Shown in pieces: positions 1 to 50,083 of a stretch of DNA of 50,083 bases; position 1 is the first letter of the stretch, and each line of letters opens with the position of its first letter. The DNA comes from a virus. The stretch covers positions 1 to 50,083 of the IMG/VR virus record IMGVR_UViG_3300043438_002632; one strand, written 5' to 3'. A program made the translations under genes and the position numbers. Below the pieces are notes generated by a model that was given only the letters and a program-made list of their open reading frames with translations, made no database searches and was not told the origin of the DNA.

Positions 1-1
1 T

Positions 2-1117
2 CAAATATTATTTGTTTCAAATCCAAGATCATCTGAAATTGATCAAGATGTCAAAAAAAGACAAGAAATAATAAGTTCACAGGAGTTTAAAGATAAACTA
101 ACAATGGATACATTTCGTTACTATCGTCTTTCAGATAGACATAGGTCAGCTACAGCTATGCAATCGGAAGATATATTCCTAAAAGCCACCAATATGACAA
201 GATCTGATTATAGTACTATCAGAAATGAAGTGGAACCGTTGATAAAAGAACTTAAAAATCTTAATAAAATTCAAAGACACGCAATTAAGAAACGCAAAGA
301 TCCAAATGCACTATCGCCAACATTAAAGAAGTATGAAGACACTGGAGAAATTTCAGATGAAATTGATTCGGATGACGAAAAATTTGATGTCAATGAATAT
401 CTAGAAACAGTATTGGCTATTTGGGGAGTTGATGTTAGAAAAAATATCAACACAGCATTTGATCCATCCAAGCCAGCATATATAAATTCAATATCAGCAC
501 CATCGGTGAATATTCCAAGAAAAGCGGTTAATGCTATGACAGTTACAAGCTTTAATTTGATTAAAGACTTCATCGATAAGTTTTTAGACAAATATAATGA
601 AAAAGGCATGGCATTTACATCAGATGATTTTCAAACTAAAGTTGTAGATAAAATAAAATCATTAGGATCTGCGCCAAATGAAACTGAAGTTTTGCAAAGC
701 ATACATGATGGATTAGTCGGCATTGATTACGGTAATCTTGGTGATGATGACAACCAATATGAAATTAGCGGTATCGAAAATCGAGTCGTTAGAGCAGTGT
801 TTGATAAGCCCGAAAATAGAGACAAATTCCAACAAGTAAAAGATGTTATTAAAATGCAACTACAAAACTTAGAAGCGACAGCAGCTCATAGAATTGATCG
901 CATGATGGCAAAAGCGGATAAGGCTATGATGGCTGATAAACAACCAGTCCAACAGCAGCCAGCTGAAGAGCAACCTGTGCAAGAATCTTATGATGCAACA
1001 TTCCATTATATGGAAAATCAACTGCAACGAGATTCCAAATTCAAAGGAGATAATTCAAAATACAACGATAGAGGATTCAAAAAGCCAATCAATTATTGGC
1101 ATTGGATGACCAAATGA
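2..1117 (+). CDS. Unknown phage protein, 5'-truncated by the window edge
   Basis: The frame is open from base 2 with no stop, and the first ATG (104) lies inside it, so the true start is probably upstream of the window. I see at least 371 residues and do not recognise the family. The visible protein is hydrophilic and mostly helical-looking, with an acidic stretch (ISDEIDSDDEKFD) near residue 120 of the visible part. Near the C-terminus there is a Gln/Pro-rich linker (KQPVQQQPAEEQPVQ), followed by a basic and aromatic tail ending in NYWHWMTK. There is no signal peptide or membrane segment. It is convergent with the uvsX block and shares a bidirectional terminator with it. It could be a virion protein, since plus-strand genes here are mostly late, but nothing in the sequence proves this. 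Confidence 0.75.
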   Translation, partial: QILFVSNPRSSEIDQDVKKRQEIISSQEFKDKLTMDTFRYYRLSDRHRSATAMQSEDIFLKATNMTRSDYSTIRNEVEPLIKELKNLNKIQRHAIKKRKDPNALSPTLKKYEDTGEISDEIDSDDEKFDVNEYLETVLAIWGVDVRKNINTAFDPSKPAYINSISAPSVNIPRKAVNAMTVTSFNLIKDFIDKFLDKYNEKGMAFTSDDFQTKVVDKIKSLGSAPNETEVLQSIHDGLVGIDYGNLGDDDNQYEISGIENRVVRAVFDKPENRDKFQQVKDVIKMQLQNLEATAAHRIDRMMAKADKAMMADKQPVQQQPAEEQPVQESYDATFHYMENQLQRDSKFKGDNSKYNDRGFKKPINYWHWMTK

Positions 1118-1152
1118 AAAAAGGGGAGTGGATTTAACCACTCCCCTTTTTT
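1117..1152. terminator. Bidirectional intrinsic terminator
   Basis: A perfect 15-bp stem (1117-1131 with 1138-1152) encloses a 6-base loop, ATTTAA. The stem core is GGGGAGTGG/CCACTCCCC, flanked by A6 on one side and T6 on the other, so it has a U-run in both directions. It sits between the stop of the plus-strand gene (1117) and the stop of uvsX (1157), as expected for convergent operons. Confidence 0.93.
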
Positions 1153-1156
1153 GTTA

Positions 1157-2290
1157 TTATTGGGTTATTTCAGAATCTTCTACATATTCTGTTTCATCCT
1201 CATCTGGCATGTCTTCAACAGCATCCAGTTTATTTCCATACGACCACTCGGATTTGAGTCGGGATTCTAATTCTGGAATTAGATAGTCCCACACATCCTG
1301 TTGAGTTTTCCACTGTTTATAAAAACCAAGCTTCTCACCCTTCCAGTCTGTATAAGTTGCTCCATTTGCAACTACAACTCCCATACCTTTCATAATATCC
1401 AATAAACCGAAGTACTTATTCAATCCAGTTGCAAACTCTAGATACATTTCACCTTCTAGGTATTGTTTAATGAAACGATTTTTAACAGTCAAGGCTCGAA
1501 TAATAACACCTGAGAAGCTTTTCTGAGAAGCCGCCTTGGTATCTTCAATGGTCTTGCCCCCGTCGTCCTTTGCAGCCTTTCTAGCCAACTGAATAGTGAC
1601 TGATGGAAGATATACAGCTGCTTTACCTCCAGCGATATTCTTCTCAAGAGTCGGATACATCTGGCTTGGATCATCATACACATGATTGGTCAGCAAGATT
1701 GGAGTGTTTGTTAGATTGCTCATAACAGTGCATGTCTTGAGAAGAGATTTAACACTCTTTGCGAAGGAACCCATATCAGCTGATGTGTTTTCCTTGTCCA
1801 TTCTGTTGACTTCCATTTCACTCTGCAAGTTCGCAATCGAATCGATTGCAATAATGAACTTACCGTCCCAACCATTCTCTTTAACTTTAGTCAGCAACTT
1901 GTAAATGGAATTACGAGTGCTTTCAGCTGTCTTGGTTTTGTAATACTTAACCTTGGTGGTATCAAGGCCCATAGCTCTTGCACTTTCGTCATCAATCGCT
2001 CCCTCAGTATCATATATGATAACTTGCATGCCCTTCTTCTGAGCATTGGCTAGGGTCTTTAGAATGAATCCAGTTTTAAATGTCTGGCTAGGACCAGCAA
2101 ATTGAGTGACACGACCACGCGGAACACCTCCATATAAAGATCCAGAGATCAAAGCATTCAACACCATTGATCCAGTGTCGATCCAATCATCTTTAGATAC
2201 CTTATTATCGCTCAAGTAAGAAGAATATGGCGTGATGTCCGCCACGGTCTCCCAAAGAGCGTCTAGTTCTTTTTGTTTGATTTCAGACAT
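1157..2290 (-). CDS. uvsX: UvsX-type RecA-like recombinase
   Basis: This is the strand-exchange ATPase of T4-type phages. It coats ssDNA and drives recombination-dependent replication and repair. The Walker A motif is GPSQTFKT (about residues 66-73), close to the phage UvsX form rather than bacterial RecA GPESSGKT. Walker B is FIIAIDS (about 145-151), followed by the DNA-binding loop region around LLTNHVYDDP (about 199-208). The C-terminus is very acidic (EDMPDEDETEYVEDSE), as in RecA/UvsX tails that regulate DNA binding. At 377 residues it matches the T4 protein (about 390). It is the last gene of the minus-strand replication block and begins 3 bases after the stop of the upstream small gene. 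Its partners UvsY-like and UvsW-like are encoded about 9 kb away in the same block. Confidence 0.95.
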   Translation of the reverse strand: MSEIKQKELDALWETVADITPYSSYLSDNKVSKDDWIDTGSMVLNALISGSLYGGVPRGRVTQFAGPSQTFKTGFILKTLANAQKKGMQVIIYDTEGAIDDESARAMGLDTTKVKYYKTKTAESTRNSIYKLLTKVKENGWDGKFIIAIDSIANLQSEMEVNRMDKENTSADMGSFAKSVKSLLKTCTVMSNLTNTPILLTNHVYDDPSQMYPTLEKNIAGGKAAVYLPSVTIQLARKAAKDDGGKTIEDTKAASQKSFSGVIIRALTVKNRFIKQYLEGEMYLEFATGLNKYFGLLDIMKGMGVVVANGATYTDWKGEKLGFYKQWKTQQDVWDYLIPELESRLKSEWSYGNKLDAVEDMPDEDETEYVEDSEITQ

Positions 2291-2293
2291 AGA

Positions 2294-2641
2294 TTATAGA
2301 TCGTCGATTGAAATAACATTTGGGGATGATGGGACTGCGATCTGAGGAGCTGGATTATTCAATCTGGAATATTGAGAGATAATATTCTCGGAAAGAACAG
2401 CGGTGCTGGTTACGATATTGGACTTGTTATAAGTCCACTTGTTGGTGTCTCTGCTTTCCTTATCGAGAAGTTCAAAGAAAAACACTGGGAATGTTTGAAC
2501 TTGAATCTGTCCATTTCCTTCAAGCTCTAGATGAAGGATCACAGGGTTCTCCAGTGTGAGGGTGGTGTCTGTTTCTGAATCTAGGATTCCGATGATGGTT
2601 CTTCCGATTTGGTCCTGTATTGCGGTATGTGTTTTACTCAT
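2294..2641 (-). CDS. Conserved-looking small phage protein, possibly Sm/SH3-like beta fold
   Basis: The 115-residue protein starts MSKTHTAIQ. A longer reading from 2677 adds 12 residues, but I chose 2641 because a TTGACA-N16-TAATAT promoter ends 8 bases before it and lies inside the longer reading. The first 70 residues alternate hydrophobic and polar positions (GRTIIGILDSETDTTLTLENPV, split here as GRTIIGILDSE then TDTTLTLENPV), suggesting a small beta-barrel. The second half is Ser/Asn/Pro-rich and ends in VISIDDL. I do not recognise a specific family. Its position directly upstream of uvsX suggests a role in DNA metabolism or early gene control, which is inference only. Confidence 0.75.
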   Translation of the reverse strand: MSKTHTAIQDQIGRTIIGILDSETDTTLTLENPVILHLELEGNGQIQVQTFPVFFFELLDKESRDTNKWTYNKSNIVTSTAVLSENIISQYSRLNNPAPQIAVPSSPNVISIDDL

Positions 2642-2649
2642 ATGTTTTG

Positions 2650-2677
2650 ATATTATATTATATTTGGTTATTGTCAA
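2650..2677 (-). promoter_or_regulatory. Early-type promoter for 2641-2294
   Basis: Reading the minus strand, -35 TTGACA (2677-2672), 16 bases, then -10 TAATAT (2655-2650), then 8 bases to the ATG at 2641. The spacer length matches the other early promoters of this window exactly. Confidence 0.6.
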
Positions 2678-2909
2678 GTTGTTCCGTCTGCCTTTTCAGC
2701 ATTCGGTTGTGTTTTTTTCCCGTCATGGTTAGTGAAGTTCCTTGGGTGTGGAAATAATCACTCCACTCGGATAGAATACTTTGCAATTCTTTCAATTTGG
2801 GATTTTGCAAATCGTCCATTTTGTTGGTTCTAACCAATGACGATAGTTCTTTTATGATTGCATTTTCAGCATCATCCAGCCCTTTGTTGTATGCTTCTTG
2901 TATTGTCAT
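2658..2909 (-). CDS. Small hypothetical early protein
   Basis: An 83-residue protein (MTIQEAYNKGLDDAENAI at the N-terminus), predicted all-helical and charged, with a basic C-terminal third (KKHNRMLKRQ). No known motif or membrane segment. It lies 3 bases after the DNA polymerase stop on the same strand, so it is almost certainly co-transcribed with gene 43. Its 3' end carries the promoter for the next gene. Function unknown. Confidence 0.7.
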   Translation of the reverse strand: MTIQEAYNKGLDDAENAIIKELSSLVRTNKMDDLQNPKLKELQSILSEWSDYFHTQGTSLTMTGKKHNRMLKRQTEQLDNNQI

Positions 2910-2912
2910 AAT

Positions 2913-5501
2913 TTAATCTTCTGCGAAAAAGTCGAGCAAATCTGTCTTTAAATTCTCATTGGGTTTTCTAAGAATCCATCCAACAGCCTTGTAGAAAAAA
3001 TCAATATTTCTAAACATTAGATTTTCAAACATTTGCTCATAATCGATTTTGAAAATATCAGCAAATTCGTCTGGATATTTAGATCCATATCCAACAACGT
3101 CAATATTGAATTTGTTGGGTTTCTTAACTGATACGTATCTGATCTTGTCGCCTTGTTTCAACTTCTGATACTTTCCTTCAAGTTTTAGAGCTTTTAATAT
3201 TTCATTATGATAGTGCGCTGCTCGCATATGCTCCTGCATTCTACTTGCTATTTTTTCAAATCCATCACAGTCGTTTGTATACTTGTCGAATGTATTGATA
3301 CCGCTCAGTCTAGAAATCATTTCAATGGGAAGTGTTTTGAATGTTTCGTAAGCCTGTTTAAACAAATCATCCGTTTCGTTCTTATTCTTACTTGTGATCA
3401 TGGTCTCGATGATTTCTTTCAAATACGGTTTCAGTTTTTTAGGCATGGTTGTTTTAACAACTGATACACCTTTATATTTGAACTTGTCGGATTTGAAACC
3501 TTCATCATCAATCATGTGAAGGACATAATACTTCTTCTTCAAGAATATACCAGCGTCGCAAATAGCCTCTCGCTTGAACACAAATCTAGGATCTTTACTT
3601 TTTAAGTACTCTCTAGCCCATGAAGACATGTTATCATTTAAATAATTTTCAATGTAGTCACAATATTCATAAAATTGAGGATTTATAGAATCTCCAGACA
3701 TGAGAGGAATACCGTATGGTTTCAGACATTTCAAGGAAATGTAAATAGAATCTGTATCACCATATATAATAGATTCTTCCAAAGTGAGATTATCAATTTC
3801 TGGATGTCTATTTTTCACAGATTCGACGAATAAATCAGCTGACTTTTTAATTACAGCTTGTCCTGTTAATGTAACGGATGATGCAATATCATCATCGCCC
3901 ATGGGGGCATATGCATTGCCCATGTATCCATAAAGAGAATTCAAATTAATTTTATATGCATATTGCACCGAATCATATCGATTCAAATTCGCCAACAATG
4001 CAGATCTTTCATCGGAGTCCATATCGTCTTCTTTTTCCAGACGGTTCTTACATTCCTTGAAGAGTTTCTGCATTTTTTTTCTCTCAGTGTAAAGCCAATC
4101 CAAATATTCAGGAACGATCCCCTTGCGCTTTTGAGAAAACAAAAACCCAGCCTCTGTTGTGCAAATATCTTCTTGCTTTATATATTTTTGAAAATTATCT
4201 TCTGATAATTGATATATCGTTCCATTCACATGGTGGATTTTATAAACGCCATCGATCTCTTCGTAGCTACCAATTTTTGTTTCTGGTGACAGATTCAAAG
4301 AAATCATCACACTGGGATACAGAGAGTTCGCATCGAAACTGACAATATTCTCACTCAGTCCAATTTTCGGAACTCTTACATATGCTCCGGGATTTTTACC
4401 ATCTTTAATTGTTCTTTGGAAAGTTGGAATGAACTGATTTCTCTTACGAGCCTGTACAGCGAGCGCTCCATTCATGATAGGAACTGTGTCGATTGCTTTA
4501 TCGATATTGGATAATCCGATGTTTGCAAGGAATCTCAAGGTCTTCATATATCGAAGCTTGTCGTCTAGATTTACAAGAAGTTCAACGTCTTTAATATTGT
4601 AATCGACGAAAGTTTTCCAATCATTTAATGCTAATTCCCACAATTGGCCTTCGTATTCCAGCTTCTGTTCGCCTAGTTCAACTTCAGCAATATAATCAAG
4701 CTTGTATGATTCTTGTTTATCGAGTTTGAACTTTTGATAAAGTACCATGTAGTCAACTGATGATACGCCTTCGATTATAATTTGAATTGGAGGTTCTCCG
4801 AACTTTACTTTTTTCTTTACCTTCTCGTAAATTCTACCAATCGGAGATAATCTCTTTTGCCACTCCTCATCCAATACAGTGGCAATTCGATTCACAATAT
4901 AAGGCATATCGAATCCACTGGAATTCCACCCTGATACGACATCAGGATAATCCATTTCCCAAAATTTGATGAAAGTCTTGAGTAGAATTTCTTCACTCTT
5001 ACAATGGATGTATTTAACTTTCTTGCCTTTGATGTGAGAGGTATCAAAAGGCTTCAATCCAAATGTTACATATCTCTGAGAGATTGAATCGTAGCATGTA
5101 ATCAGATTGATTACATCTTCTGGATTTTGAATGTCGGGAAATTTACCCTTATTGCTGAAAGTCTCGATGTCGATGAACATCACCTTCAACGGAAATCTGG
5201 AAAAGTCGTCGTCTGTATTTGTATTCCAGTAATTATCAATCAAAAATTGCTGGGATGCTGGGATATTCTCAAATATCCTCTTAATATTCGCCTCTTTTAC
5301 AAATTTGCTTCGTTCAAATTGAGTTTTGAATTCCTTTTTCTTCAATTTGGTATTGAAGATACTTTCCAAGTCCCCTGATTTGCTTTCGAGCAGCAGATAC
5401 GGATCGAAATCTAGATCAAATTTGACTCTGTTCCCTTCATGATCCCATGTAAACAGATGGACGCAGCGATCCCTGTTGTTGTAGACGCAATTTCGATACA
5501 T
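2913..5501 (-). CDS. 43: Family B replicative DNA polymerase (gp43-like)
   Basis: A replicative polymerase with 3'-5' proofreading. Exonuclease motifs are Exo I DIE (111-113), Exo II around N193 and FD 197-198, and Exo III YNIKD (301-305). Polymerase motif A is D390 followed by SLYPS (393-397), motif B is KINLNSLYG (517-525) and motif C is YGDTDS (580-585). The C-terminus LLDFFAED resembles the short clamp-binding tail of T4 gp43. The length of 862 residues is close to T4 (898) and the protein is intact, with no intein or split. It has its own promoter, whose -35 box contains the stop codon of the upstream glycosyltransferase gene. Confidence 0.97.
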   Translation of the reverse strand: MYRNCVYNNRDRCVHLFTWDHEGNRVKFDLDFDPYLLLESKSGDLESIFNTKLKKKEFKTQFERSKFVKEANIKRIFENIPASQQFLIDNYWNTNTDDDFSRFPLKVMFIDIETFSNKGKFPDIQNPEDVINLITCYDSISQRYVTFGLKPFDTSHIKGKKVKYIHCKSEEILLKTFIKFWEMDYPDVVSGWNSSGFDMPYIVNRIATVLDEEWQKRLSPIGRIYEKVKKKVKFGEPPIQIIIEGVSSVDYMVLYQKFKLDKQESYKLDYIAEVELGEQKLEYEGQLWELALNDWKTFVDYNIKDVELLVNLDDKLRYMKTLRFLANIGLSNIDKAIDTVPIMNGALAVQARKRNQFIPTFQRTIKDGKNPGAYVRVPKIGLSENIVSFDANSLYPSVMISLNLSPETKIGSYEEIDGVYKIHHVNGTIYQLSEDNFQKYIKQEDICTTEAGFLFSQKRKGIVPEYLDWLYTERKKMQKLFKECKNRLEKEDDMDSDERSALLANLNRYDSVQYAYKINLNSLYGYMGNAYAPMGDDDIASSVTLTGQAVIKKSADLFVESVKNRHPEIDNLTLEESIIYGDTDSIYISLKCLKPYGIPLMSGDSINPQFYEYCDYIENYLNDNMSSWAREYLKSKDPRFVFKREAICDAGIFLKKKYYVLHMIDDEGFKSDKFKYKGVSVVKTTMPKKLKPYLKEIIETMITSKNKNETDDLFKQAYETFKTLPIEMISRLSGINTFDKYTNDCDGFEKIASRMQEHMRAAHYHNEILKALKLEGKYQKLKQGDKIRYVSVKKPNKFNIDVVGYGSKYPDEFADIFKIDYEQMFENLMFRNIDFFYKAVGWILRKPNENLKTDLLDFFAED

Positions 5502-5507
5502 GCCAGT

Positions 5508-5535
5508 ATTAGACCATGAATCGAGAGGATGTCAA
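5508..5535 (-). promoter_or_regulatory. Early-type promoter for DNA polymerase
   Basis: Minus strand: TTGACA (5535-5530), 16 bases, TCTAAT (5513-5508), 6 bases, ATG at 5501. The TGA stop of the upstream gene (5534-5532) is the TGA inside TTGACA. Confidence 0.75.
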
Positions 5536-6728
5536 TTCCATCTTGGCAGCAATTTTCTAGCGGGATCGCCGTAATCTGTGTTCAAGGCTTCCATGAATGC
5601 GCCAATATTGTCATCCAATTCCAAGAATCGTTGAGATCCAATATTTCTCAATTCAGGAACCAGTGAATAATACTTAGATCTATTTTTCCAGTTTAGCAGC
5701 TTTTCAACTTTATATGCTAGATCATCACTGTTGGTGAATTTTAAATCAGACAACGCATTACCATAAGTTACCATATCTTGACACAAGCAAGGAATACCCA
5801 AACAAGCAGCTTCGATGTATTTGATGTCTGATTTGCTTCTATTGAAATTATTATCCTGCAATGGAGCGATGAATAATTGCGCCTTGAGACTTCTTAAGAA
5901 GTTTGGATACTGCATTAAGTTTTTCCAAGGGTGGAATTCGATTTTTTTACTGAATACCAAACTCTGCAACGGTGGGGGAACTGCTCCAATGAATACGAAC
6001 TGATACTTATCGACATTTTCAGTGATAAATTTAAGAACATGTGTGAAATCATCCTCTTGATTGGTTTTATTACCAACATCAAAGTGTGCTCCAGATCCAG
6101 CATATACAATTCGTGGCTTTTTCTTATTTTTATCGAAATTATCGATAATTTCTTTGTAATTATAATGATGACCTATCCACCAATATGGCGGGAAATTAGG
6201 AACTGTTGTGATTTCTTTCTTCCCAGTTCTTAACTTGTAGAGATCTCTCATGTAATTACAGGTCACAGTGACCTCATCACACATGTTTATTATATCGATG
6301 CAGTTCTGTCGGATGGTATCATTATCAAATGACTCTTTGTAGATGTTGTAGTCTGGAATATCTTCCCTAAACACAACATCATCGACTTCATACATCAATT
6401 TAAATCCACATTCTGGTTGAATGCTTTTTAAAAATTTGACAAACTCTTTCTGTTCTGACGAAGCCTGTCTTTGCAGCTTGACTGTTCTTACATTTCTGTA
6501 CCAATCTTTGTTCAGCACCATGCTAGTCAGAGAAGTACTGTCGCCCATATTGCACATATTCATGTGCATTTCAGCCCATCCGATTCTCCACATCCCACAT
6601 CCCTGTCTATCAGCCATGTAATTAACATATCTAGTTGATTTAGACTGAGATCTAGCAACATTCGCAGTTGTTTGCTTAGAACTAGACGGAGATTTTGGAA
6701 ATGGAGAAGCGAATGGTTTTACAAACAT
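5532..6728 (-). CDS. GT-B fold glycosyltransferase (GT4-like)
   Basis: 398 residues. The C-terminal half shows the nucleotide-sugar-binding Rossmann pattern of group-1 glycosyltransferases: KPRIVYAGSGAHF, then QFVFIGAVPPPL, a L-x-APLQ-x-NNFNRSKSD segment, and the E-x7-E-like region KYIEAACLGIPCL. The N-terminal 30 residues are Ser/Thr/Lys-rich and look disordered. It sits between gp46 and DNA polymerase in an early block with its own early-type promoter, unlike the sugar cassette at 18.7-24.9 kb. Early placement next to the polymerase would suit a DNA-glucosylating enzyme, as in T4. It could equally modify a protein or surface glycan, since I see no hydroxymethylating enzyme in this window. 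Acceptor unknown. Confidence 0.75.
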   Translation of the reverse strand: MFVKPFASPFPKSPSSSKQTTANVARSQSKSTRYVNYMADRQGCGMWRIGWAEMHMNMCNMGDSTSLTSMVLNKDWYRNVRTVKLQRQASSEQKEFVKFLKSIQPECGFKLMYEVDDVVFREDIPDYNIYKESFDNDTIRQNCIDIINMCDEVTVTCNYMRDLYKLRTGKKEITTVPNFPPYWWIGHHYNYKEIIDNFDKNKKKPRIVYAGSGAHFDVGNKTNQEDDFTHVLKFITENVDKYQFVFIGAVPPPLQSLVFSKKIEFHPWKNLMQYPNFLRSLKAQLFIAPLQDNNFNRSKSDIKYIEAACLGIPCLCQDMVTYGNALSDLKFTNSDDLAYKVEKLLNWKNRSKYYSLVPELRNIGSQRFLELDDNIGAFMEALNTDYGDPARKLLPRWN

Positions 6729-6732
6729 GAAA

Positions 6733-6760
6733 TAATTATTTTCAATCGGGCCATTGTCAA
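6733..6760 (-). promoter_or_regulatory. Early-type promoter for glycosyltransferase 6728-5532
   Basis: Minus strand: TTGACA (6760-6755), 16 bases, TAATTA (6738-6733), 4 bases, ATG at 6728. A 15-base spacing to ATAATT is an alternative reading. Confidence 0.6.
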
Positions 6761-6769
6761 TAATATTAC

Positions 6770-8578
6770 TTACACTTGCGGCATAATCCGTCTGGTTATA
6801 TCATTTTCTTTTTCTAGAGAAACGATTTCACCATCAACATGCTTCGATGTTTCTTTTCTATGTGAGATAGCGTACACGCATGTGTTATTTTTCTGAATTC
6901 TCTTCTTCAATACTTCTATCAATAGATCCAATCCACGCTCATCAAATGCACTATCGAAAATCTCATCATAAAATTCAAGATTGCTGGATATTCCGCTTAT
7001 TTTTCTTCTCATATCAGAGAAACTCAACACACATGCGACATCGACGCTGCGTTTTTCAGCTCCTGATAGGTTGTTGTAAGAGAACTTTTTACCTTTTGTT
7101 GTTGAAATCTCTTCATCGAAATACTCATCAAACTTACAATTGATATTCATGCCTAAGTTTTTGATGTAAAGTTGAATTGTATGGTTCAACATGTCGAGTA
7201 ATTTTTTAATTACAAAACTTTTAACACCTTCTTCTCCTAAAACAAATTTACAAATATCGTAATCGCTCTCTTTTTCTTTACATACCGACAACTTCGTGTC
7301 ATGTTCTACCTTACGATTTTCTACTTTTTTGATATTTTCTTCAAAAGTATCAGGACTAATTCCTGAATTAACATTATCAGCTTCAAAATTCTCTAGATTT
7401 TCTTCATATTCTTGTAATAGATGAGTTAGATTTTCTTTTTTACGACTAACTTCCTGTTGATTTTTGATCTGGAGACTTATTAAGTCGATATTATTTTTAA
7501 TACGAGTTTTGTTAGTTTCCCATTTCGTTCTATCAGCTTGAAATAATATAACATCATTCTCCATTTCTGTTATTTTCTTAGAAGCTTCGACTTTACGCTG
7601 CTCGATGAATTCAATATGGTCGTGTGAGATACTCTGTAGGCATTTTTCACATTCAACTCCATCGACATTATTCAATTTTGACAATTCAGCCTTTGAATAA
7701 TTCAAATCTTGCCTGCGTTCAGTTATTTTAGTCGAAATCGTCTGCAACTTGGCATCCAATCCGATCAAAGCATCGTTTAATTTCTTTGATTGATCATTCA
7801 ATTTAGAAATATCGACATCTGGAGGCAGATCATCCAATCTAATTCTGACATTTTTGATCTTATCTTGCAATTCACACTTTCTAGCTGCTAAAACAGCGTC
7901 TCTTTCTGCTATTTGCCTTTTAATCTGTTCAAGTTGGGAATTATATGCAGCTATTGAAGTGTTCAACTCATCCAAAACCGCTGAAGATACATTCATATCA
8001 TTCTTATTCTCACTGATTTGCTTCTTTAGATCTTTCAACATCAATCCAAATATCTCAATACCGAAAATATCTTCGATAAATTTTCTCTTCTCAGCTGCTG
8101 ATTTCAACATGAATGGTGTTGTATCACTTAGGGTCATTATGTCGCAGCTTTTGTGTATAATTGGGTTAGTCCCAAGCAAATCACAGATATATTTGTTTGT
8201 ATTTGCGATACTATCACGAGTTATATCCTCAGATCCTCTCCAAAGCTCAACTTTGGATGGCTTTACTTGTCTGATGATTTTATAACTTTGTGTTCCAGAG
8301 GGTGATTCGACATCAAATTCAAGTTCAATTCGACCTTTGCCCTTTGTGACATTGTTTACAATGAATTCATTCTTGATTTTTCCGATAGTTTCTCCAAAAA
8401 TTGCAAAGAAGTAGGCAGACATCAACGCACTTTTACCGACAGCGTTCTTTCTTTCTGGATTATCGATATTTTGACCTGTGATTAGGTTTAAACCCTTTTG
8501 AAAATTCAATTCAATGGTGTCATTACCAATGCTTAGGAAATTTTGGACTGCTAATCTTTTATATTTGATTTTTTTCAT
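6770..8578 (-). CDS. 46: gp46-like recombination endonuclease ATPase subunit (Rad50/SbcC family)
   Basis: The SMC-type ATPase partner of gp47. Together they process DNA ends for recombination and for host DNA breakdown. The N-terminal Walker A is stretched (GQNIDNPERKNAVGKS, GKS at 48-50). There are two coiled-coil arms around a zinc-hook CxxC (C310-E-K-C313). The ABC signature is NLSGAEKR (503-510), followed by Walker B/D-loop FYDEIFDSAFDE (about 536-547). At 602 residues it is close to T4 gp46 (560). The start overlaps the gp47 stop at base 8578, so the two are translationally coupled, as expected for a stoichiometric complex. Confidence 0.95.
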   Translation of the reverse strand: MKKIKYKRLAVQNFLSIGNDTIELNFQKGLNLITGQNIDNPERKNAVGKSALMSAYFFAIFGETIGKIKNEFIVNNVTKGKGRIELEFDVESPSGTQSYKIIRQVKPSKVELWRGSEDITRDSIANTNKYICDLLGTNPIIHKSCDIMTLSDTTPFMLKSAAEKRKFIEDIFGIEIFGLMLKDLKKQISENKNDMNVSSAVLDELNTSIAAYNSQLEQIKRQIAERDAVLAARKCELQDKIKNVRIRLDDLPPDVDISKLNDQSKKLNDALIGLDAKLQTISTKITERRQDLNYSKAELSKLNNVDGVECEKCLQSISHDHIEFIEQRKVEASKKITEMENDVILFQADRTKWETNKTRIKNNIDLISLQIKNQQEVSRKKENLTHLLQEYEENLENFEADNVNSGISPDTFEENIKKVENRKVEHDTKLSVCKEKESDYDICKFVLGEEGVKSFVIKKLLDMLNHTIQLYIKNLGMNINCKFDEYFDEEISTTKGKKFSYNNLSGAEKRSVDVACVLSFSDMRRKISGISSNLEFYDEIFDSAFDERGLDLLIEVLKKRIQKNNTCVYAISHRKETSKHVDGEIVSLEKENDITRRIMPQV

Positions 8579-9597
8579 TACAGTTTGTTATTATTGTATA
8601 GATCTTTGTTTATTTTCTTAACTCTTTTGAGTTGATCGTCTGGTAAACCTAGTTTTTCATAGAATTCGTCAAACATATCATCGATATTGATCGAATCAAC
8701 CACTTCAACATCATCCAAAGTCTTCGTAGATACATTATGCTCTGTTGTAAACTGCCAAGGTGTCAGTTTAGAAATGGCAACTTGGATCTTCTCCAGTGCT
8801 TTTTCTTCAATTTCTTTATCAACAACCAATTTAACTATGTTATTGCCGATCAAAGTCTTATCCAAGCCTTTAAGAGAGCTTAAATACAGTTTAATGAACG
8901 ATGGAGACACTGAATTTTCAAAGAATTCAATAGAACCATCCTCTACATCTAGAATATGATACCCTTTTGAGTTGTCCACATCGGAAAAATCCATTGAAAA
9001 GCAACTTCCGATGTAATTAATGCTGCCTTCTTTGTATTTTTTACTGTTTCTGTTATGAAAGTGACCAGAAAATGCCAATTTACCCTTGGAAAGTACATCA
9101 ATTGGGGATAAACCATGGTTACACACCGTGAAATTGTTCATTTTGAAGGTTTGAATCTCAAAATGACCAAAAATATAGTCATATTTGGAGTCTGGAAGCT
9201 GATTATTCCAAGGAACCATCAAAAATCGCTTTCCAAACTTCTCAAATTCCAATGTTTTATCAACTAAAGTGATATTTTCATGTCCTTTTACCATTCCAAG
9301 GCTGTGAACATCACTTCTATTCTTATAATAAGCGTCATGATTGCCTATAATCATAAACATATTGAAATTTTTGAACTTTTCGATGATTATAGAGGCAATA
9401 TGCAGGGTTTGTACACTGATTTCAGTTCTATTATCAAAAAAGTCACCCAAGAAAAAGATATCGGTGACTTTTTTCTTGTTTAATTCAGAAACAATCCAAT
9501 CTGCCCATTCCAGTGCGGTATTGTGCCATTTCTCGCTATTTCCGTAAATTCCCAAGTGAAGATCACTGAAAATAGCGATTTTAGTTTTTGTAATCAT
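8578..9597 (-). CDS. 47: gp47-like recombination endonuclease nuclease subunit (Mre11/SbcD family)
   Basis: A calcineurin-like metallophosphoesterase with all phosphoesterase motifs in order: FSDLHLG, FLGDFFDNR, IIGNHDAYY and SGHFHNR. These supply the Asp, His and Asn ligands of a two-metal site. I place the start at 9597 (MITKTKIAIFSDLH, 339 residues) rather than 9633. An early-type promoter ends 8 bases before 9597 and lies within the longer reading, and the motif I Asp is then close to the N-terminus, as is usual in the family. It forms the complex with the overlapping gp46 gene. Confidence 0.94.
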   Translation of the reverse strand: MITKTKIAIFSDLHLGIYGNSEKWHNTALEWADWIVSELNKKKVTDIFFLGDFFDNRTEISVQTLHIASIIIEKFKNFNMFMIIGNHDAYYKNRSDVHSLGMVKGHENITLVDKTLEFEKFGKRFLMVPWNNQLPDSKYDYIFGHFEIQTFKMNNFTVCNHGLSPIDVLSKGKLAFSGHFHNRNSKKYKEGSINYIGSCFSMDFSDVDNSKGYHILDVEDGSIEFFENSVSPSFIKLYLSSLKGLDKTLIGNNIVKLVVDKEIEEKALEKIQVAISKLTPWQFTTEHNVSTKTLDDVEVVDSINIDDMFDEFYEKLGLPDDQLKRVKKINKDLYNNNKL

Positions 9598-9605
9598 TTG
9601 ATTAC

Positions 9606-9633
9606 AGGATACATGAGTATGATTAAAAGTCAA
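9606..9633 (-). promoter_or_regulatory. Early-type promoter for gp47-gp46
   Basis: Minus strand: TTGACT (9633-9628), 16 bases, TATCCT (9611-9606) preceded by TG, then 8 bases to ATG 9597. The TGA stop of the gp55 gene (9632-9630) lies inside TTGACT. Confidence 0.6.
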
Positions 9634-10079
9634 TCATCGGAATCCGAGTACTCGTCGTCGAACTGTGATTGCTTTACATAAATATCACCCTCAGAGCCAA
9701 GTAAATGCTGCTCATACATCATCTGTTTGTATTCCAACAAGCCTTCATGCTGCTTATTTTCCTTCTTTATACGATTCGTAAAGGCATTCCATGCAATTTG
9801 ATTGAAGTAACTGAAGGGACTGAAGCCAGAATCCATTCTAAATTTCTTACCATCCAGTGCTGAATACATTTTAATTACAGCATCGCCAATCATTTCTTCC
9901 TTCCACCCCTTTGTGTAATTTATAAATCTCCAATTATAGCTTAAATTTTCAGCAATCTTTAATATATTAACAGCTAATTCATCTTTCATGATGTCTGTTT
10001 CATAATATTCATTGATTTGTTTTGTAAATTCGGATGGACTTACATAATATGCTTTCTTAACTTTTTCATTTACTTTCAT
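9630..10079 (-). CDS. 55: gp55-like late-transcription sigma factor
   Basis: A divergent sigma70-family protein that directs RNA polymerase to late promoters with a TATAAATA element. The diagnostic core is NYTKGWKEEMIGDAVIKMY followed by FSYFNQIAWNAFTNRIKKE, which corresponds to the region-2-like core of T4 gp55 (SWKQEMIADGIE ... AYITQACFNAFVQRIKKE). The 149 residues are shorter than T4 gp55 (185). The C-terminus is acidic (DDEYSDSDD), where T4 gp55 carries a hydrophobic and acidic clamp-binding tail; I cannot see a clear clamp motif. It overlaps the UvsW-like gene by 4 bases. Its presence fits the 16 TAAATA elements mapped in this window. Confidence 0.88.
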   Translation of the reverse strand: MKVNEKVKKAYYVSPSEFTKQINEYYETDIMKDELAVNILKIAENLSYNWRFINYTKGWKEEMIGDAVIKMYSALDGKKFRMDSGFSPFSYFNQIAWNAFTNRIKKENKQHEGLLEYKQMMYEQHLLGSEGDIYVKQSQFDDEYSDSDD

Positions 10080-11521
10080 AAAATTATATCTTTATCATTC
10101 CAAGGTATTTCTTCATCAATGTATATTGATTTACGTTCCAATGCATGGTCTTCTGAGTACTTTAGATTATCATAAATATCAATAATTACAAGTTTTTCTT
10201 TGTTTTCATGCAATCTAAGACCTCTTCCGATGCCTTGCACAATTCGAATAAAGCTTTTACCACCGGATACAAACAAAATATTGTGTAGATTCTTTATATT
10301 GATACCTGTTGAGAATATACTGCTCATTGCTATACACACCACATTGTTATTTGTTTCCATATCAACGATGCTTTGCATTCTAGATTCAATATCTATATCG
10401 CCCTTTATGTAAATTACTTCTTTATCTTTTACAGATTTCATCACTTCCATCAGGGCATCGCCATGTTCCAAGTGATTTACAAGTATCAATGTATTGTTGG
10501 TTAACTTGGATGCTATTTTTCTTATTAATTCATTGCGATCCTTTGAATTATAGATAAAATTCAACTCATTTGTGTAGTCTTCAGTTGGCGACTTGTCCTT
10601 CTTTTTAGATTTTTTAGGTATTAGATGCTCTGGATGTATCACTTTGAGCATTTTAATCGATACACCAGTTAAAATATTTTCATCTCTTAACTCCTTGCTA
10701 CTCTTTTCAAAGAGTACAGGTCCAAATATCCCAGTAATTTTCCAACATTCGTATTGATCTTTCGGTAAAGTTCCTGTAAATCCAAATTTATTTGGAGTTT
10801 TAAACTTGTTTGCAATCTTGGATATCTTACTGGTAGTCGTAACTCTATGGCACTCATCGACAATTAGAAGATCTACATCGTAAACCCATTCATTATCTTT
10901 AATTTTTGATATTAAATTTTCAGTGTTTACGATAACGACATCGGTATTTTGCAATTTAGATGTTCCAGTCCACACACTGTATGAGAAATTAACACCGTAA
11001 CTCTCAAAATCACCCTTCAGCTGACTCACTAAGGATATGCCGGGTACAACCACAATCGCTTTAAAACTTCTAGCGATTCTATTCCTCCAAATGTTCTCAA
11101 TAAGAGACGCTATGCAGAAGCTCTTTCCTGAGCCTGTAGCACTCTTTATAGTGCCTCTACCGTGTTTCAGGCATCTCTCCACAACTTCCTTCTGGAAGTC
11201 CCTGTGGGGGTATTTAAAGCCATCGTAGAGCACGCAATCACCGATACCGCATCTAAGGTGATCTTTAAATTCTGGTGTATACTCGATAGTTTTAAACCCT
11301 TCGGATTTCAAAAACTCGATAATTTCTTTATACAATCCAAAATCAAACTTGCCGGTTTTATCAATCGCATATTTTTTATCAGGCATATGACGACCTTTTG
11401 CTTTAAGAAACTTAGCAGCTTCGTTTTTTACACTGAAGTGCCGTTTCAATATGGTATTGATGACCATATCGCAAATGATTTGGCCTTTACCTGTACTTTT
11501 ATCGTAGTGTATAGTGATCAA
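10076..11521 (-). CDS. uvsW: UvsW-like superfamily 2 helicase
   Basis: A DNA helicase/annealase that unwinds branched recombination intermediates and R-loops in T4. Walker A is SATGSGKS (127-134), the DExH box is DECH (222-225), motif III is TGT in GFTGTLPK, and motif VI is QGIGRGLRL. The first about 100 residues match the small N-terminal alpha/beta domain of T4 UvsW in length and pattern. That supports the TTG start at 11521 over the first ATG (11464), which would remove part of the domain. The 481 residues are close to T4 (503). The start codon abuts a perfect 13-bp inverted repeat (11521-11555), so translation may be controlled by RNA structure. The order UvsY-like then UvsW-like matches T4. 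Confidence 0.9.
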   Translation of the reverse strand: MITIHYDKSTGKGQIICDMVINTILKRHFSVKNEAAKFLKAKGRHMPDKKYAIDKTGKFDFGLYKEIIEFLKSEGFKTIEYTPEFKDHLRCGIGDCVLYDGFKYPHRDFQKEVVERCLKHGRGTIKSATGSGKSFCIASLIENIWRNRIARSFKAIVVVPGISLVSQLKGDFESYGVNFSYSVWTGTSKLQNTDVVIVNTENLISKIKDNEWVYDVDLLIVDECHRVTTTSKISKIANKFKTPNKFGFTGTLPKDQYECWKITGIFGPVLFEKSSKELRDENILTGVSIKMLKVIHPEHLIPKKSKKKDKSPTEDYTNELNFIYNSKDRNELIRKIASKLTNNTLILVNHLEHGDALMEVMKSVKDKEVIYIKGDIDIESRMQSIVDMETNNNVVCIAMSSIFSTGINIKNLHNILFVSGGKSFIRIVQGIGRGLRLHENKEKLVIIDIYDNLKYSEDHALERKSIYIDEEIPWNDKDIIL

Positions 11522-11573
11522 ATTTGAATTAGTTCCAATAAGACTAATTCAAATTCTAAATTTAGTAGAATTT
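11521..11573. repeat. Two inverted repeats at the uvsW start
   Basis: Arms AATTTGAATTAGT (11521-11533) and ACTAATTCAAATT (11543-11555) form a perfect 13-bp stem with a 9-base loop. A second repeat, AAATTCTA (11551-11558) with TAGAATTT (11566-11573), encloses the palindrome CTAAATTTAG and overlaps the first arm, so the two hairpins compete. They occupy almost the whole gap between the uvsY-like stop and the TTG start of uvsW. Possible roles are a translational hairpin, an alternative-fold switch or a protein-binding operator. It is not a standard terminator because no U-run follows on the minus strand. Confidence 0.8.
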
Positions 11574-11579
11574 CGTTTT

Positions 11580-11984
11580 TCATAATTCTTGCAATTGTTT
11601 AAATTTCAAGATATTTTCAAAGTCTCTAGCGATATATCGAACGCTGTCGTAGATTTTTGAAAATAAACTGACGCAAAGTTTGAGTTCTTCAATATTCTCA
11701 TTGATTTCCTGTAATGAATCATCATTTTTAACATTATCCAGTGCGATTTTTGTCAAAACGACAGGGGCTTTTCCAATCACTTCGCTTGATAATGTCTTGA
11801 TCATCTTAGAACGCTTCGATTCGAGCTTTGAAAGTGCTCTTTCGTAGTCAGTCAACACCATTGCCCAAAACGCTTTTTCACTTGGAACCTGATTCAACTT
11901 ATCACGGAGTGTGAGATCATTAATATCAGAAACAAAGTCCTTATAACGCTTGGATAGTTCTTCTCTTTTTTGAATAACATTCAT
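11580..11984 (-). CDS. uvsY: UvsY-like recombination mediator
   Basis: 134 residues, all-helical, Lys/Glu-rich. The central segment (KAFWAMVLTDYERALSKLES) and the C-terminal segment (SLFSKIYDSVRYIARDFENI) follow the T4 UvsY layout, whose C-terminus is an amphipathic helix of the form CSGALDAIKSRGFAIKHIQDM. UvsY (137 residues in T4) loads UvsX on gp32-covered ssDNA. Length, position directly upstream of uvsW and the presence of UvsX in the same block support the call. Direct sequence similarity is weak, so this is a context-aided assignment. Confidence 0.65.
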   Translation of the reverse strand: MNVIQKREELSKRYKDFVSDINDLTLRDKLNQVPSEKAFWAMVLTDYERALSKLESKRSKMIKTLSSEVIGKAPVVLTKIALDNVKNDDSLQEINENIEELKLCVSLFSKIYDSVRYIARDFENILKFKQLQEL

Positions 11985-11997
11985 AGTGTTGTGTTAT

Positions 11998-12025
11998 ATT
12001 GTAAATACAATTATGTCATTGTCAA
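11998..12025 (-). promoter_or_regulatory. Early-type promoter for uvsY-uvsW-55
   Basis: Minus strand: TTGACA (12025-12020), 16 bases, TACAAT (12003-11998), then 13 bases to ATG 11984. Its -10 overlaps the late element of the divergent plus-strand gene. Confidence 0.75.
12002..12007 (+). promoter_or_regulatory. T4-type late promoter element for 12013
   Basis: TAAATA with 5 bases (CAATT) before ATG 12013. It shares bases with the -10 of the opposite early promoter; the palindrome TTGTAAATACAA spans both. Confidence 0.7.
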
Positions 12026-12276
12026 GAAAAGAAATAGAAAAAATGGAAAATATATACGAATCTATGTATTTTGAAGATATGAATTCAGCATCTGTTGTTG
12101 GTGGATCATCAGAAATACAAGAAATACCTATTGAGAATGAAGATACTTATGCTAAGGGTGATACTAGAATACCAACAGTTCTCGGTGTTCAAAGAAGAAA
12201 TAAAATCAAACCATTATTTGATCCAGCTAAACATCAAAAGAATAAAAAGAATGGTAAGATTAAGAAGAAAATGTAA
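12013..12276 (+). CDS. Small late protein with a segment resembling the major capsid protein arm
   Basis: 87 residues. I start at 12013 (MSLSRKEIEK), not 11986, because the late promoter element lies within the longer reading. Residues 44-62 (DTYAKGDTRIPTVLGVQRR) closely resemble residues 79-98 of the major capsid protein encoded at 40826 (DSYAQGDTRLPKILIPMIRR). The N-terminus ENIYESMYFE contains I-Y-E, compatible with gp21-type prohead cleavage. The C-terminus is strongly basic (KNKKNGKIKKKM). It is probably a head-associated protein, for example an internal protein or minor capsid component. No database family is recognised. Confidence 0.7.
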   Translation: MSLSRKEIEKMENIYESMYFEDMNSASVVGGSSEIQEIPIENEDTYAKGDTRIPTVLGVQRRNKIKPLFDPAKHQKNKKNGKIKKKM

Positions 12277-12325
12277 TATTATATTATAATAATGTAGTAT
12301 TTTACACTATTTTCAATATACCCCC

Positions 12326-12353
12326 TTGACAATTGAATAAAGGGTGATAATTA
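12326..12353 (+). promoter_or_regulatory. Early-type promoter in the 12.3-kb gap
   Basis: TTGACA (12326-12331), 16 bases, TAATTA (12348-12353). Transcription would begin near 12360, inside the G-rich run, leaving a leader of about 130 bases before the GIY-YIG gene. This is the only early promoter here with such a long leader. Confidence 0.55.
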
Positions 12354-12435
12354 TTGGGTGGTGGGTGGGTAATATATAATATATTATAATTAATATATAA
12401 TTATTAAAGCTATTATAATTATTACTTCATCTGGA

Positions 12436-12453
12436 GGATTACGATAGTAATCC
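12436..12453 (+). other. Hairpin, 7-bp stem with GATA loop
   Basis: GGATTAC and GTAATCC pair perfectly around GATA. No T-run follows, so it is not an obvious terminator. It stands out as GC-containing structure within A/T sequence. Confidence 0.55.
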
Positions 12454-12470
12454 GACTTGTTATATTATAT

Positions 12471-12478
12471 TATAAATA
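12471..12478 (+). promoter_or_regulatory. Consensus T4 late promoter TATAAATA
   Basis: Exact TATAAATA, ending 10 bases before ATG 12489. It is one of only two late elements in the window with spacing above 6 bases. Confidence 0.75.
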
Positions 12479-12488
12479 TAATTAATAC

Positions 12489-12947
12489 ATGTCAAATTGG
12501 AAAAATATGCCGGATAACACAGAGGGTTATCATGGATTTGTATATAAAATTTATAATAATCACCCTGATTCTTTAAAAAAATATTATATTGGGTGTAAAA
12601 AGCTTTTAAAAAGATTAAAAAGAAAGCCATTAAAAGGTAAAAAGCGCCCTAGAATATCTTATGTTGATAATGATGTTGAAAAATATTGGGGAAGTTCAGA
12701 AGAATTAAAAAGAGACATCGAAACATACGGATTAGAGTGTTTTTCTAAAGAAGTATTACACCTATGTGAAACTCAGTGGGAAATGAAATTCCTAGAAATG
12801 TTTGAACAGATGAAACACAATGTTTTATTTGACAATCAATCATACAATGGCATAATCAATGTTAGAATTAATTCTGTTCCAAAATCTTTACAGGAAAAAT
12901 ACAAAAACTTCGATTTTAATGAGTGTGCTGAGAGAAAAAATAAATGA
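12489..12947 (+). CDS. GIY-YIG nuclease, homing-endonuclease-like
   Basis: 152 residues. The N-terminal domain shows the GIY-YIG signature in divergent form: GFVYKIY (16-22) and KYYIGCK (31-37). It is followed by KYWGSSEELKRDIETYG and CFSKEVL, typical of phage GIY-YIG endonucleases, and the downstream Glu (LEMFEQ) and Asn-rich segment (DNQSYNG). No distinct C-terminal DNA-binding repeat is visible. It may be a free-standing homing endonuclease inserted between uvsY and the head genes, or a domesticated nuclease. It is served by an early-type and a late promoter. The next reading frame overlaps its 3' end by 29 bases. Confidence 0.8.
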   Translation: MSNWKNMPDNTEGYHGFVYKIYNNHPDSLKKYYIGCKKLLKRLKRKPLKGKKRPRISYVDNDVEKYWGSSEELKRDIETYGLECFSKEVLHLCETQWEMKFLEMFEQMKHNVLFDNQSYNGIINVRINSVPKSLQEKYKNFDFNECAERKNK

Positions 12948-13461
12948 TGATATCGTTTCAATTATATTTGAATCTAAAAATAAAGAAATTATAGATATTG
13001 ATCAAATTTTCAAAGATACAAACCGCAATTTTGCAAAACTTTTAGATGAACTTGGTCTGAAAGTTGATTTTGATTTTAAAAAATCAAACAATAAAAAGCT
13101 TTATACCCATGAATTTATAAAAACATTCATGGAATACATCAAAAATAGATCGAGATCTGAAAAAATTTTGATTTATAGTAATATTTTATCGAAAGATGAC
13201 TTTAGAAATAGACTTGTTAAGAAATTAAAAACCATTTTCGGATTTAATCTGATGGAATCTTACGAAGACATGGACATTTTCTATGAAAATATTGAAAAAC
13301 AAGATTGTTTGACGATGACATCACTTGATATATTTTTAAATGAAACCAGAAAATGTAAATCATTCAAAAGTATAAAAAAATACTTTGAAAAGAATGGATT
13401 GACATACTTGAATGATACTTATTTTAAAGATTTTACAAACAAGCTGTGCCTATTTATCTAA
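12919..13461 (+). CDS. Hypothetical protein overlapping the GIY-YIG gene
   Basis: 180 residues from ATG 12919 (MSVLREKINDD). An upstream start at 12859 would overlap the nuclease gene more. The protein is Lys/Phe/Asn-rich and helical-looking, with no motif I recognise. It begins 29 bases inside the nuclease gene in the +1 frame and may be translationally coupled to it, or be its displaced C-terminal domain after a frameshift. Its TAA stop is the first three bases of the late promoter element of the next gene. It could encode a DNA-binding partner of the nuclease, but this is only positional inference. Confidence 0.5.
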   Translation: MSVLREKINDDIVSIIFESKNKEIIDIDQIFKDTNRNFAKLLDELGLKVDFDFKKSNNKKLYTHEFIKTFMEYIKNRSRSEKILIYSNILSKDDFRNRLVKKLKTIFGFNLMESYEDMDIFYENIEKQDCLTMTSLDIFLNETRKCKSFKSIKKYFEKNGLTYLNDTYFKDFTNKLCLFI

Positions 13462-13464
13462 ATA
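13459..13464 (+). promoter_or_regulatory. Late promoter element for 13471
   Basis: TAAATA preceded by TC, 6 bases before ATG 13471. Its TAA is the stop codon of the upstream gene. Confidence 0.72.
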
Positions 13465-13470
13465 TTATGC

Positions 13471-13833
13471 ATGAGTAAGTTTTTAACCCTTGTCGAAAAT
13501 TACAATCCTGAAAATTCCACATTTGTTAGTGATGTACATGATCTAAAAATGCTGTTGAAGTCTCACGGAATAAAATTTGGAGTGAGTGGCGATGGCGTTT
13601 TTTATATTGACGATGCTGCGAATGAAAAAACCTATGTGGTTAAAATCGTAGATATGAAATCTTCCGATAAGGAAGAAGAGGATAACGAAGCATATGACGT
13701 AGTTGACGCGACGTCATCTATAAGCCCGCAAGCAGCGGCAGCGAAGGCTAATTTTATAAAAACTGCAAAGCCGAAAATACCAAAAGCGATTGCGGATTTA
13801 AATGCGAAAACTGTCGCAATATCAAAAATGTAA
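13471..13833 (+). CDS. Small late protein, probable head-associated
   Basis: 120 residues. The N-terminus MSKFLTLVENYNPENS carries LVE (7-9), a match to the [LI]-x-E cleavage motif of T4 gp21. The middle is beta-like (GVSGDGVFYIDD, KTYVVKIVDM). The C-terminal third is Ala/Lys-rich (SPQAAAAKANFIKTAKPKIPK). First gene of a run of five small late genes. No family recognised; an internal or minor head protein is the best contextual guess. Confidence 0.65.
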   Translation: MSKFLTLVENYNPENSTFVSDVHDLKMLLKSHGIKFGVSGDGVFYIDDAANEKTYVVKIVDMKSSDKEEEDNEAYDVVDATSSISPQAAAAKANFIKTAKPKIPKAIADLNAKTVAISKM

Positions 13834-13835
13834 TT

Positions 13836-14222
13836 ATGAAAAGTAAAACACTATCATTGATGCGTAAGTATCATAAAATGCTCTTAGAACAAGACGAGCA
13901 AGATCCCGCTGCCATGGACCCCGCAGCAGCTCCAGAAGGCGCTATGGAGGCTCCTATGCCACCCCCGGAACCCGAGCAGTTGAAAATGACACAGCAGGGT
14001 GAAAATGAGTATGTTAAAAGCATTCTGGAATTGAGTAAACTTTATTTGGACGCTGTTGGAAACTTGGAAGATAAAGATCAAATCGATCAAATTGCAAATT
14101 CATTCGATGATGCACTTAAACAAGGGCAAGTTAACGGCAGGGAATACTACAAACAATATCAAAAAGTAATGAACTCTCATATGCCAGATGAAATGAGAAC
14201 ATTACTCGGCAACATTAAATAA
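13836..14222 (+). CDS. Small late protein with Pro/Ala-rich linker
   Basis: 128 residues. A basic amphipathic N-terminal helix (MKSKTLSLMRKYHKMLLEQ) ends in LLE (16-18), fitting a prohead targeting/cleavage leader. It is followed by a low-complexity acidic Pro/Ala/Met linker (about residues 20-48) and a helical domain (residues 55-128). Starts 2 bases after the previous stop with no Shine-Dalgarno motif. Probably a core or internal head protein by context; not recognised otherwise. Confidence 0.65.
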   Translation: MKSKTLSLMRKYHKMLLEQDEQDPAAMDPAAAPEGAMEAPMPPPEPEQLKMTQQGENEYVKSILELSKLYLDAVGNLEDKDQIDQIANSFDDALKQGQVNGREYYKQYQKVMNSHMPDEMRTLLGNIK

Positions 14223-14225
14223 ATA
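14220..14225 (+). promoter_or_regulatory. Late promoter element for 14231
   Basis: TAAATA, 5 bases before ATG 14231. Its TAA is the stop codon of the upstream gene. Confidence 0.7.
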
Positions 14226-14230
14226 ATATT

Positions 14231-14707
14231 ATGGATTTTAAATTAAAAGAACACGGATTGATTTGGGAAAACTACATGACTCGTTTTGGATCACAAGACG
14301 AAGAAGATGATAGAGATGACAACATCATGGACGAAGGTGAATATGACCATTCAGATGAATATGGCGATGACGATTTCGGCGATGATGACTTTGGTGATGA
14401 CTTTGGTGATGAAGGTCAACAGAGTGTCGTGATGTCATTCGACACCTCAGAGCCCGTTGAAATGGATCACGACGACCATCACGAAGACGATCATGACGAC
14501 TATGCTACAACTGAGCGTAATGACATGATTAGAAGTGAATTGGCCAAATTGGTTGAGTTTGCAAATCGCTTGAGTGAAATGTCAAAAGATGCGGATTTCG
14601 AAGAATGGATGGCTGCAAAGATCACCAAAGCATCTGATTACACCAGCGATGTTTATTTCAGACTTTCTACAAAAGCCGATTACGCTAATTGCGGTTGCGA
14701 CCAATAA
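14231..14707 (+). CDS. Highly acidic Asp/Gly/His-rich late protein
   Basis: 158 residues. The N-terminal leader MDFKLKEHGLIWENY contains LKE (5-7) and IWE (11-13). Residues 22-62 hold tandem GDDDF/GDDF repeats, and a second acidic stretch is rich in His (DHDDHHEDDHDD), which could bind divalent metal. The C-terminal about 60 residues form a compact helical domain (SELAKLVEFANRLSEM, then MAAKITKASDYTSDVYFRL), resembling a small helical module seen in proteins of other marine T4-like phages, from memory. The net charge suggests a core or DNA-mimicking internal protein. Function unknown. Confidence 0.7.
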   Translation: MDFKLKEHGLIWENYMTRFGSQDEEDDRDDNIMDEGEYDHSDEYGDDDFGDDDFGDDFGDEGQQSVVMSFDTSEPVEMDHDDHHEDDHDDYATTERNDMIRSELAKLVEFANRLSEMSKDADFEEWMAAKITKASDYTSDVYFRLSTKADYANCGCDQ

Positions 14708-14713
14708 TTAATC

Positions 14714-15733
14714 ATGATTAATTTTCACGATTTCTTTTTTGAAAAGTATATAATCGGTTTGATCGAAGATGTATATATCGACGGTCTCGGAAAAATATCA
14801 TCAAAAATTGATAGTGGAAACGGTGCGTATAATGTTATTCACGGAGAAGATATACAAATCGACAAAAAACAAAAGCTCGTTCGATTTACTACTGTTAATG
14901 CGGTATCTTTGGAGAAAGACTTAATTGATGAAATTGTCATAAATGTCGGAGCTGGTAAAAGCGAAGACAGACCGGTTGTTAATTTTAATATAAAAGTAGG
15001 TGATCGGATTTTCAAAAATGTTCCGTTCAGCATTGGTAATAGAAGCAGCAACAATCAGAAAATTTTAATTGGTAAAGATTTTATTCAAAAATCTTTAGAT
15101 GCGCTGATTGATGTTAGTTTATCAAATGTTGCAGGTAGGAACTTGGAAGTAGAATTTGATCGTGTGAATGAATCTAGCAATGAATCATTTGATAGTGTGT
15201 CGCGAACTGTAAAACAACCCACAAACGAAATCCTCGCAGAATTACAAAAGTTAAAAACAACAAACGAAAGACTCGAATGGCTCCACCAAAATGGATTTTT
15301 AACGCAAGTAGAAGGTCACAATGCTGTAAATTTTGATGGGCGTGTAATAGTGATGATGCGACTTGGTAATATGGCCATGCCGTTTTATTTATCATCTGGA
15401 CTCGCAGGTAAGACTGATGTTCCGTCTGGTAAATGGTATGCAATTTTCGGAATCGATGAGGAAACCGGTTGGATAAACAAAGGAACCTCCGATCAAATGA
15501 TTGATCAATATGGATATAGAATCCTTCAAAGGATGGCTAGAATTTTAAATGAAGGGATTGGACAGATCAATCCAAGTAACCTGCCTCCATTAAGAAATGA
15601 TAGAAGCGTTAATAAAGCAACCAATGTTGATATTAATCCGGGTCCGCATAGTGATTATGATCGGTTTGTTGAAAATGCAAATAAATTACTCAGTGCTGTA
15701 GATAAAGAGCTTGATAAAATTATGACTCGATAG
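14714..15733 (+). CDS. Retropepsin-like (RimB/Zn-protease-type) domain protein
   Basis: 339 residues. After a short aromatic N-terminus, residues 13-135 follow the aspartyl-protease-like fold annotated as ATP-dependent zinc protease/RimB: K-x-DSG-x-G-x-Y at 31-38 (catalytic-type Asp33-Ser-Gly), a His in VIHGEDI, and near the end LIGKDF (118-123) followed by LIDVS. Residues 150-339 are a separate domain of unknown type (GNMAMPFYLSSGL, SGKWYAIFGID, a helical C-terminus). A Ser/Asn-rich linker joins them. It lies among small late genes, so it may be a virion-associated protease or a catalytically silent structural domain. Confidence 0.65.
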   Translation: MINFHDFFFEKYIIGLIEDVYIDGLGKISSKIDSGNGAYNVIHGEDIQIDKKQKLVRFTTVNAVSLEKDLIDEIVINVGAGKSEDRPVVNFNIKVGDRIFKNVPFSIGNRSSNNQKILIGKDFIQKSLDALIDVSLSNVAGRNLEVEFDRVNESSNESFDSVSRTVKQPTNEILAELQKLKTTNERLEWLHQNGFLTQVEGHNAVNFDGRVIVMMRLGNMAMPFYLSSGLAGKTDVPSGKWYAIFGIDEETGWINKGTSDQMIDQYGYRILQRMARILNEGIGQINPSNLPPLRNDRSVNKATNVDINPGPHSDYDRFVENANKLLSAVDKELDKIMTR

Positions 15734-15751
15734 ATATATACAATTTAATTT

Positions 15752-16225
15752 ATGAAAAAATATTCACAAAAACAATTATTAAATGAAGGCTTTTGGCAAG
15801 GTGTTGGTACTTTTGCCAAAAGAGCTGGCAATATTGCAAAATATGCTGCTGCAAAAGCACTACCAGTTACAACTCAAGCGGTCAGAGATGTTAGGGATAC
15901 ATTCAAAGATGTTAAAACACTCGCCACCGGAGGATCAGTTGTTGATAAATCGGCACAAACAGTGACACCTGAAGTAACGCAATCTATAAAGCAAGGATTG
16001 CTTAGACAAAATATTCGATTATCGTTCATACCGATTACTTATCAATCTTATGATCAGGCGACTAGAAAACATATATATAAAGCGACTGTTTTCAATAATG
16101 CTGGAAAAGAGGTTAGCTATTATGTAGATAAAGATGGAGTTATATTAAATCCCCCAGCTTCAACTGCACCAGCTTCAACTGCACCAACTACACCAGCTTC
16201 AACTTCTCCACCAGCATCTCCGTAA
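15752..16225 (+). CDS. Late protein with cleavable-type leader and Pro/Thr/Ser-rich tail
   Basis: 157 residues. N-terminus MKKYSQKQLLNEGFWQGVG has LNE (10-12) followed by Gly, the clearest [LI]-x-E leader in the cluster. Then a basic Ala-rich helix (FAKRAGNIAKYAAAKAL), a small beta domain (residues 85-130) and a tail of PAST/APTT repeats. The leader resembles T4 internal-protein capsid-targeting sequences in length and chemistry, which is inference from the pattern. Function unknown; possibly packaged in the head. Confidence 0.65.
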   Translation: MKKYSQKQLLNEGFWQGVGTFAKRAGNIAKYAAAKALPVTTQAVRDVRDTFKDVKTLATGGSVVDKSAQTVTPEVTQSIKQGLLRQNIRLSFIPITYQSYDQATRKHIYKATVFNNAGKEVSYYVDKDGVILNPPASTAPASTAPTTPASTSPPASP

Positions 16226-16234
16226 AGTTTTTTA

Positions 16235-16262
16235 TTGACTTAATTAAGTTTGAGCATACATA
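16235..16262 (+). promoter_or_regulatory. Early-type promoter for 16268
   Basis: TTGACT (16235-16240), 16 bases, TACATA (16257-16262), 5 bases, ATG 16268. This decides the start of the small gene. Confidence 0.6.
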
Positions 16263-16267
16263 TGTGT

Positions 16268-16471
16268 ATGCAAATCGAACTGATTACACAAGAAGATGAT
16301 AATTTCAAAATTGTTGGGATTAACTCAAATACTCCAACAGTCGTAGAGAAAGAACCTCCAGTTGTCGAAGTTCCTGTTGAAATTGTGAATTATCCACAAC
16401 CGAAACCAGCCCCGATTGAAAATCAAAGGGGGCTGGATTGGTTTAATGGAACAAGTTGGGGGAATTCCTGA
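16268..16471 (+). CDS. Small hypothetical early protein
   Basis: 67 residues starting MQIELITQEDDNFKIVG. Longer readings from TTG 16250 or ATG 16262 overlap the -10 box, so I prefer 16268. An N-terminal beta-like half is followed by a Val/Pro/Glu-rich linker (EKEPPVVEVPVEIV) and an aromatic end (GLDWFNGTSWGNS). Convergent with phoH, with 5 bases between the stops. Not recognised. Confidence 0.5.
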   Translation: MQIELITQEDDNFKIVGINSNTPTVVEKEPPVVEVPVEIVNYPQPKPAPIENQRGLDWFNGTSWGNS

Positions 16472-16476
16472 TTCGA

Positions 16477-17217
16477 TTAAACGCCCAATACTTGAGTGAT
16501 ATGCTTGAGTATTGGGCTTCTTACAACATCATCGACATCAAATTTGGCGCAATGAATATTATTTTTAATTGAATGTTCGGTGTTGAATAATTGAAACACT
16601 TTTTCAAATCCAGAATCCTTGATGTCACTTTGTTTTGCGTCACCGCAAATGATGTATTTGCTATTTCTACCAAATCTAGTTAGAATTGTAGCTAATTCGC
16701 CTCTGGTTAAGTTTTGAGCTTCATCGATGATGACAAATGAATCGTGGAATGTTAAACCTCTAACGAAGTTTACGGGTATTGCTTTGATGTATTTCTGATT
16801 GAACAGCGCATGAGTGCTGGTCTCGTCCACAATCTCAGCAAGCTTATCCATGAGTGGTAGTGTATATGGACCGAACTTCTCATCCAATTCTCCGGGTAAT
16901 GCACCCAAACTTCTGGATGAGCTTTCCACAACGGATCTGATGTAAATGATCTGTTCACACTTTCCTTCTTTCAAATGCTCAAGGGCTGCATATACGGACA
17001 TGTATGTTTTATTACTTCCCGCTAAACCATCAATAAACATCATGTTTGTGTTGTTGTCGTTGATGGTATAATAACACCTCGTTTGGTTGTCTGTAAACGG
17101 GAAGTGTTTTTTCAATTTCAGATTGTTAAGATTGAAATTCTTTTTGTATGACTCCATGAATTCTCTTTCGAGGTCAGGCACTTCTTTGCGCTTTCGCGCA
17201 GCACGTTTTACGCTCAT
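16477..17217 (-). CDS. phoH: PhoH-like P-loop ATPase
   Basis: 246 residues, a single PhoH domain without KH or PIN modules. Walker A is GLAGSNKT (64-71), a variant in which the usual Gly before Lys is Asn. Walker B is VIIDEAQN with DEAQ at 165-168, and the GDAKQSD sensor region follows. The conserved ALPGELDEKFGPYTLPL block also matches PhoH. PhoH-like genes are common in marine phages; the role is unsettled (RNA-associated ATPase/helicase-like). Unlike most enzymes here, it has a late-type promoter element, not an early one. Confidence 0.92.
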   Translation of the reverse strand: MSVKRAARKRKEVPDLEREFMESYKKNFNLNNLKLKKHFPFTDNQTRCYYTINDNNTNMMFIDGLAGSNKTYMSVYAALEHLKEGKCEQIIYIRSVVESSSRSLGALPGELDEKFGPYTLPLMDKLAEIVDETSTHALFNQKYIKAIPVNFVRGLTFHDSFVIIDEAQNLTRGELATILTRFGRNSKYIICGDAKQSDIKDSGFEKVFQLFNTEHSIKNNIHCAKFDVDDVVRSPILKHITQVLGV

Positions 17218-17223
17218 CGATAG

Positions 17224-17229
17224 TATTTA
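17224..17229 (-). promoter_or_regulatory. Late promoter element for phoH
   Basis: Minus strand TTAAATACTAT, with TAAATA ending 6 bases before ATG 17217; close to the T4 late consensus TATAAATACTATT. Confidence 0.7.
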
Positions 17230-17290
17230 ATCGAATATTATCGTGGATGTGTAATTCTGTTAGACAGTTGAATTTACTAAATATATAAGC

Positions 17291-17318
17291 TTGACAAGAA
17301 TTTTATTTCATGTAAAAT
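17291..17318 (+). promoter_or_regulatory. Early-type promoter for HNH gene
   Basis: TTGACA (17291-17296), 16 bases, TAAAAT (17313-17318), 6 bases, ATG 17325. Best sigma70-like match in the window. Confidence 0.8.
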
Positions 17319-17324
17319 CGACAC

Positions 17325-17990
17325 ATGAATGATAAAATTTTGGTTCTAAACAGGTTCTATTTCCCTGTTGGAACTTGTGATGTGAAGAAAACCTTTGGAA
17401 ACATATTTTCCGAAGTTGTGCATCCTTTGGACATCGTTTATGACCAAGATACCGATGGCAACAAACTTGAAACCATTTCATATTTCAATGTCATAAAAAC
17501 CGCAAAAGATTGGATGGGTCTTCCAATTCGAGACTACGACAATCGAATAAAAACAACACGAGGAGATGTAAGAATTCCATCTGTGGTGGTGTGTGCTACA
17601 TACGAAGGGATACCCCATAAAAAGGTGCTTTTTCCAACCAAACACAACATTTTCAAGAGAGATAAAAACATCTGCGGATACACTGGATTGAAGTTAGAAA
17701 AAGAAACTTTAACATTGGATCACATCTATCCGAGGTCTAGATATAAATCAAACCCAAACACTTGGGAAAACCAAGTAGCCTGCCACAGAGAGCTGAATAT
17801 GTGGAAAGGTGATAAATTACTAGAAGAGTGCGATTTAAAAACATTCAACCCAAGAGATCCCGATTTAAAAAATTGGCTGAGCACGCAAGGTCGTCGATTG
17901 AAATTGATGAAACCTGTCCAAAAACCAAAAAATGGATATGTTTTTGTTGATTTTCTAGAAGATTGGGAAATGTTCTTGAAATCTGAATAA
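17325..17990 (+). CDS. HNH endonuclease
   Basis: 221 residues. The nuclease core lies at residues 112-165: RDKNICGYTG, then LTLDHIYPRS (D132-H133), W-E-N149-Q and ACHRELNMWKGDKL. The order of Asp-His, Asn and His/Asn residues matches the beta-beta-alpha metal fold, though only part of the usual zinc-binding cysteines is present. The N-terminal 100 residues match the type of domain found in bacterial HNH proteins that begin with an intein-like or restriction-associated beta region. It has its own early promoter. Possible roles are homing, host DNA cleavage or packaging-associated nicking; the sequence does not decide. Confidence 0.82.
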   Translation: MNDKILVLNRFYFPVGTCDVKKTFGNIFSEVVHPLDIVYDQDTDGNKLETISYFNVIKTAKDWMGLPIRDYDNRIKTTRGDVRIPSVVVCATYEGIPHKKVLFPTKHNIFKRDKNICGYTGLKLEKETLTLDHIYPRSRYKSNPNTWENQVACHRELNMWKGDKLLEECDLKTFNPRDPDLKNWLSTQGRRLKLMKPVQKPKNGYVFVDFLEDWEMFLKSE

Positions 17991-18003
17991 TGTCTGATAA
18001 ATT
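17976..18003 (+). promoter_or_regulatory. Early-type promoter for 18010 and the glycan cassette
   Basis: TTGAAA (17976-17981), 16 bases, TAAATT (17998-18003), 6 bases, ATG 18010. It lies across the end of the HNH gene. Confidence 0.65.
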
Positions 18004-18009
18004 AACTTT

Positions 18010-18744
18010 ATGAGAATTGCTATCAGCGGTACCCAAAATTCGGGAAAGTCAACATTGGTCAATGCATTTTTACAAAAATGGCCTATGTATGGCACTCCTG
18101 TTAAAACATACAGAGACATCATCAAGGAAGCTAATCTAGAGCATTCCTCACAAACCAACGAGGAAACACAGCTGCTTATCTTGGACTGGATGATGAAGAC
18201 TCAGGAGAAGATGACAAAGGAAACCAACATGATCTATGATCGATGCACTTGGGATAATTTGGCATACACACTGGTTGCAAATTCTTATGATCAAATTTCC
18301 GATGAAGTCACTGCCGCTACCATTTCACTGGTTAGGGAAAGCATGAAGCATCTCGATATTATCTTTTGGATTCCTTTCGATGAAGATATTAAAGTCGTGG
18401 ATGATGGTGTTAGAGATACAAAAATCGAACATCTAAAAGAAGTTGATCAAGTATTCTCACAGCTCTATGATCATTATTCTGATGACCTAGAAACTGATAT
18501 ATTCTACCCAAAGGAAGATTGCCCAGCAATTATTCCAGTGGAAGGTAAGACTATTGATGATAGGTTGTTTTATATCTCTCAATTCATCGATGATGCTGGC
18601 GCATTGATAGAACCAGATCCAAATTTCTTCAGCGAAGAAAATCTTCAGCTATTGGAAACCATGCTGAAAGATCAAGAAGACGCAGGTAAAGCGGATGCAG
18701 CAATTGAAAAATTAATGAAAGAAATTAAGAAAAATGGAAAGTAA
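18010..18744 (+). CDS. P-loop NTPase/kinase (AAA_28/NadR-like)
   Basis: 244 residues. Walker A GTQNSGKST at 7-15, right at the N-terminus as in nucleotide and nicotinamide-riboside kinases. A later IYDRCTWDNLAY is the D-R motif typical of NadR/AAA_28 proteins. IIFWIPFDEDI then gives the strand and acidic segment before the lid. The C-terminal 50 residues are helical and charged. The substrate cannot be read from sequence; nucleoside or NMN-type phosphorylation is family-based inference. First gene of a tight co-directional run continuing into the glycan cassette, overlapping the next gene by 11 bases. Confidence 0.75.
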   Translation: MRIAISGTQNSGKSTLVNAFLQKWPMYGTPVKTYRDIIKEANLEHSSQTNEETQLLILDWMMKTQEKMTKETNMIYDRCTWDNLAYTLVANSYDQISDEVTAATISLVRESMKHLDIIFWIPFDEDIKVVDDGVRDTKIEHLKEVDQVFSQLYDHYSDDLETDIFYPKEDCPAIIPVEGKTIDDRLFYISQFIDDAGALIEPDPNFFSEENLQLLETMLKDQEDAGKADAAIEKLMKEIKKNGK

Positions 18745-19537
18745 TGAAAAAATAGGAGTGGGCATTGTTACATACAATCGCCCTCATTTACTGGAAAAAT
18801 TATTAAACAGCATATCGAGCTGTACTTTCATTGATCTCATCATTGTGAATGATGGTGAGCGCATTGATAACTTAAAAGGGTGGAATTATTTTCTTGTAAA
18901 TAATGAGACCAATTTAGGTGTTGGTAAATCAAAAAATGTCGCTATACAACATTTGTTAGATAAAGGATGTGATCACATCTTTTTGATTGAAGATGATATC
19001 TTTATTAAAGATGTGACAGTGTTTCACAAATATATAGAAGCATCCAAAATATCGGGAATCCAGCATTTCAATTTTTCTCAACATGGGGTTATGAATAAAT
19101 CATTTGACTCCAATCGTGATCCAAATCCCAGAGTGATTATAAATTATGGGTCAATTAAAATTCCGCTGTACCCTCATTGCGTTGGTGCTTTTTCTTATTA
19201 TTCTAAAAAATGCTTAGAAAATGTCGGTCTTATTGATTATAGATATTATAATGCATGTGAACATGTCGATCATACATATGAGATCATAAAATTCGGGATG
19301 CACCCACCTTTTTGGTATTTTGCAGACATTGAAAATTCTTGGGAATTTATTGGTGATGAAGAATGGTCCCCTCAAACATCATCTATACTTTCAAATCCAA
19401 AGGCTCATATGTTTGTAACTGATGCGGATAAAATTTTTATAGAAAAGCATGGGCATTTGCCGCAGCAAACTCCATTAGTGAATGAACAAGAACTTAAAAA
19501 TATATTAAAAAAAATAAAAAATGAGCATACTGCATAA
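18734..19537 (+). CDS. GT-A glycosyltransferase (GT2-like)
   Basis: 267 residues. It opens with VGIVTYNRPHLLEKLL, the classic GT2 N-terminus. FIDLIIVNDGE is the nucleotide-binding strand, and LGVGKSKNVAIQ is the following helix. HIFLIEDDIF supplies the metal-binding acidic motif (EDD, 86-88). The second half has aromatic, acceptor-site-like segments (GMHPPFWYFADIENSWEF). No membrane segment, so it should act in the cytoplasm on a soluble or lipid-linked acceptor. It overlaps both neighbours, indicating coupled expression. Confidence 0.85.
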   Translation: MESNEKIGVGIVTYNRPHLLEKLLNSISSCTFIDLIIVNDGERIDNLKGWNYFLVNNETNLGVGKSKNVAIQHLLDKGCDHIFLIEDDIFIKDVTVFHKYIEASKISGIQHFNFSQHGVMNKSFDSNRDPNPRVIINYGSIKIPLYPHCVGAFSYYSKKCLENVGLIDYRYYNACEHVDHTYEIIKFGMHPPFWYFADIENSWEFIGDEEWSPQTSSILSNPKAHMFVTDADKIFIEKHGHLPQQTPLVNEQELKNILKKIKNEHTA

Positions 19538-20099
19538 TACATTAACACGAATACCGCCAGAGCATAAGATAAATATGTCCTACCTAGAACTAGGATATGA
19601 AAATTTAGAAAATGTTGGGAATAATTTTAAACAAGTGGACGGATTTAAAAGTCAAATATCAGTAGATATGAACAATCATAATGCTACATATACTATGACT
19701 ACTGATGAATTTTTTAAAATAAATAAACATAAATTCGATATTATCTATATTGATGCCGGTCATACTTATGAACAAGTATTATTAGATTACAACAATAGTG
19801 TTAAAGCATTAAACGAAGGAGGAGTAATATTTATACATGATCTATTTCCACCTAATATCGAATTCACCATTCCCGGTTATTGCGGAGATGGTTTTAGACT
19901 TTTATCAGACCTCATCATATTAGAACGGGATTTTTTAACATATATTCCAGACATGGGTCTTACCCAAATATTCAACAATAAAGAAATTAATTCGTATAGT
20001 AATATATCATATGGCGATTTTGTAAATTTGATAGCAAATAATAAGAAAACAACTGCGGATTTAGAAGAATGGGTTGTTAATTTTTTAAAGAATATATAA
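19521..20099 (+). CDS. Class I SAM-dependent methyltransferase (Methyltransf_24-like)
   Basis: 192 residues. The SAM-binding motif I is degenerate (YLELGYENLENVG), followed by ISVDMN (acidic ribose-binding residue) and the strong family signature KFDIIYIDAGHTYEQVLLDYN, then LNEGGVIFIHDLFPP. This Asp-Ala-Gly-His pattern is typical of Methyltransf_24 enzymes found in sugar-tailoring clusters. Overlaps the preceding glycosyltransferase by 17 bases and ends one base before the next. It likely methylates a sugar or a sugar-attached group. Confidence 0.78.
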   Translation: MSILHNTLTRIPPEHKINMSYLELGYENLENVGNNFKQVDGFKSQISVDMNNHNATYTMTTDEFFKINKHKFDIIYIDAGHTYEQVLLDYNNSVKALNEGGVIFIHDLFPPNIEFTIPGYCGDGFRLLSDLIILERDFLTYIPDMGLTQIFNNKEINSYSNISYGDFVNLIANNKKTTADLEEWVVNFLKNI

Positions 20100-20100
20100 T

Positions 20101-20826
20101 ATGGATTTAACAATTCTAACTTGTAATTACAACACACCCACGCTTGTCATAAATTTGATTAAAAGTCTTAAATTAGTGTGTGCCGAACTTCCAGATATAT
20201 TAGTAGTAAATACTTCAACTGAAGAAGAATCGAATAATATTTTAGAAAAAAATAATATCAGACATTTAAATCTTCCAAGTGGAACGCATGGGAATGGGGT
20301 GAATTTAGGACTATCTAATATTACAACTCGTAATGTGTTATTAGTGGATACTGACATATTATTTTTACAAGATTTTAGAAAGCCTTTTGAAAAATTTAAA
20401 GAAAGAGGTTTGACTCTTATGGGTAAAGTTGTTGGAGATTGCGGTAATAAAAAATTATACCCAAGAATAGAACCATGGTATTGTTTCATGGACCTGCACT
20501 CTCTGAAAAAATACAACATTCAATTTTTTGATCCGATCAGAAGTAAAAAAATAAATCCGAGTGAAAGAGTTTATGATATTGGTTCAACTATGTTTGAAGA
20601 TGTAATAAAATCTGAATTATCGATTGGAGATGTCGATCTAGAAAATAAATATTTCAAACATTATGGTGGAATGTCTTGGAGGGAACAGAAGTATAATCCA
20701 AATGATATAGATACAGATATAGATTTTGGTGGAACTCACCCACATAAGGGAATTTATGATCTGGCATTGAGAGTTAAAAATCAATATTTAAAAGATGTCG
20801 AATATCTAAAAAATGTAATAATATGA
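20101..20826 (+). CDS. GT-A glycosyltransferase (GT2-like)
   Basis: 241 residues. LTILTCNYNTPTLVINLI opening, then PDILVVNTST, and LLVDTDILFLQ with a DTD metal motif (83-85). The His/Gly segment THGNGVNLGL matches the donor-binding region of GT2. The C-terminal half contains EPWYCFMDLHSL and FKHYGGMSWREQ, which look like acceptor-site elements. Overlaps the next gene by 4 bases (ATGA). Confidence 0.8.
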   Translation: MDLTILTCNYNTPTLVINLIKSLKLVCAELPDILVVNTSTEEESNNILEKNNIRHLNLPSGTHGNGVNLGLSNITTRNVLLVDTDILFLQDFRKPFEKFKERGLTLMGKVVGDCGNKKLYPRIEPWYCFMDLHSLKKYNIQFFDPIRSKKINPSERVYDIGSTMFEDVIKSELSIGDVDLENKYFKHYGGMSWREQKYNPNDIDTDIDFGGTHPHKGIYDLALRVKNQYLKDVEYLKNVII

Positions 20827-21560
20827 AATATAACTTAACAGACACATCTATAATAATTCATTTTCGAAGAGATTTTATAGATAGACTTAATAATTTAGAA
20901 ACTATCGTAAGATTCTTAAATAAAAATTTTAACTATAAAGAAATAATAATAATTAATGATGATTCGGTATTGGATGAAGGAATGTTACAGTTTAAAAATT
21001 CCAAGGATAATATAATTGGGTTATTTTATAAAAATAGTGGAGCTTTTAGAAAAGCGGATGCTTTTAATATAGCGGCTAAAATAGCGACTGGACGAATTTT
21101 ATGTTTTTACGATGTAGATATTTTGATAGAGCCTATCTTCTTAGAAGAAGCACAAACCCTTATATTAAATGGACATTATGATCATATATACCCGCATAAT
21201 GGCGAGTTTATAACTGTAAAAAAGGAAGTATTTAATAAAATCCTTCCAACATATGATTTTAATTATATGATTAACAATCAAAAAACGGAGAATTTTGAAT
21301 GGGCCGCTGGAAATTCTCCGGGAGGGTGTAATATGATTTCAATAGAAGCATTCAATAAAATATCTGGATATGATTCTAGATTTCTTGGATGGGGGTTCGA
21401 GGACTCTGATTATAAAAATAGATCTATGAGAAAAAACAGAGTTAAACACATAGAGTCTGATAGAGCTGTCTGTTGGCATTTACAACACGATAACTCTATT
21501 AAAGCTGAAAACCCATATTATAACCATAATTATCAAATATACATAGAAAATAACAGATGA
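20823..21560 (+). CDS. Glycosyltransferase with GT7-like galactosyltransferase C-domain
   Basis: 245 residues. GT-A N-terminal half with EIIIINDDS and CFYDVDILI (DVD, 97-99). The C-terminal half carries GGCNMISIEAFNKISGYD followed by FLGWGFEDSDYKNR, which matches the beta-1,4-galactosyltransferase C-domain (Glyco_transf_7C) pattern of GG-x-x-x-x-x-x-x-F, NG-F and WGWGxEDxD. VCWHLQHDN follows, a conserved His region. It may transfer galactose or N-acetylgalactosamine, which would make the acceptor for the fucosyltransferase three genes downstream. Start overlaps the previous stop, and its stop overlaps the next start. Confidence 0.78.
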   Translation: MKYNLTDTSIIIHFRRDFIDRLNNLETIVRFLNKNFNYKEIIIINDDSVLDEGMLQFKNSKDNIIGLFYKNSGAFRKADAFNIAAKIATGRILCFYDVDILIEPIFLEEAQTLILNGHYDHIYPHNGEFITVKKEVFNKILPTYDFNYMINNQKTENFEWAAGNSPGGCNMISIEAFNKISGYDSRFLGWGFEDSDYKNRSMRKNRVKHIESDRAVCWHLQHDNSIKAENPYYNHNYQIYIENNR

Positions 21561-22069
21561 GAAACGCATTATTTAAAAGAAAAACCGATTATTTCATAGA
21601 GACTGGTTCATATATTGGAATAGGCATTGATATCGCAATTCAATCTGGATTTTCTAAGATATTTTCAATTGAAATTCATCCAGATTTTTATAATCAATGT
21701 AAATTAAAATTTAGTGATAAAAATCATGTATCTTTAATATTAGGAGATTCATTTTTTGAATTAGAAAAACTTTTAAATCAATATCCAAATACACCGTTTA
21801 CCTATTGGTTAGATGGGCATTATAGCGGCGAGGGAACGGGGTATGGATTTAAAGAATCGCCATTAATAAAAGAATTAGAAGTCATTATGAGCAGAGGAGT
21901 GGATGGAGAATTGATATATGTGGATGATATGAGAATATATAGAACATTTGATGATGAGCTAAATTCTAATTCTATAAAAGAAACTATAAAAAAATATAAA
22001 CCTAACGCCACCCTTTGGTACGAGCCGAGTCAGTATGATCCACAAGATATTTTATGTATAGAGTATTAA
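21557..22069 (+). CDS. Class I methyltransferase-like protein
   Basis: 170 residues. FIETGSYIGIGIDIAIQSG is a motif-I-like loop, SIEIHP the acidic strand, and VSLILGDSFFELEKLL the motif II/III region. FTYWLDGHYSGEGTGYG then ELIYVDDMRIY follow. The WLDGHYSG pattern is shared with a group of small cassette-borne methyltransferase-fold proteins. Catalytic activity is not certain because motif I has an unusual Ser-Tyr-Ile. ATGA overlap with the preceding gene. Confidence 0.65.
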   Translation: MRNALFKRKTDYFIETGSYIGIGIDIAIQSGFSKIFSIEIHPDFYNQCKLKFSDKNHVSLILGDSFFELEKLLNQYPNTPFTYWLDGHYSGEGTGYGFKESPLIKELEVIMSRGVDGELIYVDDMRIYRTFDDELNSNSIKETIKKYKPNATLWYEPSQYDPQDILCIEY

Positions 22070-22072
22070 ATT

Positions 22073-22690
22073 ATGTTAATTGAATTTAAAATATTAAAAG
22101 ATAAATATAATATCATTCCTATTGGAGTTTTTCATGTGGGAATGCATAAGGGCGAGGAATATCCAATTTATAAACAAAATGGAGTCGAATCTATAATTTT
22201 TGTAGAGGCGAATAGAGATTTAGCACACTCTTGGTCATCTAATAATGATGATGAATTCTGCTATGTTGTGCATGCTGCTGTTTCTGATAAAGTGGAAGAA
22301 GTTGAATTTCATATAACCAACAATGGAGAAAGCTCTTCTATTCTCGAATTAGGAGACCATGCTGCGATTTATCCCCATATTGTAAATGTCAAAAGTGTTA
22401 AAATGAAAACTACAACAATCGACTCAATCAACCGTAAAATTGGATTGAATGAAGCTTCTTGGAATGTTTTAAATCTAGATATACAGGGAGCTGAATTAAA
22501 AGCATTGAAAGGTATTGGAGACTGGCGATTCATCGAAGCTATTTTTACAGAAATTAATTATAGAGAAATGTATAAAGGATGCGCGTTGGAATCTGAAATT
22601 ACTGAATTTTTATCTTCTAAGGGATTTACAAAAGTTGAAGAAGTTGACACAGGAAGCGGTTGGGGTGACGCATTATATATAAAAAGATGA
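22073..22690 (+). CDS. FkbM-family methyltransferase
   Basis: 205 residues. GVFHVGMHKGEEYPIYKQNG corresponds to the FkbM SAM-binding motif (usually DVGANxG, here HVGMHKG). IIFVEAN carries the acidic ribose-binding residue. TTTIDSIN and LNLDIQGAELKALKGIG are the hallmark FkbM signatures (Asp-x-Gln-Gly-Ala-Glu). The last part (IFTEINYREMYKGC) matches the family's closing strand. Such enzymes O-methylate sugars in many exopolysaccharide clusters. Overlaps the fucosyltransferase start by 4 bases. Confidence 0.88.
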   Translation: MLIEFKILKDKYNIIPIGVFHVGMHKGEEYPIYKQNGVESIIFVEANRDLAHSWSSNNDDEFCYVVHAAVSDKVEEVEFHITNNGESSSILELGDHAAIYPHIVNVKSVKMKTTTIDSINRKIGLNEASWNVLNLDIQGAELKALKGIGDWRFIEAIFTEINYREMYKGCALESEITEFLSSKGFTKVEEVDTGSGWGDALYIKR

Positions 22691-23457
22691 ATAATTGTTT
22701 CGTTAAAGTCTCTGGGGGGATTGGAAATCAGCTTTTTCAATTAGCTGCCGGGTATACATATTCCAAACAATACAATAAAGAATTATATATAGATGATTTA
22801 CACTGGAATGCGAGTCAAGGAACATCGCCCAGAGCATATCAATCCAGTATATTTCAGAATTTTGCATATTGGAAAGGTTCAGCAGATCATGTTTTTAATA
22901 TATCTGAAAAAAGATTTAATTACGATCCGTTACCATATACACAAGGCTCCGTCGCACTACATGGATACTTCCAATCCTTAAAATATTTCGAAGATTATAA
23001 GGATGAATTCGTATCGAAATTAGCATTGCCTGATATTGAATATTCTATTGATGTTGATAATGCAATAGCCTTTCATATAAGACGCGGTGATTATTTGAAA
23101 TATCCAGATATACACCACGTTTGCACGACTGAGTATTTCAAGGCTTTATTTGATAAATTCAAAGATAGATATAGAATACATGTATTCACTGACTCTCCAG
23201 AATATATATCAGAAGAATTCAAAGGATACGAATTTGATATACAGAAAACTGAATCGGATTTACATGATTTGAGCTTGATGTCCAAATATACGAAAATAGT
23301 TTGTAGTAATTCATCATTCTCGTGGTGGGCTAGTTTTCTAGGAGATCCGAGCAAATACATAATTGTTCCAGAGAGATGGTTCGGATTAAATTTTGAAAAT
23401 CATGATGATATATATAGATCTGATTTTATAAGAGTTCGATGTTTAAATAACAATTAA
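22687..23457 (+). CDS. GT11 alpha-1,2-fucosyltransferase
   Basis: 256 residues. N-terminal GGIGNQLFQLAAG (10-22) and the family motif I HIRRGDY (130-136) for GDP-fucose binding. FTDSPEYISEEF and SNSSFSWWASFLG (207-219) are the remaining GT11 signatures. Bacterial homologues add L-fucose in alpha-1,2 linkage to galactose, the H-antigen step. No signal or membrane segment. GDP-fucose would have to come from the host, as no GMD/fucose synthase is present here. It lies directly upstream of the GT6-containing gene. Confidence 0.92.
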   Translation: MNNCFVKVSGGIGNQLFQLAAGYTYSKQYNKELYIDDLHWNASQGTSPRAYQSSIFQNFAYWKGSADHVFNISEKRFNYDPLPYTQGSVALHGYFQSLKYFEDYKDEFVSKLALPDIEYSIDVDNAIAFHIRRGDYLKYPDIHHVCTTEYFKALFDKFKDRYRIHVFTDSPEYISEEFKGYEFDIQKTESDLHDLSLMSKYTKIVCSNSSFSWWASFLGDPSKYIIVPERWFGLNFENHDDIYRSDFIRVRCLNNN

Positions 23458-23467
23458 TATCCAATAT

Positions 23468-24877
23468 ATGAAAAAGTTAGGAATATATATAATTGGAACA
23501 AATGCGTATTTTGCATTAGCTATACGATTTATAAAAAAGTTTCAATACTTCTACAAAGGATCACACGATTTAGAATTTATTTTATTCTCGGATACAGATC
23601 CGAGAATGTATTTACCAGATTATATAAATTGTAAATTTTTTGAAACGCATCACACTTCTTGGGTTGATGGTACTAATTCAAAATTTAAAAATATATTAGA
23701 TAATAGGGAAGATATAAAAGTCGATTATTTATATTATTTTGATGCTGATACTGATATAACTCAAGATTTTGACGATTGGTTTATTGGAGATATAGTAGCT
23801 GGTGAACATTATGGAAATTCATCATACATGAAATTTGATCCAACTGATGATCGAAATATAAATAAAAAACCATTCGATAGAAATATTAAGTCGTGTTGTT
23901 TTTTAGATAAAAGTGATGATGAATTGATCTATTGTTATGGTGCTTTTTTTGGAGGATTATACTCAAATGTCTTGGAGATGTTGTCATCATTGAATGGTAT
24001 GATGGATATTAATAAAACCCAGAATTATGAGCCTCCTTGGAATGATGAAAGCTATTTAAACTATTATTTCAACACAAATCCAGTTAAAATAATACCATCA
24101 TGCGATTTTAAATTTTTAGTAAGTTGCAAGGGTGGGATATCAGATACCAGAAATTGCGATTTAAATATCGAAGATTTAAAATCGCAAATGATCAAATTCA
24201 AAAATTATGTTTTTGCATTTGATAATGGTGTGAAAATTGAACCGTTACATATGCTGGAAAATAGCATTAAAATAAGTATAGATTATTGTTATTATATAAA
24301 TCCAAATCATTATAGTTCCAGAACACCTAGTATAGAAAATGTAGTAGAACAATTAAACTGTAAAGAATCTCGAAGAATTGCTACAGATCCAGATGATCAA
24401 TCAAAAATAAATAGATGTACAATTTCACACATCCACGCATTGAACCAAGCGATAATAAATGATCATTTTCCGCTTTTGATTTTAGAAGATGATTCGGAGT
24501 ATTTACAATACAATTTTAAACTTGAAAATTGCAAATCATATGATGATATAGATGCTATATATCTAGGGGGGAGCCTATACCCAGCTGGAGGAGGTGTATA
24601 TTTAGAAAAATATGACGATAATTACTATAGGGTGTATAATATGCTTTCAGCTCATGCTATTTTATTTTTGAATAAAAAATCAGCTAAAACAATATTAGAT
24701 ATATATGTAAAATCGTTGTCAAATAATAAACATTTAGACTTAGATTTAGCTGAGAGTTCGAAGCGATTGAAATTTTTAACTCCAAAAGATGGACCTTACT
24801 TTTATCAAAACGATGGCTTGACAAGAGATGTAACTACGTTTAAATGGAATTCACATTTACATTTACTGAAAGACTAA
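23468..24877 (+). CDS. Two-domain glycosyltransferase: GT6 (ABO family) fused to a GT25-like domain
   Basis: 469 residues. Residues 1-225 follow GT6, the family of ABO A/B transferases. LGIYIIGTNAYF opens the domain, LEFILFSDTDP follows, YYFDADTDIT holds a DXD motif (92-94), IYCYGAFFGG corresponds to the human FYYLGGFFGG, and PWNDESYLNYYF (190-201) to WHDESHLNKYL. Residues 265-469 resemble a GT25 LPS-type transferase: IDYCYYINPNH, LLILEDDSEY (EDD, 340-342), DAIYLGGSL and SAHAILFLNKKSAK. A linker around 225-265 joins them. From memory, bacterial GT6 enzymes usually replace DXD by NXN while vertebrate and one cyanophage member keep it; this protein keeps it. Family GT6 enzymes act on Fuc-alpha-1,2-Gal, the product of the upstream GT11. 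Confidence 0.82.
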   Translation: MKKLGIYIIGTNAYFALAIRFIKKFQYFYKGSHDLEFILFSDTDPRMYLPDYINCKFFETHHTSWVDGTNSKFKNILDNREDIKVDYLYYFDADTDITQDFDDWFIGDIVAGEHYGNSSYMKFDPTDDRNINKKPFDRNIKSCCFLDKSDDELIYCYGAFFGGLYSNVLEMLSSLNGMMDINKTQNYEPPWNDESYLNYYFNTNPVKIIPSCDFKFLVSCKGGISDTRNCDLNIEDLKSQMIKFKNYVFAFDNGVKIEPLHMLENSIKISIDYCYYINPNHYSSRTPSIENVVEQLNCKESRRIATDPDDQSKINRCTISHIHALNQAIINDHFPLLILEDDSEYLQYNFKLENCKSYDDIDAIYLGGSLYPAGGGVYLEKYDDNYYRVYNMLSAHAILFLNKKSAKTILDIYVKSLSNNKHLDLDLAESSKRLKFLTPKDGPYFYQNDGLTRDVTTFKWNSHLHLLKD

Positions 24878-24878
24878 C

Positions 24879-25226
24879 ATGTTCAACGCAATTAACCACA
24901 TACTGTTCGAAAAACCGAACCCCCAAATCGATGCAGGCGCACTTGACGAATTCTCCCCTTATATGGTGAATCGGTATTTTTCATTTTATGGAAATTGCGA
25001 TTATGTTGATTACATCAACGAAACTACAAATACATACCATTCAATCTTTAAAACCCCGGAAGAGCAGTATAAGTTTTTCGAACATGTGATTCCTAAAGTT
25101 AAAAGAAAGAAAATAAATTATATTAAGCGTCCTAAGAAAACGCAAAATAAAGACGAAGTGCAAAAACAAATACCTGATTTTTATTCTATAAAGGAATGGG
25201 AATCATTGACAAATGCGAATGTATAA
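24879..25226 (+). CDS. 62: gp62-like clamp-loader small subunit
   Basis: 115 residues. The core SPYMVNRYFSFYGNCDYVDYI, broken as SPYMVNRYFSF and DYVDYINETT, plus KFFEHVIPKVKRKKINYIKRP, has the same layout as the short gp62 of marine T4-like phages (S-P-[FY]-M-[VI]-NR-x-[LF]-S, then F-L-x-x-V-x-KKKR). The clamp loader ATPase (gp44) and clamp (gp45) are not in this window, so the assignment rests on this pattern. It is one base downstream of the glycan cassette, so its transcription may depend on that run. Confidence 0.6.
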   Translation: MFNAINHILFEKPNPQIDAGALDEFSPYMVNRYFSFYGNCDYVDYINETTNTYHSIFKTPEEQYKFFEHVIPKVKRKKINYIKRPKKTQNKDEVQKQIPDFYSIKEWESLTNANV

Positions 25227-25233
25227 TTAAATT
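25206..25233 (+). promoter_or_regulatory. Early-type promoter for gp31-like gene
   Basis: TTGACA (25206-25211), 16 bases, TAAATT (25228-25233), 5 bases, ATG 25239. The -35 lies in the end of the gp62-like coding sequence. Confidence 0.7.
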
Positions 25234-25238
25234 TATAC

Positions 25239-25652
25239 ATGTCAGTATCCGTAGATGTATTAACGCCACAAAAGTCCCACATTGATTTAGCAGATCGCGC
25301 ACTTCCAAGCGATTTCGGATTGGATGATTACAAGTTATCAAAAGTATTTGATGATGTTATTTTGATTGAATACTGCGATGTTCATGGAGCCGAGGATGGC
25401 TCTGAATATATCCTCAGAGGAGGAATCGCGGTTCCTATCAATCAAGTTCACAATGCTTGGAGAAAAGGAACAGTTGTTCTTATCGGACCCAATGTGAGGT
25501 ATACCAGTGTTGGTGAGATTGTAGTATTCCCGAACAATATGGGTATTCCAATCACCAATTTGGAAGTTGAGGGATATGGAAAACTTAAAAATGGGTTATT
25601 CATCAATGAGCAAAGAATGTTTGGAATTTGTAAATTGAATGAGAAAGGTTGA
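25239..25652 (+). CDS. 31: GroES-like co-chaperonin (gp31-like)
   Basis: 137 residues. KVFDDVILIEYC begins a GroES-type beta-barrel. EYILRGGIAVPINQ matches the mobile loop (hydrophobic-x-GG-I) that docks on GroEL. WRKGTVVLIGPNVRYTSVGEIVVFP is the roof/barrel segment, corresponding to GxVVxVGPG and VGDxVxF in GroES. T4 gp31 replaces host GroES so that GroEL can fold the large capsid protein gp23, and this phage also has a gp23. About 30 extra N-terminal residues precede the barrel. Promoter is early-type. Confidence 0.72.
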   Translation: MSVSVDVLTPQKSHIDLADRALPSDFGLDDYKLSKVFDDVILIEYCDVHGAEDGSEYILRGGIAVPINQVHNAWRKGTVVLIGPNVRYTSVGEIVVFPNNMGIPITNLEVEGYGKLKNGLFINEQRMFGICKLNEKG

Positions 25653-26031
25653 TAGAGTAGAACTGGAAGTTCTCTTAGCATTTAATGTTTGTGAAATCAT
25701 CTTCGTTAGAAGACGACCTGAGCGCACAAAACATCGAAATAAATTAATATGTCGAATGCTGTGTACTAAATCCAGATCGCTTTTAAATTCATTGAATGGT
25801 AAAACATCTTTAGGATTCAGGCCCCAAAAAGGCCCCAAGAAAATAGATGATGTTAAACATAATGTCGTGGTTACGTGGGATATTTTTATGCAAGACTATC
25901 GGAATGTTTCCATGGATGCTTGTTTTTTAGTGAATCAATTCCCAGCGAATGATACTTTCTGGAAATATTTCAATGATAATTTATATACCATGACAGCGGA
26001 TCAAAAAGAAAATTTCAGAAACACTATATAA
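25639..26031 (+). CDS. Sm-like SH3 beta-barrel protein (WYL_2/DUF2693-like)
   Basis: 130 residues. CEIIFVRRRPERTKHRNKLI and RMLCTKS, then VVVTWDIFMQDYRNVSMDACF, follow the small phage family whose pattern is V-x-F-x-K-x-DG-x-R-x-M-x-CT ... VWD-x-x-x-x-x-WR. A charged insert (LNGKTSLGFRPQKGPKK) separates the halves. The family is common in T4-like phages, of unknown function, possibly RNA-binding. Overlaps the gp31-like gene by 14 bases. Confidence 0.65.
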   Translation: MRKVDRVELEVLLAFNVCEIIFVRRRPERTKHRNKLICRMLCTKSRSLLNSLNGKTSLGFRPQKGPKKIDDVKHNVVVTWDIFMQDYRNVSMDACFLVNQFPANDTFWKYFNDNLYTMTADQKENFRNTI

Positions 26032-26033
26032 TT

Positions 26034-26372
26034 ATGATGGATCACGTAGAAGATGAATTGAAAAAGTTAGTTCTTAAAAATGTTACTTTTAAGATCGATA
26101 ACAAGGTTTTAAGAAGTGGTAAAATGCAAATCTTCAATACTAAACAATTCTTCATTAAATTTAAATTATCAGTGAATGGAGCTGAAAAAGATTATGAATT
26201 GCCGTATCCGTATAAAATTAAAAAAATAAACGGTGGTGTGATGTTTGATTATTGCTTGAGTGCGTTCTGCCCATTCAAGGACGAAATGTATTACAAATTG
26301 CTGCTTTGCGACAAGAGCAACGCTGCGAAGATTCACAACCGATATTTGACCATCGTTGCGAATGGTGATTGA
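26034..26372 (+). CDS. Small hypothetical early protein
   Basis: 112 residues, beta-rich with a basic centre (VTFKIDNKVLRSGKMQIF, ELPYPYKIKKINGG). No recognised domain. Starts 2 bases after the preceding stop. Its TGA stop (26370-26372) is part of the -35 TTGACA of the following helicase gene. Confidence 0.65.
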   Translation: MMDHVEDELKKLVLKNVTFKIDNKVLRSGKMQIFNTKQFFIKFKLSVNGAEKDYELPYPYKIKKINGGVMFDYCLSAFCPFKDEMYYKLLLCDKSNAAKIHNRYLTIVANGD

Positions 26373-26396
26373 CATTGCCTGAAAATCGACTAGACT
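26369..26396 (+). promoter_or_regulatory. Early-type promoter for the Fe-S helicase
   Basis: TTGACA (26369-26374), 16 bases, TAGACT (26391-26396), 7 bases, ATG 26404. The TGA inside TTGACA is the upstream stop codon. Confidence 0.65.
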
Positions 26397-26403
26397 GACC
26401 CCG

Positions 26404-28020
26404 ATGTCAAAATTGATTTTAAACTTCCCCGAGCCGTATCAGCCAAATGATAATCAGGTCAAGATCCTCAATGCTATTGAGAAGAGTATTGCGAATAATG
26501 AAAAGTTCATTATCTGTAATGCGCCAACAGGATCTGGTAAATCGTTTTTCGCTCCAACATTGGCAAACTATGCCGGTGGTCCTTGTGACGAATGGAAGGC
26601 GAAGGTCGATAATTACAGTATTTTTCACGACGATGCAGTTGAATTCGTCAACGAAATTGAACCGTTCGGTGTGTATGCATTGACCATCACCAAATCTCTT
26701 CAAGATCAATACAAAGAAAGTTTCGATTTTGCAACTCTGTTGAAAGGGAAAAGTAATTATCAGTGTGAATACGATCCAGAAGTCAGTGTTGACAATGCTC
26801 CTTGTTTGTATGTCAAGGGATTGAAGAAAGAATGCTGGGAATGTAATCGTTGTACATATTACAATGATCGAAACTCCATGTTGAAAAGTTCATTTGCTAC
26901 TCTGAACTACAGCATGTATTTCTCTCTGCCTGAACATCTCAAGCGTCGTAAAATTCTAGTGCTTGATGAAGCGAGTGAATTGGAAGAACAACTTGTCAAT
27001 CAGTTTACTTGCGAGATTGATATTCCATTTTTGATGAAGACTGAAACCTCAGTTTCTGCATTTCCTTCGGATGATAAGGCTATCAGTATACTCAATTGGC
27101 TGACGAAATTGTCAGCTTCAATTGCATCCAATGTCAGCTCATACATGGAATATCTGAAAAATAAGAAGAATAAAGATTCAGAATTCCACAAGAAAAATGG
27201 AGAGTGTAACAAGCTTCAAAGACTACAGGCTAGTATTGATTTGTTGATATCGACATACTACGATAGTCAATATATCGTAGATAGAGTTGACAAAGCTATT
27301 AAATTCACACCACTCAAGGTTGATAAACTCAGCAAGTATCTGTTTGACAATGCTGATCATGTTATTTTGCTGAGTGCTACAATCATCGATCCATCGTCAT
27401 TTGCCAGAACTCTAGGCATTCAAAATTATAATTACATAGAAGTAGATTCAAATTTCGAAGCTTCGAAATCTCCCATTTATATTCTCGCCAAGCAAAAAAT
27501 AAATTTCCAGAATTTGAAATCTCTTCTGCCTACAATTTGCAAGCAGATTGAGGGAATATTGGAAGAACACGCTGGTCAGAAGGGAATTATCCACACTCAC
27601 ACTCAATACATCACTGACTACATTAGAGATAATGTAAAAAGCGATAGATTGCTTTGCCGAGAAGCCGGTGTTAAAAATGAAGACATTCTAGAAAAACACA
27701 CGCAATCAAGTAAAGGCACTGTATTGGTCTCACCATCGATGACATATGGTGTTGACCTGAAGGGAGATCTAGCTATGTTTCAAATTGTCATGAAAGCACC
27801 TTGGCTTCCAACAAAGGAGTCGAGAATTGAGAAAATGATGAAAATCGATGCATCTTGGTATGTGAATAAGATGCTGTGTACTCTCGTACAGGCTTGTGGG
27901 CGAGGTGTTCGAAGTGAAAGCGATGAATGTGTCACATACATTCTAGATGGCGGTATTTTTGATTCTATTGCAAAAAATAAGAAAAAGTTGCCAAGATATT
28001 TCTTAGATAGACTTCAATAA
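26404..28020 (+). CDS. XPD/DinG-family superfamily 2 helicase with Fe-S cluster
   Basis: 538 residues. Walker A NAPTGSGKS (39-47); DEAH-like box LVLDEAS (DEAS, 188-191); ILLSATI motif III; and motif VI QACGRGVRSESD followed by CVTYILDGG. Between motif I and II lie cysteines C121, C134, C144, C147 and C150, the spacing expected for the 4Fe-4S ligands of XPD/DinG helicases. The family unwinds 5'-3' and DinG also resolves R-loops and D-loops. It complements the UvsW-like helicase. Early promoter. T4 itself lacks such a helicase, so this is an addition to the T4 core set. Confidence 0.88.
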   Translation: MSKLILNFPEPYQPNDNQVKILNAIEKSIANNEKFIICNAPTGSGKSFFAPTLANYAGGPCDEWKAKVDNYSIFHDDAVEFVNEIEPFGVYALTITKSLQDQYKESFDFATLLKGKSNYQCEYDPEVSVDNAPCLYVKGLKKECWECNRCTYYNDRNSMLKSSFATLNYSMYFSLPEHLKRRKILVLDEASELEEQLVNQFTCEIDIPFLMKTETSVSAFPSDDKAISILNWLTKLSASIASNVSSYMEYLKNKKNKDSEFHKKNGECNKLQRLQASIDLLISTYYDSQYIVDRVDKAIKFTPLKVDKLSKYLFDNADHVILLSATIIDPSSFARTLGIQNYNYIEVDSNFEASKSPIYILAKQKINFQNLKSLLPTICKQIEGILEEHAGQKGIIHTHTQYITDYIRDNVKSDRLLCREAGVKNEDILEKHTQSSKGTVLVSPSMTYGVDLKGDLAMFQIVMKAPWLPTKESRIEKMMKIDASWYVNKMLCTLVQACGRGVRSESDECVTYILDGGIFDSIAKNKKKLPRYFLDRLQ

Positions 28021-28042
28021 CGCGATAAGCCATCGTTTCTCT

Positions 28043-28048
28043 TAAATA
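28043..28048 (+). promoter_or_regulatory. Late promoter element for gp15
   Basis: CTTAAATA with TAAATA ending 5 bases before GTG 28054. Confidence 0.72.
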
Positions 28049-28053
28049 TTTGA

Positions 28054-29160
28054 GTGATACAATACTCATATCATAGAGAACAAATAGACATGCTTATGCT
28101 GTTCACCGCAGCATTTGACGATGCGTTTATATATAGATACAATCAAGTTACAAAACAAAGCGAAAGTAGAATAGATGTTCGGTATGTTCATGGACCAAAG
28201 CATCGAGTAATTCATGATATTGTATCCAAAGAAAAAAATCTAACATTACCAGTCGTTGCAATTGAACAAACTGGACTTGCTAGAGATCCAGACAGAGTAG
28301 TACACAAGCATCAAAACATATACAGACCGATGGCGAATGACAACACCCGAATGGGTAAGTTGCCAACTCCCATACCGGTCACGATGGATGTTAAAGTTTC
28401 CATTATTGCAAAATATAAAGAAGATATTGATCAGATAGTTCAAAATTTCGCAACTGTTTGCAATCCGTATTTTGTAGTTTCTTGGAAAATTCCAGAGGAA
28501 TTTGGATTCAATTTCATTGATGAATTGCGAATCCAAGTTGAGTGGGCTGGAAGCGTTTCATATTCTGCTCCAACTACGCTTTCAAAAGATGACAAATATA
28601 GAATCACAGCAGACGCCAACTTTACGATCAAGGGATGGTTATTCCCACCCACGGTTAATCCAGAAGGTATAATTTATAAAATAGATAATAAATTTATAAA
28701 TGCTAGTTTAGCTGGTCGTTTGAGTGTGTATGATAGCTACCCCGCACTATCAGCAAAATACACCGAGAGTGAAACTATATCCATATCAGCATATCCAACA
28801 TTCACGAATTTGTATTATGCTAGATCTGCAACCATATTACCAATTACAGAACCGATAACCATCAGATCCAATTACGATAATTCGTTTTTAATATTGGGTA
28901 AGAGATTTAGCTATACAAATAGTTGGTATTTGAGTTCAAATTCAAATTATTCCATTGGAACATTCGAAGAAATTAAAATGGATAATTTCCCGACAATATC
29001 AGCTTATCGTTTGCCAGATTCATTAATCACAGTTGAATCTGACAACACAGCTAGAATAAATCTTCCTGTAAATTCACTTTCAGCGCTTAATAATTTTACT
29101 TTTGTAACTTCTAATAGTGCAGGGTGGACTTATTGGCCTTTTAATCTAAATATTATCTAA
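28054..29160 (+). CDS. 15: gp15-like tail sheath stabilizer/completion protein
   Basis: 368 residues, GTG start. The first 205 residues follow T4 gp15. HREQIDMLMLFTAAFDDAF aligns with the SSFRRYATLMGDLFSNI type N-terminus. KYKEDIDQIVQNFATVCNPYF matches RYEDDMFQIVEQILPYFQPHF, and ANFTIKGWLFPP matches FEVNGWMYPP. Residues 210-368 are extra relative to T4 gp15 (272 in total): Ser/Tyr/Ile-rich and beta-like, perhaps an added domain on the tail terminator. The protein caps the tail tube and sheath and joins the neck. The late promoter and the neighbouring portal and neck genes fit. Confidence 0.8.
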   Translation: MIQYSYHREQIDMLMLFTAAFDDAFIYRYNQVTKQSESRIDVRYVHGPKHRVIHDIVSKEKNLTLPVVAIEQTGLARDPDRVVHKHQNIYRPMANDNTRMGKLPTPIPVTMDVKVSIIAKYKEDIDQIVQNFATVCNPYFVVSWKIPEEFGFNFIDELRIQVEWAGSVSYSAPTTLSKDDKYRITADANFTIKGWLFPPTVNPEGIIYKIDNKFINASLAGRLSVYDSYPALSAKYTESETISISAYPTFTNLYYARSATILPITEPITIRSNYDNSFLILGKRFSYTNSWYLSSNSNYSIGTFEEIKMDNFPTISAYRLPDSLITVESDNTARINLPVNSLSALNNFTFVTSNSAGWTYWPFNLNII

Positions 29161-29163
29161 ATA
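29158..29163 (+). promoter_or_regulatory. Late promoter element for portal gene
   Basis: TCTAAATA, with TAAATA ending 6 bases before ATG 29170. Its TAA is the stop codon of the gp15 gene. Confidence 0.75.
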
Positions 29164-29169
29164 AGATAT

Positions 29170-31005
29170 ATGGCAGGCTCCGATAGTTCAAGCACCCAAA
29201 GCAACAATAAAAATTTTGTAGCTAGAGATGGAAGATCATCAACTTTTGATAGATCTATGACATCATTTCTAAAAGCAAGATCGCCATATGCTTATGACGT
29301 TTTAGACACCGACGAAAATAAAAATACAAAATATAAGTATTTCAAAAAGGTCGGGATGCGAAGACCAGAGGCTATTGCGAAAAATTCAATAGCTCTCAGC
29401 AGCGAATTCAATAACACTCCATATGGATTCATGCACAATGATTCCAGTTTCGGAGACATCATGTACGCAACTGTATCTGAGGATAAACCGGGTCGTCTCA
29501 GAGACTATAGAACGGTTGCGGCGTATTCAGAAGTCGCTGATGCTTTGGATGAAATATGCGATGAGTGTATCAACTACAATGACAATAAAGAAATTGTAGT
29601 TTTAAACTTCATAAATGATAATTTAAAATCAACAGAAAAAGAAGACTTGCATGATGAATTCAGCAAATTCATTGAGTACTTTGATTTAAAAAATAAAGGC
29701 TGGCGTTATTTTAGACAATTTTTAATTGAAGGAGAAATATTCTTTGAGAATATCATTCACAAGAATTATACCAAGCAAGGTATTTTAGCAGTTCAAAATT
29801 TACCAGCGGATAATATAGATCCAGTGTATGGCAACATACAGAACATGTTGATCAAGGGATTCTTGTATAAAAAGCCAATTTTTGATTCTAAAGACAAGAA
29901 GCAAATCGAGAAATATGAGTATATACCTTTTGAAGAGAATCAAATTATATATGTCAATAACGAACAATACAACGAGACTAAAGATTTCGTAATTCCATTT
30001 ATTGAAAATTGCAGACGCTCATATCGTCAGCTTTCCATGATCGAAGACAGTGTTGTCATTCATAGACTTGTACACGCTCCTCTTCGATTCATCTTCAATG
30101 TTGATGTAGGAAGAATGCCTGTTCCTCAAGCGGAGTCATACTTGAGAAAACTTCAACAACAATATTGGTCAACAAAAACATTTGATAGTGATCAAAACGA
30201 CATTGTTAAAAAATACAATCCACAGAGCATGTTGGATAGTTATTGGTTCGCCAAGAGACAGGGGCAGGAAGCTACAAATGTTCAGACATTCGGAGGTCAA
30301 CCAAGTGATGGCAATCTAGATGTTCTGGATTGGTTCCTGAAGAAATTATACCGCTCTCTAAAAGTCCCAACCAACAGACTCAAAGAAGATTCTGGAGTGT
30401 CTGATGGTTCTCAAATGCTGAATGAAGAATTGAAATTTGCCAAGATGATTGTTCGTCAACAGCAAAAATTCGCAGCAGGCATTAAAAAAGGATTTATAAC
30501 ACATCTTAAATTACGAGAAAAATTTGAAGAATACGATATCGAAGAGCAACACATCGATATCGAATTTGTCAAGCCCGGCACATTCTTCGAGATGCGCGAA
30601 AATCAAAAGAAGCAATTGAAGGTTGACATGTATAACAATGTTATCGGTACGCAGAATGTTTCTGATATCTTCGCCAAGAAGAAATATCTAGAATGGAGTG
30701 ACAAGGACATATTAGCCGATAGAGAGTTTAGAAGAAAAGATGCTGAATTCCAGTGGGAGCTTCAACAGATCGCTGCAATGGGACCGGGCTGGAAAGCTCA
30801 AATGGCAGCGCAAGCAGCGCCCGTGGAGGGTGGCGCTGAACCACCTCCGATGGGAGGCGGCGGAATGCCTTCAGGCGGCAGCGAAATGCCACCACCGTTT
30901 GGTGGCGGACCAGCAGTGGAAGCTGGTGGAGGAGAAACGCCTGAACCGTTTGGCGGGGAGGCAAATACAACTCCACCTACAGGAGAAGGTCAACCAGCTG
31001 AATAA
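29170..31005 (+). CDS. 20: Portal vertex protein (gp20-like)
   Basis: 611 residues. The T4-type portal core is unmistakable: RLVHAPLRFIFNVDVGRMP followed by PQAESYLRKLQQQYWSTK, then SMLDSYWFAKRQGQ, the GGQPSDGNLDVLDWFLKKLY region and VPTNRLKED. The dodecamer forms the DNA entry channel and initiates head assembly with gp21/gp22. T4 gp20 has 524 residues. Here a C-terminal extension of about 55 residues (from about 555) is Gly/Pro/Ala-rich low complexity, encoded by GC-rich DNA unlike its surroundings. The N-terminal 30 residues are Ser/Asn-rich and probably disordered. Confidence 0.95.
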   Translation: MAGSDSSSTQSNNKNFVARDGRSSTFDRSMTSFLKARSPYAYDVLDTDENKNTKYKYFKKVGMRRPEAIAKNSIALSSEFNNTPYGFMHNDSSFGDIMYATVSEDKPGRLRDYRTVAAYSEVADALDEICDECINYNDNKEIVVLNFINDNLKSTEKEDLHDEFSKFIEYFDLKNKGWRYFRQFLIEGEIFFENIIHKNYTKQGILAVQNLPADNIDPVYGNIQNMLIKGFLYKKPIFDSKDKKQIEKYEYIPFEENQIIYVNNEQYNETKDFVIPFIENCRRSYRQLSMIEDSVVIHRLVHAPLRFIFNVDVGRMPVPQAESYLRKLQQQYWSTKTFDSDQNDIVKKYNPQSMLDSYWFAKRQGQEATNVQTFGGQPSDGNLDVLDWFLKKLYRSLKVPTNRLKEDSGVSDGSQMLNEELKFAKMIVRQQQKFAAGIKKGFITHLKLREKFEEYDIEEQHIDIEFVKPGTFFEMRENQKKQLKVDMYNNVIGTQNVSDIFAKKKYLEWSDKDILADREFRRKDAEFQWELQQIAAMGPGWKAQMAAQAAPVEGGAEPPPMGGGGMPSGGSEMPPPFGGGPAVEAGGGETPEPFGGEANTTPPTGEGQPAE

Positions 31006-31006
31006 T

Positions 31007-31300
31007 TCAGCGACTTGGCGTATTGCTGAAGAGGTGGGTTCTGTAATAAACAACACCGGTTCCAGCTACAGTTCTAGCACTCAATTGGGAGGAATCATTA
31101 ACTCCCAAGAATGTGAATACTTCCCCAGCGCTCAATAGAAACCCATTACTAGCAGCGGAATTATTATTATCAAACATCAACACACCCTGCCCGGTTTTAT
31201 TTGAGACCACAACTTCAGAACATTCCTGAGAACTGAATCCGACTAAATTGGTGGTCAAGTTTTGATTGAAAGACTTACACTGATTGATATTTAAAAACAT
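31007..31300 (-). CDS. Small antisense late protein, possible virion surface/decoration protein
   Basis: 97 residues from ATG 31300; the frame is also open to a TTG at 31315. It runs opposite to the structural genes and fills the gap between portal and neck. A late element (TAAATA) ends exactly 5 bases before ATG 31300, as in other late genes. The protein looks real: SEVVVSNKTGQGVLMFDN, then GFLLSAGEVFTFLGV and AGTGVVYYRT. This resembles small phage proteins with an NTGQ...FLL-G-FTF-G...SGT-YYRT pattern that I recall from other phages but cannot name. All-beta, with no membrane segment. Probably an accessory virion protein acquired as a moron. Confidence 0.72.
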   Translation of the reverse strand: MFLNINQCKSFNQNLTTNLVGFSSQECSEVVVSNKTGQGVLMFDNNNSAASNGFLLSAGEVFTFLGVNDSSQLSARTVAGTGVVYYRTHLFSNTPSR

Positions 31301-31305
31301 AAGTA

Positions 31306-31311
31306 TATTTA
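31306..31311 (-). promoter_or_regulatory. Late promoter element for antisense gene 31300-31007
   Basis: Minus strand TTAAATA, with TAAATA ending 5 bases before ATG 31300. It lies back to back with the plus-strand element at 31322. Confidence 0.68.
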
Positions 31312-31321
31312 ACAAAATGCT

Positions 31322-31327
31322 TAAATA
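31322..31327 (+). promoter_or_regulatory. Late promoter element for 31333
   Basis: CTTAAATA, with TAAATA ending 5 bases before GTG 31333. Confidence 0.72.
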
Positions 31328-31332
31328 TTATC

Positions 31333-32475
31333 GTGAGCGAACTTTGTCAAATTACTCCGATTAGTGCATTCATGTCAACTAATCTCAATTCGAAAATTGA
31401 ATGTTACCAGCAGTTGGGTGAACGCATAATGAGAATGTTGGGACATCCCATCATCAATGTAGAAATACACCCCGATCAATTATATGATGCAATATCAATG
31501 TCTGTTGAATTCTTCACAAAGTATGCGGGCTATACAAGAGAATATTTGATTTTCGATAGTAATTTATATGAACCGAATAAAGGGTTGAGATTAGATCACC
31601 TATTTACAGTGGCGAACACTGGATTCACATTATCACAACGTTTAGCTGAACCAGCGAGATCAAATCCAGACTTCACAGTTGATATTCCGAAAGCTCTTTA
31701 TGTATCATTAACATCAATACCGCAATCATATTTTTCTGGTAGCAGCTCATTGAGTTCAGCAGTTGCGTCAGATGGTATCTATGAAATGCAAGTGATTGAT
31801 GATCTTATATATAAAGAGTTCGTGAATTACAGCCCATCACTCAGCTCAGTGTTTAAGATGTCACCACAGAGAGTGATTTCTTCTCAGTGTCAACCAGTCG
31901 CGAATGCTGTACAGTATAACAACATGTTTGATTATGATGTGATGGATTACCGTAAAGTAATATCAGTCACCGACTTTGAAGAAGGCAGCACAACTGGTAT
32001 CAACACACTGTTCACATTGGAACAAACATTGGCGCAGCAGACATATTTCAGTTATGCTATGGGTAATTACGGTTTCGATCTTCTATCATGGCACACGATG
32101 AAAGATTGGATCGATACAAGAGAGAAGCTCTTGGCAATAAGACGAGACCTGCATTTTGATCCAAGAACACAGTATCTCAAAATGTATCCACAGCCAAAAA
32201 ATACAAGATTCTATGGAGTGGTTTCATGTTATGTTGAAAGACCAATCAGAGATTTAATTAAAGAAAAATGGGTATTGGATTACAGCATAGCATTAGCTAA
32301 AGTTATGTGGGGAAGAATCTTAACGAAGATAACAGGAGTTTCATTGCTGGGAGGTGGAAACTTCAGCGGAGATACAATCCTAGCTGAAGGAAATAAAGAA
32401 AAAGAAGCATTGGAATTGTTACTAATCGAAGGTGGATACGGAGATTTCGAACCGGTTATGTTCTTAACGGCTTGA
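31333..32475 (+). CDS. Neck protein (gp13/gp14-like)
   Basis: 380 residues, GTG start. The N-terminal GERIMRMLGHPIINVEIHPDQLYDAI is of the kind found in neck proteins of marine T4-like phages (R-x-LG-P-x-x-NVE-x-x-x-x-Q-x-Y-DAI). The C-terminal block DPRTQYLKMYPQPKN, then WVLDYSIALAKVMWGRILTKI, resembles a segment shared by phage neck and head-tail connector proteins. It lies between portal and gp4, where neck genes are expected. I cannot decide between gp13 and gp14 from sequence alone. Confidence 0.6.
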   Translation: MSELCQITPISAFMSTNLNSKIECYQQLGERIMRMLGHPIINVEIHPDQLYDAISMSVEFFTKYAGYTREYLIFDSNLYEPNKGLRLDHLFTVANTGFTLSQRLAEPARSNPDFTVDIPKALYVSLTSIPQSYFSGSSSLSSAVASDGIYEMQVIDDLIYKEFVNYSPSLSSVFKMSPQRVISSQCQPVANAVQYNNMFDYDVMDYRKVISVTDFEEGSTTGINTLFTLEQTLAQQTYFSYAMGNYGFDLLSWHTMKDWIDTREKLLAIRRDLHFDPRTQYLKMYPQPKNTRFYGVVSCYVERPIRDLIKEKWVLDYSIALAKVMWGRILTKITGVSLLGGGNFSGDTILAEGNKEKEALELLLIEGGYGDFEPVMFLTA

Positions 32476-32487
32476 TAATATTTTGAT

Positions 32488-32940
32488 ATGCTTCCTCTTA
32501 AAAGAGACAAACGATTCAGACAGGGAATTTACACTCCCAAAAATCCTAAAAAATATATGGGCAAAACTGCCATATATAGAAGTGGGTTAGAGTGTAAATT
32601 CTTTATGTTCTGTGATAACAACCCGAATGTTTTGAAATGGGGTAGTGAAAATGTTATTGTACCGTATGTGTCAAAAGTTGACGGAAAGTGGCATAAGTAT
32701 TATGTTGATAATTATGTTGAGATTTTAGAAGGAAACACGGTGGTGAAATATCTCATCGAGATTAAACCACACAAACAAACGAAAAAACCAGAAGCTAAAC
32801 GAGGCAAAAAGAAAAGCAGTTTGTTATACGAACAAACTCAATGGATTATAAACGCGGAAGGCAAATGGCCCGCTGCTGAAAAGTATTGTAAAGACAGGGG
32901 TTGGAAGTTTTTAATTTTAACTGAGAAAGAGTTGAAATAA
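32488..32940 (+). CDS. 4: Head completion protein (gp4-like, TnsA-nuclease fold)
   Basis: 150 residues, the same length as T4 gp4. QGIYTPKNPKKYMGKTAIYRS, broken as QGIYTPKNPKKYMG and IYRSGLECKFFMFCDNN, is followed by VLKWGSENVIVPY and KYYVDNYVEI, KYLIEIKPHKQT, AEGKWPAAEKYCKDRGWKF and LILTEKEL. The E/D-x-K pattern (E in LECKFF, D in VDNY, E-x-K in IEIKP) is that of the restriction-endonuclease-like fold. In T4 this minor protein acts after DNA packaging to make heads joinable to tails. Confidence 0.93.
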   Translation: MLPLKRDKRFRQGIYTPKNPKKYMGKTAIYRSGLECKFFMFCDNNPNVLKWGSENVIVPYVSKVDGKWHKYYVDNYVEILEGNTVVKYLIEIKPHKQTKKPEAKRGKKKSSLLYEQTQWIINAEGKWPAAEKYCKDRGWKFLILTEKELK

Positions 32941-32953
32941 CACTCTATACGAG

Positions 32954-32959
32954 TAAATA
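32954..32959 (+). promoter_or_regulatory. Late promoter element for the large fibre gene
   Basis: GTAAATA, with TAAATA ending 6 bases before ATG 32966. Confidence 0.68.
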
Positions 32960-32965
32960 TTCTAA

Positions 32966-35900
32966 ATGAAATTGTTTAGCGAAAAGGTAACTCCAACCTT
33001 TACTAACTCTTCTTTTAACATCCTTCAAGTTGAAAACTTTTCCGAAATTTTCTTCGATGTCTATGAGATAGAGCTTAACAAGATTAAATATCCTGTTGAA
33101 AAAATTTCCTCATTCAGAGGAAATCCAGTGGTATCTGTTCCTGTGGTAATAGGCGAAAAGGAGCAAAAATATCCCTTTATTTTAACGAAAGGAAATTGTA
33201 ATATTATTTTCAATGAGAATAATATATACATACCATCGGAAGATAATGAAAATGTTGAACTTGTATCTGAACAAATCATTCACGAAGTCGAACCTGATAT
33301 TGAAGGGTTTGAAGATATTAGCATTCCAGAATTTGAGATCGAGGATACTATAACTGAAGATGCGAAAGCTTCGTTGAAACTTGACATCGCTAAACAGCTA
33401 AAAGAAGCGAAAAAAACAGCTGCTGAATATGCAGAGAAGATAAAGTCTCAAAAAATAAACGAAGCGACTCAAGATATCAAAAAGCGCGAGCGAGTATTGA
33501 AAAATACATTGGATAACGCTAAAGCTGATCTTGTTTCTGAATTTGTAGACATTACAAAGAAAATCAGAGAAGATATATTAAAAGTTAACAATGATAGATA
33601 TTCTGAAATATCACAAACTGTTGATAATAAGATAGTAGATCTTGCTGAATCTTTAAGAGATTCAATAAGTGATAATTTTTCAGATGCTGCTGGAAAATTT
33701 GAAAAAAGCGTAAGTGAGTTTGTTACAAGTCTCCACGAAAACAGCACTCTGCCAGAAGTTAGAAAAAATCTTACAGACATAGCATCTGATATTGTATCGA
33801 AAGTTTCTTCGATTGAACAAGATATAAAAGAAGACTTCTACGAAAAATTAGAAAATAAAGCGGATGCTGATATTGTACATGCTCTTCAAGAAAGCACACT
33901 AGAACTTAATTCAACCATCAATAAAGGTTTGAATAAAGCTCTTTCAAGAGTCGGAAACACAAACAATAAAATTGATAAAGTAGCGATTGATATCATATCT
34001 GAAGTTGATAAAAAAATTCACGATACATCATCAGATATCATATCTCAAATTGATGAAAAAATTGAAATTGCGTCATCTAATATATCAGATTATTATTCAG
34101 ATAAACTCAAATTCATAGAAGAGCAGGCGTATGATTTAAATGAAAAGTCTAGAAAATATGTCACGGAATTAGTACAAGAATCCCGAGATGGGTTAATCAA
34201 AGAAATACGAAAACTTCAAAAGGAAACTCCAGTCGAATATGTTATAGAGTCTTCTGGAAAAAGAGAAGTTAAAAGTTTCGATTCTATAAATTCAGAACTG
34301 GATAAGAAAATTTCATCTAAGATTTCCGACGAAGTAATACGATTAAAGAAATTTATAGCAGTGTATTCCAGCGGCGGTGGTTCGGTCGCTCAGCAATTTG
34401 CTGATGGTGGTACCATGAATGGCAACTTAACTGTCGTTGGGACTATCTCAGCATCACAGTATCTTGGTATTCCTGTTCCTAGACAAGATTTCTTACCTTT
34501 GAGCGGTGGTGTTGTAACTGGTAATGTTAGTATAACCGGTACATTATCCGCTACAATGATCGAAGCGCTCAGTGCTAATATAACTGTTATTGATATTAAA
34601 CAGTATGAGCTAAGCGGATTTAATGTTCAAGGAGATGCTACTGTTCAAGGCAGTATCAGCGCTAGTGGTTCTGTATTCGGAAATAATATAGTTTATAATG
34701 GCGGTAATACTACAGCTGCTCCGCTATCTGTAGGAACTAATACAAATCAGAACTTAATTTTTGAGACTAACAGTTTAAGTAGAATGACCATCGCCAGCGG
34801 TGGATTTATTGGTATTGGCACTGCAACGCCTTCTTCATCATTGGAAATTTCCGGTGTCTCAAATCTATTAAAAATAACACACTCTGCGTCAGACGCTGTT
34901 TTCTTAAATAGAACTAATTCTGTTTTTAACGGTTTCGGTTTTCAAAATAGTGGGACTGAAAAATGGTTCATTGGTCAAAAATCTTTAAGCGAGTCTTTGG
35001 TTTTTAGAGCTAATGGGGCTAATGATGTTTTTACAATAGATAATGTAGCACCAGCAAACACATTATGGATTAGCAGTGGTGGTAATGTCGGTATCGGGAC
35101 ATCAACGCCAAATGAACGACTTACCGTATCTGGTAATATCAGTGCTAGTGGTTCTCTATCTGCTGGCAATATATTCTCAAACGGTAATCGTGTAGCAACT
35201 GTTGTTGATCCAGTAAGAACTACTCTGTCTGGTAATGGGATTCTCTCATCATTCGCTATCAGCGGAGCAAGCGGTTTAACAAATCCTTCGGCTTTGATTG
35301 TAGCAATTGATGGTGCTCTACAAGAACCTGTCGTTGATTATACTGTAAGTGGTGGAAATATAACTTTCAGCGATCCATTACCAAGCGGTAGTAAAGCTGT
35401 TGTGATATCTCCTGTCAATAGTTTACAAGTGTCTCAGATGATTCCAGCGGATGGTAGTGTAACTAGCGCTAAGTTAGATTCTAATATTGAAATAGCTGGA
35501 CAGTTAACTGCTCCGAATCAAACTTTAAATAATTTGAGTGATGTAGTAACTCGAAACTTAGGAGATTCTAGGTATTTAAAGGTAGAGCATAATATAGTTT
35601 CTCCTGTAGCATCAACTACTCTCTATGAAAGACAGATATCCACATTGGTGGGAAATGGAACTACAGTAGATATTACATTGACTAACACTGTAACCCAATC
35701 GCTTCAAGGTAAATTGATTGGGTTGCATTCAATGAATCCTAATACATATAATGGCTTATGGATTTGCACATCTCATGTAGCTGGGTCTAATGCACTTACA
35801 ATTCAATGCACTGTAACAACCACTTTTGTGTCAGGTAGGTTAGTAAACTGTAGACCGTTGGTTAAATTCACGAGACAAGCTGGAGTTGTTGGTCAATTTT

Positions 35901-36247
35901 CAGGATTCATTTTAGCTAAATTGATTTATAATAATAATATTAACAATATTAGCCACTCGAATGGAGAAGTTTATATAAATTGTGATACTTCTACATTCAG
36001 AAATTTTGCTGCACAAAAATATAATCCTATAGCTGACGGCATTACTGGAACAGATAATAATCCCGGTGGTGGACTAACACTAGCGCCAATTGCACGAGAT
36101 TCTGCATCTGATGTCGCTTACTTATGTGTATTTCGTAGAAATTTTAATGCAGCATCATCTTATGGACAAAATATTGCTTTTGATGGAGTTCTAATTGGAG
36201 AACGAGCAGGCAGCATCACTATAGAAAACACAACAGATTATAACTAA
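32966..36247 (+). CDS. Large tail-fibre-like protein with coiled-coil stalk
   Basis: 1093 residues. Residues 1-100 form a probable attachment domain. Residues about 125-470 are long heptad-patterned helices (repeated DIISEVDKKI, SDIISQIDEKIEI types), a trimeric-stalk signature. Then a beta-rich region of repeats such as GNLTVVGTISAS, GNVSITGTLSA and VGIGTSTPNERLTVSGNISAS, typical of phage fibre and bacteriophage-tail repeats. The C-terminal about 200 residues (from TTLYERQISTLVGNGTTVD) are a globular beta domain, the likely receptor-binding tip. No intramolecular-chaperone S74 signature is visible. The repeat region shares near-identical DNA with the next gene. Confidence 0.85.
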   Translation: MKLFSEKVTPTFTNSSFNILQVENFSEIFFDVYEIELNKIKYPVEKISSFRGNPVVSVPVVIGEKEQKYPFILTKGNCNIIFNENNIYIPSEDNENVELVSEQIIHEVEPDIEGFEDISIPEFEIEDTITEDAKASLKLDIAKQLKEAKKTAAEYAEKIKSQKINEATQDIKKRERVLKNTLDNAKADLVSEFVDITKKIREDILKVNNDRYSEISQTVDNKIVDLAESLRDSISDNFSDAAGKFEKSVSEFVTSLHENSTLPEVRKNLTDIASDIVSKVSSIEQDIKEDFYEKLENKADADIVHALQESTLELNSTINKGLNKALSRVGNTNNKIDKVAIDIISEVDKKIHDTSSDIISQIDEKIEIASSNISDYYSDKLKFIEEQAYDLNEKSRKYVTELVQESRDGLIKEIRKLQKETPVEYVIESSGKREVKSFDSINSELDKKISSKISDEVIRLKKFIAVYSSGGGSVAQQFADGGTMNGNLTVVGTISASQYLGIPVPRQDFLPLSGGVVTGNVSITGTLSATMIEALSANITVIDIKQYELSGFNVQGDATVQGSISASGSVFGNNIVYNGGNTTAAPLSVGTNTNQNLIFETNSLSRMTIASGGFIGIGTATPSSSLEISGVSNLLKITHSASDAVFLNRTNSVFNGFGFQNSGTEKWFIGQKSLSESLVFRANGANDVFTIDNVAPANTLWISSGGNVGIGTSTPNERLTVSGNISASGSLSAGNIFSNGNRVATVVDPVRTTLSGNGILSSFAISGASGLTNPSALIVAIDGALQEPVVDYTVSGGNITFSDPLPSGSKAVVISPVNSLQVSQMIPADGSVTSAKLDSNIEIAGQLTAPNQTLNNLSDVVTRNLGDSRYLKVEHNIVSPVASTTLYERQISTLVGNGTTVDITLTNTVTQSLQGKLIGLHSMNPNTYNGLWICTSHVAGSNALTIQCTVTTTFVSGRLVNCRPLVKFTRQAGVVGQFSGFILAKLIYNNNINNISHSNGEVYINCDTSTFRNFAAQKYNPIADGITGTDNNPGGGLTLAPIARDSASDVAYLCVFRRNFNAASSYGQNIAFDGVLIGERAGSITIENTTDYN

Positions 36248-36248
36248 T

Positions 36249-38315
36249 ATGCCAATCACTAAAATAACATCAAATGTACTAGCCGCAAATGCAGCACAGG
36301 ATAATCTCAATGCTGGATCTTCTATTACACTGTCTAAAACAGTCACAATTAATAGCTCAGCTGTCATTAATGGAAATTTTACTGTTGATGGTAATGTGTT
36401 GTTTGTTGATGGGGTCAATAATAGAGTTGGTATTGGAACAGCAACTCCAACATCAACATTAGATGTTGCAGGCACAACTCGAACTCAAGGAATTAACAGT
36501 TTAGGAAGCATTCAAGTTGGTGGAGGCAACTCATATACATTTGATAGCAGAGGATTATTTAGTGCATCTTCCGATGGAGTTTTCTTGTTTAGAAATTGGG
36601 CATTAACTGATTTTAATCGAATTCAATTTGGAGGAACTACCAATTCGTTTCCATCCATTAAAAGATCGGGTACCGAATTACATATTCGACTAGCTGATGA
36701 TAGCGGATTCGCCCCTCTACAAACTTCTAATATAACAGCCTCTGGTAATATTAGCGCTACTGGAAATACTACTATATCTGGAAATTTAACAGTTGATACA
36801 AATACATTGTTTGTTAACAGTGTTAATAACAGGGTGGGAGTTGGAACTACAACCCCTCAAGTTGGATTGCATCTTGCAGCTAGCGGTACAGAAGGAAGGA
36901 TAAGAATCCAATCTTTGAACGATAATCCAGTATTAGAGTTTCAAAGCACAGCTGGTATCAGTTATCTATTTACAAATTCAAGTGATTGGCACATGAGAAC
37001 GGATAATGTGACAAAACATGTAAAATTACAATCTGGTAGTACAAATAATGGATATGTTCAAATTGGTGGTAGACTTCAACCATTTGGACCAACACCATTA
37101 TCACAATTAACAATTACAGCAAATACAAATGATTCAAATTTTGGACTGCTCGATGTGCAAGATTATAATTCAACATCAAGATTATATGTAAGATTTGATG
37201 GTAATGTCGGTATCGGAACAACCACCCCTTCTGAAAAACTAACTGTCTCTGGCAATATTAGCGCATCTGGTACGGTCAATGGATCAAATTTAGTATACAC
37301 AAGCGGCGACCAAACAGTTGCTGGCGTTAAGACGTTCTCAAACAATATAGTTGGGAACGGAACTGACAATAGATTACCTAACCAATTATTAGATAATGTT
37401 GATGACATCGTAACTAGACAATTAGGAGATTCTAGATATTCAACTCATAATAGAATTATTAGAACTGATACACTGGGTAATAAATCTGTTTTTGAACAGT
37501 TTATTGATTTTGAAGATCAGTATGACGCTGATATCTTTGTACCGAATGCATTCGGTGCAATAAATTATTCAGTTTCACCTCCAGTATTTGGCGATACTTG
37601 GAATACAAGCACCGCTGGTGTAACAGCGTTTCAAGGGCAAGATGCACATACACATAATGGGATATTACTAATTCGTGGACATACAACCTCTAACAACTGT
37701 TTTTATATAGGAATTAGAAGGCCGACTTCTCCTGATGTTCTTAGCAACAGCATTAGAGAATTTACATGTAGAGTATTTGTTCGTTCGTTAGATTTTACGA
37801 CTCAAGGATTCTTTAAAATAGGACCCATTCAAAAGGGAGGTACTGGGGGAGGAGATTCAACTTTAACAGGAGGCTTGATGTTTAATCCTTATATACATCC
37901 AACTAATCTAGTTGTTGCTTGTAATAAAACAGGCGTGGCATCTCCATTTTTGTTTACTACAAATCCAGCTAATGTTGATTTTGTTGATACTGGTATAAAT
38001 TTTGTAAACTTGTTAGATAGATGGGTGAACATAACATACATAATTGACGAAACTGATACTCTTAATCGTAGATTAAAAATAATCGTTGTTAGAGAGGGCG
38101 TTACTTTAGCGTCTTTAAATTATAATATATCCGTAGATTTGGCATCTATCACTAGAAATTTTAATTTATATAGTATCGGAGCTTCCAGAGAAATAGGTAT
38201 TCAATATGGGAAGTTTACGTACACTACTCGTTCTGAAATTTTCATCGACTATCTCTATAGTAAATATTCTGGAACATCAACAGCGCCATCGAATTGGAAC
38301 TCGCTAAGATTTTAA
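36249..38315 (+). CDS. Second tail-fibre-like protein, paralogous repeats
   Basis: 688 residues, starting one base after the previous stop. It lacks the coiled-coil stalk and begins directly with ANAAQDNLNAGSSITLSKT and the repeats NGNFTVDGNVLFVDGVNNR, VGIGTATPTSTLDVAGT, and VGIGTTTPSEKLTVSGNISAS. These pair with residues of the preceding fibre, as does LDNVDDIVTRQLGDSRY (LSDVVTRNLGDSRY in the other). The C-terminal about 260 residues form a distinct domain with HTHNGILLIRGH and FRLYS-type beta strands. Likely a second receptor-binding or distal fibre subunit produced by duplication and tip exchange. Confidence 0.82.
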   Translation: MPITKITSNVLAANAAQDNLNAGSSITLSKTVTINSSAVINGNFTVDGNVLFVDGVNNRVGIGTATPTSTLDVAGTTRTQGINSLGSIQVGGGNSYTFDSRGLFSASSDGVFLFRNWALTDFNRIQFGGTTNSFPSIKRSGTELHIRLADDSGFAPLQTSNITASGNISATGNTTISGNLTVDTNTLFVNSVNNRVGVGTTTPQVGLHLAASGTEGRIRIQSLNDNPVLEFQSTAGISYLFTNSSDWHMRTDNVTKHVKLQSGSTNNGYVQIGGRLQPFGPTPLSQLTITANTNDSNFGLLDVQDYNSTSRLYVRFDGNVGIGTTTPSEKLTVSGNISASGTVNGSNLVYTSGDQTVAGVKTFSNNIVGNGTDNRLPNQLLDNVDDIVTRQLGDSRYSTHNRIIRTDTLGNKSVFEQFIDFEDQYDADIFVPNAFGAINYSVSPPVFGDTWNTSTAGVTAFQGQDAHTHNGILLIRGHTTSNNCFYIGIRRPTSPDVLSNSIREFTCRVFVRSLDFTTQGFFKIGPIQKGGTGGGDSTLTGGLMFNPYIHPTNLVVACNKTGVASPFLFTTNPANVDFVDTGINFVNLLDRWVNITYIIDETDTLNRRLKIIVVREGVTLASLNYNISVDLASITRNFNLYSIGASREIGIQYGKFTYTTRSEIFIDYLYSKYSGTSTAPSNWNSLRF

Positions 38316-38318
38316 TTT

Positions 38319-38687
38319 ATGATAACCAACAAAACACAACTACAGAAAGACATCGATACTATCGACCAGCTATCAGACACAGCTATATTAGCTGCTTCTG
38401 CATTTGCTCAATCACTCAATAACCTGTTTAACACTATTTGGATTCTTCCAGAAGACCGACTTCTTTCTTTGTTACAAAGAATGTATGATGATGGTACCCT
38501 GCTTATTATGTTCGGCAATCATAATTATGCAGCTACATCAATCAATACAATCCTAAACAATGGAAATCATAAAGGTGTTCGAGCATATGACACAGCTCCA
38601 AGGGAAATTCAAATAATAGATGGAGCAGTTTCCTTTAAGGTGACTGAGATTATTACAGATATCACGAGTCCCAATATTGAAGAATAA
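38319..38687 (+). CDS. Small hypothetical protein downstream of fibres
   Basis: 122 residues. An N-terminal helical segment (QLQKDIDTIDQLSDTAILAASAFAQSLNNLF, that is about residues 7-38) is followed by a small beta domain (REIQIIDGAVSFKVTEIITDI). No recognised motif. The 3-base gap from the fibre gene and the absence of a late element before it suggest co-transcription. A fibre-associated or assembly role is a positional guess. Confidence 0.6.
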   Translation: MITNKTQLQKDIDTIDQLSDTAILAASAFAQSLNNLFNTIWILPEDRLLSLLQRMYDDGTLLIMFGNHNYAATSINTILNNGNHKGVRAYDTAPREIQIIDGAVSFKVTEIITDITSPNIEE

Positions 38688-38744
38688 AATGGCTTATAAT
38701 CGTCATTACTTTTAATCTATTATATATTTTTACATATCATACAT

Positions 38745-38750
38745 TAAATA
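38745..38750 (+). promoter_or_regulatory. Late promoter element for gp21
   Basis: ATTAAATA, with TAAATA ending 5 bases before ATG 38756. It opens the prohead module. Confidence 0.72.
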
Positions 38751-38755
38751 ATATC

Positions 38756-39424
38756 ATGTCATTGAAATTGAAATTAATCTCAGAAAATCCTGATCTTTTT
38801 GAAAGATTCGAAATAATCGAAGAGCAAGATAACCTAAAAAAAGGTAATTCATTATATGTTAAAGGACCATTCATAGGATGCAATCAGGTCAATAAAAACA
38901 GAAGATTATACAATCTGGATGATACACGATCTGAGGTTAATAGATATATTGAAGAGATGGTAATTCCCGGAAGAGCTATGGGTGAATTAAATCACCCGAG
39001 CAGTGCTGATGTCAATCTCGAAAGAGCATGCCACTTGGTAACTGATCTATACGAAGAAGGTGATACTTTCTTTGGAAAGGCAAAAGTGTTATCAACACCA
39101 ATGGGCCAAATTCTCAGATCTCTTATCAATGATGGAGTTAAAGTTGGTATGTCAACAAGAGCCCTTGGTTCTATCCAAGAAGAATCAACCCACAGCGTTG
39201 TTAAAAACATGAGACTAGTTGCTGTTGATGCAGTTGCAGATCCATCATTCCCGAAAGCTTTTGTAAATGGTATTCTTGAATCAAAACAATGGGTGGTGTC
39301 TGATGATGGTGAATTCGAAGAAGTGTATGAAAATTTCGAGAAATCAATCAAGACTCTTCCAAGTAAAAACATGGATGCTTATTTGAAAGATCAAATTCTT
39401 AAATTTATCAACTCATTAAGTTAA
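38756..39424 (+). CDS. 21: Prohead core protein and maturation protease (gp21-like)
   Basis: 222 residues, near T4 gp21 (212). The motif GRAMGELNHPSSADV carries the catalytic His (H80), and GMSTRALGS the catalytic Ser (S133), as GELNHP and SSRGLGS in T4. QVNKNRRLY is the conserved N-terminal block. This serine protease cleaves head proteins after [LI]-x-E during maturation. Its own N-terminus MSLKLKLISEN contains ISE (8-10), a possible self-processing site. First gene of the 21-core-22-23 order seen in T4. Confidence 0.95.
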   Translation: MSLKLKLISENPDLFERFEIIEEQDNLKKGNSLYVKGPFIGCNQVNKNRRLYNLDDTRSEVNRYIEEMVIPGRAMGELNHPSSADVNLERACHLVTDLYEEGDTFFGKAKVLSTPMGQILRSLINDGVKVGMSTRALGSIQEESTHSVVKNMRLVAVDAVADPSFPKAFVNGILESKQWVVSDDGEFEEVYENFEKSIKTLPSKNMDAYLKDQILKFINSLS

Positions 39425-39427
39425 ATA
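39422..39427 (+). promoter_or_regulatory. Late promoter element for 39433
   Basis: GTTAAATA, with TAAATA ending 5 bases before ATG 39433. Its TAA is the gp21 stop codon. Confidence 0.68.
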
Positions 39428-39432
39428 AAATT

Positions 39433-39885
39433 ATGCCATCTAAAAGTGAAAAACAACGTAAATTTTTCGGCGCTGTAATGGGAGCGAAAAAAGGTCAGAA
39501 GGGAGTGTCTGGAGCTGCTAAGAAAGTTGCTAAGGACATGCCGAAAAAGGAAATTAAAAAATTCTTAAAAAAGGAGAATGAAGAAGATTCAGAATCCGTA
39601 GCTAAGAAGATTAAAAAAACCGGAAAGGCTGAATTTACCGTTAAGAAACCAAAAGATCGTAAGAAAACAGCACCTGCTACACAAGTCCAAAAAACTAAAA
39701 AAGGTAAAGGTTCATACTCTCGCAAAAAGAAAGGCGACGAGACTTTAACAGAATCTCCAATTTTAAACTTTATCGATTGTATTTTAGAAAAAAAATACGA
39801 CGACGCGAGTAAATACTTAACAAGCATTCTTAATTCAAAACTTCAAGCGAGAATTGAAAAAGAATTGGATACACCTCTATTCTAA
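39433..39885 (+). CDS. Basic prohead core protein, DUF3008-like N-terminus
   Basis: 150 residues, very Lys-rich. MPSKSEKQRKFFGAVMGAKKG is the DUF3008 pattern (MPxxSxKQxKFFG), followed by GVSGAAKKVAKDMPKKEIKKF. The C-terminal 45 residues (ILNFIDCILEKKYDDASKYL then TSILNSKLQARIEKEL) resemble the small core proteins gp67/gp68 of T4-like phages, which end in a similar helical segment. ETLTESPILNF includes LTE, a possible gp21 site separating the basic and helical halves. Located between the protease and gp22, so it is a prohead core component. Confidence 0.7.
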   Translation: MPSKSEKQRKFFGAVMGAKKGQKGVSGAAKKVAKDMPKKEIKKFLKKENEEDSESVAKKIKKTGKAEFTVKKPKDRKKTAPATQVQKTKKGKGSYSRKKKGDETLTESPILNFIDCILEKKYDDASKYLTSILNSKLQARIEKELDTPLF

Positions 39886-39888
39886 CAC

Positions 39889-40764
39889 ATGAAAATTAAA
39901 GATCTATTAAACGAAGATGCAGTTCAAGTTTTCAGCGAAGCCTCGCTCAATGCTATTCAAGATGCGTTTGACAAAAAAGTCGAATTGACAACTGAAGCAG
40001 CGTTGATTGCTCAAGATGAGCTTTATGCTGAAAAACTAGACAAACTCATCAAAACCATCGACAAAGATCACACCGCTAAGATGAAAAAAATCGTCGAAGC
40101 TGTTGATCAAGATCGCGCACAGAAGCTATTGAAAGTTGTTAAGAAGTATGAAAGAACTTTAACTGAAGATGCTGCATCATACAAAACTCAACTTGTTGGA
40201 GCAGTGAGCGCTTATCTTGATGAGTTCCTTGAAGAATCCATTTCAACTGAAGACTTAGCAGCTGCTGTCAAAAACAAATCAGCGTTGAATGTTCTGAACA
40301 ATTTAAGAAGCGCACTATCAGTTGGTTCAGCCATGATGAACGAATCTATTCAAGAAGCTGTCATCGATGGCAAATCTCGCATAGATACACTTCAATCAGA
40401 AAATGAAACCCTGAAGAAGAATCTTCAAACTCTACAAGAAAGCTTCAACAATGTTCGTGTCAATGCTCTCATCGAAGAGAAGATTGCTGTGATGCCAACT
40501 GATAAGAAGTCTTTCATCAGAAAGACTCTCAAAGACAAGTCATTCGATTTCGTCAAAGAAAATTTCGAGTATGTTTCCAGACTGTTTGACAAGAAAGAAA
40601 AGGAAAAAATCAAAAATATTACAGAAGAAGCAAAAAATAAAAGCGCTAATGTAGATTTTATTCCAGAAAAACAAAAAATTGTAACAGAAAGCCTAAATAC
40701 AAATGAGTCAAGTGGTGGAGACATCTACCTCAGTGAACTCAGCAAGGTTTTTGGAACCCGATAA
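39889..40764 (+). CDS. 22: Prohead scaffolding core protein (gp22-like)
   Basis: 291 residues, almost entirely helical, Glu/Lys/Ala-rich. N-terminal MKIKDLLNEDAVQVFSE holds LNE (7-9). LFDKKEKEKIKNITEEAKNK and the long coiled-coil segment SENETLKKNLQTLQESFNN match scaffold proteins. Further L/I-x-E sites (for example FLEE, TLQE, VTE-like) fit a scaffold that is degraded by gp21. Directly upstream of the capsid gene, as in T4, and of similar length (269 in T4). Confidence 0.88.
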   Translation: MKIKDLLNEDAVQVFSEASLNAIQDAFDKKVELTTEAALIAQDELYAEKLDKLIKTIDKDHTAKMKKIVEAVDQDRAQKLLKVVKKYERTLTEDAASYKTQLVGAVSAYLDEFLEESISTEDLAAAVKNKSALNVLNNLRSALSVGSAMMNESIQEAVIDGKSRIDTLQSENETLKKNLQTLQESFNNVRVNALIEEKIAVMPTDKKSFIRKTLKDKSFDFVKENFEYVSRLFDKKEKEKIKNITEEAKNKSANVDFIPEKQKIVTESLNTNESSGGDIYLSELSKVFGTR

Positions 40765-40783
40765 TTTCCCACCAAGAACAATG

Positions 40784-40798
40784 AGGTCTTTTTGACCT
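40784..40798 (+). other. Short hairpin upstream of the capsid gene
   Basis: AGGTC-TTTTT-GACCT, 27 bases before the capsid start. Too short to be a convincing terminator. It could be an mRNA-processing or stabilising element. No TAAATA element is present in the 61-base gap 40765-40825. Confidence 0.4.
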
Positions 40799-40825
40799 GA
40801 ATTAGAAACAGAGAATACGTCACAT

Positions 40826-42292
40826 ATGAATAAACCAAACTCACCCGTTAATGAAAGCAGAACAGATGCACTCGTAAGAAAGTGGTCAAAGGTTCTTGAT
40901 TACAGCAGCAATGCTGTTCCAGAAATCCGCGACGAGCACACTTACAGAACAACTGCTATGCTTCTTGAGAACCAAGAGAAATGGTGTATGGAGTCTAATA
41001 GTTCTGGCGGAATTTTCGGTGCCACCGCAGGTGCTACCGGAGGTTCAGTTGGAAACACCGATAGCTATGCTCAAGGTGATACTAGACTTCCTAAGATCCT
41101 CATTCCTATGATCCGACGCACTTTCCCAGAGTTGCTTTCCAACGAACTTGTTGGTGTTCAACCTATGGGCGGACCAGTTGGTCTTGCTTTCGCTCTTCGT
41201 TACGCTTATCAATCAGACACCCTCAGCGATGGGGCTATCGATGGTAAGACTAGCGGTGGTGGCGCAGGCGGATTTGGTCAAGCCGCAGGTTACACTGGTA
41301 CCAATGGTATCAGTGCCTCACCATACAGCTCAGAGCTTGGTTTTCAACTTCTTGACACACGTTTCACAGGTACTACAGCAGGTGCTCTTTCTGGTAACTC
41401 AGAATGGTCATTCGCTGATCAAGACCGTGGTGTTGCTGAACTTCTACAAAACTACGAACTGACAGGTAAAATCCCTCAGATCGAGATGAAGTTCGAAAAG
41501 ACCGCAGTTGAGGCTGGAACTCGTAGACTTGCTACCCGCTGGTCTGTCGAGCTTGAGCAGGACCTTAAGAACATGCAAGGTATCGATATCGACGGCGAAC
41601 TCACTAACGCAATGAGTTATGAGATCCAAGCCGAAATCGACCGTGAAGTTGTCATCAGAATGATCCAGAGCGCCATGAATGGTGGTCTTGGAGCAGGTTA
41701 CTCCATCTGGAGCCCTGTAAGTGCAGATGGTCGCTGGACTGCTGAGCGTAATATCACTTTCTATCAAAAGCTACTAATCGAGGCAGGTCGTATGGCCGCT
41801 CGTAACCGTAGAGGTGCCGCTAACTTCGTTATCGCAACTCCTCGCGTTTGCACCATCCTCGAAATGCTTCCTGACTTCAAGACATTTGAAATCACCGGAA
41901 ACGTTTCAACCGCTGGTGTTGGTATTGCTAAGGTAGGTACAGTGGGAAGCCGCTTCACCGTTTATCGTGACACCAGAACAGAAGTTCAGAACAACACTCT
42001 ATACTCAGGCAACTACAGCGGCAGAACCCCTGCCCACACTCAATCCGTTGAGTATGCATTGCTTGGATATAAAGGTTCTGAGTACTATGATACTGGTATC
42101 ATTTACTGCCCATACATTCCGATCATGGTTCAAAGAACAATTGGTCCGAACGATTTTGCACCCCGTGTTGGTCTCATGACCCGTTACGGTATTGTAAATA
42201 ACATCTTCGGAGCAAATCTTTACTACCACTTGATCATTGTTAAGAACCTTGGTGATGCGTTTACTCCCGGAACAGTTTCAACTTACCTGTAA
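40826..42292 (+). CDS. 23: Major capsid protein (gp23-like)
   Basis: 488 residues (T4 gp23 521). IRRTFPELLSNELVGVQPM then GGPVGLAFALRYAY is the gp23 hallmark. The N-terminal TTAMLLENQEKW matches T4 IFENQEKD. Processing by gp21 probably occurs after LLE (46-48) or CME (54-56), leaving a Gly/Ser/Thr-rich arm (57-80) and the motif DSYAQGDTR (79-87). The C-terminal YYHLIIVKNLGDAF also fits. Codon usage is visibly different from the neighbours (many C-ending codons such as AAC, ATC, TTC), as expected for the most highly expressed gene. Followed by a strong terminator. Confidence 0.97.
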   Translation: MNKPNSPVNESRTDALVRKWSKVLDYSSNAVPEIRDEHTYRTTAMLLENQEKWCMESNSSGGIFGATAGATGGSVGNTDSYAQGDTRLPKILIPMIRRTFPELLSNELVGVQPMGGPVGLAFALRYAYQSDTLSDGAIDGKTSGGGAGGFGQAAGYTGTNGISASPYSSELGFQLLDTRFTGTTAGALSGNSEWSFADQDRGVAELLQNYELTGKIPQIEMKFEKTAVEAGTRRLATRWSVELEQDLKNMQGIDIDGELTNAMSYEIQAEIDREVVIRMIQSAMNGGLGAGYSIWSPVSADGRWTAERNITFYQKLLIEAGRMAARNRRGAANFVIATPRVCTILEMLPDFKTFEITGNVSTAGVGIAKVGTVGSRFTVYRDTRTEVQNNTLYSGNYSGRTPAHTQSVEYALLGYKGSEYYDTGIIYCPYIPIMVQRTIGPNDFAPRVGLMTRYGIVNNIFGANLYYHLIIVKNLGDAFTPGTVSTYL

Positions 42293-42329
42293 GTTGAATT
42301 GATCTAGGATTAAGCCTAACAATCAAACC

Positions 42330-42370
42330 GAACCCGGAGGTGCCGAAGAGCCTCCGGGTTCTTCTTTTTT
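42330..42370 (+). terminator. Intrinsic terminator after the capsid gene
   Basis: An 11-bp stem GAACCCGGAGG/CCTCCGGGTTC (42330-42340 with 42351-42361) with a 10-base loop, followed by TTCTTTTTT (T6 at 42365-42370). It ends the prohead operon 38 bases after the capsid stop. Confidence 0.92.
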
Positions 42371-42399
42371 AAAATATAATTTTTTTCTAAGCATTAGAC

Positions 42400-42405
42400 T
42401 AAATA
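42400..42405 (+). promoter_or_regulatory. Late promoter element for 42411
   Basis: ACTAAATACTAAT, with TAAATA ending 5 bases before ATG 42411. Confidence 0.75.
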
Positions 42406-42410
42406 CTAAT

Positions 42411-42791
42411 ATGGCACTTTACACCTTCACTTCAAACGTACTCTCAGCAGCTTCAGTAGGAAATCCACCTCCTACACACACAGTGTTATCAGCTGCTGGA
42501 GTTAACACAATATCTCTATCATCAGTTTATGATGGTTTGGCATTCAATGCACTTCCAGAATCATCACTCACATCTACACTCTGTTCACTAACAGTGAACG
42601 GTTCCGTATTTATAATTAATAGCGCATACAATAACTCACCATTCGCATTGATGACCTCTGATAGAACATACACCGTGTTCACCTATCAATCAGCACTTGC
42701 TACAACTCAATTATCAGCAGTTTTACTATCTGCTACCAAAGAAGTTGTCACACCTGAATCACTTAGATTGCGCCTATTGGGATACATCTGA
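42411..42791 (+). CDS. Ser/Ala/Thr-rich late protein, possible decoration or tail protein
   Basis: 126 residues, strongly beta-like, Ser/Thr/Ala-rich and low in charge (SNVLSAASVGNPPPTHTVLS, SLSSVYDGLAFNAL, TYTVFTYQSALATTQL). The repeated VLSAA/TVLSAAG phrase suggests internal repeats. No known family. It has its own late element between the capsid terminator and the baseplate genes, which would suit an abundant virion surface protein. Confidence 0.62.
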   Translation: MALYTFTSNVLSAASVGNPPPTHTVLSAAGVNTISLSSVYDGLAFNALPESSLTSTLCSLTVNGSVFIINSAYNNSPFALMTSDRTYTVFTYQSALATTQLSAVLLSATKEVVTPESLRLRLLGYI

Positions 42792-42793
42792 TC

Positions 42794-42799
42794 TAAATA
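42794..42799 (+). promoter_or_regulatory. Late promoter element for 42806
   Basis: TCTAAATA, with TAAATA ending 6 bases before ATG 42806. Confidence 0.72.
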
Positions 42800-42805
42800 C
42801 AGTTA

Positions 42806-43525
42806 ATGTTCGCAAGAGGATCAGGCACAGGTCAAGAATTCCGTAGGAATGAATTATCCTTTTACAAGGGGATCGTTGTTAAAAATAACGATCCCCTTCG
42901 TTTAAACAGAGTAAAGGTTTATATTCCAGAATTGAGCAATCAACCATTTGATGAATGGTTTGCCAGTAACGAAAATATAAAAGTTAAAGTACCCGGAAAA
43001 AACAATGTGGGTGATAATTGGATAGATACAGACATATATGAAACTATATGTAAAACTATACCATGGGCAGAACCCTGTTATCCAGTGATGGGAGAAAGTG
43101 GATCGAGTAGATATAATAAAGATGAGAAGATAACATCTATATCAGACGCTAATTATATAGCGGGATTAACTGCAATCGATGACACGCCTCCTTCTATTGA
43201 CACTGGGGGATTTTCTCCAGCGTTTTTATTTGAAAATCAAGGAACTGCAATAGGAGACGCATTTGCAAACCCGACTGTTAATTTCTCAGCAGCGTGCAAT
43301 CCGTACAGCTTTTCATACAAGCCATCAAAGCATGTAAACAAGGCAAAGGGTATGTTTGGGATACCTGAAGTTGGAGCCAAAGTTTGGGTTTTCTTCTGGC
43401 AAGGCAATAATCAATTTCCTGTATATTTTGGAGTATCTCACGACTTTAGAGAACTTACATTGATTAACAACACGGACAATGAAAATAAACTAAGTCCAAC
43501 ATATCCAATTGATTTTGAGAGTTAA
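42806..43525 (+). CDS. Baseplate hub OB-fold protein (gp5 N-domain-like)
   Basis: 239 residues. SFYKGIVVKNNDPLRLNRVKVYIPEL is the gp5/VgrG OB-fold opening (here split as SFYKGIVVKNNDPLRL and NRVKVYIPEL). PWAEPCYPVMG and the late MFGIPEVGAKVWVFFWQGN then QFPVYFGV close the barrel, as in T4 gp5 and phage spike proteins. No lysozyme domain is present, unlike T4 gp5. The 1-gp5-like beta-helix portion is in the next gene, so the hub spike seems to be split over two genes. Confidence 0.78.
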   Translation: MFARGSGTGQEFRRNELSFYKGIVVKNNDPLRLNRVKVYIPELSNQPFDEWFASNENIKVKVPGKNNVGDNWIDTDIYETICKTIPWAEPCYPVMGESGSSRYNKDEKITSISDANYIAGLTAIDDTPPSIDTGGFSPAFLFENQGTAIGDAFANPTVNFSAACNPYSFSYKPSKHVNKAKGMFGIPEVGAKVWVFFWQGNNQFPVYFGVSHDFRELTLINNTDNENKLSPTYPIDFES

Positions 43526-43529
43526 TTCT

Positions 43530-43535
43530 TAAATA
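43530..43535 (+). promoter_or_regulatory. Late promoter element for 43545
   Basis: TCTTAAATA, with TAAATA ending 9 bases before ATG 43545; slightly longer spacing than the rest. Confidence 0.6.
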
Positions 43536-43544
43536 TTTGTATCT

Positions 43545-45134
43545 ATGTCAATGCGATACAAAAACAGAATGATTATAAATCAGCGTGGAGGATCTATTAA
43601 TATAGATAACTCAACCGACACCGAGAAGGTGCAAATATCACAACGAAGTGGTAGTAATATAAATTTAACTAATGTTGTAACCAGTGAGTTGGCAAGTAAT
43701 AATAAACAAGTTAATATTATACACGATGATTTTAAAACCGTTGGGAATAATGCGTCTGAATTTATTGTAAAAGATAAAATAGAAAGAGTCGGCGAGAATT
43801 CATACGCGCTGAAAGGATTCATCGACGAATCACAAATAGACGCATTTAAACAGTGGAAATCGTTAGTTAAACCGATAGCTCTTAAAAACAGTCAATTTAA
43901 AATTTCACGAGGAGGTATAGGGTTTCCGTTGGGTGAGAGCACACCATTACAGGGAACTAGAGATTCAAACCCCGTATTAAACACAAAATTAACAACAGTT
44001 GAAAATAAATTTTCTGGTTATAATTCAACTCCCATTCGTCAATTTTCAACAGACCAAGTTGTAGATTACACACCGGTTCAAAATCGTGCTGGATCACCAG
44101 CATCGGAGAAATCATTAACACCCGATAATATCAATAAATCAGCTGGGATTTTAGGATCATTCGCTGATGGTGTTATTGAATTCGGAGCAGAGAAAAGCGC
44201 AGCTACTGAAAACGGATCGTGGAGTGCGAATTCAAATGTTGAAAATCTTGCCGAGGATATGATTAATCTCCAAGATCAACTCACTCCAATTGAACAAGGC
44301 ATGGGAAATGGCGGGGATGAAATATCCTTTATAAAAAAGAATAAATTCGAAACTGTTGGTGCTATTTTCAATGATTATCCATCAATAAGAGTCGATCAAC
44401 AAGGTCGAAGTCATCCATTTGAAGTTATTGTAAGTGATGTAGGAGCTTTCAAAAACCATGATTATATGCCAGTTGTTGAAGATGTTGACAACTCATCTTT
44501 CTTTCCATGTGGAGAAGAAAGTAAAACAATTGGAAATAAATACAACCTCACAGTTGGTTCTGGTGGTATTAATTTAAAATCCACCGGGGGTATTGAATTA
44601 GGAGGTTCTAATTTCAAAGGAGGATTTAAAAAATGCAACATCAGTGCCACTTACGGTGTTCACCTGATGAGTGAAAATATTATAGAATTAGCAAGCTTGA
44701 AATCTATAACACTTCGAACAAACAGGCAGGTTTTCGTGGAGAGTGCTATGGGAGTTAAAAATAATATTGTTGTAGGAGGAGGATCATACATAGAAGGTGA
44801 AATGTATGTACAACATATAACAGCTCCAGTTGAAATTCAACAAACTGAAGACACGCAATTATTTGGTAAATTTAACATAACAGCATCTAGAACACTTCCA
44901 ATAGGTGAAGTTTTAATAGATGGCGCTTGGGAGACTGTATATGCCTTGAATGCCGATAACTTAATCGCGACTTATCCGCACAGCCACCACTTTAAAAACA
45001 TCCCCCTGCGACTGTGTGAGAGTAATTCAGATGTTAGAAAATTTGCACAAGATGAGGATATCAATTCACATGGAACGATATCCCCATCTTTAGCACAAAG
45101 ACACGAGCGAAAGCCCGTTTACAAATTCAATTAA
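43545..45134 (+). CDS. Baseplate central spike protein (gp5 C-domain/VgrG-like)
   Basis: 529 residues. N-terminal QRGGSINIDNSTDTEKVQIS then RSGSNINLTN resembles the gel/beta repeat at the start of VgrG-type spikes. Residues 320-430 show repeated short beta turns (NKYNLTVGSGGINLKSTGG, IELGGSNFKGG, HLMSENIIELASLKSITLRT), as in the gp5 triple-stranded beta-helix. Near the end, TYPHSHHFKNIPL holds closely spaced histidines (H-x-HH) that could bind metal at the tip. A middle region (145-260) is Ser/Asn/Asp-rich linker. Its TAA stop overlaps the convergent clpP stop in TTAA. Confidence 0.68.
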   Translation: MSMRYKNRMIINQRGGSINIDNSTDTEKVQISQRSGSNINLTNVVTSELASNNKQVNIIHDDFKTVGNNASEFIVKDKIERVGENSYALKGFIDESQIDAFKQWKSLVKPIALKNSQFKISRGGIGFPLGESTPLQGTRDSNPVLNTKLTTVENKFSGYNSTPIRQFSTDQVVDYTPVQNRAGSPASEKSLTPDNINKSAGILGSFADGVIEFGAEKSAATENGSWSANSNVENLAEDMINLQDQLTPIEQGMGNGGDEISFIKKNKFETVGAIFNDYPSIRVDQQGRSHPFEVIVSDVGAFKNHDYMPVVEDVDNSSFFPCGEESKTIGNKYNLTVGSGGINLKSTGGIELGGSNFKGGFKKCNISATYGVHLMSENIIELASLKSITLRTNRQVFVESAMGVKNNIVVGGGSYIEGEMYVQHITAPVEIQQTEDTQLFGKFNITASRTLPIGEVLIDGAWETVYALNADNLIATYPHSHHFKNIPLRLCESNSDVRKFAQDEDINSHGTISPSLAQRHERKPVYKFN

Positions 45135-45769
45135 ATGATTTGATCAATAATGCCAAACTGTTGGCATTCTTCAGCATTCAACCAAATATCCTTACTCAAA
45201 ATTTCATCCAATTTCTTCATAGGCATCTTGGTTTTTTCCTTATAGAATGACTTGAGAAGCTTCATAAGAGCTGTGCAATTATAAATTTCATCTTCCATTT
45301 CGTTGAATTTACCATACATACCACCGCTCAATTGATGAATTAAAAGGTGAGAGTATTTTCCCATGTATCTCTTTTCACCAGCGAGTAAGACGAGTGTAGC
45401 CGCGCTTGCAGCTGCTCCATCGACATAGGTGTACACTTTAGATTTCATTTGTCTAATTGTATCCACAATCGCGAATGCTGAGAATATCTCTCCACCATTT
45501 GACGATAAATGCAGATGGCAAACTGGAGTATACTCATCCCCAAGTGTGTTTTTAGTATTTTGAAGCTTGATGTCAGTTTCAATCAGCATTTTATTCAATT
45601 CAACAGCTGATGTGCTGTCGATATCAGCATAAAAGAAGATTTTATTTTCAATGCATCGAATGCCTCCGAATGCATATTGATCACTTGCTGCTGTTGGGAT
45701 ATTTAAAAATATCGGAGTTGAAGTTGGTTCAGACTCTTCAGTGTTTGCTTTGTATGTCCATTTTTTCAT
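45131..45769 (-). CDS. clpP: ClpP-like serine protease
   Basis: 212 residues. IFFYADIDSTSAVEL then LHLSSNGGEIFSAFAIVDTI begins the ClpP fold. The catalytic Ser lies in DGAAASAATLVLLAG (S122), the His in LLIHQLSGG (H145) and the Asp in SKDIWLNAEEC (D194), a full triad. A N-terminal extension of about 40 residues replaces the usual axial loop. Such proteins occur in marine T4-like phages; the partner ATPase would be host ClpX/ClpA. Third gene of the nrdB-nrdA-clpP operon, 3 bases after nrdA. Confidence 0.9.
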   Translation of the reverse strand: MKKWTYKANTEESEPTSTPIFLNIPTAASDQYAFGGIRCIENKIFFYADIDSTSAVELNKMLIETDIKLQNTKNTLGDEYTPVCHLHLSSNGGEIFSAFAIVDTIRQMKSKVYTYVDGAAASAATLVLLAGEKRYMGKYSHLLIHQLSGGMYGKFNEMEDEIYNCTALMKLLKSFYKEKTKMPMKKLDEILSKDIWLNAEECQQFGIIDQII

Positions 45770-45772
45770 AAT

Positions 45773-47422
45773 TTAAGATTCACAAGTTGTACATGTTAGA
45801 ATTGATCTAGCTAGATCCTGAGCAGGATTACTAGAGCGTTGGTAATATAGACTCTTTACTCCACTTTCCCAAGCGAAAATCATAAGCTCATTGACATCTT
45901 TAGGTTTAGTGCTTGGAGGAATCATTAGATTTAAAGATTGTCCTTGATCAATGTATTGCTGTCTTTGAGCTGCTTGCATGATGATATCCTTTTGGGAAAT
46001 CTCACCAAATGTTTTAAACACATCCTTTTCTTCATCTGTCAATTCAGATAGATGTTGAACACTGCCACCTTTGACAAGAATGCTCTTCCAGATCGGAGCA
46101 GTATTGATGCCTTTGTCTTCCAACAATTTAATCAGATATGGATTTTTGAAAGTGAACTTACCTTTAGCCAAATCTTTCGTAAAGTAATTGCTATTCAAGG
46201 GCTCGATGCTTGGTGAAACTTGCCCTAGAATAAACGAACTGCTGGTTGTCGGAGCAATTGCCATTGTTGTTGTGTTTCGTTTGCCGTAACCTTTCAATAG
46301 AGGAGGTTCGCCGAGAAGTGTAGCTAGATTAGTGCTTGCTACATCACACATAGTTCTAATATGTTTGAAAATTTCTATATTCAGCATCTTAGCATCCAAA
46401 GATTCAAATGCAATCATTTTCGATTGTAGTAATGAATGCCATCCCAAAACACCAACGCCTATAGCTCTCTGATTGGTCGCAAACTTTCTAGGAGCCTCCA
46501 TAAAAGCCACATCTTCAGTTTTGCTGATGAATTCAGTCATGACGGCATCTAGGAAATACACAAGAGTTTCAACAGCGTCTGTGTTTTTCCATTCGTCGTA
46601 TGTTTCCAAATTAAGACTCGATAAATCGCAAACAAATGATTCATCATCGGAATTAGACAACATAATCTCGCTGCATAGATTTGAATTATTAATTTTCAAT
46701 CCTTTGTCTTTGTAAACTTGAGGAGCTTGATTATTAGCAGTGTCTGAGAAGAATATATACGGATATCCACTTTCGAATCGCTTTTTAATTACAAGACCCC
46801 AAATCTTACGAGCTTCTTTGTCTCCATCAATCATCTTACGCATCCACTCATCTGAAACACACACGCCAATTGACATTTCTTGAATTGTGTTTCCTTCTCC
46901 TCTGATTTTCAAGAATTCCTCGATGTCTGGATGATCGATAGGCAAATACGCTGCGAATGAGCCTCTTCTAACATTGCCCTGAGACACGACATTCATAAGC
47001 TTGTCGTACAGCTCCATAAAATGCACAGAGCCTGTTGAAGCGCCTCCTGAAGAGATTTCTGAACCTCTTCCTCGGAGATCTCCGAAATATCCACTGGTTC
47101 CGCCACCACATTTGGTCATTATACCAACTTCAGACAGCTTGCCAAGAATACCTGTCATCGTATCTGGAATGTAACTTCCGAAACAGCTGATGGGTAATCC
47201 TCTCGCTCTACCGAAGTTACTCCAAATTGGGCTACTCAATGAATAGAATCCTCTGGACATATAGTTGATGAACTTTTCTGCAAATCCATCAAAACCTAGA
47301 TAACTCTGAGCTGCGTTTGCTATTTGAGTGATTCTGTCTTCTGCACTCTCACCCTCTGATAAATAACCCCTCTCAAGAAATTTTCTTGAATCCTCATTTA
47401 ACCAATACCATTCTTTATTCAT
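45773..47422 (-). CDS. nrdA: Ribonucleotide reductase large subunit, class I (NrdA-like)
   Basis: 549 residues. Catalytic residues are all visible: C80 in PISCFGSY, N248-C250-E252 in SNLCSEI, and the two tyrosines in SLYYQRSS. The redox tail is TCTTCES (C-x-x-C) at the C-terminus. The N-terminal ATP-cone (overall-activity) domain, about 100 residues in E. coli NrdA, is absent, so dATP feedback inhibition is probably lost. The enzyme makes dNTPs for phage replication together with NrdB. Co-transcribed with nrdB, 10 bases after it. Confidence 0.95.
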   Translation of the reverse strand: MNKEWYWLNEDSRKFLERGYLSEGESAEDRITQIANAAQSYLGFDGFAEKFINYMSRGFYSLSSPIWSNFGRARGLPISCFGSYIPDTMTGILGKLSEVGIMTKCGGGTSGYFGDLRGRGSEISSGGASTGSVHFMELYDKLMNVVSQGNVRRGSFAAYLPIDHPDIEEFLKIRGEGNTIQEMSIGVCVSDEWMRKMIDGDKEARKIWGLVIKKRFESGYPYIFFSDTANNQAPQVYKDKGLKINNSNLCSEIMLSNSDDESFVCDLSSLNLETYDEWKNTDAVETLVYFLDAVMTEFISKTEDVAFMEAPRKFATNQRAIGVGVLGWHSLLQSKMIAFESLDAKMLNIEIFKHIRTMCDVASTNLATLLGEPPLLKGYGKRNTTTMAIAPTTSSSFILGQVSPSIEPLNSNYFTKDLAKGKFTFKNPYLIKLLEDKGINTAPIWKSILVKGGSVQHLSELTDEEKDVFKTFGEISQKDIIMQAAQRQQYIDQGQSLNLMIPPSTKPKDVNELMIFAWESGVKSLYYQRSSNPAQDLARSILTCTTCES

Positions 47423-47432
47423 AAATTTTTAA

Positions 47433-48407
47433 TTAAAACAAATCGTCTTCTGAAAATGATTGATTCTTTTTGGAATACTCCGTTGGACGGCTATAAAAGA
47501 AATCGGTCATGTTGTTGCCTAACAGCTCCTCATCAAACCACAGAGTTTTGGAAAGTAAAGCGTCATCTACTTCAAAAATTCTATCGAACCCAATCTGATC
47601 CATGGATTCATTAATTCTATTTTTGATAAACTCTTTTAAAATAGGAGCTGATAAATTTTCTTCTGCGGTGCCATTAACCATCCAATCCACAATCTTGCTT
47701 TCGGATTTGAAAGCTTCATGAGCTTCGTGCTTAATTCGCTCTATCAATTCATCGTCGAACAATTCAGGATGCTCTTCGCGAATGGTGTTGATCAACTTTA
47801 CACCAACCAGAGCATGCAGAGCTTCTTCATTGCGTGTGTATTTAACTTGCTGATCTGTGTCTTTCAAGACATTTTTGAAACGAGCAAACCAATTAATAAT
47901 ATAAAATTGAGAAAATAATGAAACATTTTCTACAAACAATGTGAATAGAATCAATGCGTATAGATATTGCTTTTTAGAATCTTTGTAGAATTTGTGGGTG
48001 TATTTTCTGAGATACTTAACACGACCCTGAATCCACTCCAGTTTTAGGTTTTCTTCAAAAATGTCATTGAGACCAAGAACATCAAGCAATCTTTCGTAAG
48101 CGTTGTTGTGAATAACCTCAACATTCGCCATTACATAACCAAGATCTGATAAAGATGGATGTGGTAGATTCTCTCCCAACTTTGCCCAAAATGTTTTTAC
48201 TGCAACTTCAATTTGCCCAATTGCTGACAGTGTTCGAATTATAATTTCACGCTCTTGATCACTTAATTCAACTTTGAATTGCTGTACATCAGATTTAAAA
48301 TTGAATTCTTTATCCGTCCAAAATCCATTGTGCATAGCCTCTATAAATTGATCTGTCCAAGGATATCGATTCGGCTTTCTGCTTATTTGCTCACTAAAAA
48401 TGCTCAT
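47433..48407 (-). CDS. nrdB: Ribonucleotide reductase small subunit (NrdB-like)
   Basis: 324 residues from ATG 48407 (MSIFSEQISRKPN). A longer reading from 48443 includes the -10 of a TTGACA-N16-TACAAT promoter, so I prefer 48407. Metal ligands are E67 in AIGQIEVAVKTFW, E97 and H100 in NVEVIHNNAYERL, with Y104 in the radical-tyrosine position, and a second E-x-x-H in TRNEEALHALVG. This is the class I form with the first ligand as Glu rather than Asp, a common subtype. Forms the active enzyme with NrdA. Confidence 0.94.
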   Translation of the reverse strand: MSIFSEQISRKPNRYPWTDQFIEAMHNGFWTDKEFNFKSDVQQFKVELSDQEREIIIRTLSAIGQIEVAVKTFWAKLGENLPHPSLSDLGYVMANVEVIHNNAYERLLDVLGLNDIFEENLKLEWIQGRVKYLRKYTHKFYKDSKKQYLYALILFTLFVENVSLFSQFYIINWFARFKNVLKDTDQQVKYTRNEEALHALVGVKLINTIREEHPELFDDELIERIKHEAHEAFKSESKIVDWMVNGTAEENLSAPILKEFIKNRINESMDQIGFDRIFEVDDALLSKTLWFDEELLGNNMTDFFYSRPTEYSKKNQSFSEDDLF

Positions 48408-48426
48408 TGTTGATTGATTGTTTTCT

Positions 48427-48454
48427 ATTGTATCGTACTGCATAAATTTGTCAA
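48427..48454 (-). promoter_or_regulatory. Early-type promoter for nrdB-nrdA-clpP
   Basis: Minus strand: TTGACA (48454-48449), 16 bases, TACAAT (48432-48427), 19 bases, ATG 48407. Confidence 0.75.
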
Positions 48455-48553
48455 ACTGGTTTCGTTCGATTATTTAACTCGGCGGATTTAGCTCTGCTGA
48501 ATTTGGTTAAAACCATTTTTTTAACTAAATAACATAAAAAATAAGCGATAGAA

Positions 48554-48559
48554 TAAATA
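48554..48559 (+). promoter_or_regulatory. Late promoter element for 48565
   Basis: AATAAATACTATT, a 12-of-13 match to T4 TATAAATACTATT, with TAAATA ending 5 bases before GTG 48565. Confidence 0.82.
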
Positions 48560-48564
48560 CTATT

Positions 48565-49617
48565 GTGAGCTTTAAAAAAGATATAGAACTTTTAAATAAT
48601 GTATATAATTACGTTATTTCAGAAAATAATAACAATCAGGGCGATCTTCCCCCAGAGATTAAAAAAGGGGTCGAAGAGCTGGCAAAATTAGCGGTTGAAG
48701 GGGATGAAGAAGCTATCAAGATGTTGACAAATCCTCAATACGCTGAACAAATTTTGAAAAAAGCTGAACAGGAAAAAGGCGATGAACCTGTAACAGAAGC
48801 ATTTGAAAAGTTTAGAGCGAACATTGGATCAAAATTAGGAGGAGGCGACCCCATCGAAAGAAGATACGATTTATTTTTACGCGATGTTAATGGGCATTTG
48901 TGGGAAATAGAAAAAGATTCAAAGCTGCTTAATGTTGAACCTAAAGAAGTTAATAAATTTATTAGTGATATTATTGGCGTTGAACCCAAGGTAGACAAAC
49001 AAGGTAAGCTTCTACAAAAAATAGGTTATGGAATTGGTCGTGCTGTTGGTGTTGGCATGTTTGCCGCGCCTTTCGCTATAGCAGCTACCCACTTGGCACC
49101 AGCTATCGGCTTATATGGTATAAGCGCTAAAGTTTTAGGAGGTGCTCTGGCAGGTGGCGGTAGAACAGCTACTATTTTAACTAACAAGCAATTATCTAAA
49201 AGTGAGAAGATTATGGAAATCATCAAAGCTGTGGGTGCTGGTTATGCTATGACAACCGGATATCAACCAGATCAGCCATATAATTATCAATCAACTAAAC
49301 CAAACGTAGCTAAAATGCCTGTTGATAAAGAATTCCCAGAACTTCATGATACTCCGTTTGATAAACTATCAAGACTTGATCAAGTCAAACAAAGCGTGGC
49401 TGATTTATTGAGAAATAAGGGAATAGTCGGATCATCTGGTGGAATTGATGGTATAGCAAGTCCAACCATTATGAATGCTATGGATATGGCTGGCGTTAAT
49501 ACAACCGCAGAATACGCTAAAGTTCTCAAGGGATTAGGTGGATTGAGCACTGAAGCACTGAAACAAATGCAGAACGATCCAAATTACGCTATTAAAATAA
49601 TAAAACAATTTAGATAA
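48565..49617 (+). CDS. Late protein with hydrophobic segment and cleavable-type leader
   Basis: 350 residues, GTG start. N-terminal MSFKKDIELLNNVYNYVISEN ends in ISE (18-20), fitting gp21-type cleavage. Residues 25-85 are acidic and helical. Around 152-195 is a Gly/Ala-rich hydrophobic stretch (AVGVGMFAAPFAIAATH, GLYGISAKVLGGALAGGG), long enough for one or two membrane passes or a hydrophobic core. A C-terminal domain (260-350) is helical. Not recognised. A virion protein ejected with DNA that inserts into the envelope would fit, but this is only inference. Confidence 0.65.
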   Translation: MSFKKDIELLNNVYNYVISENNNNQGDLPPEIKKGVEELAKLAVEGDEEAIKMLTNPQYAEQILKKAEQEKGDEPVTEAFEKFRANIGSKLGGGDPIERRYDLFLRDVNGHLWEIEKDSKLLNVEPKEVNKFISDIIGVEPKVDKQGKLLQKIGYGIGRAVGVGMFAAPFAIAATHLAPAIGLYGISAKVLGGALAGGGRTATILTNKQLSKSEKIMEIIKAVGAGYAMTTGYQPDQPYNYQSTKPNVAKMPVDKEFPELHDTPFDKLSRLDQVKQSVADLLRNKGIVGSSGGIDGIASPTIMNAMDMAGVNTTAEYAKVLKGLGGLSTEALKQMQNDPNYAIKIIKQFR

Positions 49618-50083
49618 TGAAAAATTCAAAAGAAACGGAAAACATATACGCGATATATCAAGAAGGTATTTTTGATAGAGTCGGGGCTAGAATTAAAGGC
49701 ATTGGAAATACTAAATTATTCGGCGGCAGTGGTTATAATGCTGGCAAGGCTGAAAGTTTTAAAGGTAAATTTTATGCAAGAATTATCAAGGATATTGACA
49801 AATTCCTCAAAGAAGTACAAACGATGGGTAAACTTTCATCATTGGATGATTTTGAATCAAAGTATCCAGAGATGGCTAGAAAAATAGCGTGTATGGCAGA
49901 TGCCGTTGGACATACAACACAATTGAAAACTCAATGTAAAAACGCTACTCCAAATCCTACTCCAAATCCTACTCCAAATCCTACTCCAAATCCTACTCCA
50001 AATCCTACTCCAAATCCTACTCCAAATCCTACTCCAAATCCTACTCCAAATCCTACTCCAAATCCTACTCCAAATCCTACTCC
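49617..50083 (+). CDS. Late protein with Thr-Pro-Asn-Pro repeats, 3'-truncated by the window edge
   Basis: At least 155 residues, starting ATG 49617 that overlaps the previous TAA. N-terminus MKNSKETENIYAIYQEGIF shares ENIY with the 12013 protein and has a YQE-Gly leader. Residues 20-105 form a small domain (RVGARIKGIGNTKLFGGSG, RIIKDIDKFLKEVQTM). From residue 111 the protein becomes (Thr-Pro-Asn-Pro)n, encoded by a 12-bp tandem repeat that continues to the last base of the window. The C-terminus is not visible. The Pro-rich rod could be an extended linker between two domains. Confidence 0.7.
   Translation, partial: MKNSKETENIYAIYQEGIFDRVGARIKGIGNTKLFGGSGYNAGKAESFKGKFYARIIKDIDKFLKEVQTMGKLSSLDDFESKYPEMARKIACMADAVGHTTQLKTQCKNATPNPTPNPTPNPTPNPTPNPTPNPTPNPTPNPTPNPTPNPTPNPT
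49947..50083 (+). repeat. 12-bp tandem repeat, unit ACTCCAAATCCT
   Basis: 11.4 perfect copies, in frame, running off the window. No base change is seen between copies, suggesting recent expansion and likely length variation. Confidence 0.95.

Follow-up and report, generated by a model that had tools for sequence, protein, structure and literature searches.

A small basic protein of an uncultured T4-like phage lineage copies the N-fist of its own major capsid protein and has counterparts in T4 and cyanophages

The window, i.e., the whole stretch of 50,083 nucleotides analyzed here (positions 1 to 50,083 of the IMG/VR virus record IMGVR_UViG_3300043438_002632), encodes on its plus strand, at positions 12013 to 12276, a protein of 87 amino acids, with the ATG at 12013 and the stop codon ending at 12276, as the initial annotation had it. 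Directly upstream lies TGTAAATA (12000 to 12007, plus strand), which resembles a late promoter by its sequence; in relatives of the gene, TATAAATA or a close variant occupies this position, and such T4 late-type promoter sequences precede most of the corresponding genes in the window's lineage. The divergent neighbor is uvsY (11580 to 11984, minus strand; PHROG_231), kept across the lineage. The usual neighbor on the other side is a SegE-like GIY-YIG gene (12489 to 12947, plus strand; Pfam SegE_GIY-YIG, 3e-21), which falls in PHROG_447, oddly labelled "NAD synthetase." Since it adjoins the small gene in most relatives too, it is apparently resident and not a recent homing insertion. Farther downstream, genes at 13471 to 16225 start with capsid-targeting-like stretches ending in L/I-x-E (MSKFLTLVE followed by N, MKSKTLSLMRKYHKMLLE by Q, MDFKLKEHGLIWE by N and MKKYSQKQLLNE by G). 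Their relatives keep a MSKFL.LVE start, and the product of the gene at 14231 is very acidic; from these sequences, the region may encode a set of proteins of the prohead core. The gene at 13471 to 13833 differs from its equivalent in a 97%-identical contig (L001:11459-11926) by a wholly different C-terminal half, as if swapped by recombination.

The 87-residue protein has three parts. Residues 1 to 21 (12013 to 12075, plus strand) form a helical N terminus that ends in Glu21 and is comparable to a capsid-targeting sequence. Residues 22 to 58 (12076 to 12186, plus strand) comprise a Gly-rich stretch and then DTYAKGDTRIPTVLG. Residues 61 to 87 (12193 to 12273, plus strand) make a Lys/Arg-rich tail; the basic tail reported initially is borne out by 13 K/R against 2 D/E behind the motif, and all relatives are alike in this respect. 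AlphaFold predicted a helix at residues 5 to 24 with modest confidence and mostly low-confidence chain elsewhere. Searches of PHROGs and Pfam gave no match, and neither these nor the predicted structure point to the HK97-type fold domain of gp23/gp24 capsid proteins. In phage records, tblastn with the protein returned only a chance-level match to an unrelated S-RIM2 gene.

The protein that it resembles is the major capsid protein (MCP), gp23, encoded at 40826 to 42292 on the plus strand (Pfam Gp23, 4e-83; PHROG_138), about 28.5 kb away, close to the 28 kb first given. This gp23 shares about 32% identity with its best match among 50,697 phage records and has hundreds of relatives in IMG/VR; the lineage is uncultured. 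The window also encodes a gp21-type head maturation protease (38756 to 39424, plus strand; PHROG_207, 4e-57), the presumed processing enzyme. In T4, residues 1 to 65 of gp23 are removed by gp21, whose cut falls behind the glutamate of an L/I-X-E context (PMC9026906). The first ~25-26 residues of mature T4 gp23 (66 to 91) form the N-fist, which contacts four subunits, two in its own capsomer and two in the neighboring one, and which, when the shell expands, passes from inside to the outer surface; it is disordered or unpaired in the five subunits facing the portal (PMC9958956, PMC7136217). In the window's gp23, the predicted N-fist spans residues 57 to 87 (40994 to 41086, plus strand), from the predicted cut after Glu56 to the N-arm LPKILIPMIRR. 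This placement draws on the alignment with T4 gp23, the relatives and the T4 structure literature, and follows from the equivalence of LPKILIPMIRR with T4 PAVMGMVRR. Most MCPs of the lineage approximate ENQExWC[ILFY]xE up to the cut and ..GG[VI]FGA..xDxYAxGD[AST]RLPKILIPMIRRTFPELI after it. An AlphaFold model of the MCP built from 20 sequences reached a pLDDT of only 33, too low for comparing folds.

The initial annotation had aligned residues 44 to 62 of the small protein (DTYAKGDTRIPTVLGVQRR) with gp23 residues 79 to 98 (DSYAQGDTRLPKILIPMIRR) and considered the rest of the two proteins different. The alignment holds, with gp23 longer by one residue, and it proved too narrow: ungapped blastp matches residues 16 to 57 with gp23 residues 51 to 92 (E = 1e-6, no composition correction), across the region of the predicted gp21 cut, the Gly-rich linker and the DxYAxGDxRxP motif. 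The local alignment score of the two proteins is 72, against a maximum of 53 in 3000 shuffles and 43 for the next best open reading frame of the window compared with the gp23 N-terminal region. Used as query against the whole record, the small protein found only itself and gp23 (E = 1.3e-4 for gp23). A profile-profile comparison that left out the window's own group still gave 97.9% probability and E = 4e-13. A third motif-like match, at 17559, is due to chance and sits in an HNH endonuclease. The identity at DNA level is real, as GGTGATACTAGA occurs exactly twice in the window (12157 and 41075; 0.01 expected), but these 12 bases are uninformative in themselves, because codon usage alone would lead to about as much codon sharing at identical residues as is seen (9 of 16, 6.8 expected). 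The mimicry of the N-terminal region of the capsid protein is strongly supported by the conservation of the motif and by the comparison of lineages below, but what is copied is the cleavage region and the N-fist, up to the start of the N-arm, and not the whole arm.

The gene is kept in three close and 16 diverged relatives. A direct search with the protein found only the close ones; the diverged members came from searching records that carry related MCPs. They adjoin uvsY and usually have the GIY-YIG gene on the far side (the contig of G027 begins too near the gene for uvsY to be included). Nearly all members have the same order of elements: a targeting-type N terminus, a site of the LNE/LVE/ILE/LSE type, a GG-rich stretch, D-x-[YF]-A-x-G-D-x-R-x-P and a Lys/Arg tail. 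Five contigs of 177 to 207 kb have one diverged copy each, and the copy and gp23 are the sole responders in searches of them (gp23 is silent in G018). The motif, on whose conservation the initial annotation had made its reading depend, is kept in the diverged relatives and degenerate in one (G024; L123:1489-1737), where it reads DNYAKGVLSIP (DNYAKGVLSIPK) while the gp23 motif is intact; this copy is possibly decaying. In two cases, the segment is part of far longer proteins (269 residues in L103:958-1764 and 243 in L097:982-1710), of which one is extended at its C terminus by a part that matches PHROGs of unknown function and the other is rich in Gly/Ala.

To find counterparts elsewhere, we searched the genome of each phage with its own N-fist. 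The T4 N-fist finds gp61.1 (E = 1.2e-5), a protein of 54 residues annotated as hypothetical and encoded next to the primase gene 61. T4 gp61.1 reads MKTFKEFIKE followed by DMVAGDSGGNPENISIGTTSGAVVNKGPEQIPKKKKEESKEKEE, i.e., a copy of the phage's own N-fist and then a Lys-rich tail. Its start fits MKT[FY][KQ]EFIxE, a capsid-targeting sequence that occurs elsewhere in T4 only at ipII and ipIII, and cleavage after Glu10 is predicted to give the new N terminus DMVAGDSGGNPENISIGTTSGAVVNK. Other Straboviridae have counterparts (Vibrio phage nt-1, Aeromonas phages CC2 and Ah1, Acinetobacter phage Apostate, Citrobacter phage Merlin and others), mostly beside the primase gene, and the copy is mostly the C-terminal end of a protein of 135 to 165 residues. 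Most Straboviridae gp61.1 proteins have a conserved N-terminal domain (L142, L143, L144, L146, L147 and L151; ..YAxxFIRLLxKPFxEWxAYxxGIIDxxGxVxRxPxTxEEK..), whereas those of T4, Mexia and JEP8 lack it and have a short targeting-type start instead. Among the cyanophages, P-HM2_171 shares 70% identity with the N-fist of its phage (E = 4e-9), S-RIM2_181 is a further counterpart, and the S-RIM2 N-fist finds syn9 gp190 (E = 4e-10), P-SSM4_163, S-MbCM6_178, S-ShM2_188 and P-TIM40 gp190; E values for the cyanophage counterparts range from 4e-10 to 1.5e-4. These genes lie near the primase gene 61, and the N-fist copy stands at or near the start codon, with a basic stretch behind it. Relatives of gp61.1 were matched in as many as about 1,400 deposited phage records, with gp23 itself perhaps accounting for some of the matches, and relatives of the cyanophage counterpart in about 285. 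The resemblance has left traces in record labels: the Merlin gene is called "T4 gp23-like," some gp61.1 genes "major capsid protein" and several cyanophage genes "major head protein" or "gp23 precursor." Records of the cyanophage family T4-GC 426 carry the note "similar to Synechococcus phage S-SM1 protein," which may mark S-SM1 virion proteins. The N-fist search gave no second match in the T4-like phages BUCT-ZZ01 and HTVC008M, which suggests that the protein is dispensable or unrecognizable in some T4-likes.

The copies resemble the N-fist of their own lineage. In 29 phages that yielded both sequences, we scored every copy against all of the gp23 N-terminal regions. Mean scores within lineages, which take in own pairs and the other members of the lineage, were 78 to 82 in the Straboviridae, 97 to 106 in P-HM1/P-HM2 and 62 to 69 in the window's lineage, whereas cross-lineage means were 24 to 33, i.e., background. 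The true pairing scored higher than all of 20000 overall permutations, and pairing within lineages gave p = 0.001 for the window's lineage and p = 0.07 for the Straboviridae, figures that are descriptive because related rows are not independent. The block structure, with matches within lineages and background between them, is the solid result: the copied segment follows the capsid sequence across distinct T4-like lineages. P-HM1 and P-HM2 even differ in parallel in both proteins (NTPTT against NTQTT; VAGFDP against VDGFDP in gp23 and IAGFDP against IMGFDP in the copy). Codon sharing at identical residues is close to the codon-usage expectation in six phages, which argues for selection on the protein and not for recent copying of DNA; gene conversion as the source of the similarity is unsupported by the codons.

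The three groups share a design. The T4 gp61.1 family (PHROG_1823 and PHROG_2086, of unknown function) resembles the window's protein in having an N-terminal targeting or other segment, a gp21-type site, a copy of its own N-fist and a short basic tail, but its gene lies beside the primase gene 61 and the window's beside uvsY. The 87-residue protein showed no homology to either PHROG; the likeness is one of design only, with cross-lineage scores at background. The cyanophage family T4-GC 426/PHROG_4187 (syn9 gp190, P-HM2_171) also has its own N-fist copy and then a basic stretch, and differs in placing the N-fist at the very start, in lacking a cleaved leader, in its long C-terminal domain and in lying near the primase gene. 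Known head proteins offer partial parallels. IPII and IPIII of T4 have a capsid-targeting N terminus with a gp21 site that is exactly common to gp61.1, but they are larger and have no reported N-fist copy, and the leader of the 87-residue protein is only loosely similar to theirs. The T4 prohead core proteins gp68 and gp67 are small, and gp68 has a basic C terminus, but no resemblance to gp23 was seen in them. In phage P1, DarA and Hdf are internal to the head and touch the inner shell, and the DarA N terminus is cut by the prohead protease next to the MCP cut site (PMC12810830); unlike the mimic, they are larger and have no reported sequence copy of the capsid N terminus. Among T4 candidates, Inh (suggested by synteny near segE/uvsW) has only chance-level pieces in comparisons with gp23 and gp24 and was rejected as a gp23 mimic, and gp67, gp68, uvsY.-1 and uvsY.-2 show no such motif by eye.

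What could such a protein do? The initial annotation had thought of a minor capsid subunit, an assembly regulator or a head plug. The [LI]xE sites, the late-type promoter sequences and the targeting sequence of T4 gp61.1 together favor a protein of the head core or interior over an external subunit. The reading that we prefer, and hold at roughly even probability, is that of a head-targeted surrogate N-fist on a polycation, made late, usually trimmed by gp21 and docking at the N-fist sites of the capsid. The mimic would enter the prohead core through its N-terminal targeting segment and be cut by the gp21-type protease at about Glu21, which aligns with the predicted cleavage residue of gp23, Glu56, in the same kind of site. 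The mature fragment would start like the mature capsid protein and end in a polycation. It would most likely dock at capsid sites that lack an N-fist of their own (those around the portal vertex or those that face pentamers) or else compete with the N-fist for its site, and its basic tail would bind to the DNA packaged in the head, to the acidic core or to the portal. Such sites may be unfilled in T4, because the portal-facing N-fists are without a partner and gp24 is described as lacking an N-fist.

Several points constrain this scheme, which we infer from sequence, among them the two T4-likes without a second match. The site of the 87-residue protein, behind its 21-residue helix, is Y-F-E and not L/I-x-E, which counts against the proposed processing; relatives have LNE, LVE, ILE or LSE. 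Processing by gp21 is not universal, since the cyanophage copies open with the N-fist itself, without a targeting sequence before it. Moreover, N-fists end outside the mature shell, and an internal mimic would have to be threaded out, as the gp23 N terminus is. We consider it possible, though somewhat improbable, that T4-like phages generally carry a surrogate N-fist of this kind, overlooked even in T4 (gp61.1), which fills partnerless sites at the portal vertex or facing pentons, links the shell through its basic tail with DNA, core or portal and evolves in step with the capsid.

Alternatively, the mimic could be an assembly regulator or decoy that competes with gp23 for the protease or the N-fist site, holds back cleavage or expansion while the head is still being completed and is degraded or expelled afterwards. 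The copying of the cleavage region along with the N-fist fits this idea, and the T4 protease inhibitor Inh shows that such control exists. Yet Inh does not resemble gp23, the cyanophage copies have no cleavage site and the motif is absent from other gp21 substrates (the mimic and gp23 alone respond in whole-record searches), so that the motif is no general protease recognition element; we regard a regulator as unlikely. A low probability also goes to an internal protein that the N-fist merely anchors to the shell and whose real task is to act in the infected host or to condense DNA. It would account for the basic tails, the ipII/ipIII targeting sequence of T4 gp61.1 and the extra C-terminal domains of some copies, but most copies consist of a targeting segment, the N-fist and the tail only, which leaves little room for another activity.

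Explanations without a function fare worse. Similarity to a piece of gp23 is what a functionless fragment of a duplicated capsid gene would leave, but synteny and conservation across deeply diverged phages, intact reading frames, late-type promoter sequences and the way in which the changing N-fist is followed in each lineage make a relic very improbable. Chance resemblance could be argued from the shortness of the motif and from a genome that is AT-rich and biased in its codons; against the shuffle and reading-frame scores, the diverged relatives, the profile-profile E value and the lineage-specific copies in other phages, its probability is close to nil. Both are effectively excluded.

T4 is the reference for head assembly in large phages, and its parts list is thought to be nearly complete. 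The published list of T4 head parts does not include gp61.1 (PMC9026906 Table 1), which counts against the preferred reading, and we found no paper describing a function of gp61.1 or N-fist mimicry in a literature search of incomplete coverage. What appears to be new is that one design recurs in distinct lineages, is tied to the N-fist, follows its sequence and is present in T4 itself. Our results point to what seems to be a widespread and so far unstudied part of capsid assembly in many T4-like phages, T4 included. A mimic of the start of the capsid protein would be a missing component or regulator of the T4 head, and its sequence offers an evolutionary readout of which N-fist residues matter. 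The idea is directly testable in T4 through gene 61.1.

Follow-up and report, generated by a model that had tools for sequence, protein, structure and literature searches.

A divergent T4-like phage carries, in a single packed run of genes (18734-24877), a cassette of glycosyltransferases and methyltransferases whose last enzyme differs between near-identical phages. In our best reading, what is exchanged is the end of the sugar chain, and the cassette supplies swappable glycan-capping enzymes that would be made early and would most likely remodel the host surface. To the fuller proposal, that of a modular early or middle cassette that builds a methylated short oligosaccharide with an exchangeable end, most likely on a host-envelope glycan, we give about even chances.

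The cassette and its expression

The window, by which we mean the whole stretch analysed (positions 1 to 50,083 of IMG/VR record IMGVR_UViG_3300043438_002632), comes from a virus of bacteria. The run encodes two GT2 enzymes, a GT2 enzyme with a GT7-type C-terminal motif, a GT11 protein, a GT6 domain and three methyltransferase-type genes; all are open frames, and neighbours overlap or sit 1-10 nt apart (Table 1). Since the E-values of the key domains are about 1e-9 to 1e-19, chance matches are excluded. The two GT2 enzymes and three methyltransferases of the preliminary description were borne out by Pfam and PHROG or, for the 21557 protein, which has no Pfam match, by sequence pattern and relatives. 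In the GT7-like protein at 20823, which it read as a galactosyltransferase and which is at most a putative one, Glyco_transf_7C matches just the 39-residue C-terminal motif region and the remainder is GT2; similarity to beta4GalT1 structures is weak. No transmembrane stretch was seen in the cassette enzymes, all of which appear soluble and cytosolic. GC content is 29.9% in the cassette but 35.5% in the window as a whole, and GC3 is likewise low (20-26% against 35-41%); the cassette therefore looks acquired. An HNH gene precedes the run, and the variable slot that holds the cassette adjoins head and tail genes.

Table 1. Features of the locus, with positions in the window
Feature	Position	Strand	Evidence
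Best sigma70-like early-type promoter candidate	17291..17318	+	TTGACA-16-TAAAAT, 11 of 12; top-scoring site of the region
P-loop kinase-like protein, bounding the variable slot on the left in relatives	18010..18744	+	AAA_28 (Pfam), PHROG thymidylate kinase; synteny in L011, L012, L014 and L099
GT2-type glycosyltransferase GTa, kept in relatives	18734..19537	+	PHROG glycosyltransferase, E 1e-24; Pfam GT2 23.0 bits, just below the 23.3 cut-off; synteny
Methyltransferase, Methyltransf_24	19521..20099	+	Pfam 42.6 bits
GT2-type glycosyltransferase GTb, kept in relatives	20101..20826	+	Pfam GT2 28 bits
GT2 glycosyltransferase with GT7-type C-terminal motif GWGFEDSDY	20823..21560	+	Pfam GT2 43 bits; Glyco_transf_7C 35 bits (cut-off 23)
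Probable SAM methyltransferase	21557..22069	+	SAM-methyltransferase-like sequence pattern; relatives, 29-30% identical, in glycan clusters of cyanophages
FkbM-type methyltransferase	22073..22690	+	Pfam Methyltransf_21, 57 bits
GT11 fucosyltransferase-family protein, HIRRGDY motif	22687..23457	+	Pfam PF01531 68.3 bits (cut-off 23.9); PHROG 1e-39
GT6 domain of fusion (residues 1-262): D92-A-D94, E194 in WNDES, Y157-G-A159 donor triad, K221/R228	23468..24253	+	Pfam 40.6 bits; alignments; AF2 pLDDT 91; Z 22.9 to BoGT6a
GT25-like domain of fusion (residues about 263-469), EDD motif at 341-342	24254..24877	+	AF2 pLDDT 90.6; Z 15.7 to COLGALT1 GT25 domain
Clamp-loader-subunit-like gene, at whose start codon the variable slot ends sharply on the right	24879..25226	+	PHROG 225; homologous to five relatives again from exactly 24879

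Early-type transcription from 17976 had been suggested. What stands of this is non-late expression: the motif TAAATA occurs in the 30 nt before all portal (73/73), ad2 (71/71) and protease (45/45) genes but before none of the 65 ORFs in the cassette slot, which speaks against late transcription of the cassette. The proposed 17976 promoter did not rise above chance. The best candidate lies before the HNH gene, upstream of the HNH-kinase-cassette run, and is putative, since the total of sigma70-like sites is at chance level (69 found, 72.3 expected). Early expression would suit enzymes that modify virion proteins as well, a point to set against the host-surface reading.

Exchange of the terminal module

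The strongest result comes from a near-identical phage, L018. At the front of the cassette the two are 99.4-100% identical in nucleotide sequence, but the L018 GT11 gene is a divergent allele (83.5% nucleotide identity; dS 0.72, against 0.03-0.08 in flanking genes), a GT2 gene takes the place of the GT6-GT25 gene, and 98-99% identity returns exactly at the next gene, at 24879. A dN/dS of about 0.11 indicates that GT11 is still constrained. The joint change of GT11 allele and terminal enzyme fits an action of GT11 directly before the cap. Among relatives, at least seven gene families abut the clamp-loader gene at this position.

The GT11 assignment at 22687 is secure from its profile score and from the family motif HxRRxDY, which is conserved in relatives; the alpha-1,2 linkage proposed for it is a prediction from sequence, and the GT11 family includes an alpha-1,3-fucosyltransferase as well. 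Against solved structures, a single-protein sequence search with GT11 gave no match and a profile search gave only weak matches to GT-B fucosyltransferases. No GDP-fucose genes were found. A PF16363 match in a relative, considered as a candidate, is actually a dTDP-glucose 4,6-dehydratase.

The GT6-GT25 fusion

The gene at 23468 is a fusion, a feature overlooked in the preliminary description: a complete GT6 domain (residues 1-231) is followed by a GT25-like domain, which in many other phages is a separate, adjoining gene. The GT6 assignment itself was confirmed. PF03414 matches above its cut-off of 25 bits, over profile positions 79-280 of 313, and the predicted structure is a GT6-type GT-A fold, with all 50 of the listed structures belonging to GT6 (best rmsd 2.4 over 221 residues). 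Over residues 1-231 this fold equals those of BoGT6a and human ABO (Z 21.8) at about 20% identity, and alignment shows the DXD and the catalytic Glu to be retained.

In a tree, the window GT6 falls in a separate virus-only clade of 32 rows (support 100/100, very long branch), with the group of the ABO enzyme, BoGT6a and the GT6 of phage P-SSM2 on the opposite side. The whole clade lacks some 12-16 residues of a C-terminal loop that in canonical GT6 enzymes lies between F/Y-x-F and the conserved Lys. GT11 lies nearby in only one of the 31 other clade members, compared with 16 of 17 cyanophage and 35 of 57 bacterial GT6 loci, and that one member belongs to a phage closely related to that of the window. 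One clade member sits on a Burkholderiales MAG contig (L177), which was considered as host evidence and rejected; the contig bears phage genes and so is probably of phage origin.

The C-terminal domain can be classed as GT25-like only, on its predicted structure. Pfam GT25 (PF01755) scores 13.7 bits, under the cut-off of 24, whereas the best folds are GT25 proteins (COLGALT1, rmsd 2.8 over 176 residues; mimivirus R655, Z 12.9), with a likeness also to a PBCV-1 capsid glycosyltransferase (Z about 12), and the EDD motif is invariant. The match of the GT25-like profile (A7) to COLGALT1 in the PDB was aided by the P-SSM2 GT25 row and without it leaves only a weak match to mimivirus R655; the assignment therefore rests on the fold. 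TALE-protein matches of a phrog_4417 member were artefacts that came from the summing of repeats. When fused and separate GT6/GT25 genes were aligned together, the GT25 rows were misaligned, and that alignment was set aside.

Function of the cassette

We infer the following scheme. Soluble cytosolic enzymes, transcribed early or in the middle period, would assemble and methylate a short oligosaccharide. The fairly constant front of the cassette (GT2, GT2, GT7-type GT2 and the methyltransferases) would make the base, GT11 would add a deoxyhexose, most likely fucose, and the GT6-GT25 fusion would then add two more sugars, beginning most likely with Gal (or GalNAc) in alpha linkage. The target would most likely be a host-envelope glycan reached from the cytosolic side, either the LPS outer core or a lipid-linked intermediate, and host receptors altered during infection may come to differ from those of competing phages. 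Glycosyltransferases of pelagimyophages (PMC7029224) and cyanophages (PMC9602691) have likewise been read as modifying the host surface. As a point against this scheme, an initiating sugar-phosphate transferase (PF02397) and a flippase (PF01943) are absent from nine related records of 51-207 kb, and the phage must therefore use a host acceptor or act on protein.

The second of these options would apply if the glycan were made in the cytosol on capsid or tail-fibre proteins, its variable end altering recognition by hosts, predators or other binders. We regard such virion decoration as possible but doubtful. It suits soluble cytosolic enzymes, relatives that have no genes for a lipid-carrier start or for export, and a slot beside head and tail genes. 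The GT25-like fold also resembles the viral protein-glycosylation enzymes of PBCV-1 and mimivirus, and GT25 includes the protein-acting COLGALT1; but fold likeness does not reveal the acceptor, GT25 is an LPS family too, and the late motif of the structural genes is missing from the cassette genes. That the sugars are instead placed on hydroxymethylated bases in the manner of T4 is highly improbable. The T4-like phage, the early-type expression, the neighbouring kinase and a weak TAGT match for the first glycosyltransferase (E 0.022) would agree with this, but the thymidylate-synthase/dCMP-hydroxymethylase family (PF00303) is absent from the nine related records, and many different glycosyltransferases, FkbM and, in relatives, nucleotide-sugar genes typify glycan synthesis. 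A Tet/JBP search gave no match, but neither did its controls.

The preliminary description had read the cassette as an ABO antigen pathway, taking Fuc-alpha-1,2-Gal to be the acceptor of the established GT6 enzymes. That premise is wrong: vertebrate GT6 also covers alpha3GT, iGb3 synthase and Forssman synthase, the acceptors of the family being beta-Gal or GalNAc (PMC3961637), and the linear B structure that alpha3GT makes has no fucose (PMC4202792). A true ABO-type route, in which the GT7-type enzyme adds beta-Gal, GT11 an alpha-1,2-fucose and GT6 an alpha-1,3-Gal or GalNAc to give an A- or B-like epitope, is in our view unlikely. The gene order, with GT11 directly before the GT6 gene, the joint change of GT11 and cap, and the frequency of GT11 near other GT6 genes are all in its favour, as is the retention of DXD, catalytic Glu and W191. 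Moreover, when the donor-triad rule for A and B enzymes (PMC4202792) is applied to positions 157-159, a bulky residue at 157 and Ala at 159 bring the protein nearer to the B enzyme (Met-Gly-Ala) than to the A enzyme (Leu-Gly-Gly). Against this, ABO specificity is unsupported because the clade is virus-only, the loop is missing and GT11 neighbours are rare; in addition, the fused GT25-like domain suggests that the GT6 sugar need not be the chain end, and GDP-fucose genes are wanting. A fucosylated glycan whose ends vary is still plausible, and the deep virus-only branch, despite the ABO-enzyme fold, points to a sugar chain that is probably related but not identical.

We tentatively propose that the virus-only GT6 clade could be a distinct enzyme subfamily that uses its own acceptor, in many cases together with a paired or fused GT25-like partner, and that phages could exchange it at single-gene resolution to alter outer glycan sugars. 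This would be a viral analogue of ABO-like polymorphism, with a constant precursor and alternative terminal enzymes at one locus. GT6, best known for the ABO blood groups, includes a deep branch whose members all come from virus records or virus-like contigs, and acceptor specificity should not be read off a family label. Near-identical phages that differ in their last glycosyltransferase are a natural experiment, by which the role of terminal sugars for the phage becomes testable.

Comparison with known systems

Phage GT6 genes were already known. The cluster PSSM2_257-271 of the Prochlorococcus phage P-SSM2, also T4-like, brings together GT11, FkbM-like, GT6 and GT25-like genes, and its GT6 has a DXD and is 28-31% identical to that of the window. 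However, the P-SSM2 enzyme falls on the ABO and bacterial side of the tree, retains the C-terminal loop and carries AGG as its donor triad; it is encoded apart from the GT25-like gene rather than fused to it, and the cluster additionally encodes GDP-mannose dehydratase and epimerases. With Bacteroides ovatus BoGT6a and human ABO the window protein shares the fold, the catalytic Glu and the conserved Lys/Arg, but it differs from both in its virus-only clade, its missing loop and its GT25-like domain, and has DXD where BoGT6a is a metal-independent NXN enzyme. Variable glycosyltransferase genes are likewise found in the clusters of marine T4-like phages, both pelagimyophages (PMC7029224) and cyanophages (PMC9602691); what distinguishes the window from these is a slot running from kinase to clamp loader, at the end of which near-identical genomes differ by the swap of a single gene.

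The gene run and its expression

The window, a virus record of 50,083 bases, comes from a T4-like myovirus (genes for DNA polymerase, a RecA-like protein, a UvsW-like helicase, PhoH, portal, head protease and major head protein) whose close relatives are numerous in IMG/VR; the portal proteins of isolated phages share only 26-29% identity with its own. The glycosylation gene run proposed at 18734-24877 in the preliminary description was borne out when each gene was checked in turn. Adjacent genes overlap or lie ≤10 nt apart. The run is poorer in GC (29.9%) than the window (35.5%), and its third-position GC, at 20-26%, is likewise below the 35-41% of core genes nearby. A gene on the minus strand at 5532-6728, flanked by those for DNA polymerase and an SbcC-like protein, shows weak similarity to the GT-B profile Glyco_trans_1_4 (19.8 bits, under cut-off).

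Cassette genes and late-motif sites in the window
Feature	Position	Basis or spacing
GT2	18734	Pfam/PHROG profile matches
Methyltransferase	19521	Pfam/PHROG profile matches
GT2 	20101	Pfam/PHROG profile matches
GT2 with GT7-type C-terminal motif	20823	Pfam/PHROG profile matches
Probable methyltransferase	21557	without Pfam match
FkbM methyltransferase	22073	Pfam/PHROG profile matches
GT11	22687	Pfam/PHROG profile matches
GT6	23468	Pfam/PHROG profile matches
N(C/T)TAAATA-like motif	upstream of 12489, 13471, 14231, 28054, 29170, 31333	mostly 13-18 nt before start codon
N(C/T)TAAATA-like motif	upstream of 32966, 38756, 39433, 42411, 42806, 43545	mostly 13-18 nt before start codon

In the window, N(C/T)TAAATA precedes many structural genes by 13-14 nt; the motif is the putative late promoter of this phage group, kept in relatives. 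There it occurs ≤30 nt upstream of the portal (73/73), ad2 (71/71), protease (45/45) and tail-sheath-stabiliser (67/71) genes, and within the same distance of none of 65 cassette-slot ORFs and two of 51 cassette homologues. These counts argue that the cassette is not driven by late promoters of its own; a sigma70 site scan alone was not above chance, and an early start from 17291 is our best guess.

A fused terminal glycosyltransferase

The GT6 domain described at 23468 is present, but the gene also holds a second domain that had been missed. Residues 1-231 (AF2 pLDDT 91) superpose on GT6 structures, including BoGT6a of Bacteroides ovatus (Z 22.9, rmsd 2.4, 221 residues), and all 50 listed rows of a fold search were GT6. 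The remainder, modelled separately (pLDDT 90.6), finds its best matches among GT25 structures, namely human COLGALT1 (Z 15.7, rmsd 2.8, 176 residues), bacterial beta-1,4-galactosyltransferases (Z 13.4) and mimivirus R655 (Z 12.9). Because its Pfam GT25 score is under cut-off, we name it only GT25-like.

On alignment the GT6 domain appears intact, keeping D92-A-D94, W191-N-D-E194-S and the G162-G163 region, with K221 and R228 invariant across 29 aligned rows. The DXD predicts metal dependence. Tyr-Gly-Ala forms the donor triad, against Leu266 and Gly268 in the ABO A enzyme and Met266 and Ala268 in the B enzyme (PMC4202792). The bulk of the first triad residue weakly favours UDP-Gal as donor.

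Exchange of the terminal gene

A near-identical phage, L018/L009, is 98-99% identical to the window in the core and 99.4-100% identical at the nucleotide level over six cassette genes, but carries a 254-residue GT2 gene in place of the GT6-GT25 gene. Identity returns where the clamp-loader gene starts, at base 24879, and three further records (L019, L020 and L099) break there too. The GT11 of L018/L009 is 83.5% identical to that of the window, with dS of 0.72 against 0.03-0.08 in flanking genes and dN/dS of about 0.11; this parallel change of GT11 allele and terminal gene fits a GT11 that would make the acceptor of the terminal enzyme. The more distant L005 (core just 77% identical) has the fusion, with an aminotransferase and an epimerase ahead of it, whereas the closer L018-L020 have a GT2-type gene, so the terminal gene is out of step with the phylogeny of the core. 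Across the wider set, at least seven gene families are represented immediately next to the clamp-loader gene.

Relationship to other GT6 enzymes

In a tree of 135 dereplicated GT6 sequences (virus and phage records, bacterial genomes, two solved structures), the window GT6 falls in a 32-row clade with support of 100/100 and a very long branch to the rest, the bootstrap being not fully settled. That branch separates it from the ABO enzyme, BoGT6a, the enzyme of Prochlorococcus phage P-SSM2 and almost all of the bacterial genes; the sole bacterial-labelled row in the clade is a Burkholderiales MAG contig (L177) that carries phage genes. From the F/Y-x-F motif to the conserved Lys, canonical GT6 enzymes are 12-16 residues longer than every clade member compared. 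A GT11 gene lies ≤8 kb from GT6 in just one (L099, closely related to the window) of the clade's 31 other members, against 16/17 in the P-SSM2-like clade and 35/57 among other bacterial loci (Fisher p 1e-10 and 2e-8; the loci are only partly independent, and their flanks add up to 12-13 kb on average). GT11-GT6 coupling is therefore real across the family at large and not habitual in the window clade. Tree position, the missing C-terminal residues and genome context together speak against the ABO-type assignment originally made for this GT6.

A separate DXD-type GT6 clade occurs in Dependentiae and Chlamydiae, with GT11 mostly not nearby (loci L178, L180, L183, L184, L191, L193, L196, L197, L214, L223, L229, L246, L250). 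GT6 genes of the window clade are often accompanied by a gene for a phrog_4417 protein of ~315 residues, with a DCD motif and a GT-A-like appearance; it lies directly upstream of GT6 in L006, L007, L109, L112, L114, L118, L119, L126, L127, L134 and L138. One 663-residue ORF (L160:5725-7713) matches both the 21557-type methyltransferase and GT6.

Likely role of the cassette

A relative encodes a dTDP-glucose 4,6-dehydratase and other cassettes carry GT10, GT17, aminotransferase, C-methyltransferase and epimerase genes, a gene content suggesting that the phage group makes unusual deoxysugars. The cassette proteins all appear soluble, and neither an initiating sugar-phosphate transferase nor a Wzx-type flippase was found in nine related, possibly incomplete, records.

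We favour, at about even chances, a cassette that would remodel a host-envelope glycan; host-surface modification has been argued for glycosyltransferases of pelagimyophages (PMC7029224) and cyanophages (PMC9602691). Virion decoration ranks next, as a tentative alternative. Synthesis of the exact ABO epitope is possible but rather improbable, and glycosylation of DNA is very unlikely, since the same nine records, possibly incomplete, yielded no relative of thymidylate synthase/dCMP-hydroxymethylase.

Phage glycan clusters are well known, and GT6 genes of two cyanophages are already on record (PMC3961637). GT6 relatives occur in at least 469 candidate virus loci of the viral_contigs collection, against the two cyanophages of that 2014 paper. 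What is new is a virus-only GT6 clade, a GT25-like domain fused to or paired with its GT6, and the clean swap of the terminal gene. The window GT6, with DXD, differs from the NXN bacterial enzymes (PMC3961637), and whereas P-SSM2 and many other phages have the GT6 and GT25-like domains on separate adjacent genes, in the window they are fused.
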